In this document: in pieces, positions 1 to 64,000 of the stretch
Layout of the letters: each line of letters opens with the position of its first letter
Position numbering within the stretch: position 1 is the first letter of the stretch
Assembly (NCBI GenBank): GCA_903832735.1
Contig: CAILCO010000093.1
Location: 1 to 64,000, forward strand
Length of the DNA: 64,000 nucleotides
DNA from: an uncultured Sterolibacterium sp.
GTDB lineage: Bacteria; Pseudomonadota; Gammaproteobacteria; Burkholderiales; Rhodocyclaceae
Direction: 5' to 3'
Program-made: the position numbers and the translations under genes
Notes under the pieces: model-generated
Databases searched by the model: none
Seen by the model: only the letters and a program-made list of their open reading frames with translations
What the model was told of the DNA's origin: nothing

Positions 1-54
1 GTATTCTCCCGGTTTTCCGGCCCACGAAGAAATTAGTTATCCCCCGACAGCCGG

Positions 55-936
55 TTATTCCACGGGGTTTTCCAGGGTGCCGATCGGTTCTATGGTGATC
101 GCCACGACGTCGCCCTTCTTGAGAAACTTCGGCGGCTTGAAACCGATGCCGACACCGACCGAAGTACCCGTGGCGATCAGGTCGCCCGGCTCCAGGGTCA
201 TCACCGCCGACAGGGCCTCGATGATGGTCGGCACGTCGAAGATTAGATCCGAGACCGAGGCATCCTGGCGCAGTTCGCCATTGACCCGGGTCAGGAGACG
301 CAGTCGGCCCAGATCGGGAATCTCGTCCGCGGTGACCAGCGTCGGGCCCATCGGACAGTAGCCGTCCAGGCTCTTGCCGAGGAACCACTGCTTGTGGGCG
401 CTTTGCAGGGTGCGCGCGGTGGCGTCGTTGATGATGGTGTAACCGAACACATGCTTCAGTGCGTCAGCACGCGGGATGCCGCGTCCGGCCGTGCCGATCA
501 CCACCGTCAGTTCGCCTTCGTAGTCGGTTGAATTCGTGTAGTCGAGATAGCTCGGGATCGGATCGTGCGGTCCGGACACGCTGGTGGACGCCTTGGTGAA
601 GAAAATCGGCAGGTCGGGAATGGCACTGCCGCCGGTGGCATCGAAGCCGCTCTTCTCGAATTCCTTGGCGTGCTCGTGGTAGTTTTTGCCGACCGCGAAG
701 ATGTTTTTCAACGGCCGCGGGATCGGCGCCAGAAGCTTGACCGAGGCCAGCGGCAGGCGGTTGCCTGGCGCGGCTTGGGCGATGCGCAACGCCGCCAGAC
801 CGGCTTCGCCCATCCTGATCAGCGCGTTCATGTCGCGCGGCAGGGCAGGCGCGGCCTGCGCCAAATCGATGACGGACTGGCCGTCCTTGATGCCGAGGCG
901 CATTCCGTCGCGATCGGAGAAGTTGATCAACTGCAT
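55..936 (-). CDS. Fumarylacetoacetate hydrolase family protein
   Basis: A 293-residue protein of the FAH fold, the family of acylpyruvate hydrolases, 2-hydroxyhepta-2,4-diene-1,7-dioate isomerases and ureidoglycolate lyase-like enzymes that cleave or isomerise beta-diketo or enol acids with a divalent metal. Visible hallmarks are KNIFAVGKNYHEH at the start of the fold, the metal-ligand segment around DYEGEL, the GKSLDGYCPMGP loop, and the closing LEPGDLIATGTSVGVG segment. The reading frame is open further upstream, but the ATG at 936 matches where the family begins and has GGAG about 9 nt before it. It lies 82 nt downstream of fadH on the same strand, so both may serve degradation of aromatic or unsaturated acids. 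The exact substrate cannot be read from the sequence. Confidence 0.85.
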   Translation of the reverse strand: MQLINFSDRDGMRLGIKDGQSVIDLAQAAPALPRDMNALIRMGEAGLAALRIAQAAPGNRLPLASVKLLAPIPRPLKNIFAVGKNYHEHAKEFEKSGFDATGGSAIPDLPIFFTKASTSVSGPHDPIPSYLDYTNSTDYEGELTVVIGTAGRGIPRADALKHVFGYTIINDATARTLQSAHKQWFLGKSLDGYCPMGPTLVTADEIPDLGRLRLLTRVNGELRQDASVSDLIFDVPTIIEALSAVMTLEPGDLIATGTSVGVGIGFKPPKFLKKGDVVAITIEPIGTLENPVE

Positions 937-1018
937 TCCTGTGAACTCCGTAATGGTTTGGCCCATGGGGTTAGGCCGCAATGGCAGACAGATAGTACCA
1001 AGCTTGCCGCCGACCCGC

Positions 1019-3085
<2,067 letters not shown>

Positions 3086-3105
3086 TCAACGAGGCCGGCT
3101 TGCGG

Positions 3106-3738
3106 CTACCGGCGCCAGACGCTGGCCAACCAGGGCTGCTGCTCGCGAGGCAGGCCGGCCGGCCTGTAGTAATGCTCCAGTTCGGTAAAACCGGCGACGG
3201 CAAGATAGGCGCGCCAGGCGTCGAGATCGTAATAGGCACCATAGCGCTCGCCGCTGATGCTCTCGCTGTTGTCGCCGCGCGGATTGGAACTGAACAGCAC
3301 CCCGCCTGGCTTCAGCGCCGCATGCAATTGCCGCAGGATGCGCGGCAGTTCCTGGCGCGGCACATGAAACAGCGAAGCATTGGCGAACACCCCGTCGAAA
3401 TGCTCATCGGGCAGGTCGAGTTGAAGAAAGTCCTGCTGCCAGACCTCGCATCCGCTGTTGGCCCGCGCCATTTCGGCCAGGGCGGCAGCCCCTTCGAGGC
3501 CGACGGGATGATGACCTCGCTGCGCGAATGTCCGCAAGTCCCGACCAGGACCGCAGCCGAAATCGAGCAGGACAAACGGCGGCCGCGCCTGGATATGACG
3601 CAGCAGCGCGTCGATGTTCTGCTCGACATCGTGATGCCGGGTTCCCTCCCAGAAGGCCTCGGCCTGCCGCTGATAGTAGGCCAGCGTGCGCTGGGCAATC
3701 TGGCTCGGGGCGGTTCGATCAAGCGTCATGGCTGGCAT
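3106..3738 (-). CDS. Class I SAM-dependent methyltransferase
   Basis: A 210-residue soluble protein with a Rossmann methyltransferase core. Motif I is LLDFGCGPGRDL (about 57-68), the acidic residue after strand 2 is in VGLEG, and FDGVFANASLFHVP is motif IV. ALKPGGVLFSS precedes strand 5. The C-terminal LDAWRAYLAVAGF matches the usual end of Methyltransf_11/25-type enzymes. Substrate unknown. The ATG at 3738 is used; an in-frame ATG at 3729 is equally possible and neither has a clear ribosome-binding site. It is the first gene of the minus-strand group leading into fadH and faces away from aceA. Confidence 0.8.
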   Translation of the reverse strand: MPAMTLDRTAPSQIAQRTLAYYQRQAEAFWEGTRHHDVEQNIDALLRHIQARPPFVLLDFGCGPGRDLRTFAQRGHHPVGLEGAAALAEMARANSGCEVWQQDFLQLDLPDEHFDGVFANASLFHVPRQELPRILRQLHAALKPGGVLFSSNPRGDNSESISGERYGAYYDLDAWRAYLAVAGFTELEHYYRPAGLPREQQPWLASVWRR

Positions 3739-4171
3739 TTAACACCAATCACGCTCCTGGCGTAGCCAATTCGTCATCGCAATGCAACTTGAACTGGGAC
3801 AGCGAGGTTGCGCCGTATCGCAGAAATTTTCCGCATCGCAGCAACGGTTGGTTTCACGAGAGCAATATTGATTTCATATCATGAAATGTTAAATATAATA
3901 TGTTGTAATTAAAGATATAACAATATATCGATTTTCGCTCGCAACCGGATATTGCTTCGCACAATCAACTTTATACTTAAACCAACACGAACTCGACCAT
4001 CGGCAACCGCCTGGGTCGCGTCCGTAGGGGGCGGGTCCTACCCTTTCCGCCCTGTGGTTCGTCAGATCCGATCTCTGGCAGCCCCGTGGATGGACGTAGC
4101 CCTTCGTGCCCGCAAGGTGCGCAGGCTGCGCCGCAAAGACCAACATCCCACTTTGACCTAGAGGAATCAAT
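3739..4171. promoter_or_regulatory. Intergenic leader/promoter region of aceA
   Basis: This 433-bp gap has no convincing gene. It holds two near-identical 11-mers, CCGTATCGCAG (3813-3823) and CCGCATCGCAG (3831-3841), in direct orientation 18 bp apart. A dyad ATTTCA-TATCA-TGAAAT lies at 3871-3887, followed by a markedly AT-rich stretch to about 3960. The last 200 bp are G+C-rich and end in AGAGGAATC just before the aceA ATG. The layout suggests a regulated promoter with a long leader for isocitrate lyase, but no named regulator can be assigned. No perfect -35/-10 pair was identified. Confidence 0.4.
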
Positions 4172-5470
4172 ATGAACCGAGCAACTGAAGTCGCCAAGCT
4201 GAACAAGGATTGGGCCGAGAACCCGCGCTGGATGGGCATCAAGAGAGGCTATACGGCGGAGGAGGTAGTCCGCTTGCGCGGATCGGTCCAGATCGAGCAT
4301 ACCGTTGCCCGCCGTGGCGCCGAGAAAATGTGGAGCCTGCTTCACAGCGAGCCCTTCGTCGCCACCTTGGGCGCGCTGACCGGAAATCAGGCGATGCAGC
4401 AGGTAAAAGCAGGCCTCAAGGCGATTTACCTCTCCGGCTGGCAGGTGGCGGGAGACGCCAATCTCGCCGGTGAAATGTATCCCGACCAATCCCTTTACCC
4501 GGCCAACTCGGTGCCCTTGGTAGTCAAGCGAATCAACAACACTTTCGCCCGCGCCGACCAGATTCAATGGTCGGAAGGCAAGAACGACGTTGACTACTTC
4601 GCACCGATCATCGCCGACGCCGAAGCCGGATTCGGCGGCGTATTGAACGCCTTCGAGTTGATGAAATCGATGATCGAGGCCGGCGCCGCCGGCGTGCATT
4701 TCGAGGATCAACTCGCTTCGGTGAAAAAATGCGGCCACATGGGCGGCAAGGTCCTGGTGCCGACCCGCGAAGCCGTCGCCAAACTGGTTGCGGCACGCCT
4801 CGCCGCCGACGTCATGGGCGTACCGACGCTGGTCATTGCGCGCACCGATGCCGATGCGGCGGATCTCGTCACCTCCGACGTAGACGACATCGACAAGCCG
4901 TTTTGCACCGGCGAACGCACCGTCGAAGGCTTCTACCGGACCAGAGCTGGCCTGGAGCAGGCGGTTTCCCGGGGACTGGCCTATGCGCCCTTCGTCGATT
5001 TGTTGTGGTGCGAGACCGGGAAGCCCGACCTGACCTACGCGAAAGCATTTGCCGATGCCATCCATGCCAAGTTCCCCGGCAAGTTGCTGGCCTACAACTG
5101 TTCGCCCTCGTTCAACTGGAAGAAGAATCTCGACGACGCCACCATCGCGAGGTTCCAGTCGGAACTTGGCGCCATGGGCTACAAGTTCCAGTTCATCACC
5201 CTGGCTGGCTTCCACAGCCTCAACTACTCGATGTTCAACCTTGCCTACGGCTATGCGCGCAATCAGATGTCTGCGTTCGTGGAGCTACAGGAAGCGGAGT
5301 TCGACGCAGTCGACAAGGGCTTCACCGCGGTCAAGCATCAGCGCGAAGTCGGCACCGGCTACTTCGACGCCGTGACCCAGACCATTGAAGGCAGTCAGTC
5401 TTCGACCACGGCCCTCAAAGGCTCGACCGAAGATGAACAGTTCTTCGACAAGAAAGTCGCCAATGCCTGA
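4172..5470 (+). CDS. aceA: Isocitrate lyase
   Basis: A 432-residue cytosolic enzyme of the glyoxylate bypass that splits isocitrate into succinate and glyoxylate, allowing growth on acetate or fatty acids. The catalytic signature KKCGHMGG is at 185-192 with the nucleophilic Cys187. Other family blocks are [33 protein letters not shown]-type metal-site residues ([11 protein letters not shown]) and the C-terminal [10 protein letters not shown]. Length matches the E. coli enzyme (434 aa). The ATG follows AGAGG by about 8 nt. No malate synthase gene lies in the window. The nearby fadH fits a cell that oxidises fatty acids to acetyl-CoA. Confidence 0.97.
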
Positions 5471-5471
5471 G

Positions 5472-5528
5472 GTATTGGGCATGCATTTGACGCTGGCCCT
5501 GAGGAGCCAATACTGGACTCTGGGCCAG
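5472..5528 (+). promoter_or_regulatory. Interleaved inverted repeats between aceA and the next ORF
   Basis: GTATTGG (5472-5478) can pair with CCAATAC (5507-5513). CTGGCCC (5493-5499) can pair with GGGCCAG (5522-5528). The arms alternate as A1-B1-A2-B2, so the RNA could form either of two exclusive hairpins or an H-type pseudoknot. No U-run follows, so this is not a plain terminator. It may tune stability or read-through of the aceA mRNA; that is inference only. Confidence 0.35.
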
Positions 5529-5583
5529 CTGACGAGACTCGACAACCTGCGCACCGCGCTTATGATCACCAAGGAGTAATACC

Positions 5584-5805
5584 ATGACCATCACAACCTA
5601 CTACGCCGCTTGCATGCAAAGTCGCTCCAACGCCGAGGCCGCTTCCATCGTCCATCTCATCAACGATTTGACCGCCGCCACTGGCGACAACCGTTCATGG
5701 GATGCGATGCGGGCGCAAATCAATGCGCTGGCTGATTCGGACACCCAACATCGGCTTGGCATTGTCATCGAAGCCGAGGAATTCGAACACATGGCGGATG
5801 ACTGA
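5584..5805 (+). CDS. Small hypothetical protein downstream of aceA
   Basis: A 73-residue acidic, soluble protein of no family I recognise. It has no signal peptide, membrane segment or cysteine motif. The centre is helix-rich (ASIVHLINDLTAATGD) and the tail is strongly acidic (EAEEFEHMADD). Evidence that it is real: AAGGAG lies about 9 nt before the ATG, it is co-directional with aceA after 113 nt, and a strong intrinsic terminator follows 41 nt after its stop. It may be co-expressed with isocitrate lyase, but no function can be claimed. Confidence 0.6.
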   Translation: MTITTYYAACMQSRSNAEAASIVHLINDLTAATGDNRSWDAMRAQINALADSDTQHRLGIVIEAEEFEHMADD

Positions 5806-5832
5806 GCACCCCGCGCCGTCCACCCAAGATGC

Positions 5833-6792
5833 TCAGGGCGGACGGCGCGAATCCCCCGGCAGGCCGGGGGATTCGCTTTTGGCTAAATCGGCAGCACTTT
5901 GCATCCATTGATGAAAAACGGCCACTGCCGGATTGCCGGCACCACGCTGCGAGATGAGCAGGAAGTACGAACGCGGGTTTGAATAGCGCTGCGGCAGCGG
6001 GGTCACCAAGGCGCCACTGTCAAGCAGGTTTTCGACTAGGCCCCGCGTTGCCAAGGCGACTCCCTGCCCGTCCACGGCGGCACGGATGGCCGACTCGTAC
6101 TGGTTGAATTCGACCCTGCCGAGTGGACGCAAGTCGACCAGTCCCGCCGCTTCGAGCCAAACGGACCAACTCAGCCAAGGCAAATGCCGGGCCTCGTCCA
6201 CGTAGTCCAGCAACACATGGTGAGTAAGATCCTGCGGTTTCTTCAATGCGTGCACGGTCTTCAATAGGTTGGGGCTACAGACTGCTATCACGGCACCCCC
6301 CGCAATCTGCAATGCGCCAGCCGGCGCAGATCGATCAGGCAGATGTCGCACCGCGGCGTCGAACCTTCCCCGCTCCAGATCAACAATGCGAGTGTCGGCA
6401 GAAATGCGAATATCGACCCCGGGGTTCAAGCGACGAAACGCATTCAGTCGCGGAATCAGCCAGAACGAAGCGAACGCCGGCGTGCAGGTCAAGGTGACTA
6501 TCGGCTCGTCCCCGGCTCGCAAGTCCGCAAAAGCTTCACGCAGGGTCGCGAGGGAGGTTTCGGTCGCACGGAGCAAGCGTTCTCCGGCTTGAGTCAGCTT
6601 TAAGCTGCGCGTCTTACGCTCGAACAGGCTCAGGCCCATGGCCGATTCCAGGGTACCGATCTGCTTGCTCACGGCAGATTGCGTGACGAATAATCTTTCG
6701 GCGGCACGAGTAAACGACAACTCCCGGCCGGCAATTTCGAAAACACGTAGCGTATCGAGCGGCGGCAAATCCTGCCCAGAACCTTTTGTCAT
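5833..6792 (-). CDS. LysR-family transcriptional regulator (GcvA-like)
   Basis: A 319-residue LysR regulator. The N-terminal winged helix-turn-helix is at about 10-70, with the typical LRVFEIAGRELSFTRAAERL and TQSAVSKQIGTLE segments. The two-lobed effector-binding domain follows from about 95 to 300. The HTH wording is closest to the GcvA subgroup, which controls diverse operons, so the effector is unknown. It is divergent from the DUF2917/GFA genes, with a T-N11-A dyad in the 96-bp gap, so it probably controls them and itself. The last residues (SESPGLPGDS) are encoded by the arms of a terminator hairpin that serves the convergent small ORF. Confidence 0.9.
   Translation of the reverse strand: MTKGSGQDLPPLDTLRVFEIAGRELSFTRAAERLFVTQSAVSKQIGTLESAMGLSLFERKTRSLKLTQAGERLLRATETSLATLREAFADLRAGDEPIVTLTCTPAFASFWLIPRLNAFRRLNPGVDIRISADTRIVDLERGRFDAAVRHLPDRSAPAGALQIAGGAVIAVCSPNLLKTVHALKKPQDLTHHVLLDYVDEARHLPWLSWSVWLEAAGLVDLRPLGRVEFNQYESAIRAAVDGQGVALATRGLVENLLDSGALVTPLPQRYSNPRSYFLLISQRGAGNPAVAVFHQWMQSAADLAKSESPGLPGDSRRPP
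5847..5880 (+). terminator. Intrinsic terminator after aceA and small ORF
   Basis: A perfect 13-bp stem GCGAATCCCCCGG (5847-5859) / CCGGGGGATTCGC (5864-5876) with loop CAGG is followed directly by TTTT. It terminates plus-strand transcription. No T-run follows on the minus strand. It lies inside the 3' coding part of the convergent LysR gene. Confidence 0.85.
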
Positions 6793-6831
6793 TCCATTAC
6801 CTCATGCATAGCGTGAGAAATTTTCGTTGGA

Positions 6832-6846
6832 ATACCGACAAGGTAT
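6832..6846. promoter_or_regulatory. Candidate LysR-type T-N11-A operator
   Basis: The dyad ATACC-GACAA-GGTAT fits the T-N11-A consensus bound by LysR regulators. It sits midway in the 96-bp gap between the divergent LysR gene and the DUF2917 gene, the usual place for an autoregulatory and activating site. Confidence 0.5.
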
Positions 6847-6888
6847 CGCTAACAATGCTAGCACTGCTTGGCAAATGGGAGAGGGAAA

Positions 6889-7257
6889 ATGGATTGCCAT
6901 GATTCCGTTTCGGACTTGATCAGCAATTTCACGGACACCCGTCCAAGTGACCTGCAAGAAGTTGCGCTCGCTGCCAAGAGCATCATGGAAATACGCGATG
7001 CCGATCTAACCGTGATTTGCCTTGAGGGCGAAGTGTGGCTGACTCGCGCTCGCGACCAAGAGGATCACGTCATCGCGAGCGGGCAACGTTTCGCGCTAAT
7101 GCTCGGTGACCAGGCTGTCGTGCAGGCATTGCGGGCGAGCATGATACGGCTCATTCGCTGCGAACCCGTGCTACATCGTTGGAGGCGCACGACGTCACGG
7201 GAAACATGGTCCATTGCCCGCCGTCAGGGATCCATATCAAGGAGGATATTGACATGA
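6889..7257 (+). CDS. DUF2917 family protein
   Basis: A 122-residue protein matching DUF2917, recognisable by the core LTVICLEGEVWLTRARDQEDHVIASGQRFAL split over a small beta-rich, cupin-like domain at about 35-80. The function of the family is not established. The start is set at the ATG at 6889, preceded by GAGAGGG; a TTG start 21 nt upstream is less likely. The C-terminal 40 residues are basic and overlap the next gene by 4 nt (ATGA), so translation of the GFA gene is likely coupled. It is divergent from the LysR regulator. Confidence 0.75.
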   Translation: MDCHDSVSDLISNFTDTRPSDLQEVALAAKSIMEIRDADLTVICLEGEVWLTRARDQEDHVIASGQRFALMLGDQAVVQALRASMIRLIRCEPVLHRWRRTTSRETWSIARRQGSISRRILT

Positions 7258-7664
7258 ATACGAGCAACGAAGGCGGATGTCTCTGCGGAGCCATCCGTTA
7301 CCAAGTTTCCGGCGAGCCCGCCCTGGTCCAGGCCTGTCATTGCAAGTTCTGTCAGAAGCGGACCGGGTCTGCGTTTGCGACCATGGCCGCATTCAAGGAG
7401 GAGCAGGTCGTCATCTCGGGTCCCCCGCTCTGCGAATACAAGCACCAATCTGACGAAAGCCAGCGCTGGGTGTGTTGCCACTTCTGCGGCAATTGCGGAA
7501 CCACGGTCCTGATTACCCTGGAAAGGAATCCCAGTGTGCGGGTCGTTCCGGGCGGCACCTTAGACAATCCAGGCCATTTCAGGATTACGCGCCACATCTG
7601 GACGCGCTCCGCGCACGATTGGATCGTATTTCCGCCCGACAGCCAGGTGCGAGAAAAGGCATGA
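7254..7664 (+). CDS. GFA/CENP-V family zinc protein
   Basis: A 136-residue member of the glutathione-dependent formaldehyde-activating (GFA)/CENP-V family, a zinc-binding fold. Cysteines are at the expected places: C9 and C11 in GGCLCGAIRY, C28-x-C30-xx-C33 in CHCKFCQKRTGSAF, and C78/C81 in CHFCGNCG. Most members have unknown substrates; the name does not prove formaldehyde chemistry. The ATG at 7254 has a strong AAGGAGG 7 nt upstream and overlaps the DUF2917 stop. Before the island arrived this gene ran convergently into the 3' end of rng; the remnant rng tail starts 42 nt after its stop. Confidence 0.85.
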   Translation: MNTSNEGGCLCGAIRYQVSGEPALVQACHCKFCQKRTGSAFATMAAFKEEQVVISGPPLCEYKHQSDESQRWVCCHFCGNCGTTVLITLERNPSVRVVPGGTLDNPGHFRITRHIWTRSAHDWIVFPPDSQVREKA

Positions 7665-7705
7665 CGCTCGACACGGCAATCGACGTCGCCTTTGCCCTCG
7701 ACGAT

Positions 7706-7728
7706 TACATCAGAACAATGTCGTATTG
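7706..7728. repeat. Left 23-bp direct repeat (remnant 3' end of rng)
   Basis: This 23-mer is identical to 13954-13976, the last codons of rng. Read on the minus strand it encodes QYDIVLM followed by a TAA stop (7705-7707), i.e. the original end of RNase G. It is the left attachment-site copy of the island. Confidence 0.85.
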
Positions 7729-7795
7729 AGGATACATTGCGAGAAAATTATTTGAAATAAACGGGTTGCGATGCGTGACCGTCTTCTGACTCAGC

Positions 7796-7817
7796 CTGGC
7801 TACCCATCTGGCTACCC
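7796..7817. repeat. Tandem CTGGCTACCC repeat near the island's left end
   Basis: CTGGCTACCC occurs at 7796-7805 and again at 7808-7817, a 12-bp period, 70-90 bp inside the left direct repeat. Short tandem repeats beside attachment sites can be recombinase arm-binding sites; that role is only inferred here. The rest of 7729-7892 shows no gene I can support. Confidence 0.4.
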
Positions 7818-7892
7818 GATGAGCATGGGTTCTGATGGGACGGTCGGCAACGTGCTGGGCCAGACAGATAACGCCTCACCCGCCACCTTTTA

Positions 7893-8384
7893 TCAGCGTA
7901 CCACATCGCCGAAAATTTCCTTGAGCAGCCGTGCCGGGCTGTTGTGCTTGATCGGGCTGCAAGGCGTCTCGGCCAAGCGTATCGACAGGGTGATCAAGTC
8001 CGAGGTCTCCAGGTACTCGCGGTAGCCTTCGGCCAGGAACGAAAACTCGTTCATCGTACCGACGATGCTGCGGTTGGCCGTCTTCGCCAATGCGACGTCG
8101 GACATCTGCGCCACCTCATGCTCGATGAACGCCCGCCTGGCGCCGTGCCTGCCCAATATTGCAGCCAGTTCATCGGGAAACCGTGCGGCCAGCGTCGAAG
8201 CGGGCGCCAGTGGCATCAGCACCGGCAGCAAGGTCCGCTCGTTCACGAGCAACGCAAGCTGCGGCTTCCAGAAGAGCACCGTTGCGTACCAGTTGCCAAG
8301 CGCTGTGGTCGGCGGCGGCAGCGATATCGCGATCAGAGGCTTGAGGCGATCAAGAAGCTTCTTAGTGCAGTGCAGGCTGTACAT
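7893..8384 (-). CDS. DUF6933-like hypothetical protein
   Basis: A 163-residue soluble protein. The opening MYSLHCTKKLLDRLKP and the following ALGNWYATVLFW / QLALLVNERTLLPVL pattern resemble the DUF6933 family, whose function is unknown; this assignment is from memory and moderate. It is helical in the second half. It is the last gene of the island's minus-strand series, 123 nt after the helicase gene, and its stop is about 160 bp from the left direct repeat. Such small proteins are common passengers of defence islands, which is context rather than proof of function. Confidence 0.6.
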   Translation of the reverse strand: MYSLHCTKKLLDRLKPLIAISLPPPTTALGNWYATVLFWKPQLALLVNERTLLPVLMPLAPASTLAARFPDELAAILGRHGARRAFIEHEVAQMSDVALAKTANRSIVGTMNEFSFLAEGYREYLETSDLITLSIRLAETPCSPIKHNSPARLLKEIFGDVVR

Positions 8385-8507
8385 GCAATCCCGGGGTTGG
8401 TTGCGCTACTCAACTGCGGCGGTAACGTCGGAGTTGAGGCCGCTGGCATCGAGTCGTCGATCAAGTGTCGACTGTAGCACTGACATGCGACTTGCCGAGT
8501 CCGTCCC

Positions 8508-11500
8508 TCATACCCCACGCAGCACGCTGAACTCCCTGAACAACCGGGCTGGCAGCGGCGTCTCAAGCTTCCACACCAGGCTCATCGGTCTGTCGCCCTC
8601 AGCGGTTTCGAGCGTCACGCGGCCACATGCGCGGTACGCGTCGCCCTTGCGCGGGCGGACGAAGAGCTGAAACTGCCAGCCGTTGGCGGGGCTCTCCAGA
8701 TAGCGCCGCCCGCTGTTGGTGTCAGGTCCGGAACTGTTCTGTGTCTGCCAGTGGAAGCGCTCAGCGCTGATTGCGTAGTCGTGATAAGCAATTCGATCGT
8801 GATAGCCCTCGCTTTTGTCGAGCGTGACGAAGAGCAGCTCGGCCTTGCGGCTCGCCAGCGGCAACACGCCGGCTTGGAATGGCGCGCGATGCCTGGCCGT
8901 GAGCCAGCCCACCGCCGTGAGGACCTCGCGCGCGCCATATGCTGCGTGCAGGCAGAGAGGTGTGTCTTCGAGTCCGGGCACCGGCGCAAAGGGCAGGCTC
9001 GCGCGCACCTGGAGCACGCCGGACAACTCCGCGAGTTCTTCACGGATGAGTGGATGGCGTGCCAGGCGTTCGACAAACGCTGTGTGGCTTGCCGCCTGCG
9101 CATGCTGCCCATCAATTTGATAGGCCAGCATCTGCAAACCCAGTGCGACGCTGGCGTCAGGAGGTATGGCTTGGTCAACAGGCACGTCCAGCGCCATCAT
9201 CATGTCAAGCCGCTTCGGGTCGTCCACGTGCAGCAGATCAGCCATGCGGCGACTGAAGTACTCTTCCTCCGGACCGGCTTCTGAAACGATGAGTCCGGCA
9301 TCGCGCTTCAGCGCTGTCCATCCGCTGCGGCCATTGGCGCGGTACACATCCTCGAGTTCCAAAGCTTGCTCGTGCAGGAAATCTGCCAACCGCACCGAAG
9401 CCCGTCCGCGCAAAGCGGCATAGGTTTGCAGTTCCGTGCGAAGTCGGCGCCAGTTCTGCATCGTGAGCGCGCGCAAGCCCTGCAGCACCTGCTCGCGGGT
9501 CTGCCGCTGCAGGTGAATGTGGCAACCGGGAGGCAAGCTTCCGAAGCCGTTTTCGACACCGTCGCTCAGCTCGCGGCGCGACAGGCCTGTCAGACCAGAC
9601 AGCAATCGGTCGAAACGGAAATCAGCACGATGCTGGCCGACGAAGTCGAGCACGAGGCAGCTCTCCTTGCCTGGCGCCAAGCGCAGGCCACGCCCAATCT
9701 GCTGCTGAAAGAGCACCGGACTTTGGGTCGGTCGCAGCAGCAACAGCGTATCGACCATGGGCAAGTCGATGCCCTCGTTGTAAAGGTCGACAGTCACAAG
9801 CACGCACAGCTCACCGCTGAGCAACCGTTGCGGCGCACGGCGTCGCTCATCAGGCGCGGTCGTGCCCACCACGCAGGCCGCAGGCAGCCCGGCCCGATTC
9901 AACCAATCAGTCATGAACTTCGCATGCTCGACTGAAACACAGAACATCAGGGCGCGCGATCGTCTGGCATCCGCTGCCAGCCGGCGCCACTCGTTGACCA
10001 CCAGCCGCGCGCGCACGTCGTTGCCGGTGACCAGTTTGTCCACGGCTTCGCGCTCGCCCGGCCTGTCCCAAGGGACTTGCGAAAAGTCGGTCGCGTCATC
10101 ACAGGCGTAGTACTCGAAGGGCGCCAGCAGCCGCAGGTCGAGCGCGTGCCACAGGCGCAACTCGACGGCCGGACTGCCATCGGGTCGCGGGTCGAAGTAG
10201 TGGGCAATCGGCTGCCCGTCGCTGCGTTCCGGCGTCGCCGTCAGCCCCAGCAAGAGACGCGGGCGCACGGCGGTCACGAACGCGTCGAACCGATCTGCCG
10301 CGAGACGGTGACACTCGTCGACGACCACGGTATGCCAATGGTCAGCTCCCACGGTGGCGACCAGGTCGCGGCTGCTCACGCTGTCGATGGTGGCAAACAG
10401 GTGACCCCAGCGCTCGGGCTGGTGAGCGCCGGTCAGCAGGTCCCCGAACTCCGGGTCGCGTAGCACTTCGCGATAGGTGCGCAGTGCCTGACGCAGGATC
10501 TCTTCCCGGTGGGCCACGAACAGCAATCGCGGGCGTCCCCCTTCGCTCTGGCAAGTGTTCCGGTAGTCGAACGCTGCGACCACCGTCTTGCCTGTCCCCG
10601 TCGCAGCCACCACCAGGTTGCGGCATCGCCCGTGGGCGCGCTCCGCCGCCAACTGCTCCAGCATGTCCTGTTGATAGGTCTTGGGCTGCAGGTCGAAAAA
10701 GCTGATCGTCGCTGCCGGTGAACCATTTGGGCCAAAGGACTCACGCCCAAGGGCGGCCGCCAGCGCACTCCGGTGGTCGACGTTATCCGGATCGTAGCGC
10801 TGAAACTCGTTGTCCTCCCATAGCGTCTCGAAGTGCGCGATGGCGCGGGCGAACAGGGCCTCCTGTGCGCGCTGGGTCAGCTTGACCGTCCACTCCAATC
10901 CGCCGGTGAGTGCAGCACCTGACAGGTTGGCGCTGCCCACATACGCTGAACCAAAGCCTGTCTTACGGTGGAAGAGCCAGGCCTTCGCATGCAGGCGCGT
11001 GCGCCGGCCGTCGAGTGATACCCGTACCTCACAGCCAGGCAGGTGCGCCAATTCGTCGAGAGCCCGTGCTTCTGTGGCACCGGTGTAGGTGGTGGTGAGG
11101 ATGCGCAAGCGTGTCGTGCCTTGTGCTTGCGCCGACAGCGCGGTGATCTGCTGCAGTATGTCTTGAAGCTTGCGAACTCCGGACACCGTGATGAAGCTGA
11201 CCAGAATGTCGACCCGATCAGCGGAGGCAAGCTCGCGACGAATTTCCTGCAGCAGCGACGGCGATCCCTTGCCCGCAGTGAATAGCCAAGGCACTGCTAA
11301 CCCGACCTCAGGCGATACGGGGAACTGCCTGTCGCGCTGAATGGCCTTCAATAGCCGCAATGGCGGTGCGACCAAGTCGATAACGTCCGCGGAACTGCCT
11401 TCACCAGCATCGACAACAAGCCGTTGGCGAAGCGCCACCAGCAGCGCATTGACGAGCTCAAGCTGACGCCGCGACTTGTCGGCGTCATCTCCGGACATGT

Positions 11501-11654
11501 CGTCCAGGACAGCGACCAATTGGCGCGTGATCGCGTCGGCCAAGAACTCGGATGCCCCCTCCTTGAGCGCATGGACGTCAGCTCGGCTCAACTCGAGACG
11601 TGATGCCAGTCCCTCTGTGAGCAGCAGGTCGTAGAGACCATCGGGCAACGCCAT
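8508..11654 (-). CDS. PLD nuclease-DEAD helicase-DUF3427 fusion (restriction-like)
   Basis: A 1048-residue protein with three parts. The N-terminal PLD-type nuclease domain (about 100-290) has a single HxK...N motif: His222 and Lys224 in LHAKAWLF, and Asn243 in GSANLSG. The superfamily 2 helicase (about 320-690) has Walker A ATGTGKT (Lys356), DECH box 446-449, motif III GLTATPERSD and a Qx2GRGLR motif VI. The C-terminal DUF3427 region is about 700-1048. One HKD per chain implies a dimeric nuclease. Such proteins are widely found among restriction-like anti-phage genes. The ATG at 11654 has GGGGGA upstream and begins 14 nt after the mrr stop; a longer start at 11696 would overlap mrr. Confidence 0.88.
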   Translation of the reverse strand: MALPDGLYDLLLTEGLASRLELSRADVHALKEGASEFLADAITRQLVAVLDDMSGDDADKSRRQLELVNALLVALRQRLVVDAGEGSSADVIDLVAPPLRLLKAIQRDRQFPVSPEVGLAVPWLFTAGKGSPSLLQEIRRELASADRVDILVSFITVSGVRKLQDILQQITALSAQAQGTTRLRILTTTYTGATEARALDELAHLPGCEVRVSLDGRRTRLHAKAWLFHRKTGFGSAYVGSANLSGAALTGGLEWTVKLTQRAQEALFARAIAHFETLWEDNEFQRYDPDNVDHRSALAAALGRESFGPNGSPAATISFFDLQPKTYQQDMLEQLAAERAHGRCRNLVVAATGTGKTVVAAFDYRNTCQSEGGRPRLLFVAHREEILRQALRTYREVLRDPEFGDLLTGAHQPERWGHLFATIDSVSSRDLVATVGADHWHTVVVDECHRLAADRFDAFVTAVRPRLLLGLTATPERSDGQPIAHYFDPRPDGSPAVELRLWHALDLRLLAPFEYYACDDATDFSQVPWDRPGEREAVDKLVTGNDVRARLVVNEWRRLAADARRSRALMFCVSVEHAKFMTDWLNRAGLPAACVVGTTAPDERRRAPQRLLSGELCVLVTVDLYNEGIDLPMVDTLLLLRPTQSPVLFQQQIGRGLRLAPGKESCLVLDFVGQHRADFRFDRLLSGLTGLSRRELSDGVENGFGSLPPGCHIHLQRQTREQVLQGLRALTMQNWRRLRTELQTYAALRGRASVRLADFLHEQALELEDVYRANGRSGWTALKRDAGLIVSEAGPEEEYFSRRMADLLHVDDPKRLDMMMALDVPVDQAIPPDASVALGLQMLAYQIDGQHAQAASHTAFVERLARHPLIREELAELSGVLQVRASLPFAPVPGLEDTPLCLHAAYGAREVLTAVGWLTARHRAPFQAGVLPLASRKAELLFVTLDKSEGYHDRIAYHDYAISAERFHWQTQNSSGPDTNSGRRYLESPANGWQFQLFVRPRKGDAYRACGRVTLETAEGDRPMSLVWKLETPLPARLFREFSVLRGV

Positions 11655-11668
11655 CGCAGTCCCCCGGG

Positions 11669-12541
11669 TCAGCCGATTTGCCGGGTGCCGCGGCACGCCG
11701 GATATTCACTGCAGCCCCAGAACTCGCTGCCTGCGTTGGCGCCGCGTTTGGCGGTGCGTTTGACCATGCTCTTTGAACAGACGGGACATGTGGGTGCCGG
11801 CACGGCGTCCACTGGCGTTGCAGTTTCGGCAGGGCTTGTAGTCTCCGGTCGTGCAGGCGCACTGACCTTCGATGATTGGACTTGGCGAATCAACCCGTAA
11901 AGCTTCGGCCCATCGATGAGCATGACATTGCGGCCGTTCGCAAAGCCGGCGGCGTCTTCGGTGAAACGGCCAGAGGTCACCACGAACCCGCCAGCAGCAC
12001 CCTTGGCGGCCATCACGCCATAGAGTTCACGAACGACATCCACGCCCACCTTGAACGCTTTCCACTGCTTGCACTGGACAAGGAACTTCTCGCTGCCTTT
12101 GCTAAGGATCAGGTCGATGCCGCCATCGGCGCCATGACCACCGGTCTCGGTCACGGCGTAGCCCTGCAACCGAAAGGCCTCACCGACCAGCAATTCGAAC
12201 TCCTGCCAGCTCATGCCATCGAGCGCATCGGCAGCCTTGCTTTGAGAAACATCCGCCACCAACATCTGCCGCTGGCGCCGCTGCCAAGCTGACATGCCCG
12301 CGCCCGCGAGGCAAATCAACGGAAGGAGGTACTGCCCAAAGCTGGCCAGCGTCTTCCACAGCGTCTGCGTTACCATCGCACCGACCTGACCTGGCTGAAT
12401 GGCAGTTGCGACCTGCTGCGAGGCTACGCGATGCAGAACCACATAGAGCACAAGCGCAAGCGCCACGCCGGCCCACCAAGGCAGCATGGCCACCAAGTCC
12501 ATCAAGTCTTCGGCGGCGCTGGTTTTCTTTCTGCGGGCCAT
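11669..12541 (-). CDS. Membrane-anchored Mrr-type restriction endonuclease with zinc ribbon
   Basis: A 290-residue protein. Two hydrophobic segments (about 19-36 and 66-84) precede an Mrr_cat PD-(D/E)xK nuclease domain (about 108-220) with GADGGIDL (Asp143) and QCKQWK (Gln156, Lys158) as the catalytic pattern. After a Pro/Thr/Ala-rich linker a topoisomerase-type C4 zinc ribbon ends the protein (C252, C255, C277, C283). Mrr nucleases cut modified or foreign DNA; membrane anchoring would place cleavage at the site of DNA entry, which is inference. It sits 14 nt upstream of the PLD-helicase gene, so the two are almost certainly co-translated and may act together. Confidence 0.88.
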   Translation of the reverse strand: MARRKKTSAAEDLMDLVAMLPWWAGVALALVLYVVLHRVASQQVATAIQPGQVGAMVTQTLWKTLASFGQYLLPLICLAGAGMSAWQRRQRQMLVADVSQSKAADALDGMSWQEFELLVGEAFRLQGYAVTETGGHGADGGIDLILSKGSEKFLVQCKQWKAFKVGVDVVRELYGVMAAKGAAGGFVVTSGRFTEDAAGFANGRNVMLIDGPKLYGLIRQVQSSKVSAPARPETTSPAETATPVDAVPAPTCPVCSKSMVKRTAKRGANAGSEFWGCSEYPACRGTRQIG

Positions 12542-12756
12542 CAGCTGCGTTCTCCCTGATCAGTTGTTAGTTCTGGATCTCTTCCCAGATGGCTTGGCTT
12601 TCGATCGCGTCAATGAATCGCAATGAGTATGGTAGCGGTTGTTGCCAGATCCAGTGCGGCATCAGTGGTCAGGAAGAAAACGCTGTGAGCTGAATTCCAG
12701 CAGTATTCGGCTCATTCTCTCCTCTGGGCACCCTCGAAAATTCCGGCCGGCGAAAT

Positions 12757-13185
12757 TTATTCCTTCTCGGCCATGGCTTCTTGCACCTGCGCCAGAAGGA
12801 CGTCAGTCGACGCGACCAGGTTGCCCAGCAACTCTTCGTCGACGTCCATGTAGCCTTCGTACTCCGCCAGATTTCGGCGTTCATGGCACAGTGCGAACAG
12901 GCGAACCTGTAGCTTGCTCACATCGAGGGTATGCAGCAGGCACTGAAACACCAAGTAGCGCTTATCCGAGCGATAACCCTGCAGGCGCAACGCCGTCAGC
13001 GCCAGAGCATGGGCGGCGTTATAAGCCAGATCGAAGCGGCTGGCGAAAGACAGCGTCGGGTTGCGGGCATCCTTCAAACGGTCAATCGCGGAGCGCTTCA
13101 AGCCTTCGCACTCCTTGCGCTCCGGCGGCTCCGCCTTGAGGCCGCCGCTGCGCACCAGATTCTCCAGATTGTCCTTACTGCTCAT
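12757..13185 (-). CDS. HEPN-domain protein, putative toxin of MNT-HEPN pair
   Basis: A 142-residue all-alpha protein. FDLAYNAAHALALTALRLQGYR is the typical first long helix of HEPN proteins, and RLFALCH (R95-x5-H101) fits the R-x(4-6)-H RNase motif, followed by RRNLAEYEGY. It starts 11 nt before the end of the nucleotidyltransferase gene. In characterised MNT-HEPN pairs the HEPN protein is an RNase toxin and the nucleotidyltransferase neutralises it by AMPylating a tyrosine near that motif; Tyr109 or Tyr112 would be the candidates here. A 215-bp gap with no supported gene separates it from mrr. Confidence 0.75.
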   Translation of the reverse strand: MSSKDNLENLVRSGGLKAEPPERKECEGLKRSAIDRLKDARNPTLSFASRFDLAYNAAHALALTALRLQGYRSDKRYLVFQCLLHTLDVSKLQVRLFALCHERRNLAEYEGYMDVDEELLGNLVASTDVLLAQVQEAMAEKE

Positions 13186-13777
13186 TCGCTGGCTCCTCCG
13201 GTTGGCTGCCGATCAGGTTGATCTTGTCTTGCTCGATCACCCGCACGACAAAGCTGTTGCCGGCAGCGATCCTGCCCCGCCAGTCGGCTGGAGTATAGAT
13301 CGTCGGGTTGATGCTGCGGCCCAGGCGCTCTTCCACAGGCAATAAGCGCTCAATCACGTCGCTATAGTTGAGGTCCTCGCCGATCAACATCAAGTCGATA
13401 TCGCTGCCGGCATGATCGGTACCCTTGGCGATGGAGCCGTAGACAAAAGCCCACACCAACTGATCAGCCAAGGGTGCGAGGGCGGCCCGCAACTGCTCGC
13501 CGATGCCGAAAGTCTTGCGCACGATGCCCAGCAGCTCGGAGTAAATCGGGCAATCCGGGTTGGCTTGATAGTGGGTCTGGTTACCCTGTCGACTCATGAT
13601 CAGCACGCCGGATTTCTGCAGTCGGTCCAGTTCGCGCATCAGGCTGCCCTTGCCGACCTGTGCCCAGCGGGCAATCTCGTTGGCGTAAAAGGTCCGATCC
13701 GGCTTGCCATACAACAGACCCAGCACCTTCTGCTGGGTCGCAGTGAACAGCGCATCGCTGAGCGGCAGGGTCTGCAT
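13175..13777 (-). CDS. wHTH-nucleotidyltransferase (MNT) antitoxin and likely autorepressor
   Basis: A 200-residue two-domain protein. The N-terminal winged helix (about 10-75; FYANEIARWAQVGKGSLMRELDRL) is followed by a minimal nucleotidyltransferase domain with GSIAKG (Ser115) and the D-x-D pair Asp126/Asp128 in GSDIDLMLIG. It is the antitoxin of the HEPN protein, with an added DNA-binding domain. The ATG at 13777 is preferred: the longer frame to 13834 would translate the 42-bp palindrome just upstream, which is better explained as its operator. It is the first gene of the island's series. Confidence 0.82.
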   Translation of the reverse strand: MQTLPLSDALFTATQQKVLGLLYGKPDRTFYANEIARWAQVGKGSLMRELDRLQKSGVLIMSRQGNQTHYQANPDCPIYSELLGIVRKTFGIGEQLRAALAPLADQLVWAFVYGSIAKGTDHAGSDIDLMLIGEDLNYSDVIERLLPVEERLGRSINPTIYTPADWRGRIAAGNSFVVRVIEQDKINLIGSQPEEPANEQ

Positions 13778-13788
13778 GTGGGTCTCAG

Positions 13789-13830
13789 TAAGTCCCAAAA
13801 AGGGAATGATAGGTCCCTTTTTGGGACTTA
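13789..13830. promoter_or_regulatory. Nested palindromic operator upstream of MNT-HEPN
   Basis: TAAGTCCCAAAAAGGGA (13789-13805) and its exact reverse complement (13814-13830) are separated by 8 bp. Each 17-bp arm also contains a smaller dyad TCCC-N5-GGGA, giving two operator half-units inside one palindrome. It ends 12 bp before the start codon of the wHTH-containing antitoxin, so autoregulation is the simplest reading. Confidence 0.75.
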
Positions 13831-13871
13831 TCAAGTGATCTGTCCATCACAGTGAGAGGTCAAGATCCCGG

Positions 13872-13913
13872 AAAAACGTAAAAACCCGCAAGATCCTTGT
13901 TTCATGCGGGTTT
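13872..13913 (-). terminator. Intrinsic terminator for rng, supplied by the island
   Basis: On the minus strand the stem AAACCCGCA (13905-13913) / TGCGGGTTT (13882-13890) is followed by two T-runs (13880-13884 and 13872-13876). It lies 40 bp after the rng stop and inside the right end of the island. It ends rng transcription before the MNT-HEPN promoter region. Confidence 0.75.
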
Positions 13914-13952
13914 ACGGGTGGCAAGCGGGATGCCATGAGACTCGGTGAAACC

Positions 13953-15419
13953 CTACATCAGAACAATGTCGTATTGCTCCTGGGTGTAGCCGGATTCCGC
14001 CTGGACCGAGATGGTCTTGCCGATGAAGTCGGAGAGCATGGCCAGTGCCTGGGATTCCTCGTCGAGAAACCGGTCGGTGACGGAACGCGAGGCCAGCACG
14101 CGGTATTCCCGGGCGTCGAACTGGCGCGCCTCGCGCAGCAGTTCGCGCAGAATTTCGTAGCAGATGGTCCGTGCGGTCTTGACTTCGCCGCGGCCGCTGC
14201 AGGTCGGGCATGACTCGCAGAGCACATGGGCTAGGGACTCGCGGGTACGCTTCCGGGTCATCTCGACCAGTCCAAGACCGGTGAAACCATTCACCGAAAT
14301 CCGCGTGCGGTCGCGCGCCAGCGCCTTGTTCAGTTCGCCCAGGACCGCGTCGCGATGCTCCTGGTTCTCCATGTCGATGAAGTCGACGATGATGATGCCG
14401 CCCAGGTTGCGCAGGCGCAGCTGCCGTGCAATGGTCAGCGCCGCTTCGAGATTGGTTTTGAAGATGGTGTCGTCGAAGTTCTTCAGGCCGACGAAGCCGC
14501 CGGTGTTGACATCGATCGTGGTCATCGCCTCGGTCTGGTCGAAGATCAGATAACCGCCGGACTTGAGGCCGACGCGGCGCGCCAATGCCTTCTGGATCTC
14601 TTCCTCGACGCCGTATAAGTCGAACAGGGGCCGCTCGCCGGTGTAGTGATCGAGGCGATCGGCCACCTGCGGCATGTATTCCCGGGCGAAGCTCAGCAGC
14701 CTCTGGAAGTTTTCCCGCGAGTCGATCGCCACCCGTGTCGTCTCGGGCGTGACCAGATCGCGCAACAGGCGCTGCGCCAGGGTCAGATCGTGGTGCAGCA
14801 GCGCGGGCGGCCGCGCGCTCTTGGCGCGGTTCTTGATGTCGGCCCAGATTCGGCGCAGGTAGGCGATATCGGCGCAGAGTTCGGCATCGCTGGCGCACTC
14901 GGCCATGGTGCGGACGATGAAGCCGCCCGGCTCGTCCGCCGGCACCAGCGAGAGGATCCGTTGGCGCAGCTGCTCGCGCTCGGCCTCGCCCTCGATGCGC
15001 TGGGAAATACCGATGTGCCGCTCCTGCGGCAGATAGACGAGCAGGCGCCCGGCGATCGACATCTGCGTCGTCAACCGCGCGCCCTTGCTGCCGAGAGGAT
15101 CCTTGAGCACCTGCACGAGCAGGTTCTGGCCCTCCGAGAGCACCTTCTCGATCGGCCTCGGACTGTCGCTGCCCGGTCCGTTGGCGTGACGCTCCTCCCA
15201 AATGTCGGCGACATGCAAAAAAGCGGTGCGTTCCAGGCCGACGTCGATGAAGGCCGACTGCATGCCCGGCAGGACGCGGACGACGCGGCCGAAATAGACA
15301 TTGCCGACGATGCCGTGGCTGGCGGTACGCTCGATGTGCAGTTCCTGGACGACACCGTTCTGCATCAGCGCGACGCGCGTCTCCTGCGGCGTGAAATTGA
15401 CCAGGAATTCTTCGCTCAT
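13953..15419 (-). CDS. rng: Ribonuclease G
   Basis: A 488-residue endoribonuclease that matures the 5' end of 16S rRNA and degrades mRNAs. It has an N-terminal S1-like domain (VGNVYFGRVVRVLPGMQSAFIDVG), an RNase E/G catalytic core with the Mg-binding Asp residues in TIDVNTGGF and IIIVDFIDM, and the zinc-link CPTCSGRG. Length is close to E. coli RNase G (489 aa). The ATG at 15419 starts the conserved MSEEFLVNF; the frame is open upstream in the hairpin-rich spacer. The final codons form the right copy of the island's direct repeat, and the stop is TAG instead of the ancestral TAA. It is last in the operon with maf, rlmH, rsfS and nadD. Confidence 0.96.
   Translation of the reverse strand: MSEEFLVNFTPQETRVALMQNGVVQELHIERTASHGIVGNVYFGRVVRVLPGMQSAFIDVGLERTAFLHVADIWEERHANGPGSDSPRPIEKVLSEGQNLLVQVLKDPLGSKGARLTTQMSIAGRLLVYLPQERHIGISQRIEGEAEREQLRQRILSLVPADEPGGFIVRTMAECASDAELCADIAYLRRIWADIKNRAKSARPPALLHHDLTLAQRLLRDLVTPETTRVAIDSRENFQRLLSFAREYMPQVADRLDHYTGERPLFDLYGVEEEIQKALARRVGLKSGGYLIFDQTEAMTTIDVNTGGFVGLKNFDDTIFKTNLEAALTIARQLRLRNLGGIIIVDFIDMENQEHRDAVLGELNKALARDRTRISVNGFTGLGLVEMTRKRTRESLAHVLCESCPTCSGRGEVKTARTICYEILRELLREARQFDAREYRVLASRSVTDRFLDEESQALAMLSDFIGKTISVQAESGYTQEQYDIVLM
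13954..13976. repeat. Right 23-bp direct repeat (current 3' end of rng)
   Basis: Identical to 7706-7728. It encodes the last residues of RNase G (QYDIVLM) on the minus strand and marks the right boundary of the island. Confidence 0.85.
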
Positions 15420-15439
15420 GTCAGGCCACCTGCCGGGCC

Positions 15440-15543
15440 GCCCCAAAGGGGCCTGCGCCCCCACGGGGGGCAGCGAACACCAGGCCGGAGGCCGCAGGAC
15501 AGCCGAAGGCTGGTCCCGCGAAGCGGGATGCGGCTTTGCCGCA
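15440..15543. repeat. Array of five short hairpins (REP-like) between maf and rng
   Basis: Five back-to-back hairpins with loops of 2-3 nt lie in the 148-bp spacer: GCCCC-aaa-GGGGC (15440-15452), GCCCCC-ac-GGGGGGC (15457-15471), GGCC-gga-GGCC (15483-15493), TCCCGC-gaa-GCGGGA (15514-15528) and TGCGGC-ttt-GCCGCA (15529-15543). No T-run follows. It looks like a repetitive extragenic palindrome cluster that could stabilise or separate parts of the operon mRNA. I see no second copy in the window. Confidence 0.6.
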
Positions 15544-15567
15544 CAAAGTGAGCGTGGGGGTCGTCAT

Positions 15568-16179
15568 TTACAGAGGATAGCCGAAGGCGCGCAGCAGCAG
15601 CGACGTCTCGCACAGCGGCAGACCGACGATCCCCGAGTGGGAGCCCCGGATCTCCGTGATGAACATCGCGGCGCGGCCCTGAATGCCGTAGGCGCCGGCC
15701 TTGTCGTGCGGTTCGCCGGAGGCGACATAACGGCGGATCTCGCCTTCATCGAGTGTGCGGAAGCTCACCTCGCTCGAGCTCAGGGCATGTTCGAGGCGGC
15801 CGCCATCGGCCAGCGCGATGGCGGTAAGGACGCGATGGCTGCGTCCGGACAGACGCGAGAGGATGGCGACGGCATCGGCATCATCGCGCGGCTTGCCGAT
15901 GATGCCGCCGTCCAGGTCGAGCGTGGTGTCGGCAGCGAGCACCAGACGTGGCAGCATGCGGCGCAGGGCGATCAGCTGCCTGCCATGCAACGCCTTGGCA
16001 CGGGCGACGCGCACCACATAATCCGCGGCGGCCTCGCCCGGGAGCGGGTCTTCGCTCACCGCCCCATCTTCGCGCGGTGCGCTGCGAAACAGCAGGGGAT
16101 CGAAGCGGACGTCGATTTGTTTCAGCAGTTCGCGCCGGCGGGGACTGCTCGATGCAAGATAGATGCGCTGCTTGATCAT
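15568..16179 (-). CDS. maf: Maf family nucleoside triphosphate pyrophosphatase
   Basis: A 203-residue house-cleaning enzyme that hydrolyses non-canonical NTPs (dTTP/UTP or 7-methyl-GTP subgroup) to NMPs. Hallmarks are the N-terminal YLASSSPRRRELL phosphate-binding loop, ADTTLDLDGGIIGKP (catalytic Asp) and the LSRLSGRSHRVLTA helix. The ATG at 16179 is 2 nt after the rlmH stop. Subgroup specificity cannot be settled from these residues by eye. Confidence 0.93.
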   Translation of the reverse strand: MIKQRIYLASSSPRRRELLKQIDVRFDPLLFRSAPREDGAVSEDPLPGEAAADYVVRVARAKALHGRQLIALRRMLPRLVLAADTTLDLDGGIIGKPRDDADAVAILSRLSGRSHRVLTAIALADGGRLEHALSSSEVSFRTLDEGEIRRYVASGEPHDKAGAYGIQGRAAMFITEIRGSHSGIVGLPLCETSLLLRAFGYPL

Positions 16180-16181
16180 GA

Positions 16182-16652
16182 TCACTCGCGATGATAGGGA
16201 TGACCCTTTTGCAGGCTGACGCCCCGGTACAAGGCCTCGGCCAGCAGCACCCGCACCAGGGCATGGGGCAGGGTCAGGCTGGACAGGCGCAGCGACTCGG
16301 CAGCCTCCTGCTTCAATGCGGCATCGAGCCCATCCGGCCCGCCGATGAGGAAGGCGACATCGCTGCCGCCGCCCTGCCATTTCTCCAGCTTCTCCGCCAG
16401 CGCCCGGGTGGTGAGGTCGATGCCGCGCTCGTCGAGCGCCACCAGTCGGGACCGCGCCGGCAGCGCCGCACGCAGACGCGCTGCCTCCGCCGCCAGGAGC
16501 GCCGCGACCGGCTTGCCGGTGGTCCGCGGCTCGGCTTTCACCTCAATCAGTTCCAGCGGCGTCTCGCGCGGCATGCGCCTGGCGAATTCTCTGTAGCCGG
16601 CATCTACCCAGTCGGGCATACGCGTACCGACGGCAATGATGACCAGCCTCAT
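16182..16652 (-). CDS. rlmH: 23S rRNA pseudouridine-1915 N3-methyltransferase RlmH
   Basis: A 156-residue SPOUT-class methyltransferase that methylates pseudouridine 1915 in helix 69 of 23S rRNA on assembled 70S ribosomes. The SAM-binding trefoil knot is visible as [17 protein letters not shown] and the C-terminal [18 protein letters not shown]. The size equals E. coli RlmH (155 aa). It overlaps rsfS by 4 nt, which couples two ribosome-linked functions in one operon. Confidence 0.96.
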
Positions 16653-17086
16653 TTCGAGGCGCCGTCATCCTTTTTCCTGGTGACGCGCCGCCGCGGCGCG
16701 GCCGGGGGCGAGCCCTCGTCACCCTCTTCCGCGGGAAGGGGGGCGGGGGGAAGGCCCTTCTTCGGCCTCGCCTGCCACAGTTCCTCAAGGTTGTAGTAGC
16801 TCCTCACGCCGGGCTGCATGACATGGACGATGATAGTGTCCAGATCGACCAGCACCCATTCGCCAGTCTCCTCGCCCTCGATGCTGAGCACCTCTGCGCC
16901 CGCCTCCTTGACCTTGTCATGGACGTTGCGCGCCAGCGCCTTGACCTGGCGCGTCGAGTCGGCGCTGGCGATGACCATGCGGTCGAACAGGGAAGTGAGC
17001 TTGGTGGTATTGATGACCTCGATGTCGCGCGCCTTGATGTCTTCGAGCGCGGTGACGACGATTTTTTGCAGCTTGCGTAGATCCAT
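16649..17086 (-). CDS. rsfS: Ribosome silencing factor RsfS
   Basis: A 145-residue Iojap/RsfS protein that binds L14 (uL14) on the 50S subunit and blocks subunit joining in starved cells. The conserved fold spans about 1-105, including the [25 protein letters not shown] and [16 protein letters not shown] segments. The last 40 residues are a Pro/Lys/Arg-rich tail ([11 protein letters not shown]...) not needed for the core. It starts 6 nt after the nadD stop. Confidence 0.95.
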
Positions 17087-17092
17087 TGGTTT

Positions 17093-17749
17093 CTAGTTCA
17101 AGTGATAAAGCCGGTGCCTGGCAATATAGTCGAGAACGGGATCGGGGAGCAAATAGCGGGCACTGCCGGCTGTTGCCAGCGCCCCGCGAATCCAAGTGCC
17201 GGAGATCTCCAGGGCGGAGATGTTGAAGGTCAGGATGGCACCCGCGGGTGCCTGACTCAGAACCTGCGCGTCATGGGTCAGGCGCGCCTGGAACTCGCCC
17301 TGAAGTTCGGCCGGCAGGAACCGGGACTCGAGTGAATGGCCAGGCCGCGTCGCCACCGCCAGATGGGTCAGCGCCAGCAAATCTCGCCAGCGGTGCCAAC
17401 TGGCGAGACCGGCGAAGGCGTCGGCGCCGAGCAGCAGCACCAGCGGCCGGTTAAGGCCGTGGAGGCTGCGCAATCGCTCCAGGGTCGTCACGGTGTAGCT
17501 AGTCGCGGCCGATTGCGCCTCGGCTGCGTCAAGCGCAAAGCCTGGGTTGCCTTCGATCGCCAGGCGCACCATCTCCAGCCGGTGATCGGCCGTGGCCCGC
17601 GGTGCAGGGCGGTGCGGCGGCTGCCCGGAGGGCAGCCACAATACCTGCTCCAGGCCAAGCGCGCTGCGCGCCTCCTCGGCCAGCCTCAGGTGCCCGAAAT
17701 GAACCGGATCGAAGGTGCCGCCGAACAGGCCCAGCGCGCGGTCAGACAT
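17093..17749 (-). CDS. nadD: Nicotinate-nucleotide adenylyltransferase
   Basis: A 218-residue NAD-biosynthesis enzyme that adenylates nicotinate mononucleotide to deamido-NAD. It shows the nucleotidyltransferase GLFGGTFDPVHFGHLRLA motif (T/H-x-G-H) at the N-terminus, LVLLLGADAF in the middle, and the C-terminal ISGTWIRGAL version of the ISSTxIR signature. It overlaps the BPSS1780-family gene by 8 nt. The gene order nadD-rsfS-rlmH is common in proteobacteria. Confidence 0.96.
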   Translation of the reverse strand: MSDRALGLFGGTFDPVHFGHLRLAEEARSALGLEQVLWLPSGQPPHRPAPRATADHRLEMVRLAIEGNPGFALDAAEAQSAATSYTVTTLERLRSLHGLNRPLVLLLGADAFAGLASWHRWRDLLALTHLAVATRPGHSLESRFLPAELQGEFQARLTHDAQVLSQAPAGAILTFNISALEISGTWIRGALATAGSARYLLPDPVLDYIARHRLYHLN

Positions 17750-18509
17750 CGGCGGCGGTAGGCGAATGGAAGACGTCGCGGTAGCTGAGATAGACGCTCG
17801 CCATCAGCACCGGCGCAAAGATCAGGACCAACAGCATGCGCAGCGCCATGGAGATGACGTCGCCCAGGGTCTTGGAGATCAGGCTGGCGACGATCAGCAG
17901 CAGACCCGGCAGGAACACGCCAAGCAGCGTCGCGGCCAGACCGTAGGCGAGAAAGGCGCGCCAGTTGCGCCACGCGGCAACGAAGCTGAAGAACAGCGAC
18001 TTGGCCGCAGGCACGCCATCCCAGGCCGTCAGCAGCGGCGCGAACCAGAACGCCAGGAGCAGCGGCGAGGCGATCAACATCAGCCGCAGCATATGGGCCA
18101 GGCCCACCGCCTCATTGCTCTCGCCTAGGCCTAGGCCCGCCCAGCCGCTGCCGTCGATCAAGGTATCGATGCCGAGCACGGCCAGGGTACCCGCAAGATG
18201 CAGGATACCCAGGCGCAGCAAGGCGCCCTGCTGTTCGACCAGGCCGCTGGTGAGCGCGCGCGGCAAGGGTGGCCGGCTTCCATCGGCAACATCGAGGAAG
18301 CGGCAGCCATTGGCCACCAATGCGGTCAGAGTCGGCAGCAAGAGCGGCAGCAGGAATGGGCCGAGCAGCGGAATCAGGCCGAAAGCCACCACGACCAGGA
18401 GATAGCCCATGGTCAGCAAGGTCAGCAGCGGCGGACTGCGGCGGTACAGGGCGAAGCCTGCGCTGAGCCAGAAGACGCCACGCGCGGCGGGAAGTCGTTG
18501 AGCGAGCAC
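17742..18509 (-). CDS. BPSS1780 family inner-membrane protein
   Basis: A 255-residue integral membrane protein with about six hydrophobic segments (near 31-60, 98-115, 140-160, 185-205, 208-225 and 225-245). It belongs to the BPSS1780 family of betaproteobacterial membrane proteins with no assigned function. The start is GTG at 18509, 10 nt after the DUF2782 gene. Overlap with nadD suggests co-translation. No catalytic motif or metal site is visible. Confidence 0.75.
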   Translation of the reverse strand: MLAQRLPAARGVFWLSAGFALYRRSPPLLTLLTMGYLLVVVAFGLIPLLGPFLLPLLLPTLTALVANGCRFLDVADGSRPPLPRALTSGLVEQQGALLRLGILHLAGTLAVLGIDTLIDGSGWAGLGLGESNEAVGLAHMLRLMLIASPLLLAFWFAPLLTAWDGVPAAKSLFFSFVAAWRNWRAFLAYGLAATLLGVFLPGLLLIVASLISKTLGDVISMALRMLLVLIFAPVLMASVYLSYRDVFHSPTAADV

Positions 18510-18519
18510 TAACTTGGAC

Positions 18520-18891
18520 TTAGAACGAGTGGATCACCCACATCGGCACGCGCAAGCCGGTATCGAGCGACTCCTGGCGGCTCATCCGGCCATCACCCTT
18601 CTCGTCGATCAGATAGTAGGGCGTACCGTTCGGCGGAGTCACCTTGATCATGTAGAGCTTGTTGTTCATGCGGAATTCCTCGACCTTGTCTTCGCCACGC
18701 TTGGTGATGGTCACCTGGGGCTCGAGTGTCGAATCGGGTTGCATCCCGGGCGGCGGCGGGGGCGGCTCCGGAAGCGGCTGCAGGCCCGGCGGTAACGCTG
18801 GCGGCGGCGGCGACTGGGCTGCCGCTAGCCACGCCACCCCTTGAGCGGAAAACACGGCGAGCAGGGCGAGGAGCAACAGGATGCGGCGCAT
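18520..18891 (-). CDS. DUF2782 secreted protein
   Basis: A 123-residue protein with a signal peptide (MRRILLLLALLAVFSAQGVAWL), a proline-rich linker (about 28-50) and a DUF2782 domain (VTITKRGEDKVEEFRMNNKLYMIKV, then TPYYLIDEKGDG). Members are small periplasmic proteins, often next to polA in this bacterial group; the function is unknown. The ATG at 18891 is chosen because it begins the signal peptide; the frame extends upstream without reason. Confidence 0.8.
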   Translation of the reverse strand: MRRILLLLALLAVFSAQGVAWLAAAQSPPPPALPPGLQPLPEPPPPPPGMQPDSTLEPQVTITKRGEDKVEEFRMNNKLYMIKVTPPNGTPYYLIDEKGDGRMSRQESLDTGLRVPMWVIHSF

Positions 18892-18925
18892 GGCAAGGTC
18901 TTGGCGAAGGCGGTGCCTGATTCTA

Positions 18926-19660
18926 TCAAAGGTTGAGCAGCAGTTCGTGTTCTTCAGGCAGCCGTTCGAAGCCACGCCGCTCGTAATGCTTGAAGATCGC
19001 CGCGACGATCTGTTGCGGGTCGTCGATCACCTGGAGCAGATCCAGGTCCTCCGGGCTGATCATGCCCTCCGCCACCAGGTGGCTGCGAAACCAGTCCAGC
19101 ATGCCGGCCCAGAAGCGGCTGCCGACCAGGATCAGCGGAATGCGCGGCGATTTTTTGGTCTGGATCAGGGTCAGCGCTTCCAGCACTTCGTCGAGGGTGC
19201 CGAAGCCTCCGGGCATCACCACATAGGCGGTGGCAAAGCGGACGAACATGTACTTGCGCGCGAAGAAATGGCGGAAGGTCTGCGAGACGTCCTGATAGGG
19301 GTTGCTTTTCTGCTCCATCGGCAACTGAATGTTGAGGCCGATGCTCGGGCTCTTGCCTGCAAATGCGCCCTTGTTGGCCGCTTCCATGACGCCCGGGCCG
19401 CCGCCCGAAATCACGGCGAAGCCGGCGTCGGAGAGCAAACGCGCGATCGTCTCGGTGAGCAGGTAGACTTCCGTGTCCGGCTTGGTCCGGGCGCTGCCGA
19501 AGAAGGATACGGCCGGGCGGATGGCGCTCAGGCGGTCGGTCGCCTCGACGAATTCTGACATAATGCCGAAAACGCGCCACGCCTCGCGCGCCGAGCCTTG
19601 ACCGGCGGGGACTGCGGGCCAAGGTTCGGAAATCTTCGGCAGCTTGATCTTCGCGCTCAT
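18926..19660 (-). CDS. LOG family (TIGR00730) Rossmann-fold protein
   Basis: A 244-residue protein of the LOG/TIGR00730 family, related to cytokinin-riboside 5'-monophosphate phosphoribohydrolases and nucleotide N-glycosidases such as PpnN. It has the nucleotide-binding GGGPGVMEAANKGA and the signature PGGFGTLDE with catalytic Glu. The N-terminal 45 residues are outside the core. It is divergent from polA with only 12 bp between the starts, so the polA promoter must lie inside this gene's 5' end or vice versa. Confidence 0.88.
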   Translation of the reverse strand: MSAKIKLPKISEPWPAVPAGQGSAREAWRVFGIMSEFVEATDRLSAIRPAVSFFGSARTKPDTEVYLLTETIARLLSDAGFAVISGGGPGVMEAANKGAFAGKSPSIGLNIQLPMEQKSNPYQDVSQTFRHFFARKYMFVRFATAYVVMPGGFGTLDEVLEALTLIQTKKSPRIPLILVGSRFWAGMLDWFRSHLVAEGMISPEDLDLLQVIDDPQQIVAAIFKHYERRGFERLPEEHELLLNL

Positions 19661-19672
19661 CGCCTACGCCCC

Positions 19673-22414
19673 ATGCCCACCCTGATCCTCGTCGACGGCT
19701 CGTCCTACCTCTACCGTGCCTTTCATGCCATGCCCGACCTGCGCAACAAGGCAGGAGAGCCGACCGGTGCGGTCTATGGCGTGCTGAACATGCTACGCCG
19801 GCTGCCCAGCGAGTACAAGGCGGCAGACGGCATCGCCTATCGTGCCGTGGTCTTCGACGCCAAGGGCAAGACTTTCCGCGATGACTGGTATCCGGAGTAC
19901 AAGGCCCACCGGCCGCCCATGCCGGAAGATCTGGTGCGCCAGATCGAACCGCTGCACCAATGCATACGCGCGCTCGGCTGGCCGCTCTTGATGGTCGACG
20001 GCGTCGAGGCAGACGACGTGATCGGTACCCTGGCGCGAGCCGCCGCCGCAGCCGGCATCGAATGCGTGATCTCCACCGGCGACAAGGATCTGGCGCAACT
20101 GGTCTGCCCTCATGTGCGCCTGGTCAACACCATGAGCAACGAGACCCTGGACGAGGCCGGGGTCGAGAAGAAGTTCGGCGTGCCGCCGCGCCTGATCGTC
20201 GATTACCTGGCGCTCACCGGCGATGCCGTGGACGGCGTTCCCGGCGTCAACAAGGTCGGGCCGAAGACCGCCGTGAAATGGCTGAACCAGTACGGCTCGC
20301 TCACCGGCATCATCGAGCACGCCGCGGAGATTGGCGGTGCGGTCGGGGACAACCTGCGTAGCGCACTCGATTTCCTGCCCCTGGGCAGGCGCCTGGTGAC
20401 CGTCGCCTGCGATCTGGAATTGTCCGAGCGGGTGAGCGATCTCGCCCCGCGTGAGACGGATGCGGCAAAGCTCAGGGAGCTTTATGCTCGACTGGAGTTC
20501 AAGACCTGGCTCAGAGATCTTGAAGGCGCAGCCGGAGCGAGCGAGAAGAGTGCGGCGCCCGTCGATAACGTGACTGAACCCCTGATCGCGGCTTTAAGCG
20601 AAGACCACCGGGCCGGCTACGAAACCATCCTCACCTGGGAAGATCTGGCGCGCTGGCAGGGTCTGATCGAAGCGGCGGAGCTCACTTCGCTGGACACCGA
20701 GACCACCGACCTCGACCCCTTCGCGGCGAGGCTGGTCGGCATCTCCGTCGCGGTGCAGCCGGGGCAGGCGGCCTACCTGCCGCTAGGCCACAATTACGCC
20801 GGCGCGCCGGAGCAGTTGCCGCTGGCGGCGGTGCTGGAGAAACTCAGGCCCTACCTGGAATCGGCGGAGCGGCGGAAACTCGGCCAGCACCTCAAGTACG
20901 ACCGGCACATCTTCGCCAATCATGGAATCGAACTGGCCGGCATCCAGGACGACACCCTGCTCGAGTCCTATGTCCTGGAGTCCAGCCAGCCTCACGACCT
21001 GGGCTCGCTGGCTACGCGCCACCTGGGCTTCAAGACCATTTCCTACGACGAGATCACCGGCCGTGGCGCTGCGCGCATCTCCTTCGCGCAGGTGGCCGTC
21101 GATCGCGCCAGCGAATACGCGGCCGAGGACGCCGACGTCACCTTGCGCGTCCATCAGGTGCTGCGGCCCGCGCTGGCGGCGGAGCCGCGGCAGGACAGCC
21201 TGTACCGCGAGATCGAACTGCCGGTGGCCGAAGTGCTGTTCAGCATGGAACGCGCCGGCATGCTGATCGACGTCGCCGCCCTGGCCCGGCAAAGCGATGA
21301 TCTCGGACGGCGCATGATGGAACTGGAGGGCGCAGCCCACGTCCAGGCGGGCCAGCCTTTCAACCTCAATTCGCCGAAGCAGCTGGCCGAAATTTTGTTC
21401 GGCAAGCAGGGACTGCCGGTGGTGAAGAAGACGCCTTCGGGCACGCCCTCGACCGACGAGGAAGTGCTCTCCGAACTGGCGCTCGACTATCCGCTGCCCA
21501 AGCTGCTGCTGGAGCACCGCAGCCTGGCCAAGCTGAAAGGCACTTACACCGACAAGCTGCCGCGCATGGTCAATCCGCTCACCGGCCGGGTGCATACCAG
21601 CTTCTCGCAGGCGACCGCGGTCACCGGCCGGTTGGCGAGCTCGGAGCCGAATCTGCAGAATATTCCAGTGCGCACCCTTGAGGGCCGCCGGATCCGCAGC
21701 GCCTTCATCGCGCCGCCCGACCATGCCATCGTTTCCGCCGACTATTCCCAGGTCGAACTGCGCATCATGGCGCATCTTTCCGACGACGCCCGCCTCGTCG
21801 ATGCCTTCGCCCAGGGCGAGGACGTGCACCGCGCCACCGCCGCCGAGATCTTCGGCGTGACCCCGCTGGAAGTCGGACCGGACCAGCGCCGTGCCGCCAA
21901 GGTCATCAACTTCGGGCTGATCTACGGCATGTCGGCTTTCGGTCTGGCGCGCGAACTGAATCTTGAACGCGGCGCGGCACAAGCCTACATGGACCGCTAT
22001 TTCGCCCGCTATCCCGGCGTCGCCCGCTACATGGAAGAGACGCGGCAGCTCGCCCGCGAAAAGGGCTATGTCGAGACGGTATTCGGCCGCCGCCTGTGGC
22101 TGCCCGAGATCAGGTCGGGCAACGCCGGCCGGCGCCAGGGCGCGGAGCGCGCAGCGATCAACGCACCGATGCAGGGAACTGCGGCCGACCTGATCAAGCT
22201 CGCCATGCTCAGTGTGCAGCGCTGGCTGAACGCCCAGGGACTTGCGTCCCGGCTGGTCCTGCAGGTGCATGACGAACTGGTGCTGGAAGTTCCCGACCAG
22301 GAACTGGTCACGGTACGCGAGCAACTGCCGCGCCTGATGTGCGACGTGGCGAAGCTGAAGGTGCCCCTGCTGGTCGACGTCGGCGTCGGAGCAAACTGGG
22401 ATCAGGCGCATTGA
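19673..22414 (+). CDS. polA: DNA polymerase I
   Basis: A 913-residue repair and Okazaki-fragment polymerase with all three activities. The 5'-3' exonuclease domain (1-290) includes LVDGSSYLYRAFHA and STGDKDLAQLV. The 3'-5' exonuclease domain (about 340-510) keeps the DTETT proofreading motif. The family-A polymerase (about 520-913) has SADYSQVELR (motif A), RRAAKVINFGLIYG (motif B) and QVHDELVLEV (motif C). The frame is open 75 nt upstream, but the ATG at 19673 starts the conserved MPTLILVDG. msbA follows after 24 nt. Confidence 0.97.
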   Translation: MPTLILVDGSSYLYRAFHAMPDLRNKAGEPTGAVYGVLNMLRRLPSEYKAADGIAYRAVVFDAKGKTFRDDWYPEYKAHRPPMPEDLVRQIEPLHQCIRALGWPLLMVDGVEADDVIGTLARAAAAAGIECVISTGDKDLAQLVCPHVRLVNTMSNETLDEAGVEKKFGVPPRLIVDYLALTGDAVDGVPGVNKVGPKTAVKWLNQYGSLTGIIEHAAEIGGAVGDNLRSALDFLPLGRRLVTVACDLELSERVSDLAPRETDAAKLRELYARLEFKTWLRDLEGAAGASEKSAAPVDNVTEPLIAALSEDHRAGYETILTWEDLARWQGLIEAAELTSLDTETTDLDPFAARLVGISVAVQPGQAAYLPLGHNYAGAPEQLPLAAVLEKLRPYLESAERRKLGQHLKYDRHIFANHGIELAGIQDDTLLESYVLESSQPHDLGSLATRHLGFKTISYDEITGRGAARISFAQVAVDRASEYAAEDADVTLRVHQVLRPALAAEPRQDSLYREIELPVAEVLFSMERAGMLIDVAALARQSDDLGRRMMELEGAAHVQAGQPFNLNSPKQLAEILFGKQGLPVVKKTPSGTPSTDEEVLSELALDYPLPKLLLEHRSLAKLKGTYTDKLPRMVNPLTGRVHTSFSQATAVTGRLASSEPNLQNIPVRTLEGRRIRSAFIAPPDHAIVSADYSQVELRIMAHLSDDARLVDAFAQGEDVHRATAAEIFGVTPLEVGPDQRRAAKVINFGLIYGMSAFGLARELNLERGAAQAYMDRYFARYPGVARYMEETRQLAREKGYVETVFGRRLWLPEIRSGNAGRRQGAERAAINAPMQGTAADLIKLAMLSVQRWLNAQGLASRLVLQVHDELVLEVPDQELVTVREQLPRLMCDVAKLKVPLLVDVGVGANWDQAH

Positions 22415-22438
22415 ACACTTTCTGCTAAAGTACCCGCG

Positions 22439-24190
22439 ATGATTCTTACCAGCACTCAGCTCTATCTTCGCCTGCTCGGATACGTCAAACCCTATTGGCG
22501 CACCTTCGCGATTTCCATCCTCGGCATGGTCGTGACGGCAGCCACCGAACCGCTGCTGCCGGCCTTGCTGAAGCCGATGCTCGACGGCACCTTCATTCAC
22601 AAGAATGACACAGCCATAACACTTGCACCATTGCTCATCGTGCTGATTTTCTTCGTGCGCGGCGTCGCCGCATTCGCAGGCACTTATGCCATCGGCTGGG
22701 TCGGCAACAAGGTTGTGATGGATTTGCGCGAGGAGATGTTCGACAAGTTGCTGACCTTGCCGACCTCCTATTACGACGATCACGCGACCGGCAATCTCAT
22801 CTCCAAGCTGACCTTCGACGTGACCCAGGTGACGGCCGCCGCCACCAACGTGGTGACGGTTTCCGTCCGCGACTCCATCGTCATCGTCGGACTTCTCGGA
22901 TGGCTGTTCTACCTCAACTGGAAGCTCACGCTGCTCAGCTTGGTGATGCTGCCGATCATCTCAACGATCCTGAAAATCATCAATGGCCGCTTGCGCAATG
23001 CCAGCCGCGATTCCCAACGCGCGATGGGCGACATCACCCAAGTCATCGAGGAAAGCGTCGCCGCGCACAAGGTGGTCAAGCTGTTCGGCGGACAGCAATA
23101 TGAGAGCGAGCGATTCAGCGGCCAGGCCAACTGGGTGCGCCGCTATACCATGAAGCAGGCGATGGCCGCGTCGGCCAATGTGCCCATCGTGCAGATGATT
23201 GCCGCCCTGGCGCTGGCCGTCATCGTTTATCTCGCCACCGTGCAATCGCGCAGCGATGAAACCACCGTTGGCGGGTTCCTTTCATTCATCGCGGCGATGC
23301 TGATGCTGACCGCCCCGATCAAACGCCTCACCGGCGTCAGCGAATTCTTGCAACGAGGACTGGCGGCATCGGAAAGCGTTTTTGAATTTCTCGATACGCC
23401 GAGTGAAGTCAATACCGGGAAAGTGACTATAGGGCGGGCAACCGGAAGGATAGCATTCGAACAGGTGAGCCTTTCCTACCAGGATGATAAGCGTCTGGCA
23501 TTGCGCGACATCAGCCTGGAGATTCCGGCGGGGCAGGCCGTCGCCCTGGTCGGCGCTTCCGGCAGCGGCAAGAGCACCCTGGCCAATCTCGTGCCGCGTT
23601 TCTACCTGCCCAGTAGCGGGCGCATCAGGCTGGACGGCCATGACCTCGCCGAACTCACGCTGGCCAGCCTGCGCGCCAACATCGCCCTGGTCAGCCAGGA
23701 AGTGGTGTTGTTCAATGACACGGTGGCCGCCAACATCGCCTACGGCCAGATGCGTGTCGTTCCCGAAGCGGAAATCATCGCGGCGGCAAAGGCGGCGCAC
23801 GCCATGGAATTCATTCGCGAGATGCCGGAAGGGTTGAATACCCTGGTCGGCGAGCGCGGCGTGAAACTTTCAGGCGGCCAGCGCCAGCGTCTCGCCATCG
23901 CCCGCGCCATTCTCAAGAACGCGCCCATTCTCATTCTCGACGAAGCCACTTCCGCGCTCGACAGCGAATCCGAGCGTTACGTCCAGGAAGCACTGGAGAC
24001 GCTGATGCAGGGCCGCACTTCTCTGGTCATCGCACACCGGCTATCGACCATCGAAAAAGCCGACCGGATCATTGTGCTGCAGAAGGGCGAGATCGTGGAG
24101 ACCGGAACGCATCGAGAGTTGCTGGCGAAGAATGGAGTGTATGCGCAGTTACATAATATACAGTTCGCCAGGGAAACCTTGAGCGGGTAA
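22439..24190 (+). CDS. msbA: Lipid A-core flippase MsbA (ABC exporter)
   Basis: A 583-residue ABC half-transporter that flips lipid A-core across the inner membrane as a homodimer. Six transmembrane helices span about 15-310. The nucleotide-binding domain has Walker A GASGSGKST, the signature LSGGQRQR, Walker B ILILDEATSALD and a following His in IAHRLST. Length matches E. coli MsbA (582 aa). It is 24 nt after polA and opens the surface-glycan region, in agreement with an LPS role. Confidence 0.94.
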   Translation: MILTSTQLYLRLLGYVKPYWRTFAISILGMVVTAATEPLLPALLKPMLDGTFIHKNDTAITLAPLLIVLIFFVRGVAAFAGTYAIGWVGNKVVMDLREEMFDKLLTLPTSYYDDHATGNLISKLTFDVTQVTAAATNVVTVSVRDSIVIVGLLGWLFYLNWKLTLLSLVMLPIISTILKIINGRLRNASRDSQRAMGDITQVIEESVAAHKVVKLFGGQQYESERFSGQANWVRRYTMKQAMAASANVPIVQMIAALALAVIVYLATVQSRSDETTVGGFLSFIAAMLMLTAPIKRLTGVSEFLQRGLAASESVFEFLDTPSEVNTGKVTIGRATGRIAFEQVSLSYQDDKRLALRDISLEIPAGQAVALVGASGSGKSTLANLVPRFYLPSSGRIRLDGHDLAELTLASLRANIALVSQEVVLFNDTVAANIAYGQMRVVPEAEIIAAAKAAHAMEFIREMPEGLNTLVGERGVKLSGGQRQRLAIARAILKNAPILILDEATSALDSESERYVQEALETLMQGRTSLVIAHRLSTIEKADRIIVLQKGEIVETGTHRELLAKNGVYAQLHNIQFARETLSG

Positions 24191-24412
24191 CCGAAAGCTA
24201 CAATGTGGCGCTTCTCGCAATCCAAAACCCGCGGCATTCCCGGGTGTTACTCGCTAGCAGAAAAGCGCCTACCGACTCAATAACCCCGCCTCCCAGAAAC
24301 TGGAAGCGAATAAGTCAGGTTCGAAAACCGCAGGGTAATGAATGAAGGGGCAGGGTGAGATAAGGCACGAAGTCGCAGTCGAAGCCGTTAAACAAATGGG
24401 CATAGAAATAAA

Positions 24413-25453
24413 TTGAGCGCCACACCATCAACAGACGACTTCATAGGTTCAGAATCTACTCCTCATTGCTATTTATGTGGAGCGGATGGGGTCTCGTTAT
24501 ATGAAGGGCTGACAGATCAGTGGTTCGGTGTTCCGGGTTCGTGGAACCTGAAGCGCTGCCCTAATCACCAATGCGAACTGGTTTGGCTGGATCCTATGCC
24601 ATCTAGGGACGAGGTCTGGAAAGCATATAAGTCATATTTTACCCATGAGGATTACTCTGCGGGCAATTTTCGCCGTCAATTCAACACCATCGATCAATTC
24701 ACGGCCAGGTTTTGTAGAATCATTTATAAGCTATTAATGCGCGCTACCACATGGAGAGGTCGCGAAAAGGCTTGGCGCGCAAAATCGGATACCATGTTCT
24801 TGGGGGCCGGAACTCCCGGATGCCAGCGTCTTCTGGACGTTGGCTGTGGCAAAGGCGATTTCATGACCCGTATGCATCGCCGGGGATGGCTAGTGGAAGG
24901 TTTGGAGGTCGATGCTCGAGCCGTTGAATATGCGCGTTTGACAAATGGGCTGACCGTTCATCTTGGTAGTTTGGAAACCATCAGATTTCCGGACAATTCG
25001 TTTGACGTGATTACCTCGAATCACGTCATAGAACACGTCCACGATCCGATTTCCTTGATTCGAGAATGCTTGCGCGTTCTTAAACCAGCTGGCCGGCTTG
25101 TTCTTGCTACGCCGAATATCGAGAGTTTTGGCCATCGGATTTTCGGGAGAAATTGGTCTCATTTAGACGCTCCACGCCATCTACAGTTGTACTCGATGAA
25201 CACATTGCGCGAGTGCGCTGTAAGAGCCGGTTTTCCTTCCGTTGAGGTGTGGTGTCCTCCCGGGTATGCCGAGGGCTCAATCCAAGCGAGCATTGAACGC
25301 AAGAACAAAGTGGACGGGGAAATGGGTTCGGAAACCCGCAGCTGCTTGGAGGCATCGTGTTTTAAGATGCGTGCCTATTATCGCTACTTCGTGAAGAGCG
25401 ATGAGAGCGTCGGTGAGGAGATTTTTCTGATGGCGACCAAGGGTGCCAAATAG
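24413..25453 (+). CDS. Zinc-ribbon class I SAM methyltransferase
   Basis: A 346-residue protein. An N-terminal cysteine knuckle pair (CYLC at 19-22 and RCPNHQC at about 48-54) suggests a zinc site. The methyltransferase core follows with motif I LLDVGCGKGDF (about 140-150), VEGLEVD, FDVITSNHVIEHV and LKPAGRLVLATPN. This layout is common in polysaccharide and O-antigen loci. The start is TTG at 24413: the cysteine motif requires an N-terminus near there and no in-frame ATG precedes it. The 222-bp gap after msbA contains nothing I recognise. Confidence 0.8.
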   Translation: MSATPSTDDFIGSESTPHCYLCGADGVSLYEGLTDQWFGVPGSWNLKRCPNHQCELVWLDPMPSRDEVWKAYKSYFTHEDYSAGNFRRQFNTIDQFTARFCRIIYKLLMRATTWRGREKAWRAKSDTMFLGAGTPGCQRLLDVGCGKGDFMTRMHRRGWLVEGLEVDARAVEYARLTNGLTVHLGSLETIRFPDNSFDVITSNHVIEHVHDPISLIRECLRVLKPAGRLVLATPNIESFGHRIFGRNWSHLDAPRHLQLYSMNTLRECAVRAGFPSVEVWCPPGYAEGSIQASIERKNKVDGEMGSETRSCLEASCFKMRAYYRYFVKSDESVGEEIFLMATKGAK

Positions 25454-25601
25454 ATCCAGCAAATCAACCCGCCGCGCTTGCCCACGTCTTGCTGCATCGA
25501 GTGATCAGCTAGTACTAAAGCGAATTCCGGCACAATTTTGGCGCAAAGTCATCGGCGGGGACTTCACCTTCCGAACCACGCCATTCAACGAGTTCGTAAC
25601 A

Positions 25602-26582
25602 TCAGCCCTGTACGAGTGATTCTATTTTCTTTCGGATTCTAATAGCCATGAGCTGGTTCGCAGTCGAAAGCCGGTTCATTCTTGTATAGAACTTTGGGTG
25701 TCCAAAGATCTTCTTGTGATATGCCTGGTAGTTCCTTTGTACATCCAAAATAAGATCCGGCAAATTTTCCAATGTTTCCCAAAGTATGAATTCGCTATAC
25801 ATACAACATTCTTTGAGTGGGCTGTCCTCGCTGATCACGATCACGCCACATCTGAGCGCTGGAAGTATTCTTAACTCCTCAAGAGTGTCATGAAAATCCG
25901 TTTGCCGAATATTGATGAGAATTTTTGTTTTCAGGTAAACCGAATCAAGATGGTCGAATATGTTATTCAGATTTTCAAATCGTACATTCCTGGCGGTCAA
26001 AGTTAGGGTAAATTTCTTCCTTCTGGGTTCTTCGGGGTTTTGAAAGAGCGTAATAGTGTCATATTGACGTTGGTCATTCTGGGAATATGACTTAAGGTGA
26101 TACAAGGTTGGAGCAACCAAGAAACTCTTGTTTAAGTATTCTTTATAGATGCCACTCAGCCGGATATTGACGAGATTGATTCGGCTATATTCAATGACGA
26201 TATCCTGACCATTAAGCATATGGTAGTTAGCTATCCTGCACAAATATTGGCTATCCGGGTCACCTCGGATGCCTATCTTACCTACGGGAGCATGTTCACC
26301 GCCCCTGCCGCCGGGCTTTACAAGGGTATGCTCAATCTGAAAATCGATGGAAATAATTGGAATATTCTGGCGAATCAACTTCAGCTTGCGAAGGCCGAAG
26401 TTAATTATGCATTTAGCGTTTGACCCTTGCAGGGCATTGATCAAAAGTCTGCTGATATAAAGATAGTACTCTCTGATCCCGGGGTCGAAGTTGGGATCGT
26501 AAATGAATATCGCATTATTGATCTTGAGGCTCTTATAGTTTCTTAATCTAATCCAGTTGATTAGACAATGGAAGATGTTCAT
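25602..26582 (-). CDS. Hypothetical protein, possible glycosyltransferase
   Basis: A 326-residue soluble protein, AT-rich and isoleucine/asparagine-rich compared with its neighbours, which points to horizontal origin. I do not recognise a family with certainty. The C-terminal part (ILPALRCGVIVISEDSPLKE, then a SEFILWETLENLPDLI segment) resembles the nucleotide-sugar-binding half of GT-B glycosyltransferases, and the glycan locus fits. The frame is open to a GTG at 26684. The ATG at 26582 with AGG about 9 nt before it is preferred. Confidence 0.55.
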   Translation of the reverse strand: MNIFHCLINWIRLRNYKSLKINNAIFIYDPNFDPGIREYYLYISRLLINALQGSNAKCIINFGLRKLKLIRQNIPIISIDFQIEHTLVKPGGRGGEHAPVGKIGIRGDPDSQYLCRIANYHMLNGQDIVIEYSRINLVNIRLSGIYKEYLNKSFLVAPTLYHLKSYSQNDQRQYDTITLFQNPEEPRRKKFTLTLTARNVRFENLNNIFDHLDSVYLKTKILINIRQTDFHDTLEELRILPALRCGVIVISEDSPLKECCMYSEFILWETLENLPDLILDVQRNYQAYHKKIFGHPKFYTRMNRLSTANQLMAIRIRKKIESLVQG

Positions 26583-26677
26583 ATGAGACCTAATTTTATT
26601 AAGGTGGCTGACGAGGCAACACCCGCCGTTCATTTCGGAAATGTTTTTGATGCGTTTAATTGCGACAACATGCCAAT

Positions 26678-26848
26678 CTACCACGGTAGCGCCAAGATAT
26701 TCGAGGCGATCCCAAGGGCGCGGTTCTCTTGCTTGGCCACGCTGAACTCGTCAGAGATTAGCAAGCCCAATGCATTCTGTGAAACAGATAGCTGTAAGGC
26801 GGTTTCTGACGACTGCGCTGCATTTCGGGATCCTTTACGAGCGTTTTC
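26678..26848 (-). pseudogene. Possible decayed IS21-type istB fragment
   Basis: Between the hypothetical gene and the GT9 gene, a minus-strand frame without a start codon reads ...NALGLLISDEFSVAKQENRAL... and then stops at TAG. The spacing of LGLLI-D-E and K-ENRAL resembles the N-terminal region of IstB helper ATPases. No ATPase motifs or terminal repeats remain. This is a weak, by-eye similarity. Nothing else is supported in the 335-bp gap 26583-26917. Confidence 0.3.
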
Positions 26849-26917
26849 TTATTACAGCGCTCCTGGCAACTTTCCGGCCAATCGGCCTTTTTCAATTGTC
26901 GCCGAACGCACCTTGCC

Positions 26918-27979
26918 ATGATCAAATTTCATAACATTCTGCTGATCCAGTTGGGCGATATTGGCGACGTCGTCCTGACCACTCCGACGATCAGGGCTGT
27001 CAGGGAAACCTATTCCTCGGCCCGTGTATCAATCCTGGTGCGAAAGCCTTTCGGGGATCTCCTGACCGCCGATCCAAATCTTTATGAAGTCATCGAAACC
27101 GGAAGGAGCTACGGATCTCTGGCTGCCACTCTACGAGAGAACTTTCTCCTAGCCCGTCGCCTTCGGACTGCCCGGTATGATCTCGTGATTGCGCTGCGCA
27201 CCGGGGATCGAAGCGCAATCCTTTCCTTCCTGACCGGAGCGAAGGTGCGGATTGGCCGGCAAGAAGAACATAAGCCTTTTTGGTACAAGCACCTATTTAC
27301 CCGACTTCTCCCCGATCCTCCTTATGCCCCGCCACCTGTGCATCCAGGGGCGGAGCAATCGCTACGCATCGTACGCGCCATCGGCATCGTCACTGCAGAC
27401 TCTGTGCCGAGGCTGTACGTTGCACTGCCCGACAGAATCCGTTCGCTGGCACTGCTACAGGAATGCGGCCTGACTCCCGGCAATCGCTGGGTAACCATCA
27501 ATCCCTGCTCGCGGTGGAAGTACAAGGAGTGGGAATATCGAAAGTGGGCGAGGATCATCGATCTGCTCTGGCAAAATCACGGGCTGAAGGCGGTTCTGAT
27601 CGGCTCATCAGATGAAGTCGGCGCTTGTCGGGAGATCGTCTCGGGCCGCAGCGATCGCGCTTTCAATCTGGCGGGAAGAACAACGCTCGGCGAAATTTCC
27701 GCACTTATTGCCATGAGCACGCTCCACTTGGGTGTAGACAGCGCCGCACCGCATATCGCTGCAGCTGTCGGAGTGCCGACATTGACCATTTTCGGCCCAG
27801 GCAACTGGCAAAGCTGGACCGTCGCAGATGAACTGCATCGGGTCGTCACGGCAGAAATTCCATGCGTTCCTTGTAACATGAAAGGTTGCAATGATTCAGA
27901 GAAGAGTTACTGCCTTGACGAACTGGGTGTCGATAGAGTGTATGCAGTAGCCGCTGCGCTTTTACTTTTCATGATATAA
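26918..27979 (+). CDS. Glycosyltransferase family 9 (heptosyltransferase-like)
   Basis: A 353-residue GT-B enzyme of family GT9, which adds heptose or related sugars to the LPS inner core from ADP-activated donors. The N-terminal ILLIQLGDIGDVVLTTPTIRAV and the C-terminal donor-site GVDSAAPHIAAAVGVPTLTIFGP are the family marks. A late cysteine group (CVPCNMKGC) is common in the family. Subtype (WaaC, WaaF or RfaQ) cannot be fixed by eye. It stands alone on the plus strand between minus-strand genes. Confidence 0.88.
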   Translation: MIKFHNILLIQLGDIGDVVLTTPTIRAVRETYSSARVSILVRKPFGDLLTADPNLYEVIETGRSYGSLAATLRENFLLARRLRTARYDLVIALRTGDRSAILSFLTGAKVRIGRQEEHKPFWYKHLFTRLLPDPPYAPPPVHPGAEQSLRIVRAIGIVTADSVPRLYVALPDRIRSLALLQECGLTPGNRWVTINPCSRWKYKEWEYRKWARIIDLLWQNHGLKAVLIGSSDEVGACREIVSGRSDRAFNLAGRTTLGEISALIAMSTLHLGVDSAAPHIAAAVGVPTLTIFGPGNWQSWTVADELHRVVTAEIPCVPCNMKGCNDSEKSYCLDELGVDRVYAVAAALLLFMI

Positions 27980-28073
27980 AGAAATCAATCACGATTTGCT
28001 GCTTCATGCGCGGCCTTTCGGGCGCCATTCGTCCCCTCCCCAGACGTGGCCATTGAACTCACCGAGATAAACA

Positions 28074-28805
28074 ATGAAAAAAGATAAGTTGAGGTTTTTT
28101 AAGCGGCTCAAGCGTTTTAATTATGGCTACTTTCGCATAAAGATCTACGACCTGAAATTGCTGAAACTCTTTGAATCACGTCGCGACGTATCAAAATTGA
28201 GTTTGAAACTAGAAGTAAGTCCCGAGCTGATTGAACAGAGAATGCAGGAATTTGGGCGGTCGCTTGCCCCCTACTATAAAGATTATGTATCAACCACATC
28301 GAGCGACGTAATGGCTATGTCATTTGAATTGGCCACCTTTACACTGGCTCTTTGTGAAATAGCCAAGCCCAAAAAAATCCTCGATTTAGGGTCCGGTTTT
28401 AGCTCGTTTTGTTTTCGTTACTGGATAAAGAACCATTCTCCGAACAGCGAGGTATTGACTGTCGACGATGCGCCGGTGTGGCTGGACAAAACTCGTGAAT
28501 TTTTGCGTCACAATGATCTACCAGGAAATGGATTAATTACCTGGGACGAATTGACAGTGGGTGGTTACGGAATGTTTGACCTTGTTTTTTATGATTTCGG
28601 GTCTTTTCCAGTTCGCAAAAGTTCGCTGAACAGGGTGTTGGATTTTGCTTCACTTCCCTCGATTACGATCCTCGACGACATGCACTCGGGTGATTACGGT
28701 TTGCATGTTAAGAAGACGCTCAGGGAACGAACCATGGAATGCTTCAGCCTTCTGCGATATACAACAGATAAGTTCCGACGTTACGCGTATCTGGCGATCA
28801 GGTGA
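28074..28805 (+). CDS. Methyltransferase-like protein
   Basis: A 243-residue AT-rich protein with a basic N-terminus (MKKDKLRFFKRLKRFNYG) and a class I methyltransferase-like centre: KKILDLGSGFSSF (motif I, about 100-112), VLTVDDAP (acidic end of strand 2), and DLVFYDFGSF (strand 4). The substrate is unknown; a sugar or lipid in the surrounding glycan pathway is plausible. Its composition differs from that of the core genes and suggests acquisition by transfer. Confidence 0.65.
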   Translation: MKKDKLRFFKRLKRFNYGYFRIKIYDLKLLKLFESRRDVSKLSLKLEVSPELIEQRMQEFGRSLAPYYKDYVSTTSSDVMAMSFELATFTLALCEIAKPKKILDLGSGFSSFCFRYWIKNHSPNSEVLTVDDAPVWLDKTREFLRHNDLPGNGLITWDELTVGGYGMFDLVFYDFGSFPVRKSSLNRVLDFASLPSITILDDMHSGDYGLHVKKTLRERTMECFSLLRYTTDKFRRYAYLAIR

Positions 28806-28812
28806 CGGCAAC

Positions 28813-29652
28813 TTACAGTTCTTCCCGACGAAGCCGGTAAAACTGTTCATTCGGATATTGTCTCTCGCCGGGATCTTTCATGACGGCCGCCGTTTCGAAC
28901 ATCCCCTGTACACCTTCAGCCACCGGCGAATACTTTTCCTCGTGGATGAACCTTTTATTGAAGAGGCTATACTTTGTGCCAGAGTGGGTCTGGACATTGA
29001 CCGGCTTGTAGCTTCGGACGGTTTCTTCCGCGAAGTTCTGGAAGCCCCTGATCTTGAAACTCGGCATTGCTTGGCCGAATTGTTTGATGTATCGCCAGGT
29101 CATATCGCCGTCTTCTTCCCCTATCCCCAGAAGACGTTCATCGAAATAGCCCAAGGTATCCAATTCCTCGCGGCTTATCAAATAATGCGACCAGGAACGA
29201 TTGATGAGGAAAGATTTTCCCTCGTTCCGATTGATCAAATCCGTTACAAGTTTCATGAAATCCAGACTCTCGATCATGATATCGTCATTCAGCATCAGAA
29301 TATGATCATGACTGGCATGGATGACAATGCTGTTCCATAATTTTGAAAGCCCTCTGAATTGGGGGAAAACTATGGGATACACATTATCGAAATCGGCAAT
29401 GCACCTAAGGATCTTTCTGCGGTAGTCCTGGCTGAACGGATGATCATGCTCACCATTAATGGCGACCACAATCTCGCAATCGGTACACTCCCGGATCCGC
29501 TTGAGTAAGGGCACGAAGTAACTGTCAAACCGTGCCTCGAAGGTCGTAATGCCAATGGAGACATGTTCTGGCTTTACGCTGGCCTCGCGTTTGCCGAGAA
29601 CGCGAGTTCCAATATTCAGAATTCCGTCAGCGATGCGCTTCAAGAGACTCAT
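28813..29652 (-). CDS. GT-A type glycosyltransferase
   Basis: A 279-residue protein with a GT-A fold. VSIGITTFEARF opens the Rossmann-like half, LMLNDDIM carries the metal-binding D-x-D type motif (about 118-125), and GIGEEDGDMTWR supplies the acidic catalytic-base region. The family is probably GT2-like, acting on a lipid-linked or LPS acceptor. It is convergent with the methyltransferase-like gene (7-bp gap) and ends the minus-strand glycosyltransferase series. Confidence 0.72.
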   Translation of the reverse strand: MSLLKRIADGILNIGTRVLGKREASVKPEHVSIGITTFEARFDSYFVPLLKRIRECTDCEIVVAINGEHDHPFSQDYRRKILRCIADFDNVYPIVFPQFRGLSKLWNSIVIHASHDHILMLNDDIMIESLDFMKLVTDLINRNEGKSFLINRSWSHYLISREELDTLGYFDERLLGIGEEDGDMTWRYIKQFGQAMPSFKIRGFQNFAEETVRSYKPVNVQTHSGTKYSLFNKRFIHEEKYSPVAEGVQGMFETAAVMKDPGERQYPNEQFYRLRREEL

Positions 29653-29679
29653 TATGTATATCGTCCTAGCAACCGGGTA

Positions 29680-30489
29680 TCACGGTGATTTATGAACGAG
29701 ACCGTTTTCGCAAACAACGGGTACTTTGACGCGTGAGTAATATTTCATATTCGCACCTTCCTTCCAGTGCGCTCCCACCATTTCACTCGGATGCCAAAGA
29801 TGCAGCACACGGGCTGTCCTGATCACGGAAGACCCTCGATATCCAGCCCGCACCATCCTCAAGGCAAAGTCCATATCCTCCCCACCCCAGCCGATGAAAT
29901 TTTCATCGTATCCGTTTATCGCTTCCACATCCTTCTTGAAGGCCGAAAAATGCCCCCCGAACGTGGCTTTCTTCGGCGAAGCAAGGCCAAACCTGCGTAG
30001 CAAGGAATAGCGGACGAACCGGCGGTGCTCCTTTTCAATGGAGGCTTCAGAAAGATCGGCGTAGATGGATTCCAGAAGCAGTTCCGATGCTCCTTGCGCA
30101 AGAATTCTGCGGCATTGTTCCTCGGTCGTATATTTGCAGCGTCCGGCTGCGAAATACCCTCGTTTGGCGACTTCGATATGACCGCGAATTGCGCCGGGAA
30201 GCAGCGCAAAATCGGCATCGAGAAATATTAGGTAGTCACCCGTAGCATGACGAATGCCGTTGTTCCTGGTGGCTGAGCGGCGTGGCCCCTGCCGAGGATG
30301 CCAGGCATGAAGGATAGGAAAATCGTAGTTCTTCACCAGGCTCTGCACGCTTCTCACGACATCTTCGCTCGACCCATCATCAGCCAGAACCACTTCGTGA
30401 AATTCGGCCGAAGATCCTCGCAAGGAGTCGAGGCAGACTGGGAGCAGATCCAAGCGATCATAAAAGCAAATGATGACACTTGCCTTCAT
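29680..30489 (-). CDS. Family 2 glycosyltransferase with galactosyltransferase-type C-terminus
   Basis: A 269-residue GT2 enzyme. The N-terminal SVIICFYDRLDLLPVCLDSL and VVLADDGSSED form the nucleotide site, YLIFLDADFAL is the D-x-D metal motif, and FIGWGGEDMDFALRM is the glyco_transf_7C acceptor/catalytic motif seen in beta-1,4-galactosyltransferase-like enzymes. It overlaps the GT10 gene by 4 nt, so both are co-translated. Confidence 0.85.
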   Translation of the reverse strand: MKASVIICFYDRLDLLPVCLDSLRGSSAEFHEVVLADDGSSEDVVRSVQSLVKNYDFPILHAWHPRQGPRRSATRNNGIRHATGDYLIFLDADFALLPGAIRGHIEVAKRGYFAAGRCKYTTEEQCRRILAQGASELLLESIYADLSEASIEKEHRRFVRYSLLRRFGLASPKKATFGGHFSAFKKDVEAINGYDENFIGWGGEDMDFALRMVRAGYRGSSVIRTARVLHLWHPSEMVGAHWKEGANMKYYSRVKVPVVCENGLVHKSP

Positions 30490-31451
30490 GCCTTCATCCT
30501 GAGATAGTGCTTTTGCACCTTGTACATCATCCGCCTCAATTTCGTCATAGTACTGCGTCGGTAAGCCGACACCGTCCGCTCACTTATTACTTGGGCCAGC
30601 ACCGGCTCAGGCTTGAGCAGCCTGGTCAGCAGCGGAAAGATCTGGTAGTCGTAAAGGACACGGCGCCTCGCTTCTTCAAGCGCAGGAAGTCGCCGGATCC
30701 AGTCATCTTCCTTTAATGAACGTTTGATTATCGCGATTGCCTCATCCGGCCTGTTGATATCAATCCGAATAAAGGAATCGGCAGGAAAGTATTGTTCGAG
30801 GTTGCCGCAACCGTGGTAGAAGGGGATCGTCCAGGTGAGAAAACAGTCGGCAATTTTCTCGGTCCAGTAATCCGGCCATGAGGTGTTTTCCGCCGCAATT
30901 GAGTAACGGTAAGCCGCCAGACCGTCCCACTTGTCTTCGATGAAACGGACAGCCCGACCATACAGGTCTATGCCCAGGTGCGTGTCAGCTTGTACCGTAC
31001 GAAGAAAGGAAAGCCGCTTCATGTGGCCAGGCAAATCGCGACAATTGCCTACAATCCAGGAAAGCGGACGAGTCTTTTCCGGAATCGCGCAGGTCGTCAA
31101 CTCATCGAAGCTACGGTTGACGTGCCAAGGAATGGCCGGCTGGGAGTTGATGTATTTCGGGTCAGACGACGGCAGGAAATTGGTGTAAACCCGATCAAAT
31201 GCCTCGTGACCTTCGGCCATCCAGTCAGTAAATCCCTTGGCATACGGTTCCTGCATCAGGGCCCAGACGCGGCCCTGCGGACAGCGAGCGTGCACTGCGT
31301 GCTTCATGCGGTTGTTCAGCATGACCAGCAGATCGCACTCCTCAACCTCATCGGTGGTGAATTGAATGCCGTCCCAGATGCCCTTGCTTCCCGGCGTCTG
31401 GCGCAACAAATCCGGCCAGTCCCAATCCTTGGCGATACGGACAAGGGTCAT
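30486..31451 (-). CDS. Glycosyltransferase family 10 (fucosyltransferase-like)
   Basis: A 321-residue protein with the GT10 C-terminal signature: YRYSIAAENTSWPDYWTEKI followed by FLTWTIPFYHGC and DSFIRID. This is the GDP-sugar-binding half of alpha-1,3/1,4-fucosyltransferases. Bacterial members decorate LPS or glycans with fucose or related sugars. The start at 31451 (MTLVRIAKDWDWP) fits the family. An upstream ATG at 31529 would overlap the neighbouring gene by 29 nt; neither has a strong ribosome-binding site. Confidence 0.78.
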   Translation of the reverse strand: MTLVRIAKDWDWPDLLRQTPGSKGIWDGIQFTTDEVEECDLLVMLNNRMKHAVHARCPQGRVWALMQEPYAKGFTDWMAEGHEAFDRVYTNFLPSSDPKYINSQPAIPWHVNRSFDELTTCAIPEKTRPLSWIVGNCRDLPGHMKRLSFLRTVQADTHLGIDLYGRAVRFIEDKWDGLAAYRYSIAAENTSWPDYWTEKIADCFLTWTIPFYHGCGNLEQYFPADSFIRIDINRPDEAIAIIKRSLKEDDWIRRLPALEEARRRVLYDYQIFPLLTRLLKPEPVLAQVISERTVSAYRRSTMTKLRRMMYKVQKHYLRMKA

Positions 31452-31500
31452 AGGGTGTGAACCGGGGACCCGGCCACCGCAGTCTGGGTGATTTTTGAAA

Positions 31501-32679
31501 TCAAACGGCCTCCCCCTTGCCAGTTTCATTCAATCCGTAGGCATTCATTCTTCGATATACCTGCTCAATCATACCCGCCAGTCGCTCCCAATCGTGCATC
31601 GCAGCGGTCCGTTCCGCTGCCGTTCCCATCGATGCCCGCCGCGGCACATCCGACAATTGGCCGATCCGGTCTGCAGCGGCATGCTCATCCCGAGGCTCGG
31701 GGAGAATGAAGCCGTTGAGACCTTCTTCCACGAGGTCCTTCGCTCCCACGTTGGGACTGAGGATCACCGGCAGTCCTGCGGCCATTGCTTCCAGCACCAC
31801 CATGCCGAAGGTATCGAACTGCGAGAGCATGATGAAGATGTCCGCTGCCCGATAGTAGCGCTCCAGCCCATCACCCCGCGTTCCGGCGAATGTCACGGCT
31901 TCGGCGATACCCAGGGATTGCGCCATTCTGCGGTAGCTGCCCTCGTCTCCCCGGCCCACCACGAGGAGCCGAATGTTCGCCCCGGGTCGTGCCGCTCTGG
32001 CCTTGGCCAGGGCCGCGATGATGGTGTCCAGGCCCTTGACTGCGAAATTCATCCCGACGAAGAGCAGGAGGATATCAGCTGCGCCGATCCCATGGCGCTC
32101 CCGTATTTCCGCGCGACATGCGGCGCGATCCGGCGCCGAGAACCTTGCCAGGTCAACGCCAGGCGCAAGCACCTGCCACAGCCCCGGCAGCGTTGGATAC
32201 TCGCGGCGGAAGGCTTCCATGGCGATGCTGGATACTGGGAAGAACCGGGACGCCCGCCCGTTCATCAGCGTCCTGCGCTCGACGGCAATTCTCGAACGGT
32301 CGAAAAGGCTGGGACTCTTTTTTCTCACTTCGCGAATCCAGCCAGCGTGGGGCACGGAGTGCACCGAAAATATATCACCGTTCAATATCCATTCATGGGC
32401 ATGCACCAGATCGAAGTTCCCGCGCCGCACCATCCGGCTGGCAAACCATGCGAACGACAATGGGCGCAGAAAGCGCGGGAAGCGGATGATCGGAACCTTG
32501 TGAAAGGTGATCCGCTCCGAACCGACAACCCAGCGGTTGGCAAAGACATGGATGTTGAAGTTTTCATTCCGGGCCAAGCGCTCGGTTATCTCGCTGGCAA
32601 AGCGCTCGCCGCCGCCGACCAGGCCGTACTTCGGCACGACAACAGCAATCGTCAGAGGGGTCCGGGGCGATGCGTCCAT
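31501..32679 (-). CDS. Family 4 glycosyltransferase
   Basis: A 392-residue GT-B retaining glycosyltransferase of family GT4. IAVVVPKYGLVGGGERFASEI is the N-terminal acceptor half. LLFVGMNFAVKGLDTIIAA and the E-x7-E motif in FGMVVLEAMAAGLPVI form the nucleotide-sugar half. Such enzymes build LPS core or O-antigen on the inner face of the membrane. It sits 20 nt after the upstream GT gene and 49 nt before the GT10 start. Confidence 0.88.
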   Translation of the reverse strand: MDASPRTPLTIAVVVPKYGLVGGGERFASEITERLARNENFNIHVFANRWVVGSERITFHKVPIIRFPRFLRPLSFAWFASRMVRRGNFDLVHAHEWILNGDIFSVHSVPHAGWIREVRKKSPSLFDRSRIAVERRTLMNGRASRFFPVSSIAMEAFRREYPTLPGLWQVLAPGVDLARFSAPDRAACRAEIRERHGIGAADILLLFVGMNFAVKGLDTIIAALAKARAARPGANIRLLVVGRGDEGSYRRMAQSLGIAEAVTFAGTRGDGLERYYRAADIFIMLSQFDTFGMVVLEAMAAGLPVILSPNVGAKDLVEEGLNGFILPEPRDEHAAADRIGQLSDVPRRASMGTAAERTAAMHDWERLAGMIEQVYRRMNAYGLNETGKGEAV

Positions 32680-32699
32680 TGATCGTCGAAATCCAGGCG

Positions 32700-33779
32700 C
32701 TAATTCGCCAACACCCTGAACAGGGTCCCGGCATCGTTTTCTTCTTGCAGAATCTTACCCGCATGAAGTGCATGTCTGTTGTAGTCCGCATACTCGGCCA
32801 TCACGCGCTCTACTGCGGACAACACCTGTGGCGCAGACAGGTCAGCGACAGATACCCCGGCCTCGAAGCGTTGCGCCATTCTGGCCATCCATGTACCTGC
32901 CGTCGCCACCGTAGGGCAACCTGCTGAAAATGCATCCAGCGTCACTCCGCTCACGCGATCAATGAAGTCGGACTGGTCATACAATTGCAGGCAGATTGCT
33001 CCGACAAAAATGTCTGCATAACCCCTGTTATCAAGTGTTTCCGGGCAAAGCCGAAGGTAGGGATAGGCTATGGCCTGCAAGCGCTGGATGTCCGCCTGGG
33101 TTGTCGCGTCGTATTTGCCGTAATGCTCTGGCGAGGTCTGCAGCAAGACCGGTATTTGCAGGCCGCATTCCTGTAAATGGGCCACCAGATCAACGACATG
33201 CGAGAACCCTTTGTCCCGTCGCGCCGCGCCCGCATAAAGCAAATGCCGGAACTGATTCGGCTCAGCCTGAAAATTCGCATCGCGTCTTGAGATCGGGTAG
33301 GGTACGACGCGGGCTCCCCGAAAACCGGCGTCATGGAATATCTTGACTACCGATGGGGTCGGACCAAGAATTACCAGATTGGGTTGCCTGTGCGCGATCG
33401 CCTTCAAACTGGACAGTTTTTTGTCATTGGCGTTGAACCAGTGAAAATAAAGATAGGCTTTTTTTTCCGGTATCGCTTCTCTCGATGCCCAATCAAGCAG
33501 GAGCAGATCCGTTCGGCCTGCCGTCGAGATGAATAGTTTCCCCGGCTCCGCCAACAATTTTCGATATAAAAAATAGCTTTGCAACCGGCGTATCCTGCGA
33601 AAAAAGTGCTTCCTTATTTGGATGTGCTTTTCCGCAAAAGCGAGTTCGACGCGACGGCTGACCCACAAACGGAGCATTCGCGATGCATCACCGGCCCTGC
33701 ACAATGCACTGATGAAGCTGTAGCAGTGCCCGGCTTCAGTGTCGAGCGTCGGCTCGACCACATTGATGATTTCCGCCAT
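32700..33779 (-). CDS. Putative GT-B glycosyltransferase
   Basis: A 359-residue soluble protein. The C-terminal half shows a GT4-like pattern: HLLYAGAARRDKGFSHVVDLVA, then LQLYDQSDFIDRVSGVTLDAFSAGCPTVAT, where the S-G-V-T-LDA-SAG-P segment replaces the usual E-x7-E loop. The N-terminal half has INVVEPTLDTEAGHCYSF. The sugar is unknown. It is separated by 4 nt from the upstream WaaE-like gene and by 20 nt from the GT4 gene, so it is part of one operon. Confidence 0.72.
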   Translation of the reverse strand: MAEIINVVEPTLDTEAGHCYSFISALCRAGDASRMLRLWVSRRVELAFAEKHIQIRKHFFRRIRRLQSYFLYRKLLAEPGKLFISTAGRTDLLLLDWASREAIPEKKAYLYFHWFNANDKKLSSLKAIAHRQPNLVILGPTPSVVKIFHDAGFRGARVVPYPISRRDANFQAEPNQFRHLLYAGAARRDKGFSHVVDLVAHLQECGLQIPVLLQTSPEHYGKYDATTQADIQRLQAIAYPYLRLCPETLDNRGYADIFVGAICLQLYDQSDFIDRVSGVTLDAFSAGCPTVATAGTWMARMAQRFEAGVSVADLSAPQVLSAVERVMAEYADYNRHALHAGKILQEENDAGTLFRVLAN

Positions 33780-33783
33780 GGGC

Positions 33784-34527
33784 CTATTTCTTGTCCGTCA
33801 TCAGCATCAGTTTCACGTAGCGATAATAAGCGCCTTCAGCCGTTGAGACTGCCAGCATGAAGCCTTCTCGCCCATCGAGGAAACCTGCCCGCAGGAGATA
33901 GCTTCGCAGGAATGCCCAGAGGCCATGAGCAACGGCCGTCCTCAGGGAAGCCGTGCGATTTTTCTTGCGCAGCATGAGCGCGCTGGCAGTCGAATAATGG
34001 TTGATCTTGTCCAGCAATTCTTCTGCATCACGGAAAGACTCATGCAATATCGACTGCCGCAGCCTGCCCTTATTGCCGCTGATGATCACCCGTTCATGCA
34101 CCAGATCATCGGAAAATTTTCCCGCCCCGCGCTTGAACAAACGCGTTACATAATCAGGGCGCCAGCCGGAGTGCCGGATGTAGCGCCCGAAGAAGCTCGA
34201 CAGGCGTGGCATCTCATAAGCTTCCTCGCGCTCCTCGCGCATGGCAGATTCAATCTCCATGCGCAATCCGTGCGGCACCCGCTCATCCGCATCCAAGGAC
34301 AACACCCACTTCTTGCTGGCGTAATTCAGCGCGCGATTCTTCTGCGCGCCAAAACCCGGCCAGTCGTGCTGATATACGTGGGAAGTGAATTCGCGACAAA
34401 TAGCAACCGTGTCGTCCGTACTGCCGGAGTCCACCACGATGATTTCATTCGCCCATGTCACCGAATCGAGGCAGGCGCGAATGTTAAGCCCCTCGTTCTT
34501 GGTGATGATGATGACGGATAGTTCGAT
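33784..34527 (-). CDS. Family 2 glycosyltransferase, WaaE/KdtX-like, non-standard start
   Basis: A GT2 enzyme of the WaaE/KdtX type, which adds a glucose or similar sugar to the LPS inner-core heptose. It shows IIVVDSGSTDDTV, WPGFGAQKNRALNYA, WVLSLDADERV (D-x-D) and RHSGWRPDYVTRLFKRG. The first standard start is a GTG at 34461, but that would delete the conserved first strand (LSVIIITKNEGLNIRACLDS), which is encoded in frame just upstream. Only ATC codons (34525-34533), preceded by AGAGG, occur where the start should be. Either ATC is used or the start codon has been lost. With the GTG start the product is 225 aa. Confidence 0.78.
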   Translation of the reverse strand: MELSVIIITKNEGLNIRACLDSVTWANEIIVVDSGSTDDTVAICREFTSHVYQHDWPGFGAQKNRALNYASKKWVLSLDADERVPHGLRMEIESAMREEREEAYEMPRLSSFFGRYIRHSGWRPDYVTRLFKRGAGKFSDDLVHERVIISGNKGRLRQSILHESFRDAEELLDKINHYSTASALMLRKKNRTASLRTAVAHGLWAFLRSYLLRAGFLDGREGFMLAVSTAEGAYYRYVKLMLMTDKK

Positions 34528-34664
34528 GATGATCCTCTGAAATTGACCATCGCTGGAACCGGATGGCTATCCGGTGACCGCGTTCTCAACCATCGTTAGA
34601 AGAGTGTTGAAAGCTTGGTATGGGCGATCAGGCGGCTGCGTAGTCTAGCATAGCGGAATTCCGC

Positions 34665-36170
34665 CTAAGCCCGCGCCATCGCTTGCATGACCGGCAGCCA
34701 CTCGGCCAGGCGCCGCCAGTCGAGATGCTCTTCGAGCATGTCGGCGAGCCGGTCGATGTCGGCTTCGCGCCGCGCCGCCAGGTCGAAATGCCCGAACGAC
34801 GCCGCACCGGCCGCGGTGTTCATGCTCGCCCAGGCGAGCAGGGCGGACAGGGCGCCCGGCGCATCGAACAGGCCGTGGACGTAGCTCGCGAGTATCTGGC
34901 CGTCGTCCGACAGCGCGCCGTCAGACCTGCCGGCGGGGCCATCTATTCGCACAGCGGGTCTAGCCAGCGCCGGACCGTGGGAGATGCCCATATGGATTTC
35001 GTAGCCCTTGAACGCTGCGCCTCCGGCTAAGGCCAGCGTGCCGGCAACGTTCTCCAGTTGCTTCTCGGGGCCGAGCGTCGTCTCGAGATCGAGAAGGTCG
35101 AGCCCGGCGCCGCTGCCCGGAAGCCCTTCCAGCCCGAGCGGATCGTGCAGCGCGCGGCCTAGCATCTGCAAACCGCCGCAGATGCCGAGCAACTTGCCGC
35201 CGTAGCGCAAGTGGCTTTTTATCGCCTGTTCCCAGCCGTTGGCCCGCAACCAAGCGAGGTCGGCCTGCACCGCCTTGCTGCCGGGCAGGACAATCAGGTC
35301 GGCCGGCGGTATTGCTTGCCCCGGACCGACGAAACGGAAGGCCAGTTCGGGATGCAGGCGCAACGGGTCGCAATCGGTGGCGTTGGCGATGCGCGGCAAA
35401 GCCGGCGCGATGATCCGTAGCCGGGAAGCGGAGTCGCCGCTGGCGCTGCGCGGCAGGGCATCCTCGGCGTCGAGATGGAAGCCCATGAGATAGGGCAGGA
35501 CACCCAGCACTGGCTTGCCGGTTCGCGTCTCCAGCCAGTCCAGCCCGGACTGCAGCAGGCTCATGTCGCCGCGAAAACGGTTGATGACGAAGCCGACGAT
35601 GCGCTCACGCTCGCTCGCCGAAAGAAGCTCCAGGGTGCCGACGAGGTGGGCAAAAACGCCGCCGCGGTCGATGTCGGCGATCAGGATCACCGGGCAGTCC
35701 GCCAGTTCCGCAAAGCCCATGTTGGCAATGTCGCGATCGCGCAGATTGATCTCGGCCGGACTGCCGGCGCCCTCGACCATCACCATTTCGTATTGCGCTG
35801 TCAGCCGCGCGTAGGATTCCATCACCGCCGCCATCGCGCGAGGCTTGTACTCGTGATAGGCACGGGCATCCATGTCGTGGCGCGCCCGCCCGTGGATGAT
35901 GATCTGGGCGCCGATATCGGAGGAAGGCTTGAGCAGCACCGGATTGAAGTCGGTGTGCGGCGGCAGGCGCGCCGCCATCGCCTGCAGCGCCTGGGCCCGG
36001 CCGATCTCTCCGCCGTCTGCCGTCACCGCGCTGTTCAAGGCCATGTTCTGCGGCTTGAACGGCGCCACGCGCACGCCCTGCCTGGCCAGCACACGGCACA
36101 GGCCGGCGACCAGCGTGGTCTTGCCGGCATCGGAGGTGGTGCCCTGCACCATCAGGGTATCGCTGCGCAT
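34665..36170 (-). CDS. cobQ: Adenosylcobyric acid synthase CobQ
   Basis: A 501-residue ATP- and glutamine-dependent amidase that amidates four side chains of adenosylcobyrinic acid a,c-diamide in cobalamin synthesis. The N-terminal synthetase has the P-loop-like [18 protein letters not shown] and [13 protein letters not shown]. The C-terminal class I-type amidotransferase domain has the nucleophile Cys in [10 protein letters not shown] and the His in [11 protein letters not shown]. The ATG at 36170 has AAGG upstream and follows a 12-bp hairpin. No other corrin-ring synthesis genes are in the window; the neighbours concern B12 uptake. Confidence 0.94.
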
Positions 36171-36181
36171 GGGAGCCTTTT

Positions 36182-36213
36182 CGTTGCGGCGCAACTCAAG
36201 CTGCGCCGCAACG
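36182..36213. promoter_or_regulatory. 12-bp stem-loop directly upstream of cobQ
   Basis: CGTTGCGGCGCA (36182-36193) and TGCGCCGCAACG (36202-36213) form a perfect stem with an 8-nt loop. On the minus strand it ends 11 nt before the cobQ ATG and is followed by AAAAGG, which includes the ribosome-binding site, so it is not a terminator in that direction. It could affect cobQ translation. Confidence 0.45.
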
Positions 36214-36249
36214 ATTATCCCACGCCGAACTGCCCTACCCTTCTTACCG

Positions 36250-36271
36250 CTGCACGGGCTTGCCCGTGCAG
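36250..36271. other. 10-bp stem-loop after the beta-propeller gene
   Basis: CTGCACGGGC-tt-GCCCGTGCAG (36250-36271, 10-bp arms) lies 7 bp past the stop of the preceding minus-strand gene. It lacks a T-run, so it is a weak terminator or an mRNA 3'-end stabiliser between that gene and cobQ. Confidence 0.45.
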
Positions 36272-36278
36272 GTTGCCA

Positions 36279-38435
36279 TCAATGCGCCAGCGGATCCGGG
36301 CGCATCTGCACCTTGAACACTTTCGGATAAGCGTCCGTGCCGCCTTCGCCATGGAAATTGGCACGGGTTCCCGAAGTGGTCCAGATCGCGCGGCCTTTCC
36401 AGCCGGCCTTGGGATTATCGATCCGGCCATCGACGTTCTTGGTGAAGAAACCCATGGGATAAGGCACATGCAGATTCACGAACTTGTCCTTGACCAGGGC
36501 GAGCAGGGATTCGCCGCCATTGGTCGAGGCGATCGGCACATTGGCGCCCAGACCCAGGGTATTGTAGCGATCGACCCAGACGTAGTAAGCATGATCGGCA
36601 CTGCCCGGCGCATCGAGCCCCTTGAATTGCGGGCCGGGAAACTGGTACAGCTTCCAGCCTTCGGGACACTGCTTGCCTTCGGCGGTAGTCGGGCCGTTCA
36701 GCGGCCCCTTGCACAAGCTGCGATCGAAACTCGCGAGATGGCCGCTCGACAGGACGGTCCAGACGACGCCGTTCAAATCCACGTCGATACCGCGCGGGCC
36801 GAACGTCCCCTCGGGCGGTTGATAGATCTCGGTCAGTGCGGTATTCGCCGGATCGGACCCGGGCTTCAGTCGGAGCAGATAACCGGGCTGATCGACGCGC
36901 GAGAAGCCGCGGTCCATCGCCTGCCCCCAGATCACGTCATCGACCGGACTGGGCTGCACGCCGTAGAAGGCCGCCATGATGCGCTTGTCCTTGCCCGGAT
37001 CGAGCGGCTGATTGGCTTCGACGTATTCATCGCGCTGGCCATTACCGTTGGTATCGATGATCAGCGGCGTCCACCCCTGCGACTTGGCCTGGTCATGAGT
37101 CTCGAGATACATCTTGGTATTCAGCCAGCCGACCACGCCGCTCATGGGCGGGCCGGCGCTGGTCCACAAGGTGTTGTCGGCGTCATGACCGAAATACACG
37201 TGATGGGTGCTGAAGCAGGTGTCGATCAGGTTCCACTTGCGGGTTTTGGGGTCGTATAGGGTAAGCTGGCGGAACGACTCCTTCAGCGGCACGACCTTCG
37301 CTGAAGGAAGCGTCGTCCCCGGCTTGCAGAAATCCGGATTGCTGCCGATCGGGCGAATTCTCGCCGCGAACCACATCTTGCCAGTCTCGTCCATGATCAG
37401 GTTGTGGATGCTGGTGTGGCCATCCCAGATCGGATCCATGCCCCAGTAAGCGGAATTGCCGCGGGGCGCATCCAGTTGCGACGGCGTTGCCGGATCGAGG
37501 TAGGGTTGCTTGACGCTGGAGGCGATATTTTTGACCGGGTCCAGCGTCGGAATCAGGTCGGTGCTCTCTTCGGGCGCGCCCCAGATCAGGCCATTGGCAT
37601 TGACCGTCGGATGCCTCTTGTCCGTGGAAATCGCATCATGCATGTAGTGCTTCGGGCTCGACCAGTCCCATAGCGTATAGACAGCGTTGCGCTCGACGCC
37701 CGTCGGACGCTCGGGTTTGGCGAAAGGCAGTTCGCCGGCGGCAATGCGATCGGTCCAGTTGGCGAAGAGCGTCAATGCCTTCTCCGGACCGAGGCTGCCC
37801 AGGACCAACGCCATATACGTCAAGGCCTGACCGGCCTGGGTTCTGCCCGCCCATGCGGTGAAGGAGCTGCCTGTCTTGGCGAAGGTTTCCGGAACCTCGC
37901 GTATCCCCTTCGTGCCCAGCGCGTGACAGGACTGGCAGCCATTCTTGACGGTATCGATCCAGGCATGCTGGCTTTTCATCGTCGGCGCAATGCCGTTGCC
38001 CTTGTCCCCGGTTCCCGGAAACTCGGTGCTCTTCGGGATTTCCAGCATCGAGTACCAATAGACGCCGGGGTAATACTCCGCAGCGGCCTTTGCTGTTGGC
38101 GCCGTCACCGCCTTCAGTGCCAGCAGCTTGCCGGGCTTCGCGGCCACCTTGGCCGAATCCACCAGCCCGTATCCGCGAACCCAGACCTGATAGTTGGCCT
38201 TGGGCAGTTCGGGAATGACGAATCTTCCCTTGTCGTCAGTCACCACGATCTTGGCGAACTTGGTCGGCAGATCGCGGGTTTCTGCGATCACCCAGACCCC
38301 CGCCTCCGGCCCCTTGTCGCCGGTCACGACACCGCCAATGTCCTTCGATGAAATACTGACCGACGCCGCAATGGCCAAGCCGCCATAGGCAACCGCCGCA
38401 GTGGCGAGCACAGAGAGTAACGATTTCCTTAGCAT
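36279..38435 (-). CDS. Secreted monohaem protein with carboxypeptidase-regulatory and beta-propeller domains
   Basis: A 718-residue exported protein. A signal peptide (LLSVLATAAVAYGGLAIAA) is followed by a carboxypeptidase-regulatory-like beta-sandwich (about 30-105; GGVVTGDKGPEAGVWV), one c-type haem site CQSCH (about 180), and a long region with repeats such as HTSIHNLIMDETGKMWF and GIDVDLNGVVWTVLSSG that resemble virginiamycin-B-lyase/SMP-30 beta-propellers. It is likely a periplasmic redox protein; the substrate is unknown. The ATG at 38435 has GGAGA upstream. It lies between cobQ and a BtuF-like gene, but a cobalamin link is only positional. Confidence 0.7.
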   Translation of the reverse strand: MLRKSLLSVLATAAVAYGGLAIAASVSISSKDIGGVVTGDKGPEAGVWVIAETRDLPTKFAKIVVTDDKGRFVIPELPKANYQVWVRGYGLVDSAKVAAKPGKLLALKAVTAPTAKAAAEYYPGVYWYSMLEIPKSTEFPGTGDKGNGIAPTMKSQHAWIDTVKNGCQSCHALGTKGIREVPETFAKTGSSFTAWAGRTQAGQALTYMALVLGSLGPEKALTLFANWTDRIAAGELPFAKPERPTGVERNAVYTLWDWSSPKHYMHDAISTDKRHPTVNANGLIWGAPEESTDLIPTLDPVKNIASSVKQPYLDPATPSQLDAPRGNSAYWGMDPIWDGHTSIHNLIMDETGKMWFAARIRPIGSNPDFCKPGTTLPSAKVVPLKESFRQLTLYDPKTRKWNLIDTCFSTHHVYFGHDADNTLWTSAGPPMSGVVGWLNTKMYLETHDQAKSQGWTPLIIDTNGNGQRDEYVEANQPLDPGKDKRIMAAFYGVQPSPVDDVIWGQAMDRGFSRVDQPGYLLRLKPGSDPANTALTEIYQPPEGTFGPRGIDVDLNGVVWTVLSSGHLASFDRSLCKGPLNGPTTAEGKQCPEGWKLYQFPGPQFKGLDAPGSADHAYYVWVDRYNTLGLGANVPIASTNGGESLLALVKDKFVNLHVPYPMGFFTKNVDGRIDNPKAGWKGRAIWTTSGTRANFHGEGGTDAYPKVFKVQMRPDPLAH

Positions 38436-38606
38436 CAGAGTCTCCAGTTTTTTATAGTCGAGCGAAGCGGCGCGGCGTTTCAAAAATCGTTCAGCGCCGG
38501 CCAATTTACAGATGCAATGAATAGGTGTCAATTAATCAATGTCGCTAGAAAACTTGGCAACAGCCACGCCCGTTGGCGGCATCTCTGCCTGTGCTACGCT
38601 CGCTCC

Positions 38607-39539
38607 ATGACTGAACCGATATTGGGCGGTGCGCGTTCCTGGAATATCGCACTGGCCGTTGTACTCTTGCTCGCCTCGGCGAACGCCGAGGCCGTGATCG
38701 TCGCGCAGGACGACACTAAGCAGACGCTGCGCCTCTTCTCACCGGCGCGACGCATCGTCAGCCTGGCACCGCATATCACCGAAAATCTCTTTGCCGCAGG
38801 CGCCGGCGGTTTCATCGTCGGCGTCAGCGACTACAGCGATTATCCTGAGGCAGCCCGGCGCTTGCCGCGCGTCGGCAGTGCCGACCGCCTCGACCTCGAG
38901 GCCATCGTCGCCTTGAAGCCCGATCTGGTGATCGCCTGGGGCAGCGGCAACTCTGCCGCGCATCTCGCCAAACTGAAAGCCATCGGCCTGCCTTTGTTCA
39001 TCAGCCAGCCGCGGAAGATCGACGACATCGCGACTGGCATCGCGCGTTTCGGCGAACTGGCCGGCACCAGCACCGTCGCCAACGATGCCGCGCGCGCATT
39101 TCTTGCCCGCAAGGCCGAACTCTCCAGCCGCTATGCAAAGCGTCCGCTAGTGCGCGCCTTCTACCAGATCTGGGACCAGCCTCTGATGACGGTCAATGGC
39201 GAACAGTTGATCAGCGACGTGATGCGCCTGTGCGGCGCAGAGAACATCTTCGCCGGGCTGTCGCAACTGGCGCCGACGGTTTCTGTCGAAGCAGTCCTCG
39301 CCGCCAATCCCGAGGCCATCGTCGCCAGCGGCATGGACGAAACCCGGCCCAAATGGCTGGACATGTGGCGCCGCTGGCGCGATCTGACCGCGACAGCTCG
39401 TGACAACCTGTTCTTCGTTCCTCCCGACATCATCACCCGGCACACGCCGCGGGTTCTCGACGGCGCGCAACTGTTGTGCACCGAAATGGAGACTGTGCGC
39501 AGCCGACGACCGGGCGCGACTGACACGCGCAGGCCGTAA
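38607..39539 (+). CDS. Cobalamin/iron-complex ABC transporter binding protein (BtuF-like)
   Basis: A 310-residue periplasmic binding protein with a signal peptide (IALAVVLLLASANAEA) and the BtuF/FhuD-type fold: RRIVSLAPHITENLFAAGAG, LEAIVALKPDLVIAWGSGN and the long central helix. The ATG at 38607 begins the signal peptide. It is convergent with the ATPase gene of the riboswitch-controlled btu operon (3 bp between stops), so it most probably supplies cobalamin to that BtuCD pair. It carries no riboswitch of its own that I can see. Confidence 0.85.
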   Translation: MTEPILGGARSWNIALAVVLLLASANAEAVIVAQDDTKQTLRLFSPARRIVSLAPHITENLFAAGAGGFIVGVSDYSDYPEAARRLPRVGSADRLDLEAIVALKPDLVIAWGSGNSAAHLAKLKAIGLPLFISQPRKIDDIATGIARFGELAGTSTVANDAARAFLARKAELSSRYAKRPLVRAFYQIWDQPLMTVNGEQLISDVMRLCGAENIFAGLSQLAPTVSVEAVLAANPEAIVASGMDETRPKWLDMWRRWRDLTATARDNLFFVPPDIITRHTPRVLDGAQLLCTEMETVRSRRPGATDTRRP

Positions 39540-39542
39540 AGT

Positions 39543-40325
39543 TCAGGCAGCGACGAAATAGCGGCAACCGCCGTCGTTAAGTTCGCGCAACGGGTGCCCG
39601 TAGAGTTCCGAGAGACTCTCGGCGGTCAGCACTTCTTCGCTAGTCCCTTCCTGCCAGCGGCCGTCGCCGAACAGCAGCAGGGTGCGCCGGCAATAGCGCA
39701 GGGCGAGATTCATGTCGTGCAGGACGACGACGAAGGCGGCGCCGCAAGCGGCAGCGTAGCGCCGCGTCAGTTCGAGAATGGCGATCTGATGGGCGAGATC
39801 CAGATGGGCGAGCGGTTCGTCGAGAAAGTAGAGCAACGGCTGCTGCGTCAGCAGCGTGGCTATGCCCAGCCGCTGCCGTTCGCCGCCGGAGAGGGTGTGC
39901 ACCTCGCGGCCCTCAAGATCTTGGAGGCCTACAGCCGAGAGGGCATCTCGGGCGATACGCTCGTCCGACGCACTCTCCCAGGCCCAGCGGCCGAGATGCG
40001 GATGGCGACCGATCAGCGCGGTCTCCAGTACGCTGGCCGGGAAAGCATCGCTCTGCGTCTGCGCCAGGAGGCCGCGCAGGCGTGCCGCCGCGCGCGGTCC
40101 GTGCGCCAGGTACTGTTTGCCGCACAATTCGACACCCCCGCAAGATGGCGGGCGCAGGCCGGCCAGGGTGTGCAGCAGCGTGGTTTTGCCGCTGCCGTTG
40201 CGGCCGAGGATGGCCAGCGTCTCGCCGCTATCCACACGGATGTCGAGGTCGCGCACCAGCGTCCTGCCGGCAATGGCGACGTCGAGACCGCGAGTCGAGA
40301 GGAGGGCTTGGGTGATGGCCGTCAT
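39543..40325 (-). CDS. Cobalamin-type ABC transporter ATPase (BtuD/FecE-like)
   Basis: A 260-residue ATP-binding subunit of a type II importer. It has Walker A LGRNGSGKTT, the signature LSGGERQR, Walker B LLYFLDEPLAHLD and the switch His in VVLHDMNLA. It overlaps the permease gene by 4 nt. The upstream B12 riboswitch makes cobalamin or a corrinoid the likely cargo, though sequence alone does not separate BtuD from ferric-siderophore ATPases. Confidence 0.9.
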   Translation of the reverse strand: MTAITQALLSTRGLDVAIAGRTLVRDLDIRVDSGETLAILGRNGSGKTTLLHTLAGLRPPSCGGVELCGKQYLAHGPRAAARLRGLLAQTQSDAFPASVLETALIGRHPHLGRWAWESASDERIARDALSAVGLQDLEGREVHTLSGGERQRLGIATLLTQQPLLYFLDEPLAHLDLAHQIAILELTRRYAAACGAAFVVVLHDMNLALRYCRRTLLLFGDGRWQEGTSEEVLTAESLSELYGHPLRELNDGGCRYFVAA

Positions 40326-41314
40326 CTCTGTTGTCGCGCCAGGAGGTAGAGGAAGGCAGGCACGCCGAGCAGGGCCGTGAGCACGCCGACCGGCAACTGC
40401 TGCGGCGCGACGATCGTGCGCGCCAGCGTGTCCGCCGTGACCAGCAGCGCTCCGCCGGCCAGCGCCGAGGCCGGCAGCAACAAGCGCTGATCGTTGCCGG
40501 CGCTGCTCTTCATGGCCAGACGCACCAGATGTGGCACGATCAGTCCGATGAAGCCTATGCTGCCGGCGCTGTTCACCGCCACTGCCGTGAACAGCGATGC
40601 CAGGACATAAACCAGGATGCGCAGTCGCGCCACAGGAACGCCCAGCGCCTGGGCCGAAAGTTCGCCGCGGGCCAGAATACCGAGGTCCCGCGCGAAGGGC
40701 AAAACGGCCACGAGACCGAGCGCCAGAACCGTCAGCGCCGGCCAGGACGATTCACCCTGGGAAAGATCGCCCATCAGCCAGAACAGCATGCCGCGCAGCT
40801 GATGTTCCGGTGCGACGGAGAGCATCAGCGCCACCAGCGCGCCACATCCGGAAGCGACGATGACGCCCGTGAGCAAGAGGCGGGTCTGGGTCCAACTGCC
40901 GTCGCCGTGTGCCAGACCGAAAACCAGGAGCATGCTGATCAGCGCGCCGGCAAAGGCACCCAGATGCAGCATGATGAGCGGCAGGCCGAAGAGCATCGCG
41001 GCCAGAGCCCCCACCGAAGCGCCGCCGGAGACGCCGAGCACATAGGGGTCGGCCAGCGGATTCTTCAGCAGCACTTGCATCAGGCTACCTGCAAGCGCCA
41101 GCAAACCGCCGCAAGCGAGACCGGCAAGGGCGCGTGGCAGGCGCAGCGTGCGCACCACCTCGGCGACGATACCGGTTTCGTCGCCGCGGAAGACCTGCCA
41201 AAGATCGGAGTAGCCGAGCGGCAGGCTACCGGCGGCCAGGGAAGCCGCCACACTGGCGAGCGCCGCCATGGCCAGCAGAAACACGATCAGCAGGGCACGG
41301 CGGCGGTTGGGCAT
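40322..41314 (-). CDS. Cobalamin-type ABC transporter permease (BtuC/FecCD family)
   Basis: A 330-residue inner-membrane permease of the FecCD family with about ten transmembrane helices. It shows RLPRALAGLACGGLLALAGSLMQ, NPLADPYVLGVSGGASVGA, GSIGFIGLIVPHLVRL and the C-terminal PVGVLTALLGVPAFLYLL. It begins 4 nt after the TonB-receptor stop and overlaps the ATPase gene, making a compact receptor-permease-ATPase operon under the riboswitch. Confidence 0.92.
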   Translation of the reverse strand: MPNRRRALLIVFLLAMAALASVAASLAAGSLPLGYSDLWQVFRGDETGIVAEVVRTLRLPRALAGLACGGLLALAGSLMQVLLKNPLADPYVLGVSGGASVGALAAMLFGLPLIMLHLGAFAGALISMLLVFGLAHGDGSWTQTRLLLTGVIVASGCGALVALMLSVAPEHQLRGMLFWLMGDLSQGESSWPALTVLALGLVAVLPFARDLGILARGELSAQALGVPVARLRILVYVLASLFTAVAVNSAGSIGFIGLIVPHLVRLAMKSSAGNDQRLLLPASALAGGALLVTADTLARTIVAPQQLPVGVLTALLGVPAFLYLLARQQR

Positions 41315-41318
41315 GGAT

Positions 41319-43271
41319 TTAGAACAAGTCCACCTTGAGCGAAACGGAGAAGCTGCGCGGATCGGCAGGATAATAGGTACTGCTATAGCCGATCGCCGCG
41401 TACCTCCTGTCCGTAAGATTGGCGGCTCTCAGTATCACCGAGCAGGGTTTCATGTTCCATTGCACCTGATAGTCGAGCGTGGTGTATCGGTCCAGTTTGT
41501 TCAGGGTGTTGGTAAAGTCGTTGCCGAAATAACGGTCGCCGACGCTCACCACGGTCAGGCTATGGATTCCCGCCCCGGCGCCATCCCACTGCGCGCTGAT
41601 GGATTCCTTGTAACCAGGCACGAGCGGAATCGTCTTGCCGCTGTAGGCACCTTCGGTGAATATGGCCTGGATGGTCGTCATACTGCCACGCAAAGTCCAG
41701 TTCCGCTCAGGCGTCCAGCGGGCTTCCCATTCCGCGCCCCGTCTGCGGGTCGGATCCAGGTTGGCATTGAGACCATTGGCGGCAATGTAGCCGATCTCGT
41801 TGTGGTTGTCCTGCTGGAACAGAGTGAATTGCTGCATGAATTGGCTGGTGCTCCAGGACAGCCCGCCTTCGAACAATTGGCCGGTCTGAGGTTTCAGAGC
41901 GCCATTGAATATCGCCTTGTAAGTGTTGGGATCATATGCGAACAGCTCATCGGTATTGGGCAGCCGGAAGTTTCTTGCCGCCTTGACATAGGCACGCCAG
42001 GCGGGCGTGAAACGGTAGCCGGCGGCGAGATCCCAGGCGGTCAGATCAGCGCCGTTCTGCGCCTGCAGATTGGCGCTCCCGTCGCTGACCTGCTGGGAAA
42101 AATGCTGGCGACGCAGTCCGGCCGTCGTGTCGACACCATTTTTCCACAACGACGCATTCTGAAAATACATACCCTGGCTCCGCTGCTGCCCGATCTGCCT
42201 GTCCTGCAGACTGCCCGTCGTGAAATCCAGTTGATCGCCGACCGCCTTGCCGTCATAGAAATCGATACCGGCGATGGTTACGCTGCTCATGCTTGAGGCG
42301 AGACTGTGATTCCACTTCAGGCGCGGCGAGAACGCGAGCGTCGTTTCCCGCCACTGTTGCCGATACAGCCAGTCGACGTTCCGGGCTTTCAACTGACTGT
42401 CGCTGTAACTGCCGTCGATCTCGGCACTGAGCTCACTGCCGAGCTTGAATGACGCGCCCGGACGGACGCGGTAACCGTCGTTTTCCGTACGGTAATTCGG
42501 GGTCGTCGACTGACGGGGATTGTTGTTGTACTGGGCAAGCGTGAGCGCGCTGGGCAGCCCGTAGCGTTCCCGATAATCCGAAAAGTCCAGGAACGCCTCA
42601 CCATCGTCGTAACGGCGTGCGATGCGACCGCCGGCCGAACTCTGTTTTGCGTCGCTATTGACGCGATAACCGTCGGACGACGCATCGTGGGCAAAGAGAT
42701 TGCCATACCAGCCATCCTTCCCCCCGCCCGCTGAAGCATCCATGGATGAATAACCGAAGGAACCGGCCTCCGCCTTGAGCGACGCCCGCAACTTGTCGCT
42801 CTTGTCGGTGATGATGTTGATCACACCGGCGTTCGCCCGATCGCCGTAGAGCACCGAGTTGCTGCCGCGAATGATCTCGATTTGTTTGATCGCCGACAGC
42901 GGAATCGTATCCCACTTGATGCTTCCCGAATCGACGGGATTAAGCCGCTGGCCGTCGACCAGGATCAAGGTATTGCTGCCCGCGGTATCGCCGCTGCCGC
43001 GAATGTCCACAATGGAGTCTATGCCCATGGACCCATACAGGGGACGAATATCGACGCCGGCGATGGTTTTCAGGAGATCCGGGATGGTCCGTGCCGGACT
43101 ATGTTCGATGTCGGCTTGGCTGATCACGGAGACATTGCTGCCGACGTCCGGGGCAGAATCGGGGAAACGCGTAGCAGTCACGATTACGATGGCATCATCG
43201 GCGACAGCGGTTGAAGAAGCAGAAAAAGCGGTGCACAGCGCGAGCGCCGTAAGGGAGATGGATTTGGACAT
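41319..43271 (-). CDS. TonB-dependent outer-membrane receptor, cobalamin (BtuB-like)
   Basis: A 650-residue outer-membrane receptor. A signal peptide (SLTALALCTAFSASSTAVA) is followed by a TonB box near IVIVTATR, a plug domain (about 45-160; IEIIRGSNSVLYG) and a 22-strand barrel ending in the usual terminal Phe (VSLKVDLF). The cobalamin riboswitch directly upstream and the BtuCD genes downstream identify the ligand as cobalamin or a corrinoid. The start at 43271 is chosen, with GGAG about 10 nt before it; an ATG 12 nt upstream is possible. Confidence 0.9.
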   Translation of the reverse strand: MSKSISLTALALCTAFSASSTAVADDAIVIVTATRFPDSAPDVGSNVSVISQADIEHSPARTIPDLLKTIAGVDIRPLYGSMGIDSIVDIRGSGDTAGSNTLILVDGQRLNPVDSGSIKWDTIPLSAIKQIEIIRGSNSVLYGDRANAGVINIITDKSDKLRASLKAEAGSFGYSSMDASAGGGKDGWYGNLFAHDASSDGYRVNSDAKQSSAGGRIARRYDDGEAFLDFSDYRERYGLPSALTLAQYNNNPRQSTTPNYRTENDGYRVRPGASFKLGSELSAEIDGSYSDSQLKARNVDWLYRQQWRETTLAFSPRLKWNHSLASSMSSVTIAGIDFYDGKAVGDQLDFTTGSLQDRQIGQQRSQGMYFQNASLWKNGVDTTAGLRRQHFSQQVSDGSANLQAQNGADLTAWDLAAGYRFTPAWRAYVKAARNFRLPNTDELFAYDPNTYKAIFNGALKPQTGQLFEGGLSWSTSQFMQQFTLFQQDNHNEIGYIAANGLNANLDPTRRRGAEWEARWTPERNWTLRGSMTTIQAIFTEGAYSGKTIPLVPGYKESISAQWDGAGAGIHSLTVVSVGDRYFGNDFTNTLNKLDRYTTLDYQVQWNMKPCSVILRAANLTDRRYAAIGYSSTYYPADPRSFSVSLKVDLF

Positions 43272-43404
43272 GAGGTTCTCCATGGCCGGCCTGCGTCCCC
43301 GCGGGCCGGTAGGTTGCATTTGGAAACGGGCAGGGAGATGGAGGCTTGGCGTAATGAATACGCACCAGCCGTCGCTACCCCGCGACGCTTCCGCTCGTTG
43401 ATGT

Positions 43405-43565
43405 CCGTGGCCGGTCTCCGGGCTCGGAAGATTTAATCCACCGCCTTCCCGAGCGTACGCTCAGTGGCATTTCGATGGACTCGCGCTTCCTTACCGTTGC
43501 GGGGGCAGCACTGGCATTGCGTCAAGAGTCGACGCGCACCTGTTTCCCGTTTCACCCGACAGCCC
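43405..43565 (-). promoter_or_regulatory. Cobalamin riboswitch
   Basis: On the minus strand the leader of the btuB-like gene has the characteristic core CCGCAACGGTAAGGAAGC (complement of 43485-43502), a GCCACTG segment, GGGAAGG and the 3' AGCCCGGAGACCGGCC block (complement of 43409-43424), with a 5' GGGAAACAGGTGCG arm (around 43537-43550). This is the B12-box/cobalamin riboswitch pattern. It should repress the receptor-permease-ATPase operon when adenosylcobalamin is abundant, as is typical for B12 uptake genes. Confidence 0.9.
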
Positions 43566-43752
43566 TAACCTGGCCATCCGGGCACCGCGGACATCTGCGC
43601 CACAAGGCAATGACCCTGCGGCGAAACGGGATTCTAGCGCAAATAGGCGCAAGGCAGGTGCGGTCAGGGTCTTCGGGCATTTACTCCAAAGCACCTTCAA
43701 AACACGCTGTTATTGCTTGACCAGAAACCATTTTTCCCACAGACTGACGGCT

Positions 43753-43947
43753 ATGAAAGGCGACCTGACTGCGCTCGAGCAAAAAATCGAGCAATTCCTC
43801 GCGTTCTGCCAGAGCCTGCGCGCGGAGAACCAGGCCTTGCGCAGTCGCGTGGCCGGACTCGAGGAAGAGCGTCAGTTGCTGGTCGACAAGATCGACAGCG
43901 CACGCGCCCGGCTCGAGGCCTTGATGGAAACGCTGCCCGAACAATGA
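43753..43947 (+). CDS. ZapB-like coiled-coil protein (TIGR02449 family)
   Basis: A 64-residue, almost fully coiled-coil protein (LTALEQKIEQFLAFCQ, then LEEERQLLVDKIDSARARLEAL) of the TIGR02449/ZapB-like group next to zapA. It is probably a Z-ring-associated cell-division factor. The ATG at 43753 begins the coiled coil; a start 36 nt upstream is less likely. Its stop overlaps the zapA start (ATGA), so the two are translationally coupled. Confidence 0.8.
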   Translation: MKGDLTALEQKIEQFLAFCQSLRAENQALRSRVAGLEEERQLLVDKIDSARARLEALMETLPEQ

Positions 43948-44288
43948 ATACCCCATCCTCTCTCGACATCACCCTGCTGGGACGCGAATACCGCGTCGCC
44001 TGCCCCCCGGAAGAACGGGACTCGCTGCTCGCCGCGGTAGACTACGTCGGCGTCAAGATGGCGGACATCGCCGCCAAGACTAAAAGCACCGGAGAACGAC
44101 TGGCGGTGATGACGGCGCTCAACCTGGCGCACGATCTGCTGGCGCCGAAAACCCCGCCTGAAGCGGCTTCCCCGCCTGCGGCGAACAGCAGCTTCGATGA
44201 CTTTGACAGGCAGGAATTTGCGCGTAGAATCGAACTCATCGAGGCGCGCTTGGATGCCGCGATGGCCGAGCAGGACAAGCTTTTCTGA
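43944..44288 (+). CDS. zapA: Cell division protein ZapA
   Basis: A 114-residue ZapA that crosslinks FtsZ filaments at mid-cell. The N-terminal ITLLGREYRVACPPEERDSLLAAVDYV is the ZapA globular head, and RLAVMTALNLAHDLL leads into a C-terminal coiled coil (RRIELIEARLDAAMAEQ). The ATG at 43944 overlaps the ZapB-like stop. The order zapA then 6S RNA matches many proteobacteria. Confidence 0.92.
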   Translation: MNTPSSLDITLLGREYRVACPPEERDSLLAAVDYVGVKMADIAAKTKSTGERLAVMTALNLAHDLLAPKTPPEAASPPAANSSFDDFDRQEFARRIELIEARLDAAMAEQDKLF

Positions 44289-44332
44289 CCTGACCAGTGA
44301 CATCGCAGTGACACCATGGCGCGCCCAGGAAA

Positions 44333-44517
44333 TCCCCTGCGGTGCTTGTCAAGGTCATATATTCCTTGAACCAATATCGAGCATCTGGCCGCCGACCATG
44401 CGCCGCCGTTGTGAGCCTTCCCCTGCCCCGTGCCGGGCGTAGGCACCTGAAGCGGCAGGAAAGTGGCCACTCTGAACCTCAGGTTCAGGATGCTGGCCTG
44501 GCAGACACTGCGGGGGA
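44333..44517 (+). ncRNA. ssrS: 6S RNA
   Basis: The stretch downstream of zapA has the 6S RNA layout: the terminal stem TCCCCTGCGGTG / CACTGCGGGGGA (12 bp with two wobbles), a 5' strand with CCTTGAACC, and the 3' strand TCTGAACCTCAGGTTCAGG resembling the conserved 3' segment of E. coli 6S RNA. A large central bubble would mimic an open promoter and bind sigma70-RNA polymerase in stationary phase. Ends are estimated from the terminal stem. An intrinsic terminator follows 10 nt later. Confidence 0.85.
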
Positions 44518-44526
44518 CCCCTTTTG

Positions 44527-44553
44527 GAGCGCGGATGGTTTGCGCGCTCTTTC
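44527..44553 (+). terminator. Intrinsic terminator after 6S RNA
   Basis: GAGCGCG (44527-44533) / CGCGCTC (44543-44549) with a 9-nt loop is followed by TTTCT. It lies just past the 6S RNA 3' end and before the universal stress protein gene. Confidence 0.75.
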
Positions 44554-44685
44554 TGTTGGCGGGATGGCAGGGCGCAACCTGCCGCCGAAAGCCAGTCGCT
44601 CCTCGTCACGAATCCTCCCAGGGATTAGAATATCCCCCTGTACTATTGAATGCCCGCCATCTCACATCGACAGGAGCGAATAAAA

Positions 44686-45498
44686 ATGTCACTGAAGAAT
44701 TTGCTGGTTCATCTCGATCAGGGCGCACGGACCCAGGCCAGGCTGGAGATCGCTGTTGCGCTGGCGCACCGCCACCAGGCGCGACTGCTCGGCGTCTTCG
44801 GCCAGCGGGCCCAGCCGCAGCAGGTGGGCATCGTCGCGACCTGGCCGAGCGAGGAGTATGTCGCAGCGGCCGCAGCCAGTAAGGCGGCATTCGAGAAAGC
44901 CAGTGCCGGTCTGGCCGACGCCGAATGGCACGACGTCAATCGCGGCAGCGACCATGAACTGCTGAGCCGGATCACCGATCTCGCCCGCTATTCGGATCTG
45001 ATCGTGCTCGGCCAGAACGACGAGAGCGCCAAGAGCCATGTTCCCCCCGAGCTGGCGGAGGAAGTGGTGGTCAATTCGGGTCGCCCGGTCCTGCTGTTAC
45101 CCTACGCCGGCAATTTCCAGGCTGCGTTCAAGCGCCCGCTATTCGCCTGGAACAAATCCCGCGAAGCGGCCCATGCCCTCAATGACGCGCTGTCATTAAT
45201 CGAAGGCTGCGACGAGGCCACCGTGGTCTCGCTGGATGCGCGCCGCGACGAGGCCAAGCTCGCCTGCACCGAGATCGCCCGCCATCTGGCCTGCCACGGG
45301 ATCAAGGCGGCGACCGAAGTCCTGGTGGTGGACGATGTCGGCGTCATGGACATGCTGCTCAACCAGGTTTCCGACCGCGGCGCCGACCTTCTGGTGATGG
45401 GCGCCCACAGTCAGATCGGCTTCCCCTTCGTCAGCCGCGGCGCAGGCACCCGCTACATACTCCAGCACATGACGGTGCCGGTCCTGATGTCGAACTGA
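44686..45498 (+). CDS. Universal stress protein (two UspA domains)
   Basis: A 270-residue cytosolic protein with two UspA-type domains. The first (1-145) starts KNLLVHLDQGARTQARLEIAVALAHRH. The second (about 155-270) ends in the nucleotide-binding pattern VMGAHSQIGFPFVSRGAGTRYIL followed by VPVLM. The ATG at 44686 has AGGAGCG upstream. Such tandem Usp proteins are linked to stress or stationary-phase survival; the target is unknown. It is convergent with the Tad operon (9 bp between stops). Confidence 0.88.
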   Translation: MSLKNLLVHLDQGARTQARLEIAVALAHRHQARLLGVFGQRAQPQQVGIVATWPSEEYVAAAAASKAAFEKASAGLADAEWHDVNRGSDHELLSRITDLARYSDLIVLGQNDESAKSHVPPELAEEVVVNSGRPVLLLPYAGNFQAAFKRPLFAWNKSREAAHALNDALSLIEGCDEATVVSLDARRDEAKLACTEIARHLACHGIKAATEVLVVDDVGVMDMLLNQVSDRGADLLVMGAHSQIGFPFVSRGAGTRYILQHMTVPVLMSN

Positions 45499-45507
45499 AG
45501 CTGCGAT

Positions 45508-46803
45508 TCAGGGCGGCCCTGCCGCCGCGATGCACATCTGCGAGCAGTTCGGATCGCCCGGCGGGCACATGTATCCTGACGGCCCGGAGCCCGGCGTCGA
45601 ACCAGGGTCAGCCCCGCCCGGGGCATACGGGGCACTGATCACGGTGCAACCTATGGTCAGGCAGTTGGGCGGCGCCGAGGCGTCCGTCGCTGCCTCCCCC
45701 GGGTCTTGCGGCTGGCCTTCGTTGCCTTGGCCGGGCATGGACAGCGGCCCGTCCGGCTCTATCGCCTCCGACTGCATTTGCAGCGTCACATGGCTGACCA
45801 CCGGGATGCGCCGATTCTCATAGAGACTGGTGATGAATGGATCGTTGCCATCATCGCTCCAGCGCAACATGAACTGCATGACCGTGCTGATCAACGGCAC
45901 TTTCATTTCGTAGCCGTGGGTGATACGGATCTTGATCAGATTGGCATCCTGGATATTTTGGCCGGAATTTGTCTTGATCACGTTCGGATCCTTGTATGCC
46001 AACCCGCTGTTGGGTATGACGCGCTTCCCGTTGCCGATAGTATTCTGCAATTCCTCATCGTTCCAGTCATCGAAACTTTCCCTGGTTGGGTTGAGCAATT
46101 CGATCCTAGCGTTGCCGACAATGTCACTGTTGGCCTTGGTCCATGCCTGCGCCAGTTCACTCGTGTCCAGCCCGCCGCCATAGAGTGGCACCATTGCCCG
46201 TACATAGGCTTGTCGTACGCTGTCGATATTGGCATTGCCCATGGCACCCGCACGCGCGGCCATGAACCCGGCATGATTGATCTGGTTCTTGGCAAAAAAC
46301 AGCATGCCGTACTGCAGGATGGCCATACCCAGTAGGGTAATGATCGGTCCGACGACGGCAAATTCGATCATCGCCGACCCACGCTCAGGACTGGAAATGA
46401 CGCGTGCCAGATCATGCGTTACCGTGCCCCGCCAGAGAGGATGCTCCAGCCGGTCGCCGCAACGGAGATCCAGGCGGCAAATCGTGCCCGCCGCAAGCTC
46501 AAGGACGTGGGCGGCGCGGCCGGCTGCGAACATGCTGTAGCGCCAAGGCCGCAGTTCGTGCACACAGCCGACCACCACTCCCATCCGGTCGAGATATACG
46601 AGGTCGATCGCGTAGCACATCAAACAGGTATGGACGTTGGTGCAACGAGAAATAAGCAAGCCATGATCTTCATTCAGGACGCGCGACAGCATTAGCCCCT
46701 TGAAACGAGCAATGAAGGTATCGGCGAGTCTTAACAGCAGGCAATGAGCACCCGTGCGAGTATGGAGTATTGCGGTTACTTCCGTGTCGCACGGCCCGGA
46801 CAT
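45508..46803 (-). CDS. DUF192-TadE fusion protein of the Tad pilus locus
   Basis: A 431-residue protein of unusual composition. Residues about 10-120 are a DUF192 domain (RFKGLMLSR, CTNVHTCLMCYAIDLVYLD, LRPWRYSMFAAGRAAHVLEL). Then ERGSAMIEFAVV (about 140) is a TadE-type prepilin motif with a hydrophobic helix and a long extracytoplasmic region. The tail is Pro/Gly-rich with several cysteines. In other loci DUF192 and TadE are usually separate genes. The ATG at 46803 has GGAGG 8 nt upstream. It is the last gene of the Tad operon. Having DUF192 ahead of the membrane helix implies a cytoplasmic DUF192 domain. Confidence 0.82.
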   Translation of the reverse strand: MSGPCDTEVTAILHTRTGAHCLLLRLADTFIARFKGLMLSRVLNEDHGLLISRCTNVHTCLMCYAIDLVYLDRMGVVVGCVHELRPWRYSMFAAGRAAHVLELAAGTICRLDLRCGDRLEHPLWRGTVTHDLARVISSPERGSAMIEFAVVGPIITLLGMAILQYGMLFFAKNQINHAGFMAARAGAMGNANIDSVRQAYVRAMVPLYGGGLDTSELAQAWTKANSDIVGNARIELLNPTRESFDDWNDEELQNTIGNGKRVIPNSGLAYKDPNVIKTNSGQNIQDANLIKIRITHGYEMKVPLISTVMQFMLRWSDDGNDPFITSLYENRRIPVVSHVTLQMQSEAIEPDGPLSMPGQGNEGQPQDPGEAATDASAPPNCLTIGCTVISAPYAPGGADPGSTPGSGPSGYMCPPGDPNCSQMCIAAAGPP

Positions 46804-46841
46804 GGCATCCTCCGCTAACAACTGAACCCATCCGGCAAATC

Positions 46842-47798
46842 CTACAATCCGGCATTCATGAATTTCACGACGATAGGAAAAAACAGGACAATAAACGTGC
46901 AGGGAAAGATAAAAGCAATCAGCGGGAAAAGCAGCTTCACCGGGGCCTCCATTGCCAGCTTTTCCGCACGCTGAAAGCGTTCTACCCTACGTTGATCGGC
47001 CTGCGCACGAAGTACTGCTCCCAGATTCATGCCCATGCTCTCGGCTTGAATCACGGAACTGCAAAAATTGCTCACAGCCGGCTCGCTCAAGCGCTCGGCC
47101 ATGCTGCGCAGCGATTCGGCGCGGGATTTGCCAGCGCGGATGTCGCGCAGTACGCGCTGGAATTCCTCACTGATCACACCTTTCGGTCCCTTGACTATGG
47201 ACTGGCTCATGGCTGCTTGCATATTCAAACCGGCTTCGATGCAAAGCGTGATGATGTCCAAATAGAAGGGCAGGGTCTTGAGCAGTTCTCGCCTGCGCTG
47301 GGCAATCCGGTCCTTGAGCCAGATAGCGGGATAGAGCCAGCCGAAAAGAGCACCGATTGCGAAGATCTGCAGGCGATTGCCAAGTCCCAGACCTTCGATA
47401 CTTGGCCGCGCTCTGTCGAAAGAGTCGAGGAACCAATAAGCGATCGCCACCAAAATAAACGCGCAGATGATGCGCGCCGCAGTGAACTGTACCGGGCTGA
47501 TGCCATAGTCCAGACCGGCCTTGCGCAACTTGCTTAGCAGCCTGCGGTAGGGCTTGTTGAATAGCAATGGCCTAAGGTAATGACTGATCCACTGAATCGG
47601 CCACCAGAGCAGCCTGAAGCCCAGCGGCGGCTTGTCTTTGTACTCGCGCTGCTCTTCCGGAACCGCCGCCACTGCATGGCCGAGCAGACCTGCGATCAAG
47701 GCTGCAGACAGCCCTGCCGCCAGCGACAGGACGAGCATGATCAGGGTCGAGCTTTCAAGAGGATACTCAGGCATGATGGCCATCAGCTTAAACATCAA
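46842..47798 (-). CDS. tadC: Tad pilus inner-membrane platform protein TadC
   Basis: A 318-residue GspF-family protein, with membrane helices near 18-45, 110-128, 140-160 and 290-315 and the cytosolic T2SSF domain (LPFYLDIITLCIEAGLNMQAAM ... MAERLSEPAVSNF). TadC pairs with TadB to form the pilus assembly platform driven by the CpaF/TadA ATPase. It overlaps tadB by 11 nt. Confidence 0.9.
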   Translation of the reverse strand: MMFKLMAIMPEYPLESSTLIMLVLSLAAGLSAALIAGLLGHAVAAVPEEQREYKDKPPLGFRLLWWPIQWISHYLRPLLFNKPYRRLLSKLRKAGLDYGISPVQFTAARIICAFILVAIAYWFLDSFDRARPSIEGLGLGNRLQIFAIGALFGWLYPAIWLKDRIAQRRRELLKTLPFYLDIITLCIEAGLNMQAAMSQSIVKGPKGVISEEFQRVLRDIRAGKSRAESLRSMAERLSEPAVSNFCSSVIQAESMGMNLGAVLRAQADQRRVERFQRAEKLAMEAPVKLLFPLIAFIFPCTFIVLFFPIVVKFMNAGL

Positions 47799-48648
47799 TT
47801 GCGACGATTCTGCGTATCAGGTACACGCCCATCAGTTCCAGGAACACGATTGCGGTAATGCTGGCCCAGCCAATGCGGGTCGACCAAAGCAGGCTCATGG
47901 CTTCCGGCTCCATCTTGTTGAGAATCGCCATAAGTCCCATTGGCAACAGTCCGACGACCCAAGCCTGCAGCTTGCCTTGCGCAGTGAGTGCGGCGATCTT
48001 GCCTTCCATCTGCAAGCGATTGCGAATGGTTTGAGCTGTTCGTTCCAGCGTTTCGGCGAGACCGCCCCCGGTCTCGGTTGCAATGCGCATGGCGGCTGTC
48101 ACCAGCGTGGTGGTTTGTGTTGGCATGCGGCGACTCAGATTGTTCAGGCTTCGCTCCAGGGTTACCCCGAGTCTTTGTTCGCGCAACATCAGAGCAAATT
48201 CCTGGGCCAGCGGGGCCTGGGCCTCAGCCACCACCTGCTGAAAAGCCAAACTCAATCCCAAGCCAACGCGCAAATTCCCTGAGAGCGTCATCAGAGCGTC
48301 AGGCAATTGTTCTTCAAATTTCCTCAACCGGCGCTTGCGCATCCAGGCATATACCAACCTCGGAAGCAATGCCAAGGCGAGAAATACCGGCATTACGATC
48401 AAGGCACTGCCTGCAACAAGCCAGGCCAATAGCGCACCCATTGCCATGATGGCAAGATTGGCGGCGAATAGTTTCGTCGGATCGATGAACAGGAAAAATT
48501 CTTCAACCTGAAATTTTGCGCGCTCAGTGAAATTGTTCCTGTAACGCGCCAAAGTCACAATCCCCATGTCGATGGCGAACCAGGACAGAAGTCCGGCCGA
48601 AAGGGCCACGACCAAGCTCAACAGCGCGAGTATTTCGGCTTCACTCAT
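47788..48648 (-). CDS. tadB: Tad pilus inner-membrane platform protein TadB
   Basis: A 286-residue GspF-family protein with the T2SSF motif EQLPDALMTLSGNLRVGLGLSLAF and TETGGGLAETLERTAQTIRNR, and membrane helices near 5-28, 60-95 and 235-280. It starts 4 nt after the FHA-CpaF stop and overlaps tadC, as in typical tadA-tadB-tadC order. Confidence 0.92.
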   Translation of the reverse strand: MSEAEILALLSLVVALSAGLLSWFAIDMGIVTLARYRNNFTERAKFQVEEFFLFIDPTKLFAANLAIMAMGALLAWLVAGSALIVMPVFLALALLPRLVYAWMRKRRLRKFEEQLPDALMTLSGNLRVGLGLSLAFQQVVAEAQAPLAQEFALMLREQRLGVTLERSLNNLSRRMPTQTTTLVTAAMRIATETGGGLAETLERTAQTIRNRLQMEGKIAALTAQGKLQAWVVGLLPMGLMAILNKMEPEAMSLLWSTRIGWASITAIVFLELMGVYLIRRIVAIDV

Positions 48649-48652
48649 GATG

Positions 48653-50371
48653 TCACTCGACGCCTATCTCATTCGGCCCGCCGAACGCCATCATTCCAGC
48701 CTCAACCGGCTTAAAAATCGACATATCCAGATCATTCCGGATGGCGAGAATTTCCTCATAAAATCTCGGCACCAAGTCGCAACCCGTAAAGTTGCCGACG
48801 ACTTTTCCACTGCTCGCCTGGTAGCCCTTGTGGACGAACTTGAAGATCTCCTGAATTTGGATCCTGCCACTTTCCATCCCGGTAATTTCCGTGATGCTGC
48901 TGACGATCCTGGTGCCGCAGGCAAAGCGTGTCTGCTGTACGATCAAGTCAACCGCGGAGGCTATCTGCTCGCGAATGGCGATGAGCGGCAAATCCATGCC
49001 AGCCATGAGTATCATGGTCTCGAGCCTGGCCAGGCCATCCCGCGAGGAATTGGCATGCAAGGTGGTGAGTGAGCCTTCGTGGCCGGTGTTCATCGCTTGC
49101 AGCATGTCGAGCGCTTCTGAACCCCGGCATTCACCCACGACGATACGATCGGGCCGCATGCGCAGGGTGTTCTTGACCAAATCCCGGATATGAACTGCGC
49201 CTTTGCCTTCGATATTGGCCGGACGAGACTCCAGGCTGACCAGATGCTCGTGATGCAACTTGAGTTCCGCGGCGTCCTCGACGGTGATCACGCGCTCGCC
49301 TGGCGGAATGAAATTGGAAAGGATATTAAGCAGCGTGGTCTTGCCCGAACCGGTACCGCCTGAAACGATAATGTTCTTGCGCGATTCCACGCAGATTCTC
49401 AGGAACTCTGCCATTGCTTGACTGATGGAACCTAAGCGTACTAGGTCTCCTGCGCACAGCTTGTGTTTGGCGAACTTGCGTATGGTCAGAGCGGGGCCCT
49501 TGAGCGCCAGCGGCGGGATGATGGCATTTACCCTGGAACCGTCTTTCAGGCGAGCATCCACCATGGGCGACGCTTCGTCGATGTGGCGCCCCAGCGGTGC
49601 AACGATGCGCTCGATGACACCCATCACGGCGCGGTCGCTGGTAAATGTGAGCGAGTGCTTCTGTAGCACGCCGTTGCGTTCGATGTAGATTTCGTCGCAG
49701 CGGTTGACCATAATTTCGCTGACACTATCGTCATCGAGCAAATCCTCCAGAGGTCCCAGTCCGACCGCTTCGTTGAGCACTTGTTTGCGTAGCAGGTCGC
49801 GATTTATTTCCAGGGGAATGTCCTGGTCTTGCTCCTGAAGGATTTGTCGAATCAAACCGTCCGTTTCGTTTCGCAAGCGCTCGTCGCTCATTCTGGAAAC
49901 GTCATGACGACGCAAGTCCATGGTTTCGAGCAATTTACTGTGGATGCGTTTGCGCCATTCGAATTCAAGTTCCTTATGCCGCAGGTCGGACGTAAGCAAC
50001 GGATCGGCTGCAAACTTTATCGCTTGCTGCGGCAACAGGTCCGCCGTGGGAAAATCTTCATTGGATTCCTGGCAGGCAGCCACAAATTCCGTCACCAGCA
50101 ACCTGAACGGGCCTATCCCGATAACATCATTGCCATTGAGCGGACCATACTGGGTATCGATACGCTGCCCATTGACGTTCACGCCAGCAAACGTACCCAT
50201 GTCTTCTATCAGGACGCCCGATGGGGTCCTGAATAGCCGTGCGTGCTCCTTCGAAACTCGCCAACTGTCCAGCTGGATCTCGTTTTCAGCGCTCTTGCCG
50301 ATGACGCAATCGTCCGTCGCCTGCACCAGGCGTCTGGACTGATCGGCATCGATGATTTCTACTTGCAGCAC
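48653..50371 (-). CDS. tadA: FHA domain-CpaF/TadA secretion ATPase fusion
   Basis: A 572-residue ATPase for Flp pilus assembly. The N-terminal FHA domain (about 1-95; WRVSKEHARLF, MGTFAGVNVNGQRI) is fused to a full CpaF/TadA ATPase (about 170-530) with Walker A SGGTGSGKTT, the Asp box ITVEDAAEL, Walker B RPDRIVVGECRG and the His box TGHEGSLTTLHAN. FHA domains bind phosphothreonine, so pilus activity may be tied to Ser/Thr phosphorylation. Typical CpaF proteins lack this FHA. No TadZ/CpaE gene is found nearby, so the FHA domain might take over a localising role; that is inference. Confidence 0.92.
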   Translation of the reverse strand: MLQVEIIDADQSRRLVQATDDCVIGKSAENEIQLDSWRVSKEHARLFRTPSGVLIEDMGTFAGVNVNGQRIDTQYGPLNGNDVIGIGPFRLLVTEFVAACQESNEDFPTADLLPQQAIKFAADPLLTSDLRHKELEFEWRKRIHSKLLETMDLRRHDVSRMSDERLRNETDGLIRQILQEQDQDIPLEINRDLLRKQVLNEAVGLGPLEDLLDDDSVSEIMVNRCDEIYIERNGVLQKHSLTFTSDRAVMGVIERIVAPLGRHIDEASPMVDARLKDGSRVNAIIPPLALKGPALTIRKFAKHKLCAGDLVRLGSISQAMAEFLRICVESRKNIIVSGGTGSGKTTLLNILSNFIPPGERVITVEDAAELKLHHEHLVSLESRPANIEGKGAVHIRDLVKNTLRMRPDRIVVGECRGSEALDMLQAMNTGHEGSLTTLHANSSRDGLARLETMILMAGMDLPLIAIREQIASAVDLIVQQTRFACGTRIVSSITEITGMESGRIQIQEIFKFVHKGYQASSGKVVGNFTGCDLVPRFYEEILAIRNDLDMSIFKPVEAGMMAFGGPNEIGVE

Positions 50372-50384
50372 GGCGACTCTGCTG

Positions 50385-52067
50385 TCAGTCAGGTACTGGC
50401 GGAAATTGCGGCAACTCTTTGCCGCCGTCGTTCGATCGGCTTAGAGCCGGGATCGACTTGGATAGGGTTCGCGTCATCGTCAGCGGCAAACGTACGGAGC
50501 CTTGGAAATCGGACTGCACTGTCGACGGATCGTGACCGGGCTGAAGTGGATCGTGCAGATAGGGCCGCTTACCCAGATTCCGCTGCAAGCGCTCAGTGGT
50601 GCGATCGACGCGATCGACCAGCCCCTGGGAATGGCTGTCGATGACCATAGGGGTGACAAATACCACCAGTTCGGTTTCCTTGTTCTGGTAACGCTTGGAA
50701 CGAAACAGGGCGCCGAGTATCGGTATATCGCCGAGAAACGGCAGCTTGTCGATATTGGTGCTGTCTTCGCGTTGCAGCAGGCCAGACAGAACAATGGTCT
50801 CGCCGCTCTTTACATTGAATTCGGTATTGGTCTTTCGCGTACGCAAGGCCGGGCCAGCGGTCGTCGTGATCGAGTCGTCGATCGAACTGACTTCATATTC
50901 GACGGTGGCGCGAATCACGCCATTGCGGTCCACTCGCGGCAAAATATCGAGCTTGACGCCATAGGGTTTAAAAAAAACGCTGGGTCCGTTGATGGTCGAA
51001 ACGACATAGGGAAACTCGCCGCCGGCCAGGAAACTCGCCTTTGTTCCATTGCGAGTGGACAATTGCGGTTCGGCCAAGATACTGGTTTTGCCTTCCTGAG
51101 CCAGAAGATTGAGTTGCGCGTTCAGGCCGAGATTGACCGCACTCAAGATGTTCAACCCCTGTGGCACAATCACGGGAATGCTGCCGTTCTGATTGGCAAT
51201 CGGTGCCGGCGTATCCTGCCCGGCGATAATGTTGGCCTGATAGGAACCGCCATCACCGCGCCGGACCGGCGCCCAAATGCCACCGATTGCAGCGCCGCCG
51301 GTCGTGCTCCACTTGACGCCGATATCGCGCAGTTCGGTGGCCGGAAATTCAACCACCTTGACATCCATCATCACCATCTGCTCCCAGCCGAGGCGATTGG
51401 TGAAGTTTACGATTTGCGGATAGCGCAGTCCGAGTTGCTCGATTTTGGCCAGATCGGCATCGGATAGATTGTCGCCTTCGACGATCACCTTGTCACCGAC
51501 AATGACTGCCTTGGTATTGGGTATCGCAGCGAGAAATGCCGCCACCTCGCGGGCGATGCGGCTGGTATCACCCGGTACGATATTGACCTTGACCCGCTGA
51601 TAGCGTCCGTCCTCGCTCCATACGAATAACGACGAAGTTCCTACCGCATTGGCGAAGATGATCACCTCCTTGCCATCGAGCGCCGCGGCGGTCATGATCT
51701 GACCGTTGCCTACGGCGATACGCGCCACTGCCGGGGTGGGGAATACCCGGGACTCGCCGACAAACATCTCAATCTCCGGAATCCGTGCCTGCTCCTCGTG
51801 ATTCTTGATTGGCTCATAGGGCTGGTTACGGAGCAGATGCGAACGCTTGGCCTTGGGCCGGATGATTTCGGCGTAGCCATTTTTCGGAAGCGGTTCTTTC
51901 CCAGAATCACTCGCCTGTTGTGCATCGAGTGTTTCACTACCCCGGATTGAAATTTGCGCATGGGCGATATCGACGCTGATGAGACAAAGCAGGCCCGCGA
52001 CGAAAAGCGGTTTCGACGTGCCCGCCACGATTTGGTTGAGTCGGCAATTCAAGGAAAAGTAACTCAT
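50385..52067 (-). CDS. cpaC: Tad pilus secretin RcpA/CpaC
   Basis: A 560-residue outer-membrane secretin. It has a signal peptide, then the pilus-secretin N-domain (about 95-175; IEMFVGESRVF ... GTSSLFVWSEDGRY), a BON-like segment (about 180-225), and the secretin core (from about 235) ending in GETIVLSGLLQ and LPFLGDIPILGALFRS, the family signature. It forms the outer-membrane pore for the Flp pilus. The ATG at 52067 is chosen over an in-frame TTG at 52082. Confidence 0.92.
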   Translation of the reverse strand: MSYFSLNCRLNQIVAGTSKPLFVAGLLCLISVDIAHAQISIRGSETLDAQQASDSGKEPLPKNGYAEIIRPKAKRSHLLRNQPYEPIKNHEEQARIPEIEMFVGESRVFPTPAVARIAVGNGQIMTAAALDGKEVIIFANAVGTSSLFVWSEDGRYQRVKVNIVPGDTSRIAREVAAFLAAIPNTKAVIVGDKVIVEGDNLSDADLAKIEQLGLRYPQIVNFTNRLGWEQMVMMDVKVVEFPATELRDIGVKWSTTGGAAIGGIWAPVRRGDGGSYQANIIAGQDTPAPIANQNGSIPVIVPQGLNILSAVNLGLNAQLNLLAQEGKTSILAEPQLSTRNGTKASFLAGGEFPYVVSTINGPSVFFKPYGVKLDILPRVDRNGVIRATVEYEVSSIDDSITTTAGPALRTRKTNTEFNVKSGETIVLSGLLQREDSTNIDKLPFLGDIPILGALFRSKRYQNKETELVVFVTPMVIDSHSQGLVDRVDRTTERLQRNLGKRPYLHDPLQPGHDPSTVQSDFQGSVRLPLTMTRTLSKSIPALSRSNDGGKELPQFPPVPD

Positions 52068-52088
52068 ATCGGTGCCTGCCAAATAGGA

Positions 52089-53033
52089 TCACGGCCGACC
52101 GTTTACCTGACCCGGTGAAGGGATGGATGGGAAGACCGGGACCTGCCCGGGCAAACCGGCCGACTTGGGGAAATCCGCAACACTCATGTATTGCCCCAAC
52201 TGCAGCCCCTCTGGTGGAAGCTTGCCGCCACGACCACCATAGAGCACTGGAATCGGCCGCTCGTCTCTATCGACTACGCCGCCTTTGCCGTTCCGAATGC
52301 CCAGGAGCGCTGCGAGGTCGCCGCGAGTATCGGATATCGCCTGCTTGTCCTGGGGATTGCGCAACAGCGCGGTGATCTTGCCGGCTTCGCGGGCTACTAT
52401 GACGCTTTGCGCCTGTTCGGGAGTGGTATCGAGCGTGACACTGGAATACTGTCTGCGCTCACCGCTCCTGCCGTCGTCAGTCGAGCGCTGTCCTGTCGCC
52501 ATGACCCTGACACTCTGCAGCAAGGGGAAGGTAATCTTCCTGCCCTTCTGGTCAATAGTGACCATCAGGTCGATAGCGTCACCAGGTTCGAGCAGCCCGG
52601 AAATCGAGTTGATTTCGTCTACCGGAACGGTCATGGCTCTATGCCCAGACTCCACCCTTGCCGAGAAACCGGCGGATTTCCTATTCTCCAGCAATCCCCA
52701 AATGATCATCTCTCCGCTTTTCACGGGGTAGGCCAGGACTTGGCCGTCGATACGGTCAAACTGCTCAGGTACGACGGCAACCGAGTGGGCAAAATCCTGG
52801 GGCACCGAACGTACCGCCAGCGTTTCGGCCGACAGCCGTGTGCCCTTGGCAAGATCGCGCTTGGCTACCACGATGGCCACGGTCCTGCCCTTGGCGCGCG
52901 ACTCGATAGCCGCCATCTGATTGGCCAGGTAGTGCTTCGCGCCCAGGGCGGCCATCAACCCGACCACAAGCGCCACGCCTAGAACAATCCAGGACTTGTT
53001 GAGCTTGAAAGAGCGCAGGGTGGGCAGTTTCAT
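52089..53033 (-). CDS. cpaB: Tad pilus assembly protein CpaB/RcpC
   Basis: A 314-residue periplasmic protein anchored by one N-terminal helix (WIVLGVALVVGLMAALGA). It carries an SAF domain (VVAKRDLAKGTRLSAETLAV) and the RcpC domain (TVPVDEINSISGLLEPGDAIDLM). It is thought to stabilise or gate the CpaC secretin. It starts 2 nt after the pilin-like gene. Confidence 0.9.
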   Translation of the reverse strand: MKLPTLRSFKLNKSWIVLGVALVVGLMAALGAKHYLANQMAAIESRAKGRTVAIVVAKRDLAKGTRLSAETLAVRSVPQDFAHSVAVVPEQFDRIDGQVLAYPVKSGEMIIWGLLENRKSAGFSARVESGHRAMTVPVDEINSISGLLEPGDAIDLMVTIDQKGRKITFPLLQSVRVMATGQRSTDDGRSGERRQYSSVTLDTTPEQAQSVIVAREAGKITALLRNPQDKQAISDTRGDLAALLGIRNGKGGVVDRDERPIPVLYGGRGGKLPPEGLQLGQYMSVADFPKSAGLPGQVPVFPSIPSPGQVNGRP

Positions 53034-53035
53034 GA

Positions 53036-53224
53036 CTAACTAGGTAATGAAATGGCAAAGCTGAATTTTTGGTAGGAAGTCTTGAAGGCTTCGATCAGTT
53101 CCAACAACACGCTGTTGCTGTCCAGCATGGCGATGCCCAGCGCAAAGACGAGCGCGGCACACACTATGGCGTACTCCATCGAGGACTGGCCACTCTGTTC
53201 AGACTTGGCCGAACGGCTGCTCAT
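53036..53224 (-). CDS. Flp-type minor pilin-like protein
   Basis: A 62-residue protein with a type IVb prepilin motif SG|QSSMEY, giving Glu at +5 and Tyr at +6, then a single hydrophobic helix (AIVCAALVFALGIAML) and a short C-terminus. It is likely processed by a TadV-like peptidase and inserted as a minor pilin. It overlaps the preceding hypothetical gene by 4 nt. Confidence 0.75.
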   Translation of the reverse strand: MSSRSAKSEQSGQSSMEYAIVCAALVFALGIAMLDSNSVLLELIEAFKTSYQKFSFAISLPS

Positions 53225-53979
53225 TTGAAGTGCTCCATTTGCTTGACGGTGTTAAGCACGATGGTCGTGCCGCCGCTGTCCCTGCCATAGATCACGGCCA
53301 TCGCCTCCCTGCCCGGATCTTTGAAGGAAAGAAATTTGCCTGTCGCGATAGGGCCTACGCTCGATGAAGCGGCGCTGCCGCTTATACCGGCCTCGTATTG
53401 AAGTGCATAGCCATCTTCGCGCATCAGCTCTTTCACGCGCTCGAGATTCAACTCCATGTTGTGGTCATTGACGATCACGGAATGCTGGGCAAGCTTTCCG
53501 CCGTCTTGAGAGTTCACCTGATTGATCAACCGGGAACCTGACGGCAGTCGAGACTGCCTGTGATCGATATCGAACTGGGTTTCAAGTTGGCCGTCGTAGG
53601 CAGCTCTGAGATGCGTCACCGCGATCACTCCTCGCGTTCCCGCGCCGGCAGACTCTAATTCAACCGTCAGGTAGTACTCGCCCTGCATGCGGCCAAGTAT
53701 CAGTTTGTCGCCGAGCCGATCTTCAACCCGAGGCTGTCCCAAAGACAGCCGGAAACTGTCGGCCAATTGCAACAGCTTGGTTGTCGCGATGAAGCCCTGG
53801 AGCCGCATCGGCAAACCATTGATGGTCATTTCCTCTCCGATGTCGAAGAGCCGTACTTCCTTGGGCGCAACGATCTCCGGCCAGGGAGACCGTGTCAAGG
53901 CGGTACCGTCTACGCCGCCGTGTGCCGACAACATAGCGCCAGCGACAAGCACGAACTGGATCTTGAGGGAGTCGCGCAT
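53221..53979 (-). CDS. Secreted hypothetical protein of the Tad operon
   Basis: A 252-residue protein with an N-terminal hydrophobic export signal (IQFVLVAGAMLSAHG) and no family I recognise. It is mainly beta-strand-like with no cysteines. It lies between the TadE gene (11 nt away) and the pilin-like gene (4-nt overlap), so it is part of the pilus operon. A periplasmic role in assembly is the plausible guess; no motif supports a specific function. Confidence 0.65.
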   Translation of the reverse strand: MRDSLKIQFVLVAGAMLSAHGGVDGTALTRSPWPEIVAPKEVRLFDIGEEMTINGLPMRLQGFIATTKLLQLADSFRLSLGQPRVEDRLGDKLILGRMQGEYYLTVELESAGAGTRGVIAVTHLRAAYDGQLETQFDIDHRQSRLPSGSRLINQVNSQDGGKLAQHSVIVNDHNMELNLERVKELMREDGYALQYEAGISGSAASSSVGPIATGKFLSFKDPGREAMAVIYGRDSGGTTIVLNTVKQMEHFK

Positions 53980-53990
53980 GTCGCCCCAAC

Positions 53991-54788
53991 TTATCTAAGC
54001 CGGTCTTCCGGCACAATGTCGCGCCAGAAATCGAGCTTCCCGAGCGCGGGAGAACTCACTCCGCCGGGCATGTCGATCACGCTCACCAGCGTGCTGACAA
54101 TGCTATTGGCTCCCTTCAAAGCGCCCGCCGGGAAGACCAGGGGATTACCGCCAAAGCGTGATTCGGCATGCTCTGGCCCGCCAGCTGCCCACGGATCGAT
54201 AACGACGCTGGTGCTCCGTATAATCGACAGATTGATCTGGTCGAATGGCTCGTAACTTTTCAGTCCGCCCGGCAAATTGGCCAGGGCGACCGAAACGTTG
54301 GCCGTGTAGATCCCTTGAGCCGGCAAGTCGAACCTTTCATGTTCAAGGAAGGGCTCGCCATCCGAGGCTGCCTCGAATGCGTCATCCCGATTGGGGCTCT
54401 TGGCCGGACCAAAACTGATCGAGATGTCAGTGTTGATGTCCTTGATCAAAGAATCGCCTTTCGGGTCGCGCCAGAACAGATTCTGATGAGCGGAAAAATT
54501 TCCGGCACTATCGTGGGTCTTGATTGGCGCATCGGAATTGCTGTAAAAGCGGCGCCGGACTTCCTCGGCCAACTGCGCCTCGGGCTTCCAACTGCTCCTT
54601 GCGGCGTTGCGACTGACGGCTTCAAATGCCAGGTATCGACTCGCCATCTGAGTGCTGTTGACGATGTCCTGGTATTTGGCTATGACCGGTAGCAGCAGAA
54701 AAACCGGCAGTAGCGCCAATGCGACGACGAGAAACTCGCTCAGCGCCTGCCCATGTTGCGGCAGTTGGAATGTCGAATGCCTATTCAT
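53991..54788 (-). CDS. tadE: TadE-like pseudopilin
   Basis: A 265-residue TadE-family protein: HG|QALSEFLVVALALLPVFLLLPV gives a prepilin-peptidase site with Glu at +5 and a single helix. A long extracytoplasmic region follows (IVNSTQMASRYLAFEAVSRNAAR is typical of TadE). It overlaps the TadG-like gene by 4 nt. Confidence 0.8.
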   Translation of the reverse strand: MNRHSTFQLPQHGQALSEFLVVALALLPVFLLLPVIAKYQDIVNSTQMASRYLAFEAVSRNAARSSWKPEAQLAEEVRRRFYSNSDAPIKTHDSAGNFSAHQNLFWRDPKGDSLIKDINTDISISFGPAKSPNRDDAFEAASDGEPFLEHERFDLPAQGIYTANVSVALANLPGGLKSYEPFDQINLSIIRSTSVVIDPWAAGGPEHAESRFGGNPLVFPAGALKGANSIVSTLVSVIDMPGGVSSPALGKLDFWRDIVPEDRLR

Positions 54789-56227
54789 GGCAACGTCGCT
54801 CCCTGCTCTTGCTGAGCCGACATCACGGCCTCTGCGGATTGAATCAGGCGCACCTGCCAGTAGGGATTGAACAAGCTGGAAAGCTCACGGCTCTTACCCA
54901 GGGCGCTTCGGCCGTAGCAGTTGTCGCGACCCATCCGATTGCCGTCCGAACAGGCTTCATCGAGATCGGGACGCTGATAAAAAACTTCCGCAGCCGATAC
55001 CGCCACCAGGTCGTTGCCTCCGGCGGGAGAGGCCTGATAGGCATTAACGTGACCGCTGTGAGTGATTGCCGATCGCCCTTCCGAGGTCATGGTCTGTCCC
55101 TTGTCACGGCGCAGCCGGATGGCGAACCTAAAGCGGGGATCGTCCTGATTAAGCCCGGCTTCGGATAGATCGTAGAAGCTTGGCAATCCGGCATAGCTCC
55201 AGGCATCGCTTGAGGAGACGACGGTCAGGATGCTCGCAGCAGGATTGATTCCAGGCGATCCACCATACTTTGTCGGATCCATATCGAAAGAAGGGCTATC
55301 GGCGGCTGACTGTGATCCCCAACCATCGGGTGCTTCGACAAGGCTCAGACAAAGTGCATCGTGCTTGCTCTTGGGGACCCAACGCTTTTCTGAAAGCGTG
55401 TCCATCGCCTTCCATTCATCGAAGCCTATCAACTCCGTTCCGCCTCTGCGGTCAAGCCAGTCAATCCGACCGGTGGCAGTGGCACCTGGGCAATCGCTCC
55501 AAAAACCGGGAAGAAACCAATTCCGTTTTGGCACGAACGGCTCACGATTGACGGAAGCCTTCGTGACTTCGGCGAAGCGACTGCGTTGTTCATCAGAGTA
55601 ACGCGTCACAAAGCTGGTGATCTCGTCTTCACTCAGGGAGTCGACCGCAACAGTTCCATCGCCGCTATAGTTGGCCTGTGCCACCTCGTCCATCACGTTC
55701 TTGCGCGCGATGGTGATGCCTTGGTAGGCCACCCATTGCGCGGTCATCAAAGCTTTATGGATGATCATATCGGAGCCAGTGGCTAGGCCTTTCAGTACTC
55801 CGCCGTCGACCAGGGTCATCTTGGCACTTGGCCCACTCAGCAATGCGGCGGTATAGGAAGGATAGAACGGAAGAAACTTCGGATTCGCCGCCGCCGCGCC
55901 AAACTGGGCGAGGCTGTCTACGTACTGGACCCATGAGGAAAGACTCACCAGTTGAGCGATCGCCACGGTGTTGGCGATCATCGCCCGATTGGCGTAGGCA
56001 TCAAAATTCAATAAGCGCGCATGCAATACGCCAGCGCTATAGGCTACGGCATCGCTGGCATTGACCAGCTTGGTCTTCTCGCTGACCAGTTGCCCACTGT
56101 TGAAGAGAAAGAAGAGCGTGGCAAGACCGGCAGTCAGGACAAACAGCCCGTAGATAAGGGCCTGCCCTTGCTGACAAGCGCTACAGTCGTGTCGAAGCCG
56201 ACGTCGGCTGACGCAGACAGACTCCAT
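54785..56227 (-). CDS. tadG: TadG-like pilus-associated protein
   Basis: A 480-residue protein with the Tad N-terminal region: QQGQALIYGLFVLTAGLATLFFLF then KTKLVNASDAVAYSAGVLHARLLNFDAYANRAM. The processing site has Tyr rather than Glu at +5, so peptidase cleavage is doubtful. The rest is extracytoplasmic. TadG proteins are thought to anchor or initiate the pilus. It starts 27 nt after the main pilin gene. Confidence 0.8.
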   Translation of the reverse strand: MESVCVSRRRLRHDCSACQQGQALIYGLFVLTAGLATLFFLFNSGQLVSEKTKLVNASDAVAYSAGVLHARLLNFDAYANRAMIANTVAIAQLVSLSSWVQYVDSLAQFGAAAANPKFLPFYPSYTAALLSGPSAKMTLVDGGVLKGLATGSDMIIHKALMTAQWVAYQGITIARKNVMDEVAQANYSGDGTVAVDSLSEDEITSFVTRYSDEQRSRFAEVTKASVNREPFVPKRNWFLPGFWSDCPGATATGRIDWLDRRGGTELIGFDEWKAMDTLSEKRWVPKSKHDALCLSLVEAPDGWGSQSAADSPSFDMDPTKYGGSPGINPAASILTVVSSSDAWSYAGLPSFYDLSEAGLNQDDPRFRFAIRLRRDKGQTMTSEGRSAITHSGHVNAYQASPAGGNDLVAVSAAEVFYQRPDLDEACSDGNRMGRDNCYGRSALGKSRELSSLFNPYWQVRLIQSAEAVMSAQQEQGATLP

Positions 56228-56254
56228 GATTTCTTGCTTCTGTGAGGAGGCAAA

Positions 56255-56524
56255 CTACCGGGAATTGTCGTTCTGATACTTGTCCAGGCCTTTTTTCGTC
56301 GTGCCTTCCGTTTCGGCGTTACCTGCAGCCGTTTGGGAATTGCCGATCGAGGTTGCAGCGCTCTGACCGGCCACTTCCTTGGCGATACCGGCGGTTTGGC
56401 TGCGTATGGTCTGGCCGAAGAACTGATACACGGCGATTGCGGCGACGGCAATCAGCGCGACGATGACGATGTATTCCGTCATCCCTTGACCGTCTTGCCT
56501 CCGGGTGATCGAAAGACCGCTCAT
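56255..56524 (-). CDS. Flp/Fap-type major pilin
   Basis: An 89-residue prepilin with a short positively charged leader, the site DG|QGMTEY (Glu +5, Tyr +6), and the hydrophobic helix IVIVALIAVAAIAVYQFFG. The tail is Gln/Ser/Thr-rich and longer than in standard Flp pilins (50-70 aa). The ATG at 56524 has AAGGAG upstream. As the first gene of the operon with the strongest ribosome-binding site it is probably the main structural subunit. Confidence 0.85.
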   Translation of the reverse strand: MSGLSITRRQDGQGMTEYIVIVALIAVAAIAVYQFFGQTIRSQTAGIAKEVAGQSAATSIGNSQTAAGNAETEGTTKKGLDKYQNDNSR

Positions 56525-56756
56525 GGCTGCTCTCCTTCTGGCAGATGAAATTATCGCTGCACATAGACTGGGCGACCTGGACAACGAGAAACAATGATCA
56601 GAAAACCCATCGGTTGCGATGGCGGGAGGCCCTTGACGCCATCTCCACGAATATTCCATCTGCATAATAAGCCTTTGAGAAAATGCGTCAAGTACCGGAG
56701 TTGTTGAGCACGGACGATTTGCCAGTGACGGTAGTCCTGTCTACAATGTGCCCGAA

Positions 56757-56830
56757 GCGGGCGTCGTATAATGGTAATACCCTAGCTTCCCAAGCTAGAG
56801 CCGTGGGTTCGATTCCCATCGCCCGCTCCA
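56757..56830 (+). tRNA. tRNA-Gly(CCC)
   Basis: A complete cloverleaf is visible: acceptor GCGGGCG / CGCCCGC, anticodon stem CTAGC / GCTAG with loop TTCCCAA (anticodon CCC), T loop GTTCGATTC, and encoded CCA at 56828-56830. It reads glycine codon GGG. It lies between the divergent pilin operon and yqgE. Confidence 0.95.
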
Positions 56831-56869
56831 TTCCCGCCGGCCCTGTATCCGCCTCCCGAGCAGCAGGCT

Positions 56870-57481
56870 GTGACAGAGTCCTTGGCAACGGATTACAATG
56901 CTGGCGTGATCGCGGAAACAGTAAGCCTCGCCCATCATTTTCTGATTGCCATGCCCGCCATGGCCGATCCCAGCTTTTCCCGCACTCTGACCTACATCTG
57001 CGAGCATAACGAGCAGGGCGCGCTCGGCATCATCGTCAATCGGCCGAGCGACATGGCGCTGGCCTCTCTCTTCGAGCGCGTCGATATCGAACTCGCCGCC
57101 GGTCCTGCCGCCGAACTGGGGGCCATGCCGGTCTATTTCGGCGGCCCGGTGCAGACCGATCGCGGCTTCGTGCTGCACCGCCCGCTCGGCCACTGGCAAT
57201 CGACGCTGGAGGTGAAGGACGAAATCGGCCTGACCAGTTCGCGCGACATCCTCGAGGAGATGGGCTCCACCGGCGCGCCGGCCGACGTCCTGGTCAGCCT
57301 GGGCTATGCCGGCTGGTCGGCGGGCCAACTGGAATGGGAACTAGCGCAGAACGCCTGGCTCACCGTCGCCGCCGATCCGCGCATCCTCTTCGGGATGCCG
57401 CCCGAGGAGCGTCTGGCGGCGGCGATGCAGCTCCTCGGCGTCGATTTCGCCAACCTCTCCGACGTCGCCGGGCATGCCTGA
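56870..57481 (+). CDS. yqgE: YqgE/AlgH family protein
   Basis: A 203-residue protein of the UPF0301 (YqgE/AlgH) family, marked by [50 protein letters not shown] and [23 protein letters not shown]. Function unsettled; some members affect alginate or transcription. The start is GTG at 56870; a GTG at 56906 would give the more usual 191 aa. It overlaps ruvX by 8 nt. Confidence 0.92.
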
Positions 57482-57920
57482 TCACGCCGGAACCGGAACG
57501 CTGCTGGCCTTCGACTTCGGCGTCGAACGGATCGGCGTCGCCGTCGGCGAAACGATGCTCGGACAGGCGCGGGCATTGGCCGTGATCGCCGCCCCGGACA
57601 ACGACACGCGCTTTGCCCGGATCGGCAAGCTGATCGAGGAATGGCAGGCACAGCGGTTGGTAGTCGGCCTGCCACTCGCCGTGGATGGCAGCGAGCACGA
57701 AATGAGCGCGCGCTGCCGCCGCTTCGCCCACCAATTGGAAGGCCGCTTCGGTCTGCCCGTAGCACTCGTCGACGAACGCTACTCCTCGACCGAAGCGGAA
57801 GCCCGACTCGCCGAGCGCGGCCTCTCCTGGCAGGCGCGCAAGAGCGAGGTCGATGCGCTGGCCGCACAAATCATTCTTCAGGATTATCTCGATGCCCGAC
57901 TCACAACCCACGCTGCCTGA
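57474..57920 (+). CDS. ruvX: RuvX/YqgF Holliday-junction resolvase-like nuclease
   Basis: A 148-residue RNase H-fold nuclease. It has the first catalytic Asp in [16 protein letters not shown], the Glu in [11 protein letters not shown]-type strand context and a C-terminal Asp in [18 protein letters not shown]. It is needed for pre-16S rRNA 5' processing. It overlaps yqgE and pyrR (29 nt), as in many beta- and gammaproteobacteria. Confidence 0.93.
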
Positions 57921-58408
57921 CGCAGAGGCGCTGCTCGCCACGCTGGTCGCGCAGATGCGCGCGCAGGCCGGTCCGAAGATGGCGCTGGTCGGCATCCACA
58001 CCGGCGGCGTCTGGCTGGCCGAACGGCTGCACCAGGCTCTCGGGCTGGCGCTGCCGCTGGGCAGCATCGACGTCTCCTTCCACCGCGACGATTACTCCAG
58101 CCGCAGCCTGCACCCGGGCGCACGAGCCTCTTCCCTGCCGTTCGAAGTCGATGGCGCCGAGATCGTCATCGTCGATGATGTGCTGTACACCGGCCGCACC
58201 ATCCGCGCCGCGATGAACGAACTGTTCGACTATGGGCGGCCGGGCCGCATCGATCTCGCCGTCCTGGTCGATCGCGGCGGCCGCGAGTTGCCGATCTGCG
58301 CCCGCTACTGCGCCAGGACCATGACCGAGGCGCTGCCGACGGACCAGGAATTGGTGCTCACCCGGGCCGACGACAATTCCCTAAGCCTCACTCTCCTGGA
58401 AAGGCGAA

Positions 58409-58416
<8 letters not shown>
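57892..58416 (+). CDS. pyrR: PyrR uracil phosphoribosyltransferase/regulator
   Basis: A 174-residue type I phosphoribosyltransferase with the PRPP-binding motif [18 protein letters not shown]. Length and the [14 protein letters not shown] / [11 protein letters not shown] segments match PyrR. In Gram-positives PyrR controls pyr attenuation; in this group the role may be mainly uracil salvage. The ATG at 57892 lies inside the ruvX 3' end. It overlaps pyrB by 8 nt. Confidence 0.9.
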
Positions 58417-59367
<951 letters not shown>

Positions 59368-59371
<4 letters not shown>

Positions 59372-60651
59372 AGATTCAGATCAGGAACGGACGCCTCATC
59401 GATCCGGCCAACGGCATCGACCGCAACGCCGACCTATTCATTGCCCGGGGCCACATCGTCGGCGTCGACCATGCACCCGCCGGTTTCGAAACCAGCGGGA
59501 CGCTCGACGCCACCGGCTGCATCGTCTGTCCGGGGCTGGTGGACCTCTCGGCCCGGCTGCGCGAACCGGGTTACGAATACCGCGCGACACTGGAATCGGA
59601 AATGGCCGCGGCGGCGGCGGGCGGCGTCACCAGTCTCGCCTGCCCGCCCGACACCGATCCGCCGCTGGACGAACCGGGGCTGGTCGAAATGCTCAAGCAC
59701 CGGGCACGGCTGCCGGCCTTCGCCCATGTCTATCCGGTCGGCGCGCTGACCCTGAAGCTCGCCGGCGAGCGACTGACCGAGATGGCGGAATTGGCCGAGG
59801 CCGGCTGCCTCGCCTTCGGCCAGGCCAACACCGCGATCGTCGATACCCAGGTCCTGGCGCGCGCGATGCAGTACGCCTCGACCTTCGGCTTCCCGGTCTG
59901 GCTGCAGGCTCAGGACCCGTTCCTGGCGCGTATGGGCGTCGCCCACGACGGCGAAGTGGCCACCAGGCTCGGCCTCGCCGGCATTCCCGTGGCGGCGGAA
60001 ACCATTGCGCTGGCGACGATCCTGCAGCTCGCCCGGGAGACCGGCGCGCAGATCCATCTGACCCGCATCTCCAGCGCCTCCGGGCTGGAGATGATCGCTG
60101 CGGCACGGCGTTCCGGAATTTCCGCGACCTGCGACGTCGCCATTCACCATCTGCATCTGTGCGACCACGACATCGCCTACTTCAATCCGCACGCCCGGAT
60201 CGATCCGCCGCTGCGCGCCCAGGCCGACCGCGACGCCCTGCGCCGCGGTCTGGCGGACGGCACGATCAACGCCCTGTGCTCGGACCACACGCCGGTCGAC
60301 GACGATGCCAAGCAGGTGCCCTTCGACGAGGCCGAACCCGGCGCCACCGGACTCGAACTGCTGCTGCCCCTGACCCTGAAATGGGCCACCGAGATGAAGT
60401 TGCCCCTGGCGCAGGCGCTGGCCCGCGTCACCTGCGACCCGGCGAAGATCCTCGGCATCGACGCCGGCAACCTGAAGGTCGGCGCGCCGGCGGACGTCTG
60501 CGTCTTCGACCCGCAGGCGTCGTTCAGGGTCAGTCGCGAAAACCTGAAAAGCCAGGGCAAGAACACGCCCTTCCTCGGCCTGGAACTGCCCGGGCGGGTC
60601 AAGGCTACGCTGATCGACGGCCACCTCGCCTACGACGGTTCCTGGGGCTGA
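59368..60651 (+). CDS. pyrX: Dihydroorotase-like protein PyrC' (catalytically degenerate)
   Basis: A 427-residue type I dihydroorotase homologue without the active-site metal ligands. The D-x-H-x-H-x-R motif is [10 protein letters not shown], the usual HxED is QAQD, and SDHAPH is SDHTPV. Such inactive PyrC' proteins form the scaffold of a dodecameric ATCase with PyrB. Orotate synthesis would need another, active pyrC outside the window. Overlap with pyrB supports joint assembly. Confidence 0.9.
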
Positions 60652-60736
60652 GCGGAGTGCTCGCACCTGCTCAGCCGGCACAAGCGCCCTGGGTTGTCTG
60701 TCAGACAATGACGGGCACTGGCGGGCGCCGCCTGAC

Positions 60737-61240
60737 ATGCCTGCCCTGAAGTATTTCGCGGCATACTCCGATGAGCTGAAAGCGCGTGTCCGGCAACTCA
60801 TCGCGGAACAGCGCCTGGATGAGATGCTGCGCCGGAAATATCCGGCGACGCACGCCGTGCGCAGCGACGGGGCGCTCTACGATTATGTGCTGGAACTGAA
60901 AAACCGTTTTCTGCGCAAGGCCGAGCCGCTCTCCAGCGTGGCTTACGACAGCAGGCTGCAAGTGCTCAGAAATGCGCTCGGCACTCACAGCACGATTTCC
61001 CGGGTACAAGGCAACAGGCTGAAATCGAAACGGGAGATCAGAATAGCCAGCCTGTTCCGAGAAGCGCCGCCCGAGTTTCTGAAAATGATCGTCGCGCACG
61101 AACTGGCGCACCTGAAGGAAAGGGCGCACGACAAAGCCTTTTACCAACTCTGCAGCACGATCGAGCCTGACTATCATCAGCTCGAATTCGACCTGCGCCT
61201 GTATCTGACGCAACTGGATCTGCGCCAGGAGCCGGCCTAG
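60737..61240 (+). CDS. YgjP-like M48-type metallopeptidase
   Basis: A 167-residue protein of the YgjP/WSS1-like metallopeptidase group. The zinc site is H121-E122-L-A-H125 with a further His131 in KERAHDKAFY, a compact HExxH variant. No signal peptide is seen. The substrate is unknown; relatives are proposed to act on nucleoprotein or nucleotide targets. It stands alone after the pyr cluster with an 85-bp gap. Confidence 0.82.
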   Translation: MPALKYFAAYSDELKARVRQLIAEQRLDEMLRRKYPATHAVRSDGALYDYVLELKNRFLRKAEPLSSVAYDSRLQVLRNALGTHSTISRVQGNRLKSKREIRIASLFREAPPEFLKMIVAHELAHLKERAHDKAFYQLCSTIEPDYHQLEFDLRLYLTQLDLRQEPA

Positions 61241-61270
61241 CCGTTACGTTGTCGTCACTATGTGAGACCG

Positions 61271-62272
61271 ATGATTCCACTTTCCATTCTTGACCTGTCG
61301 CCGATTACCGAGGGCAGCGACGCCGCCCAGTCGTTTCGGAACAGCCTCGATCTTGCCCGCCACGGCGAGCGCTGGGGCTACCGGCGCTACTGGCTGGCCG
61401 AGCATCATGGCCTGCCCGGCATCGCCAGCGCCGCCACCGCCGTGCTGCTCGGCCATGTCGCCGCGGGCACCTCGACGATACGCGTCGGCGCCGGCGGGAT
61501 CATGCTGCCCAACCATTCGCCGCTGGTCATCGCCGAGCAGTTCGGCACCCTGGAATCGCTCTTTCCCGGCCGCATCGACCTCGGCCTGGGACGCGCGCCG
61601 GGTTCCGACCAGATCACGGCGCGCGCCTTGCGGCGGAACCTGGCTTCCGATGCCGACGAGTTCCCGCAGGACGTGGTCGAGTTGATGGATTATTTCTCAT
61701 CGGCGCAAAAAGGTGCGGTGCGCGCGGTGCCCGGAGCCGGACTGGACGTGCCGATATGGATACTCGGCTCCAGCCTGTTCGGCGCGCAACTGGCCGCTGC
61801 TCTCGGCTTGCCCTACGCCTTCGCGTCGCATTTCGCGCCGGCGCAGATGATCCAGGCGATAGACTTGTATCGCTCAACTTTCCGGCCCTCGGCGCGACTC
61901 GACAAGCCCTACGTGATGCTCGGCTTCAACGTCTTTGCCGCCGACACGGACGAGGAGGCGCAATATCGTGCGACCTCGATGCAGCAGGCCTTCGTCAATC
62001 TGCGCAGCGGCCGGCCTGGACGCCTGCCGGCACCTGTGGGCGACTACCTGAAGCGCATCGGCGAGCAGGAACGAGCCCTGCTCGACCAGATCCTCTCCTG
62101 CGCGGCGATAGGCTCTCGCGACACCGTGGCGAGACAATTGCAGGCTTTCATCAGTCGCACCGGCGCGGATGAATTGATGATCGCCACGCAGATCTTCGAT
62201 CACGGCGCGCGGCTGCGCTCCTACGAGATCACCGCGGAAGTCCGGAACGCGCTGGCGGCGGGGGGAAAGTAG
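61271..62272 (+). CDS. LLM-class flavin-dependent oxidoreductase
   Basis: A 333-residue luciferase-like monooxygenase (TIM barrel). Seen are [12 protein letters not shown] at the N-terminus, [25 protein letters not shown] and [22 protein letters not shown] and [13 protein letters not shown], the pattern of the MsnO8/YhbW-type subgroup. It uses FMNH2 or FMN; the substrate is unknown. The ATG at 61271 is preferred over a GTG 9 nt upstream. The next gene begins on the base after its stop. Confidence 0.9.
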
Positions 62273-62560
62273 ATGCTGCAGATTGACGGGAGCCGGCCCG
62301 GAATATTGCGCAAGGTGGTCAGCCTTGCCGCCGGCGCCATCCTGCTGTTTCTGGTGTTCACCTTGTCGCTGTTGTTCTTCGCCGTCCTGATTGCCGGCGG
62401 CCTGCTGGCCTGGGGCTTCCTTTGGTGGAAGACGCGAAAGCTGCGGCGGGAACTGCAGGAACAGATGCGCCAACGGCCGTCCGGCGGGCGAGTGATCGAG
62501 GGCGAGGTGATCGTCAGCGCCAAAGAGTTTGACGAACACCGGTCCCGCGACGACAGATGA
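62273..62560 (+). CDS. Small hypothetical membrane protein
   Basis: A 95-residue protein with one or two close hydrophobic segments (VVSLAAGAILLFLVFTLSLLFF and VLIAGGLLAWGFLW), a basic helix (KTRKLRRELQEQMRQR) and the C-terminal motif GGRVIEGEVIV seen in some uncharacterised proteobacterial membrane proteins. It is directly adjacent to the LLM oxidoreductase gene (TAG then ATG), so it is co-translated. No function is assigned. Confidence 0.65.
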   Translation: MLQIDGSRPGILRKVVSLAAGAILLFLVFTLSLLFFAVLIAGGLLAWGFLWWKTRKLRRELQEQMRQRPSGGRVIEGEVIVSAKEFDEHRSRDDR

Positions 62561-62597
62561 GCGCAACTGACCTGCACCCGCGCCCAGGAGCAATACG

Positions 62598-63209
62598 ATG
62601 GAGACGGTAGCCGTCATAGACTTTGAAACGACAGGATTGTCGCCCGATCATGGCGACCGCGCCACGGAGATCGCCGCGGTTCTGGTGCAGGACGGAAAAG
62701 TCATCGATCGCTATCAGAGCCTGATGAACGCGGGTATGCGCATTCCTCAGTTCATAGCGGAGCTCACCGGAATCAGCGATGCCATGGTCCGCAAAGCACC
62801 TCCTGCCGCCGAGGTCATGCGCGAGGTGGCCGATTTTGTCGGCGACCATCCGCTAGTTGCGCACAACGCTTCGTTCGATCGCAAATTCTGGGATGCCGAA
62901 CTCGGGCGCATCCGCCGGAACCGCCGCTCAGAATTCGCCTGTTCGATGCTGGTCTCGCGTCGGGTATTCCCGCAGGCGCCCAGCCACAAACTTGGCGTGC
63001 TCGTCGAATTCGCCAAGCTGCCGGTCGCGGGTCGCTACCATCGGGCATTGGCGGATGCCGAGATGGCCGCAAGCCTACTCGTTCGTATCGAGGACGAACT
63101 GCGTCGCCGCTACCATGTCCGCGACGTGACCCATCAGTTGCTGCGAGAAATTCAGACAGTGAACAAGAATCAATTGGCCAACTGCCTGGAACGACATCAA
63201 CAAGGATAG
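62598..63209 (+). CDS. DnaQ-like DEDDh 3'-5' exonuclease
   Basis: A 203-residue exonuclease of the DnaQ family. The DEDDh residues are all present: Asp8 and Glu10 in IDFETTG, Asp94 in NASFDRKF, and His148 with Asp153 in YHRALADAEM. It resembles stand-alone DNA polymerase III epsilon-like exonucleases that act in repair or as exonuclease X-type enzymes. No polymerase-binding C-terminal segment is evident. Confidence 0.9.
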   Translation: METVAVIDFETTGLSPDHGDRATEIAAVLVQDGKVIDRYQSLMNAGMRIPQFIAELTGISDAMVRKAPPAAEVMREVADFVGDHPLVAHNASFDRKFWDAELGRIRRNRRSEFACSMLVSRRVFPQAPSHKLGVLVEFAKLPVAGRYHRALADAEMAASLLVRIEDELRRRYHVRDVTHQLLREIQTVNKNQLANCLERHQQG

Positions 63210-63267
63210 CCGCGTGCCGGTAGTTGTCCGAAAGACCACCCAGGGCACTTCTGCCGCGGAGCAGGTG

Positions 63268-63618
63268 CTAGTCCGAGACCTTGCAGTCAGTGAAGGAAAT
63301 TGCCGGGCCGTCCTGAAGCGTTGCCTGGCTGCCATTGATCTCGAGCACTGAACTGCCGTTGCCATAGCGGGTTCCGGGCCCGGCGCCCTGCTTGTCGAAG
63401 CGGACTTCCCGATCCGGAAATATGATCCATGCCGCATTGCCATTGTCGAGCATGCGCAGATAGAAACTCTTGCCGCCAGTGCACGAGTACCGGGTCGCGT
63501 TCGCCGGTCGACTGCTGCGCATCTGTGCCACCTTGTCGCGGCCGAATGGCCAAAAATCGAGGCTGCCGCAGCCGGACACGGTCAGCGCCAGCACCAGGGA
63601 TATGGGTATCAATTTCAT
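63268..63618 (-). CDS. MliC-like lysozyme-inhibitor lipoprotein
   Basis: A 116-residue lipoprotein with signal peptide and lipobox VSGC (Cys17). The mature part has the MliC pattern: a Cys in YSCTGGKSFYLRM, GARYG-type segment (GTRYGNGSSVLEI) and a final Cys in FTDCKVSD that likely forms a disulfide. MliC proteins block C-type lysozyme. It is convergent with the exonuclease gene. Confidence 0.7.
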   Translation of the reverse strand: MKLIPISLVLALTVSGCGSLDFWPFGRDKVAQMRSSRPANATRYSCTGGKSFYLRMLDNGNAAWIIFPDREVRFDKQGAGPGTRYGNGSSVLEINGSQATLQDGPAISFTDCKVSD

Positions 63619-63703
63619 GTCAGTCCGCCTTCATCGTGGGAATCAATCTGCAACCCTGCTGGCCTGCAGTATAGCGAATGCACTCGACCTTCAGCGCCGC
63701 GAA

Positions 63704-64000
63704 TCAAGCCACTCCCGTTGCGCGCCCGAGATAACCGACATAGCCATGACGCCCGCGCCTGAGCAGCCTGTCCAGCCTCCTGGCGGCCTCCTGCGGCGTG
63801 GCGAAGAGCTCGTCAAGAAACGCATTGCATGCCGCCCAGCGCCCTTCCGGCGTCAGCATCACGGCAATCGACCGGCCGCCGTGCACAGTCGCGACAAGAC
63901 ATCCCGCGTCGCGCTCGCGCCAGGAAGTCGTCACCAGCAGCATCGCCTCGTCGCGTGGCAAACAGAGCGCGACCAAAGCATCGATCGGCGAGTCGCAGAT
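63704..64000 (-). CDS. Partial hypothetical protein cut by window edge
   Basis: The frame is open to the right edge, so the N-terminus is missing. At least 98 residues are visible, ending in RLDRLLRRGRHGYVGYLGRATGVA. It is Arg-rich and without a recognisable domain. A TTG at 63976 could be a start but nothing supports it over a start beyond the window. Confidence 0.4.
   Translation of the reverse strand: MCDSPIDALVALCLPRDEAMLLVTTSWRERDAGCLVATVHGGRSIAVMLTPEGRWAACNAFLDELFATPQEAARRLDRLLRRGRHGYVGYLGRATGVA

Follow-up and report, generated by a model that had tools for sequence, protein, structure and literature searches.

The question raised by this locus is whether two adjoining genes encode one restriction system or two separable defence proteins. 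The window, i.e. the whole 64,000-nt stretch of contig CAILCO010000093.1 (uncultured Sterolibacterium sp.) that was analysed, carries them on the minus strand (Table 1). The first-pass annotation had described two co-directional genes 14 nt apart, encoding a helicase with an HKD nuclease and a membrane-anchored Mrr-type nuclease, and had proposed a two-gene restriction system without a methyltransferase. Both open reading frames were located and the gap between them is 14 nt. The Mrr gene comes first and the helicase gene second. The helicase coding sequence was taken to run from the ATG at 11654 to 8508, with GGGGGA as a ribosome-binding-like motif ahead of it; the mechanically called open reading frame begins further upstream, at a GTG (11696) within the Mrr gene. 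The two genes are probably co-transcribed.

Table 1. Coordinates of the gene pair and of the encoded domains in the window
Feature	Coordinates	Strand	Evidence
SauUSI-like PLD–SF2 helicase–DUF3427 restriction enzyme, 1048 aa	8508..11654	-	ORF, Pfam, PADLOC, phmmer
DUF3427/SRA-fold putative modified-base recognition domain, residues 896–1042; D959, W969	8529..8969	-	Pfam, AF2, fold searches
SF2 helicase-like ATPase, residues 322–659; Walker A K356, DECH 446–449	9678..10691	-	Pfam, alignment
PLD (HKD) nuclease domain, residues 144–279; H222, K224, N243	10818..11225	-	PLDc_2, alignment
Mrr_cat nuclease (290 aa) with membrane anchor and C4 zinc ribbon	11669..12541	-	ORF, Pfam, residues, AF2
C4 zinc ribbon Zn_ribbon_Top1, residues 251–289; C252, C255, C277, C283	11675..11791	-	Pfam, residues
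Mrr PD-(D/E)xK catalytic domain, residues 107–217; D143, Q156-x-K158	11891..12223	-	Pfam, alignment
Probable membrane helix 2, approximately residues 66–88	12278..12346	-	hydropathy 1.46; AF2 helix 53–100
Membrane helix 1, residues 17–37	12431..12493	-	hydropathy 2.12 over 19 residues; AF2 helix 22–40

It had also been stated that the pair could not be matched to a named system, which was wrong for the helicase half. Judged by its domains, residues and modelled fold, the helicase gene encodes a SauUSI-family Type IV restriction enzyme. All its Pfam domains scored over the Pfam cut-offs (ResIII, 8.6e-30; Helicase_C, 4.1e-13; PLDc_2, 4.5e-7; DUF3427, 1.3e-18), the PADLOC mREase_IV model matched residues 113-1039 with an E value of 6.7e-202, and phmmer aligned the protein with S. 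aureus SauUSI (7clg) at 2.8e-70, with the HAK, GSxNL and helicase motifs in register. Both proteins have the order PLD nuclease, SF2 ATPase and C-terminal SRA/DUF3427 domain, and the HxK, N, helicase and pocket Asp/Trp residues of SauUSI are kept. The proposed HKD His222 and Walker Lys356 were found at their positions; H222 and K224 align with H119 and K121 of SauUSI and, together with N243, are invariant in the 24 rows of the helicase alignment. The TGTGKT and DECH motifs are present on the same chain as the PLD domain. This separates the protein from the CglI/NgoAVII restriction-modification enzymes, which likewise combine a PLD nuclease and an SF2 ATPase but, according to PMC7913695, place them on different subunits, of which the nuclease subunit bears a B3 recognition domain; in the window's protein the two are fused and an SRA domain is added.

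Three features distinguish the helicase from SauUSI: approximately 95 additional N-terminal residues before the PLD domain (residue 124 corresponds to SauUSI 31), a further nuclease gene immediately upstream, seen in the window's clade, and the absence across the whole subfamily of the Glu of the SauUSI H(X)K(X)4E motif. The corresponding position 229 is occupied by H (9 rows), Q (11), G (3) or K (1), never by Glu. This Glu was regarded as non-defining and the protein was assigned by its predicted fold, domain order and remaining residues. As in SauUSI, the pair has no methyltransferase gene, and the earlier suggestion of restriction without a methyltransferase fits since SauUSI-family Type IV enzymes work without one, as described in PMC7913695 and PMC3874153.

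The model of the C-terminus (AF2, pLDDT 82.5) gave SauUSI as the top Foldseek match, followed by AspBHI, AbaSI and the SUVH5 SRA domain, and VIA-align returned Z scores of 14.4 to SauUSI 803–953 and 10.0 to SUVH5 SRA. The base-flipping pocket of SauUSI includes Asp858 and Trp868 (PMC7913695); Phe841, Ile842, Asp858 and Trp868 align with F942, V943, D959 and W969, and the last two are kept in all 20 non-gap rows of the 24-row alignment. Enzymes of the SauUSI type use ATP and cleave modified DNA only. Recognition of modified cytosine is predicted, and by analogy with SauUSI the protein probably shreds foreign DNA bearing chemically marked bases; its modification dependence, translocation and shredding are all inferred from that homology. 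The same mechanics could also serve a target other than 5mC/5hmC, such as a hypermodified phage base or a phosphorothioate context. SRA folds serve enzymes for other modifications, with ScoMcrA, AbaSI and PvuRts1I matching the model at Z 8.2–8.8, and the alignment left Tyr831 and Met829 of SauUSI without an assignable position. Moreover, the host genome has two C5-methyltransferase homologues (PF00145), so self DNA may hold 5mC and either the target must differ or the self sites be protected. With SauUSI as the nearest structure and its 5mC-pocket Asp and Trp conserved, a different target seems unlikely, if still worth considering. The assignment adds to the SauUSI family a group of betaproteobacterial enzymes, a subfamily with an N-terminal extension whose DUF3427 can be tied to the SRA fold.

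The upstream gene encodes, as had been claimed, a PD-(D/E)xK nuclease with a zinc ribbon, and the Mrr_cat (3.9e-33) and Zn_ribbon_Top1 (4.5e-9) matches both exceeded the Pfam cut-offs. Asp143 and Lys158 were found where proposed and are present in 96 and 95 of 96 aligned sequences, respectively; both proteins of the pair keep an intact set of active-site residues. Of the two membrane helices postulated earlier, the first is clear and the second is weaker in this protein, its hydropathy of 1.46 comparing with a family median of 1.73, but it is supported by the AF2 model and by the family, in which 95 of 96 members reach at least 1.2. The membrane topology and the DNA target of the Mrr protein are inferred. 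E. coli Mrr shares the Mrr_cat domain with the active-site D and QxK, but its N-terminal winged-helix Mrr_N, for which the window's protein gave no Pfam match at E 0.1, is replaced here by a modelled helical membrane hairpin, and the C-terminus differs in carrying the topoisomerase-type zinc ribbon. Likeness to ZorD, the Mrr-like helicase that accompanies the ZorA/ZorB motor in Zorya, is confined to the nuclease domain, which matched at 3.6e-11. In the open-access literature of PMC, neither a study of such a membrane-anchored Mrr/zinc-ribbon nuclease nor a description of the Mrr–helicase pair was found.

How firmly the two genes belong together was judged from their occurrence elsewhere. Pair and non-pair counts were taken from tblastn and not from the single-linkage cluster labels. 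Among 80 Mrr loci there were eight intact helicase pairs, each with the helicase downstream, co-directional and 14–18 nt away, and one remnant; the remaining 71 had no co-directional SauUSI-like helicase. One of these 71, L058, carries a distant SauUSI-like gene (33–41 % identity) head-to-head with Mrr. A helicase remnant suggested for L112 by the clusters was dropped, since tblastn finds no helicase there; its 210-aa gene begins methyltransferase-like by eye, and the cluster link probably ran via the methyltransferase–helicase fusion of L058. In the opposite direction, an adjacent Mrr gene was found in one of 35 judgeable helicase genomes drawn irrespective of Mrr content and was missing from the other 34, at tblastn limits of 1e-3 to 1e-4, which a very divergent Mrr may escape. 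L180, in which the contig stops within the helicase gene, and L170, where the upstream sequence is just 145 nt long, were excluded from the 35; three of those counted have short flanks, with only 507 (L116), 1037 (L165) and 319 (L168) bases before the first aligned helicase residue.

In samples of 369-399 genomes the helicase turned up in only 8-15 (in one family, 8 of 74). It nevertheless lies 14-18 nt behind Mrr in 8 of the 80 Mrr loci, and the adjacency therefore exceeds chance. It is real but narrow, being confined to one small clade. The conserved neighbourhood expected by the first-pass annotation was thus borne out within that clade, in eight other loci of the genome collection, while elsewhere the genes are mostly apart.

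The two genes could still be unrelated members of one defence island. The upstream neighbour of the pair in the same variable stretch, the edge of which lies just past rng, is an MNT-HEPN pair of type PDC-M05 with strong PADLOC matches (2.2e-88 and 1.4e-65). Either gene is frequently present without its partner, and in some of the 71 loci lacking the helicase the same Mrr type is the 5' neighbour of quite different genes, namely HsdM, another DNA methylase, SIR2, OLD, AbiEi, RhuM and MNT-HEPN. Co-directional spacing of 14–18 nt in eight loci from several genera and surroundings is more than island packing would give, and functionally unlinked neighbours are accordingly rather improbable. Inclusion of MNT-HEPN in the system was rejected, as no other paired locus had such a match (L037–L042, L044, L056 and L059; tblastn hits >45 bits in the available flanks, some of them short).

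The opposite possibility is an obligate two-component machine located in the inner membrane, in which both nucleases would receive DNA from the helicase. Apart from the eight intact pairs and the L058 arrangement, the phylogenies lend it something. In a 38-row tree, nine paired helicases (the window's included) fell within one supported 12-row clade (99/95). The setting of the pair also varies, with a tRNA-Pro site and HNH-flanked ones among the examples. For the Mrr tree, a strict clade of paired proteins without L047 was rejected (AU p 4.3e-5), but a single origin of pairing with loss of the helicase in L047 was not (p 0.089), this second group having been defined only after inspection of the tree. 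On the other side, the L144 and L145 helicases (81–82 % identical) are nested in the paired clade without Mrr; in L170, whose helicase is sister to that of the window, no end of an Mrr gene was found in three frames of the 145 nt upstream; and the L047 Mrr lies at the same tRNA-Pro site without a helicase. In both trees the partnerless genes branch from within the paired ones, a pattern compatible with a single origin followed by losses. Being kept together, as an obligate pair should be, was seen in 9 of 80 Mrr loci (the remnant counted) and 1 of 35 helicase genomes, and SauUSI acts as a single polypeptide without a partner, as described in PMC3874153. The two-gene system acting at the membrane, as first proposed, stays a conjecture, and an obligate machine is improbable.

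The trees were built from reduced sets: the large Mrr tree omits 14 duplicate or truncated rows and the first helicase tree 19 duplicate or partial ones, and the second helicase tree, to which 16 loci were added, omits L165, L167, L168 and L169, whose identities equal those of L056; L178, which has an internal stop; and L181/L184, in which two frames are needed to read the gene. A shared promoter 5' of Mrr was considered and rejected, the upstream 250 nt being alike by eye only in most Hydrogenophaga loci and partly in L056.

The reading we prefer, with a probability of roughly two in three, is a Type IV enzyme accompanied by a probably co-transcribed but separable membrane nuclease, rather than an obligate new two-gene system. 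In DNA entering the cell, the SRA-fold domain of the helicase protein would flip a modified cytosine outward and thereby turn on the SF2 motor, which would translocate while the PLD domains, as a dimer, cut the DNA or shred it. The Mrr protein would be an independent inner-membrane nuclease with both termini cytosolic, its zinc ribbon possibly holding single-stranded or damaged DNA, and would likely form a second layer at the membrane, directed against DNA that is entering the cell or is in fragments. The genes would be co-expressed in one clade, each normally functioning without the other. The two host C5-methyltransferase homologues and the missing Glu count against this reading. The 14-18 nt spacing, the shared history of the eight pairs and the head-to-head arrangement in L058 argue for a functional link that independent layers leave unexplained. 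A speculative and doubtful reading is that the clade of Hydrogenophaga, Rubrivivax and the window recruited the membrane Mrr as a dedicated partner of the SauUSI-like enzyme, docking modification-dependent shredding at the inner membrane. If true, marked phage or conjugative DNA would be caught on entry by a membrane-coupled Type IV restriction system.

Each half is of a known kind and usually occurs without the other; if the pairing is functional, it would locate Type IV restriction at the membrane. The analysis also draws attention to a widespread membrane-anchored Mrr/zinc-ribbon nuclease adjoining many different defence genes. On plasmids, the Mrr protein matched 176 records, 13 of which cover at least 80 % of it, and the helicase 18, all below 60 % identity; among phages a 39 % Mrr relative was found in one 4.7-kb record (MT838922). 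Hydrogenophaga carries Mrr with and without the helicase beside one tRNA-Pro, a natural same-site contrast that makes the question of pairing testable.

The Mrr gene and the helicase gene of the window lie on the same strand with a spacing of 14 nt, as the first-pass annotation had described them, and the catalytic residues that it had numbered were found at the right positions on checking.

Features of the window and of the loci compared with it (L-numbers)
Feature	Place	Coordinates	Strand	Remarks
Mrr gene, 290 aa	window	12541–11669	minus	Pfam Mrr_cat, Zn_ribbon_Top1
Helicase gene, 1048 aa	window	11654–8508	minus	Pfam PLDc_2, ResIII, Helicase_C, DUF3427
HEPN gene	window	13185–12757	minus	PADLOC candidate PDC-M05; just upstream of the Mrr gene
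MNT gene	window	ATG at 13777	minus	PADLOC candidate PDC-M05; upstream of the Mrr gene, beside HEPN
MNT-HEPN (PDC-M05) stretch	window	12757–13834		adjoins the Mrr gene
Inverted repeat	window	13789–13830		17-nt arms; directly upstream of the MNT ATG
Broken Mrr copy, 510 bp	L134 (source genome G000, contig C156)	5493–6002		
Gene of 535-aa Mrr_cat protein	L077	8958–10562		30 nt after the membrane Mrr
HNH endonuclease gene	L056	12039–13013		convergent with the pair
HNH endonuclease gene	L039	4600–5637		convergent with the pair
SauUSI-like ORF, 1272 aa	L058 (Roseateles)	2998–6816		head-to-head with Mrr
tRNA-Pro	L037 (Hydrogenophaga)	12338–12414		
tRNA-Pro	L042 (Hydrogenophaga)	12339–12415		
tRNA-Pro	L047 (Hydrogenophaga)	6622–6698		
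tRNA-Pro	L059 (Hydrogenophaga)	6424–6500		

The helicase is a member of an already known kind, SauUSI-like, with a clade-specific companion. Its residues 113–1039 were covered by the PADLOC Type IV model (E 6.7e-202), and the top PDB match was SauUSI itself, the S. aureus Type IV restriction enzyme (7clg, 2.8e-70), with RadD far behind (4.8e-28). H222 and K224 aligned with SauUSI H119 and K121 and GSANLS with GSSNLT; the helicase motifs were also paired. A passage of PMC7913695 describes SauUSI as a dimer with four domains and a target recognition domain of SRA fold, and one of PMC3874153 equates Pfam DUF3427 with the SauUSI C-terminus. The modelled helicase C-terminus (residues 870–1048, 17 sequences, pLDDT 82.5) gave 7clg (5.6e-5), AspBHI, AbaSI and the SUVH5 SRA domain as top Foldseek matches, and VIA-align scored it at Z 14.4 against 7clg 803–953 (131 residues, 2.5 Å) and at Z 10.0 against SUVH5 SRA. 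Asp858 and Trp868 of the SauUSI pocket corresponded to D959 and W969, kept in 20/20 non-gap rows (24 rows in total), a placement for which the stretch of sequence scored weakly (i-E 0.58) and which the structural match backs; for the pocket residues Tyr831 and Met829 no position could be assigned in the helicase alignment. Unlike SauUSI, the protein has about 95 more residues ahead of the PLD domain and lacks the Glu of the H(X)K(X)4E motif, which was kept in 0/24 aligned rows.

In the Mrr alignment of 96 rows D143 was kept in all and K158 in 95, and each of the cysteines 252, 255, 277 and 283 in 93–95. The Mrr model (pLDDT 88.9) comprised an N-terminal helical hairpin, the nuclease domain, a flexible linker and the zinc ribbon, and its top Foldseek matches were MspJI and AspBHI, both modification-dependent enzymes. 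K/R counts of 4 at the N-terminus, 2 in the loop and 4 in the segment after helix 2 suggest, by the positive-inside rule for membrane topology, that both ends would face the cytosol. The domain is common, with some match at E 0.001 in 137/297 family genomes, many of these being to the nuclease part or the ribbon part only. A second, broken copy in the source genome is 91% identical over the 5' part of the gene and carries an in-frame TGA.

As a check, the first-pass annotation had proposed a search for co-occurrence of the two families as neighbours across genomes; they were neighbours in some loci and not in most. The genome collection was scanned for Mrr relatives by pattern, a method that favours close relatives; among the best 80 of 100, an intact helicase followed Mrr in eight (L037, L038, L039, L041, L042, L044, L056 and L059), L044 being counted although its contig stops inside the helicase gene. 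The gap was 14 nt in seven of these and 18 nt in L038, and helicase identity to that of the window was at least 82% throughout. L040 held a helicase remnant, and 71 loci had no helicase on the same strand, less than 1 kb downstream of Mrr being available for the search in L089 and L090. Within 1.5 kb or less on each side of Mrr, none of the same-family sample (L005–L033) had the helicase. Counted from the helicase, at E ≤ 1e-100, matches were present in 11/399 order genomes, 8/369 class genomes, 8/74 genomes of one family and 15/399 of another. Pooling gave 37 different genomes besides the source, 35 of them judgeable for Mrr and two left out; Mrr adjoined the helicase in one (L169, the same as L056 in both identities) and 34 were unpaired.

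In L058, one of the 71, the gene head-to-head with Mrr is a distant SauUSI-like one, with 33–41% identity across two stretches and a PADLOC mREase_IV match at 6.4e-115. It is a single ORF that joins an N-terminal SAM methyltransferase domain to PLD–helicase–DUF3427, a candidate fusion or an assembly joint.

In the helicase tree of 38 rows, with which an earlier 22-row tree agreed, nine paired rows including the window fell within one 12-row clade (support 99/95), which also takes in L144 and L145, both without Mrr, and L170, which had no Mrr ending within 145 upstream bases and was left out of the judged set. The Mrr tree placed ten paired rows, remnant included, with seven single genes (Mrr without helicase) in a 17-row group (support 85, not starred). 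One origin of the pairing, followed by loss of either gene, fits best. It is possible that the pairing arose repeatedly, and by identity the window's own Mrr is nearest to single genes (74%). The paired Mrr rows as sole clade were rejected (AU p 4.3e-5); together with L047 they were compatible with one clade (AU p 0.089). L047 carries Mrr without helicase beside the tRNA-Pro gene next to which the pair lies in L037, L042 and L059. In Hydrogenophaga this tRNA-Pro, whose neighbour genes are shared and include a MerR regulator in L037, is a common site for the pair or Mrr alone.

Judged from predicted activities, it is most likely that the helicase enzyme would detect modified cytosine and then translocate and shred the DNA, with the membrane Mrr nuclease contributing a second layer. 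The source genome encodes two C5-methyltransferase homologues (L160 and L161, contigs C49 and C52), the second of only 207 aa and near a contig end, and these place a real constraint on a simple 5mC dependence of the helicase enzyme.

Downstream neighbours of Mrr were taken on the same strand within 150 nt, and ten loci were chosen for Pfam, two of which gave no match. Single Mrr genes were followed by HsdM, another DNA methylase, SIR2, OLD, AbiEi, RhuM, a second Mrr_cat protein, MNT-HEPN or a radical-SAM protein, so Mrr is a promiscuous gene. The 535-aa protein of L077, and likewise of L085, has a C-terminal Mrr_cat domain (Pfam on the L077 copy), is encoded 30 nt after the membrane Mrr gene in both loci and possibly forms another nuclease pair with it. 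The HNH protein of L056 partially matched a Type IV model (1.1e-9).

When the window was compared with four other genomes of the genus, one had no rng match; in three the match stopped just past rng, at 13852, 13864 and 13947. Since these carry different sequence beyond rng (one contig stops 212 bases further), a variable stretch starts there. MNT-HEPN (PDC-M05) lies directly downstream of Mrr in genomes G001 (L010) and G255 (L013)/L086, and within 6 kb of Mrr in at least 4/297 family genomes, the listed places being compared by eye; MNT was found in 82/297.

The inverted repeat ahead of the window's MNT gene was matched in 0/500 shuffles. In L150 the arm is 18 nt long and differs little in its letters from that of the window, in L086 it is 10 nt long with the letters changed, and in L071 and L081, where no exact arm of 8 was seen, a similar CCC..GGG pattern is visible by eye, as if the repeat were a putative operator co-diverging with the HTH domain of the MNT protein.
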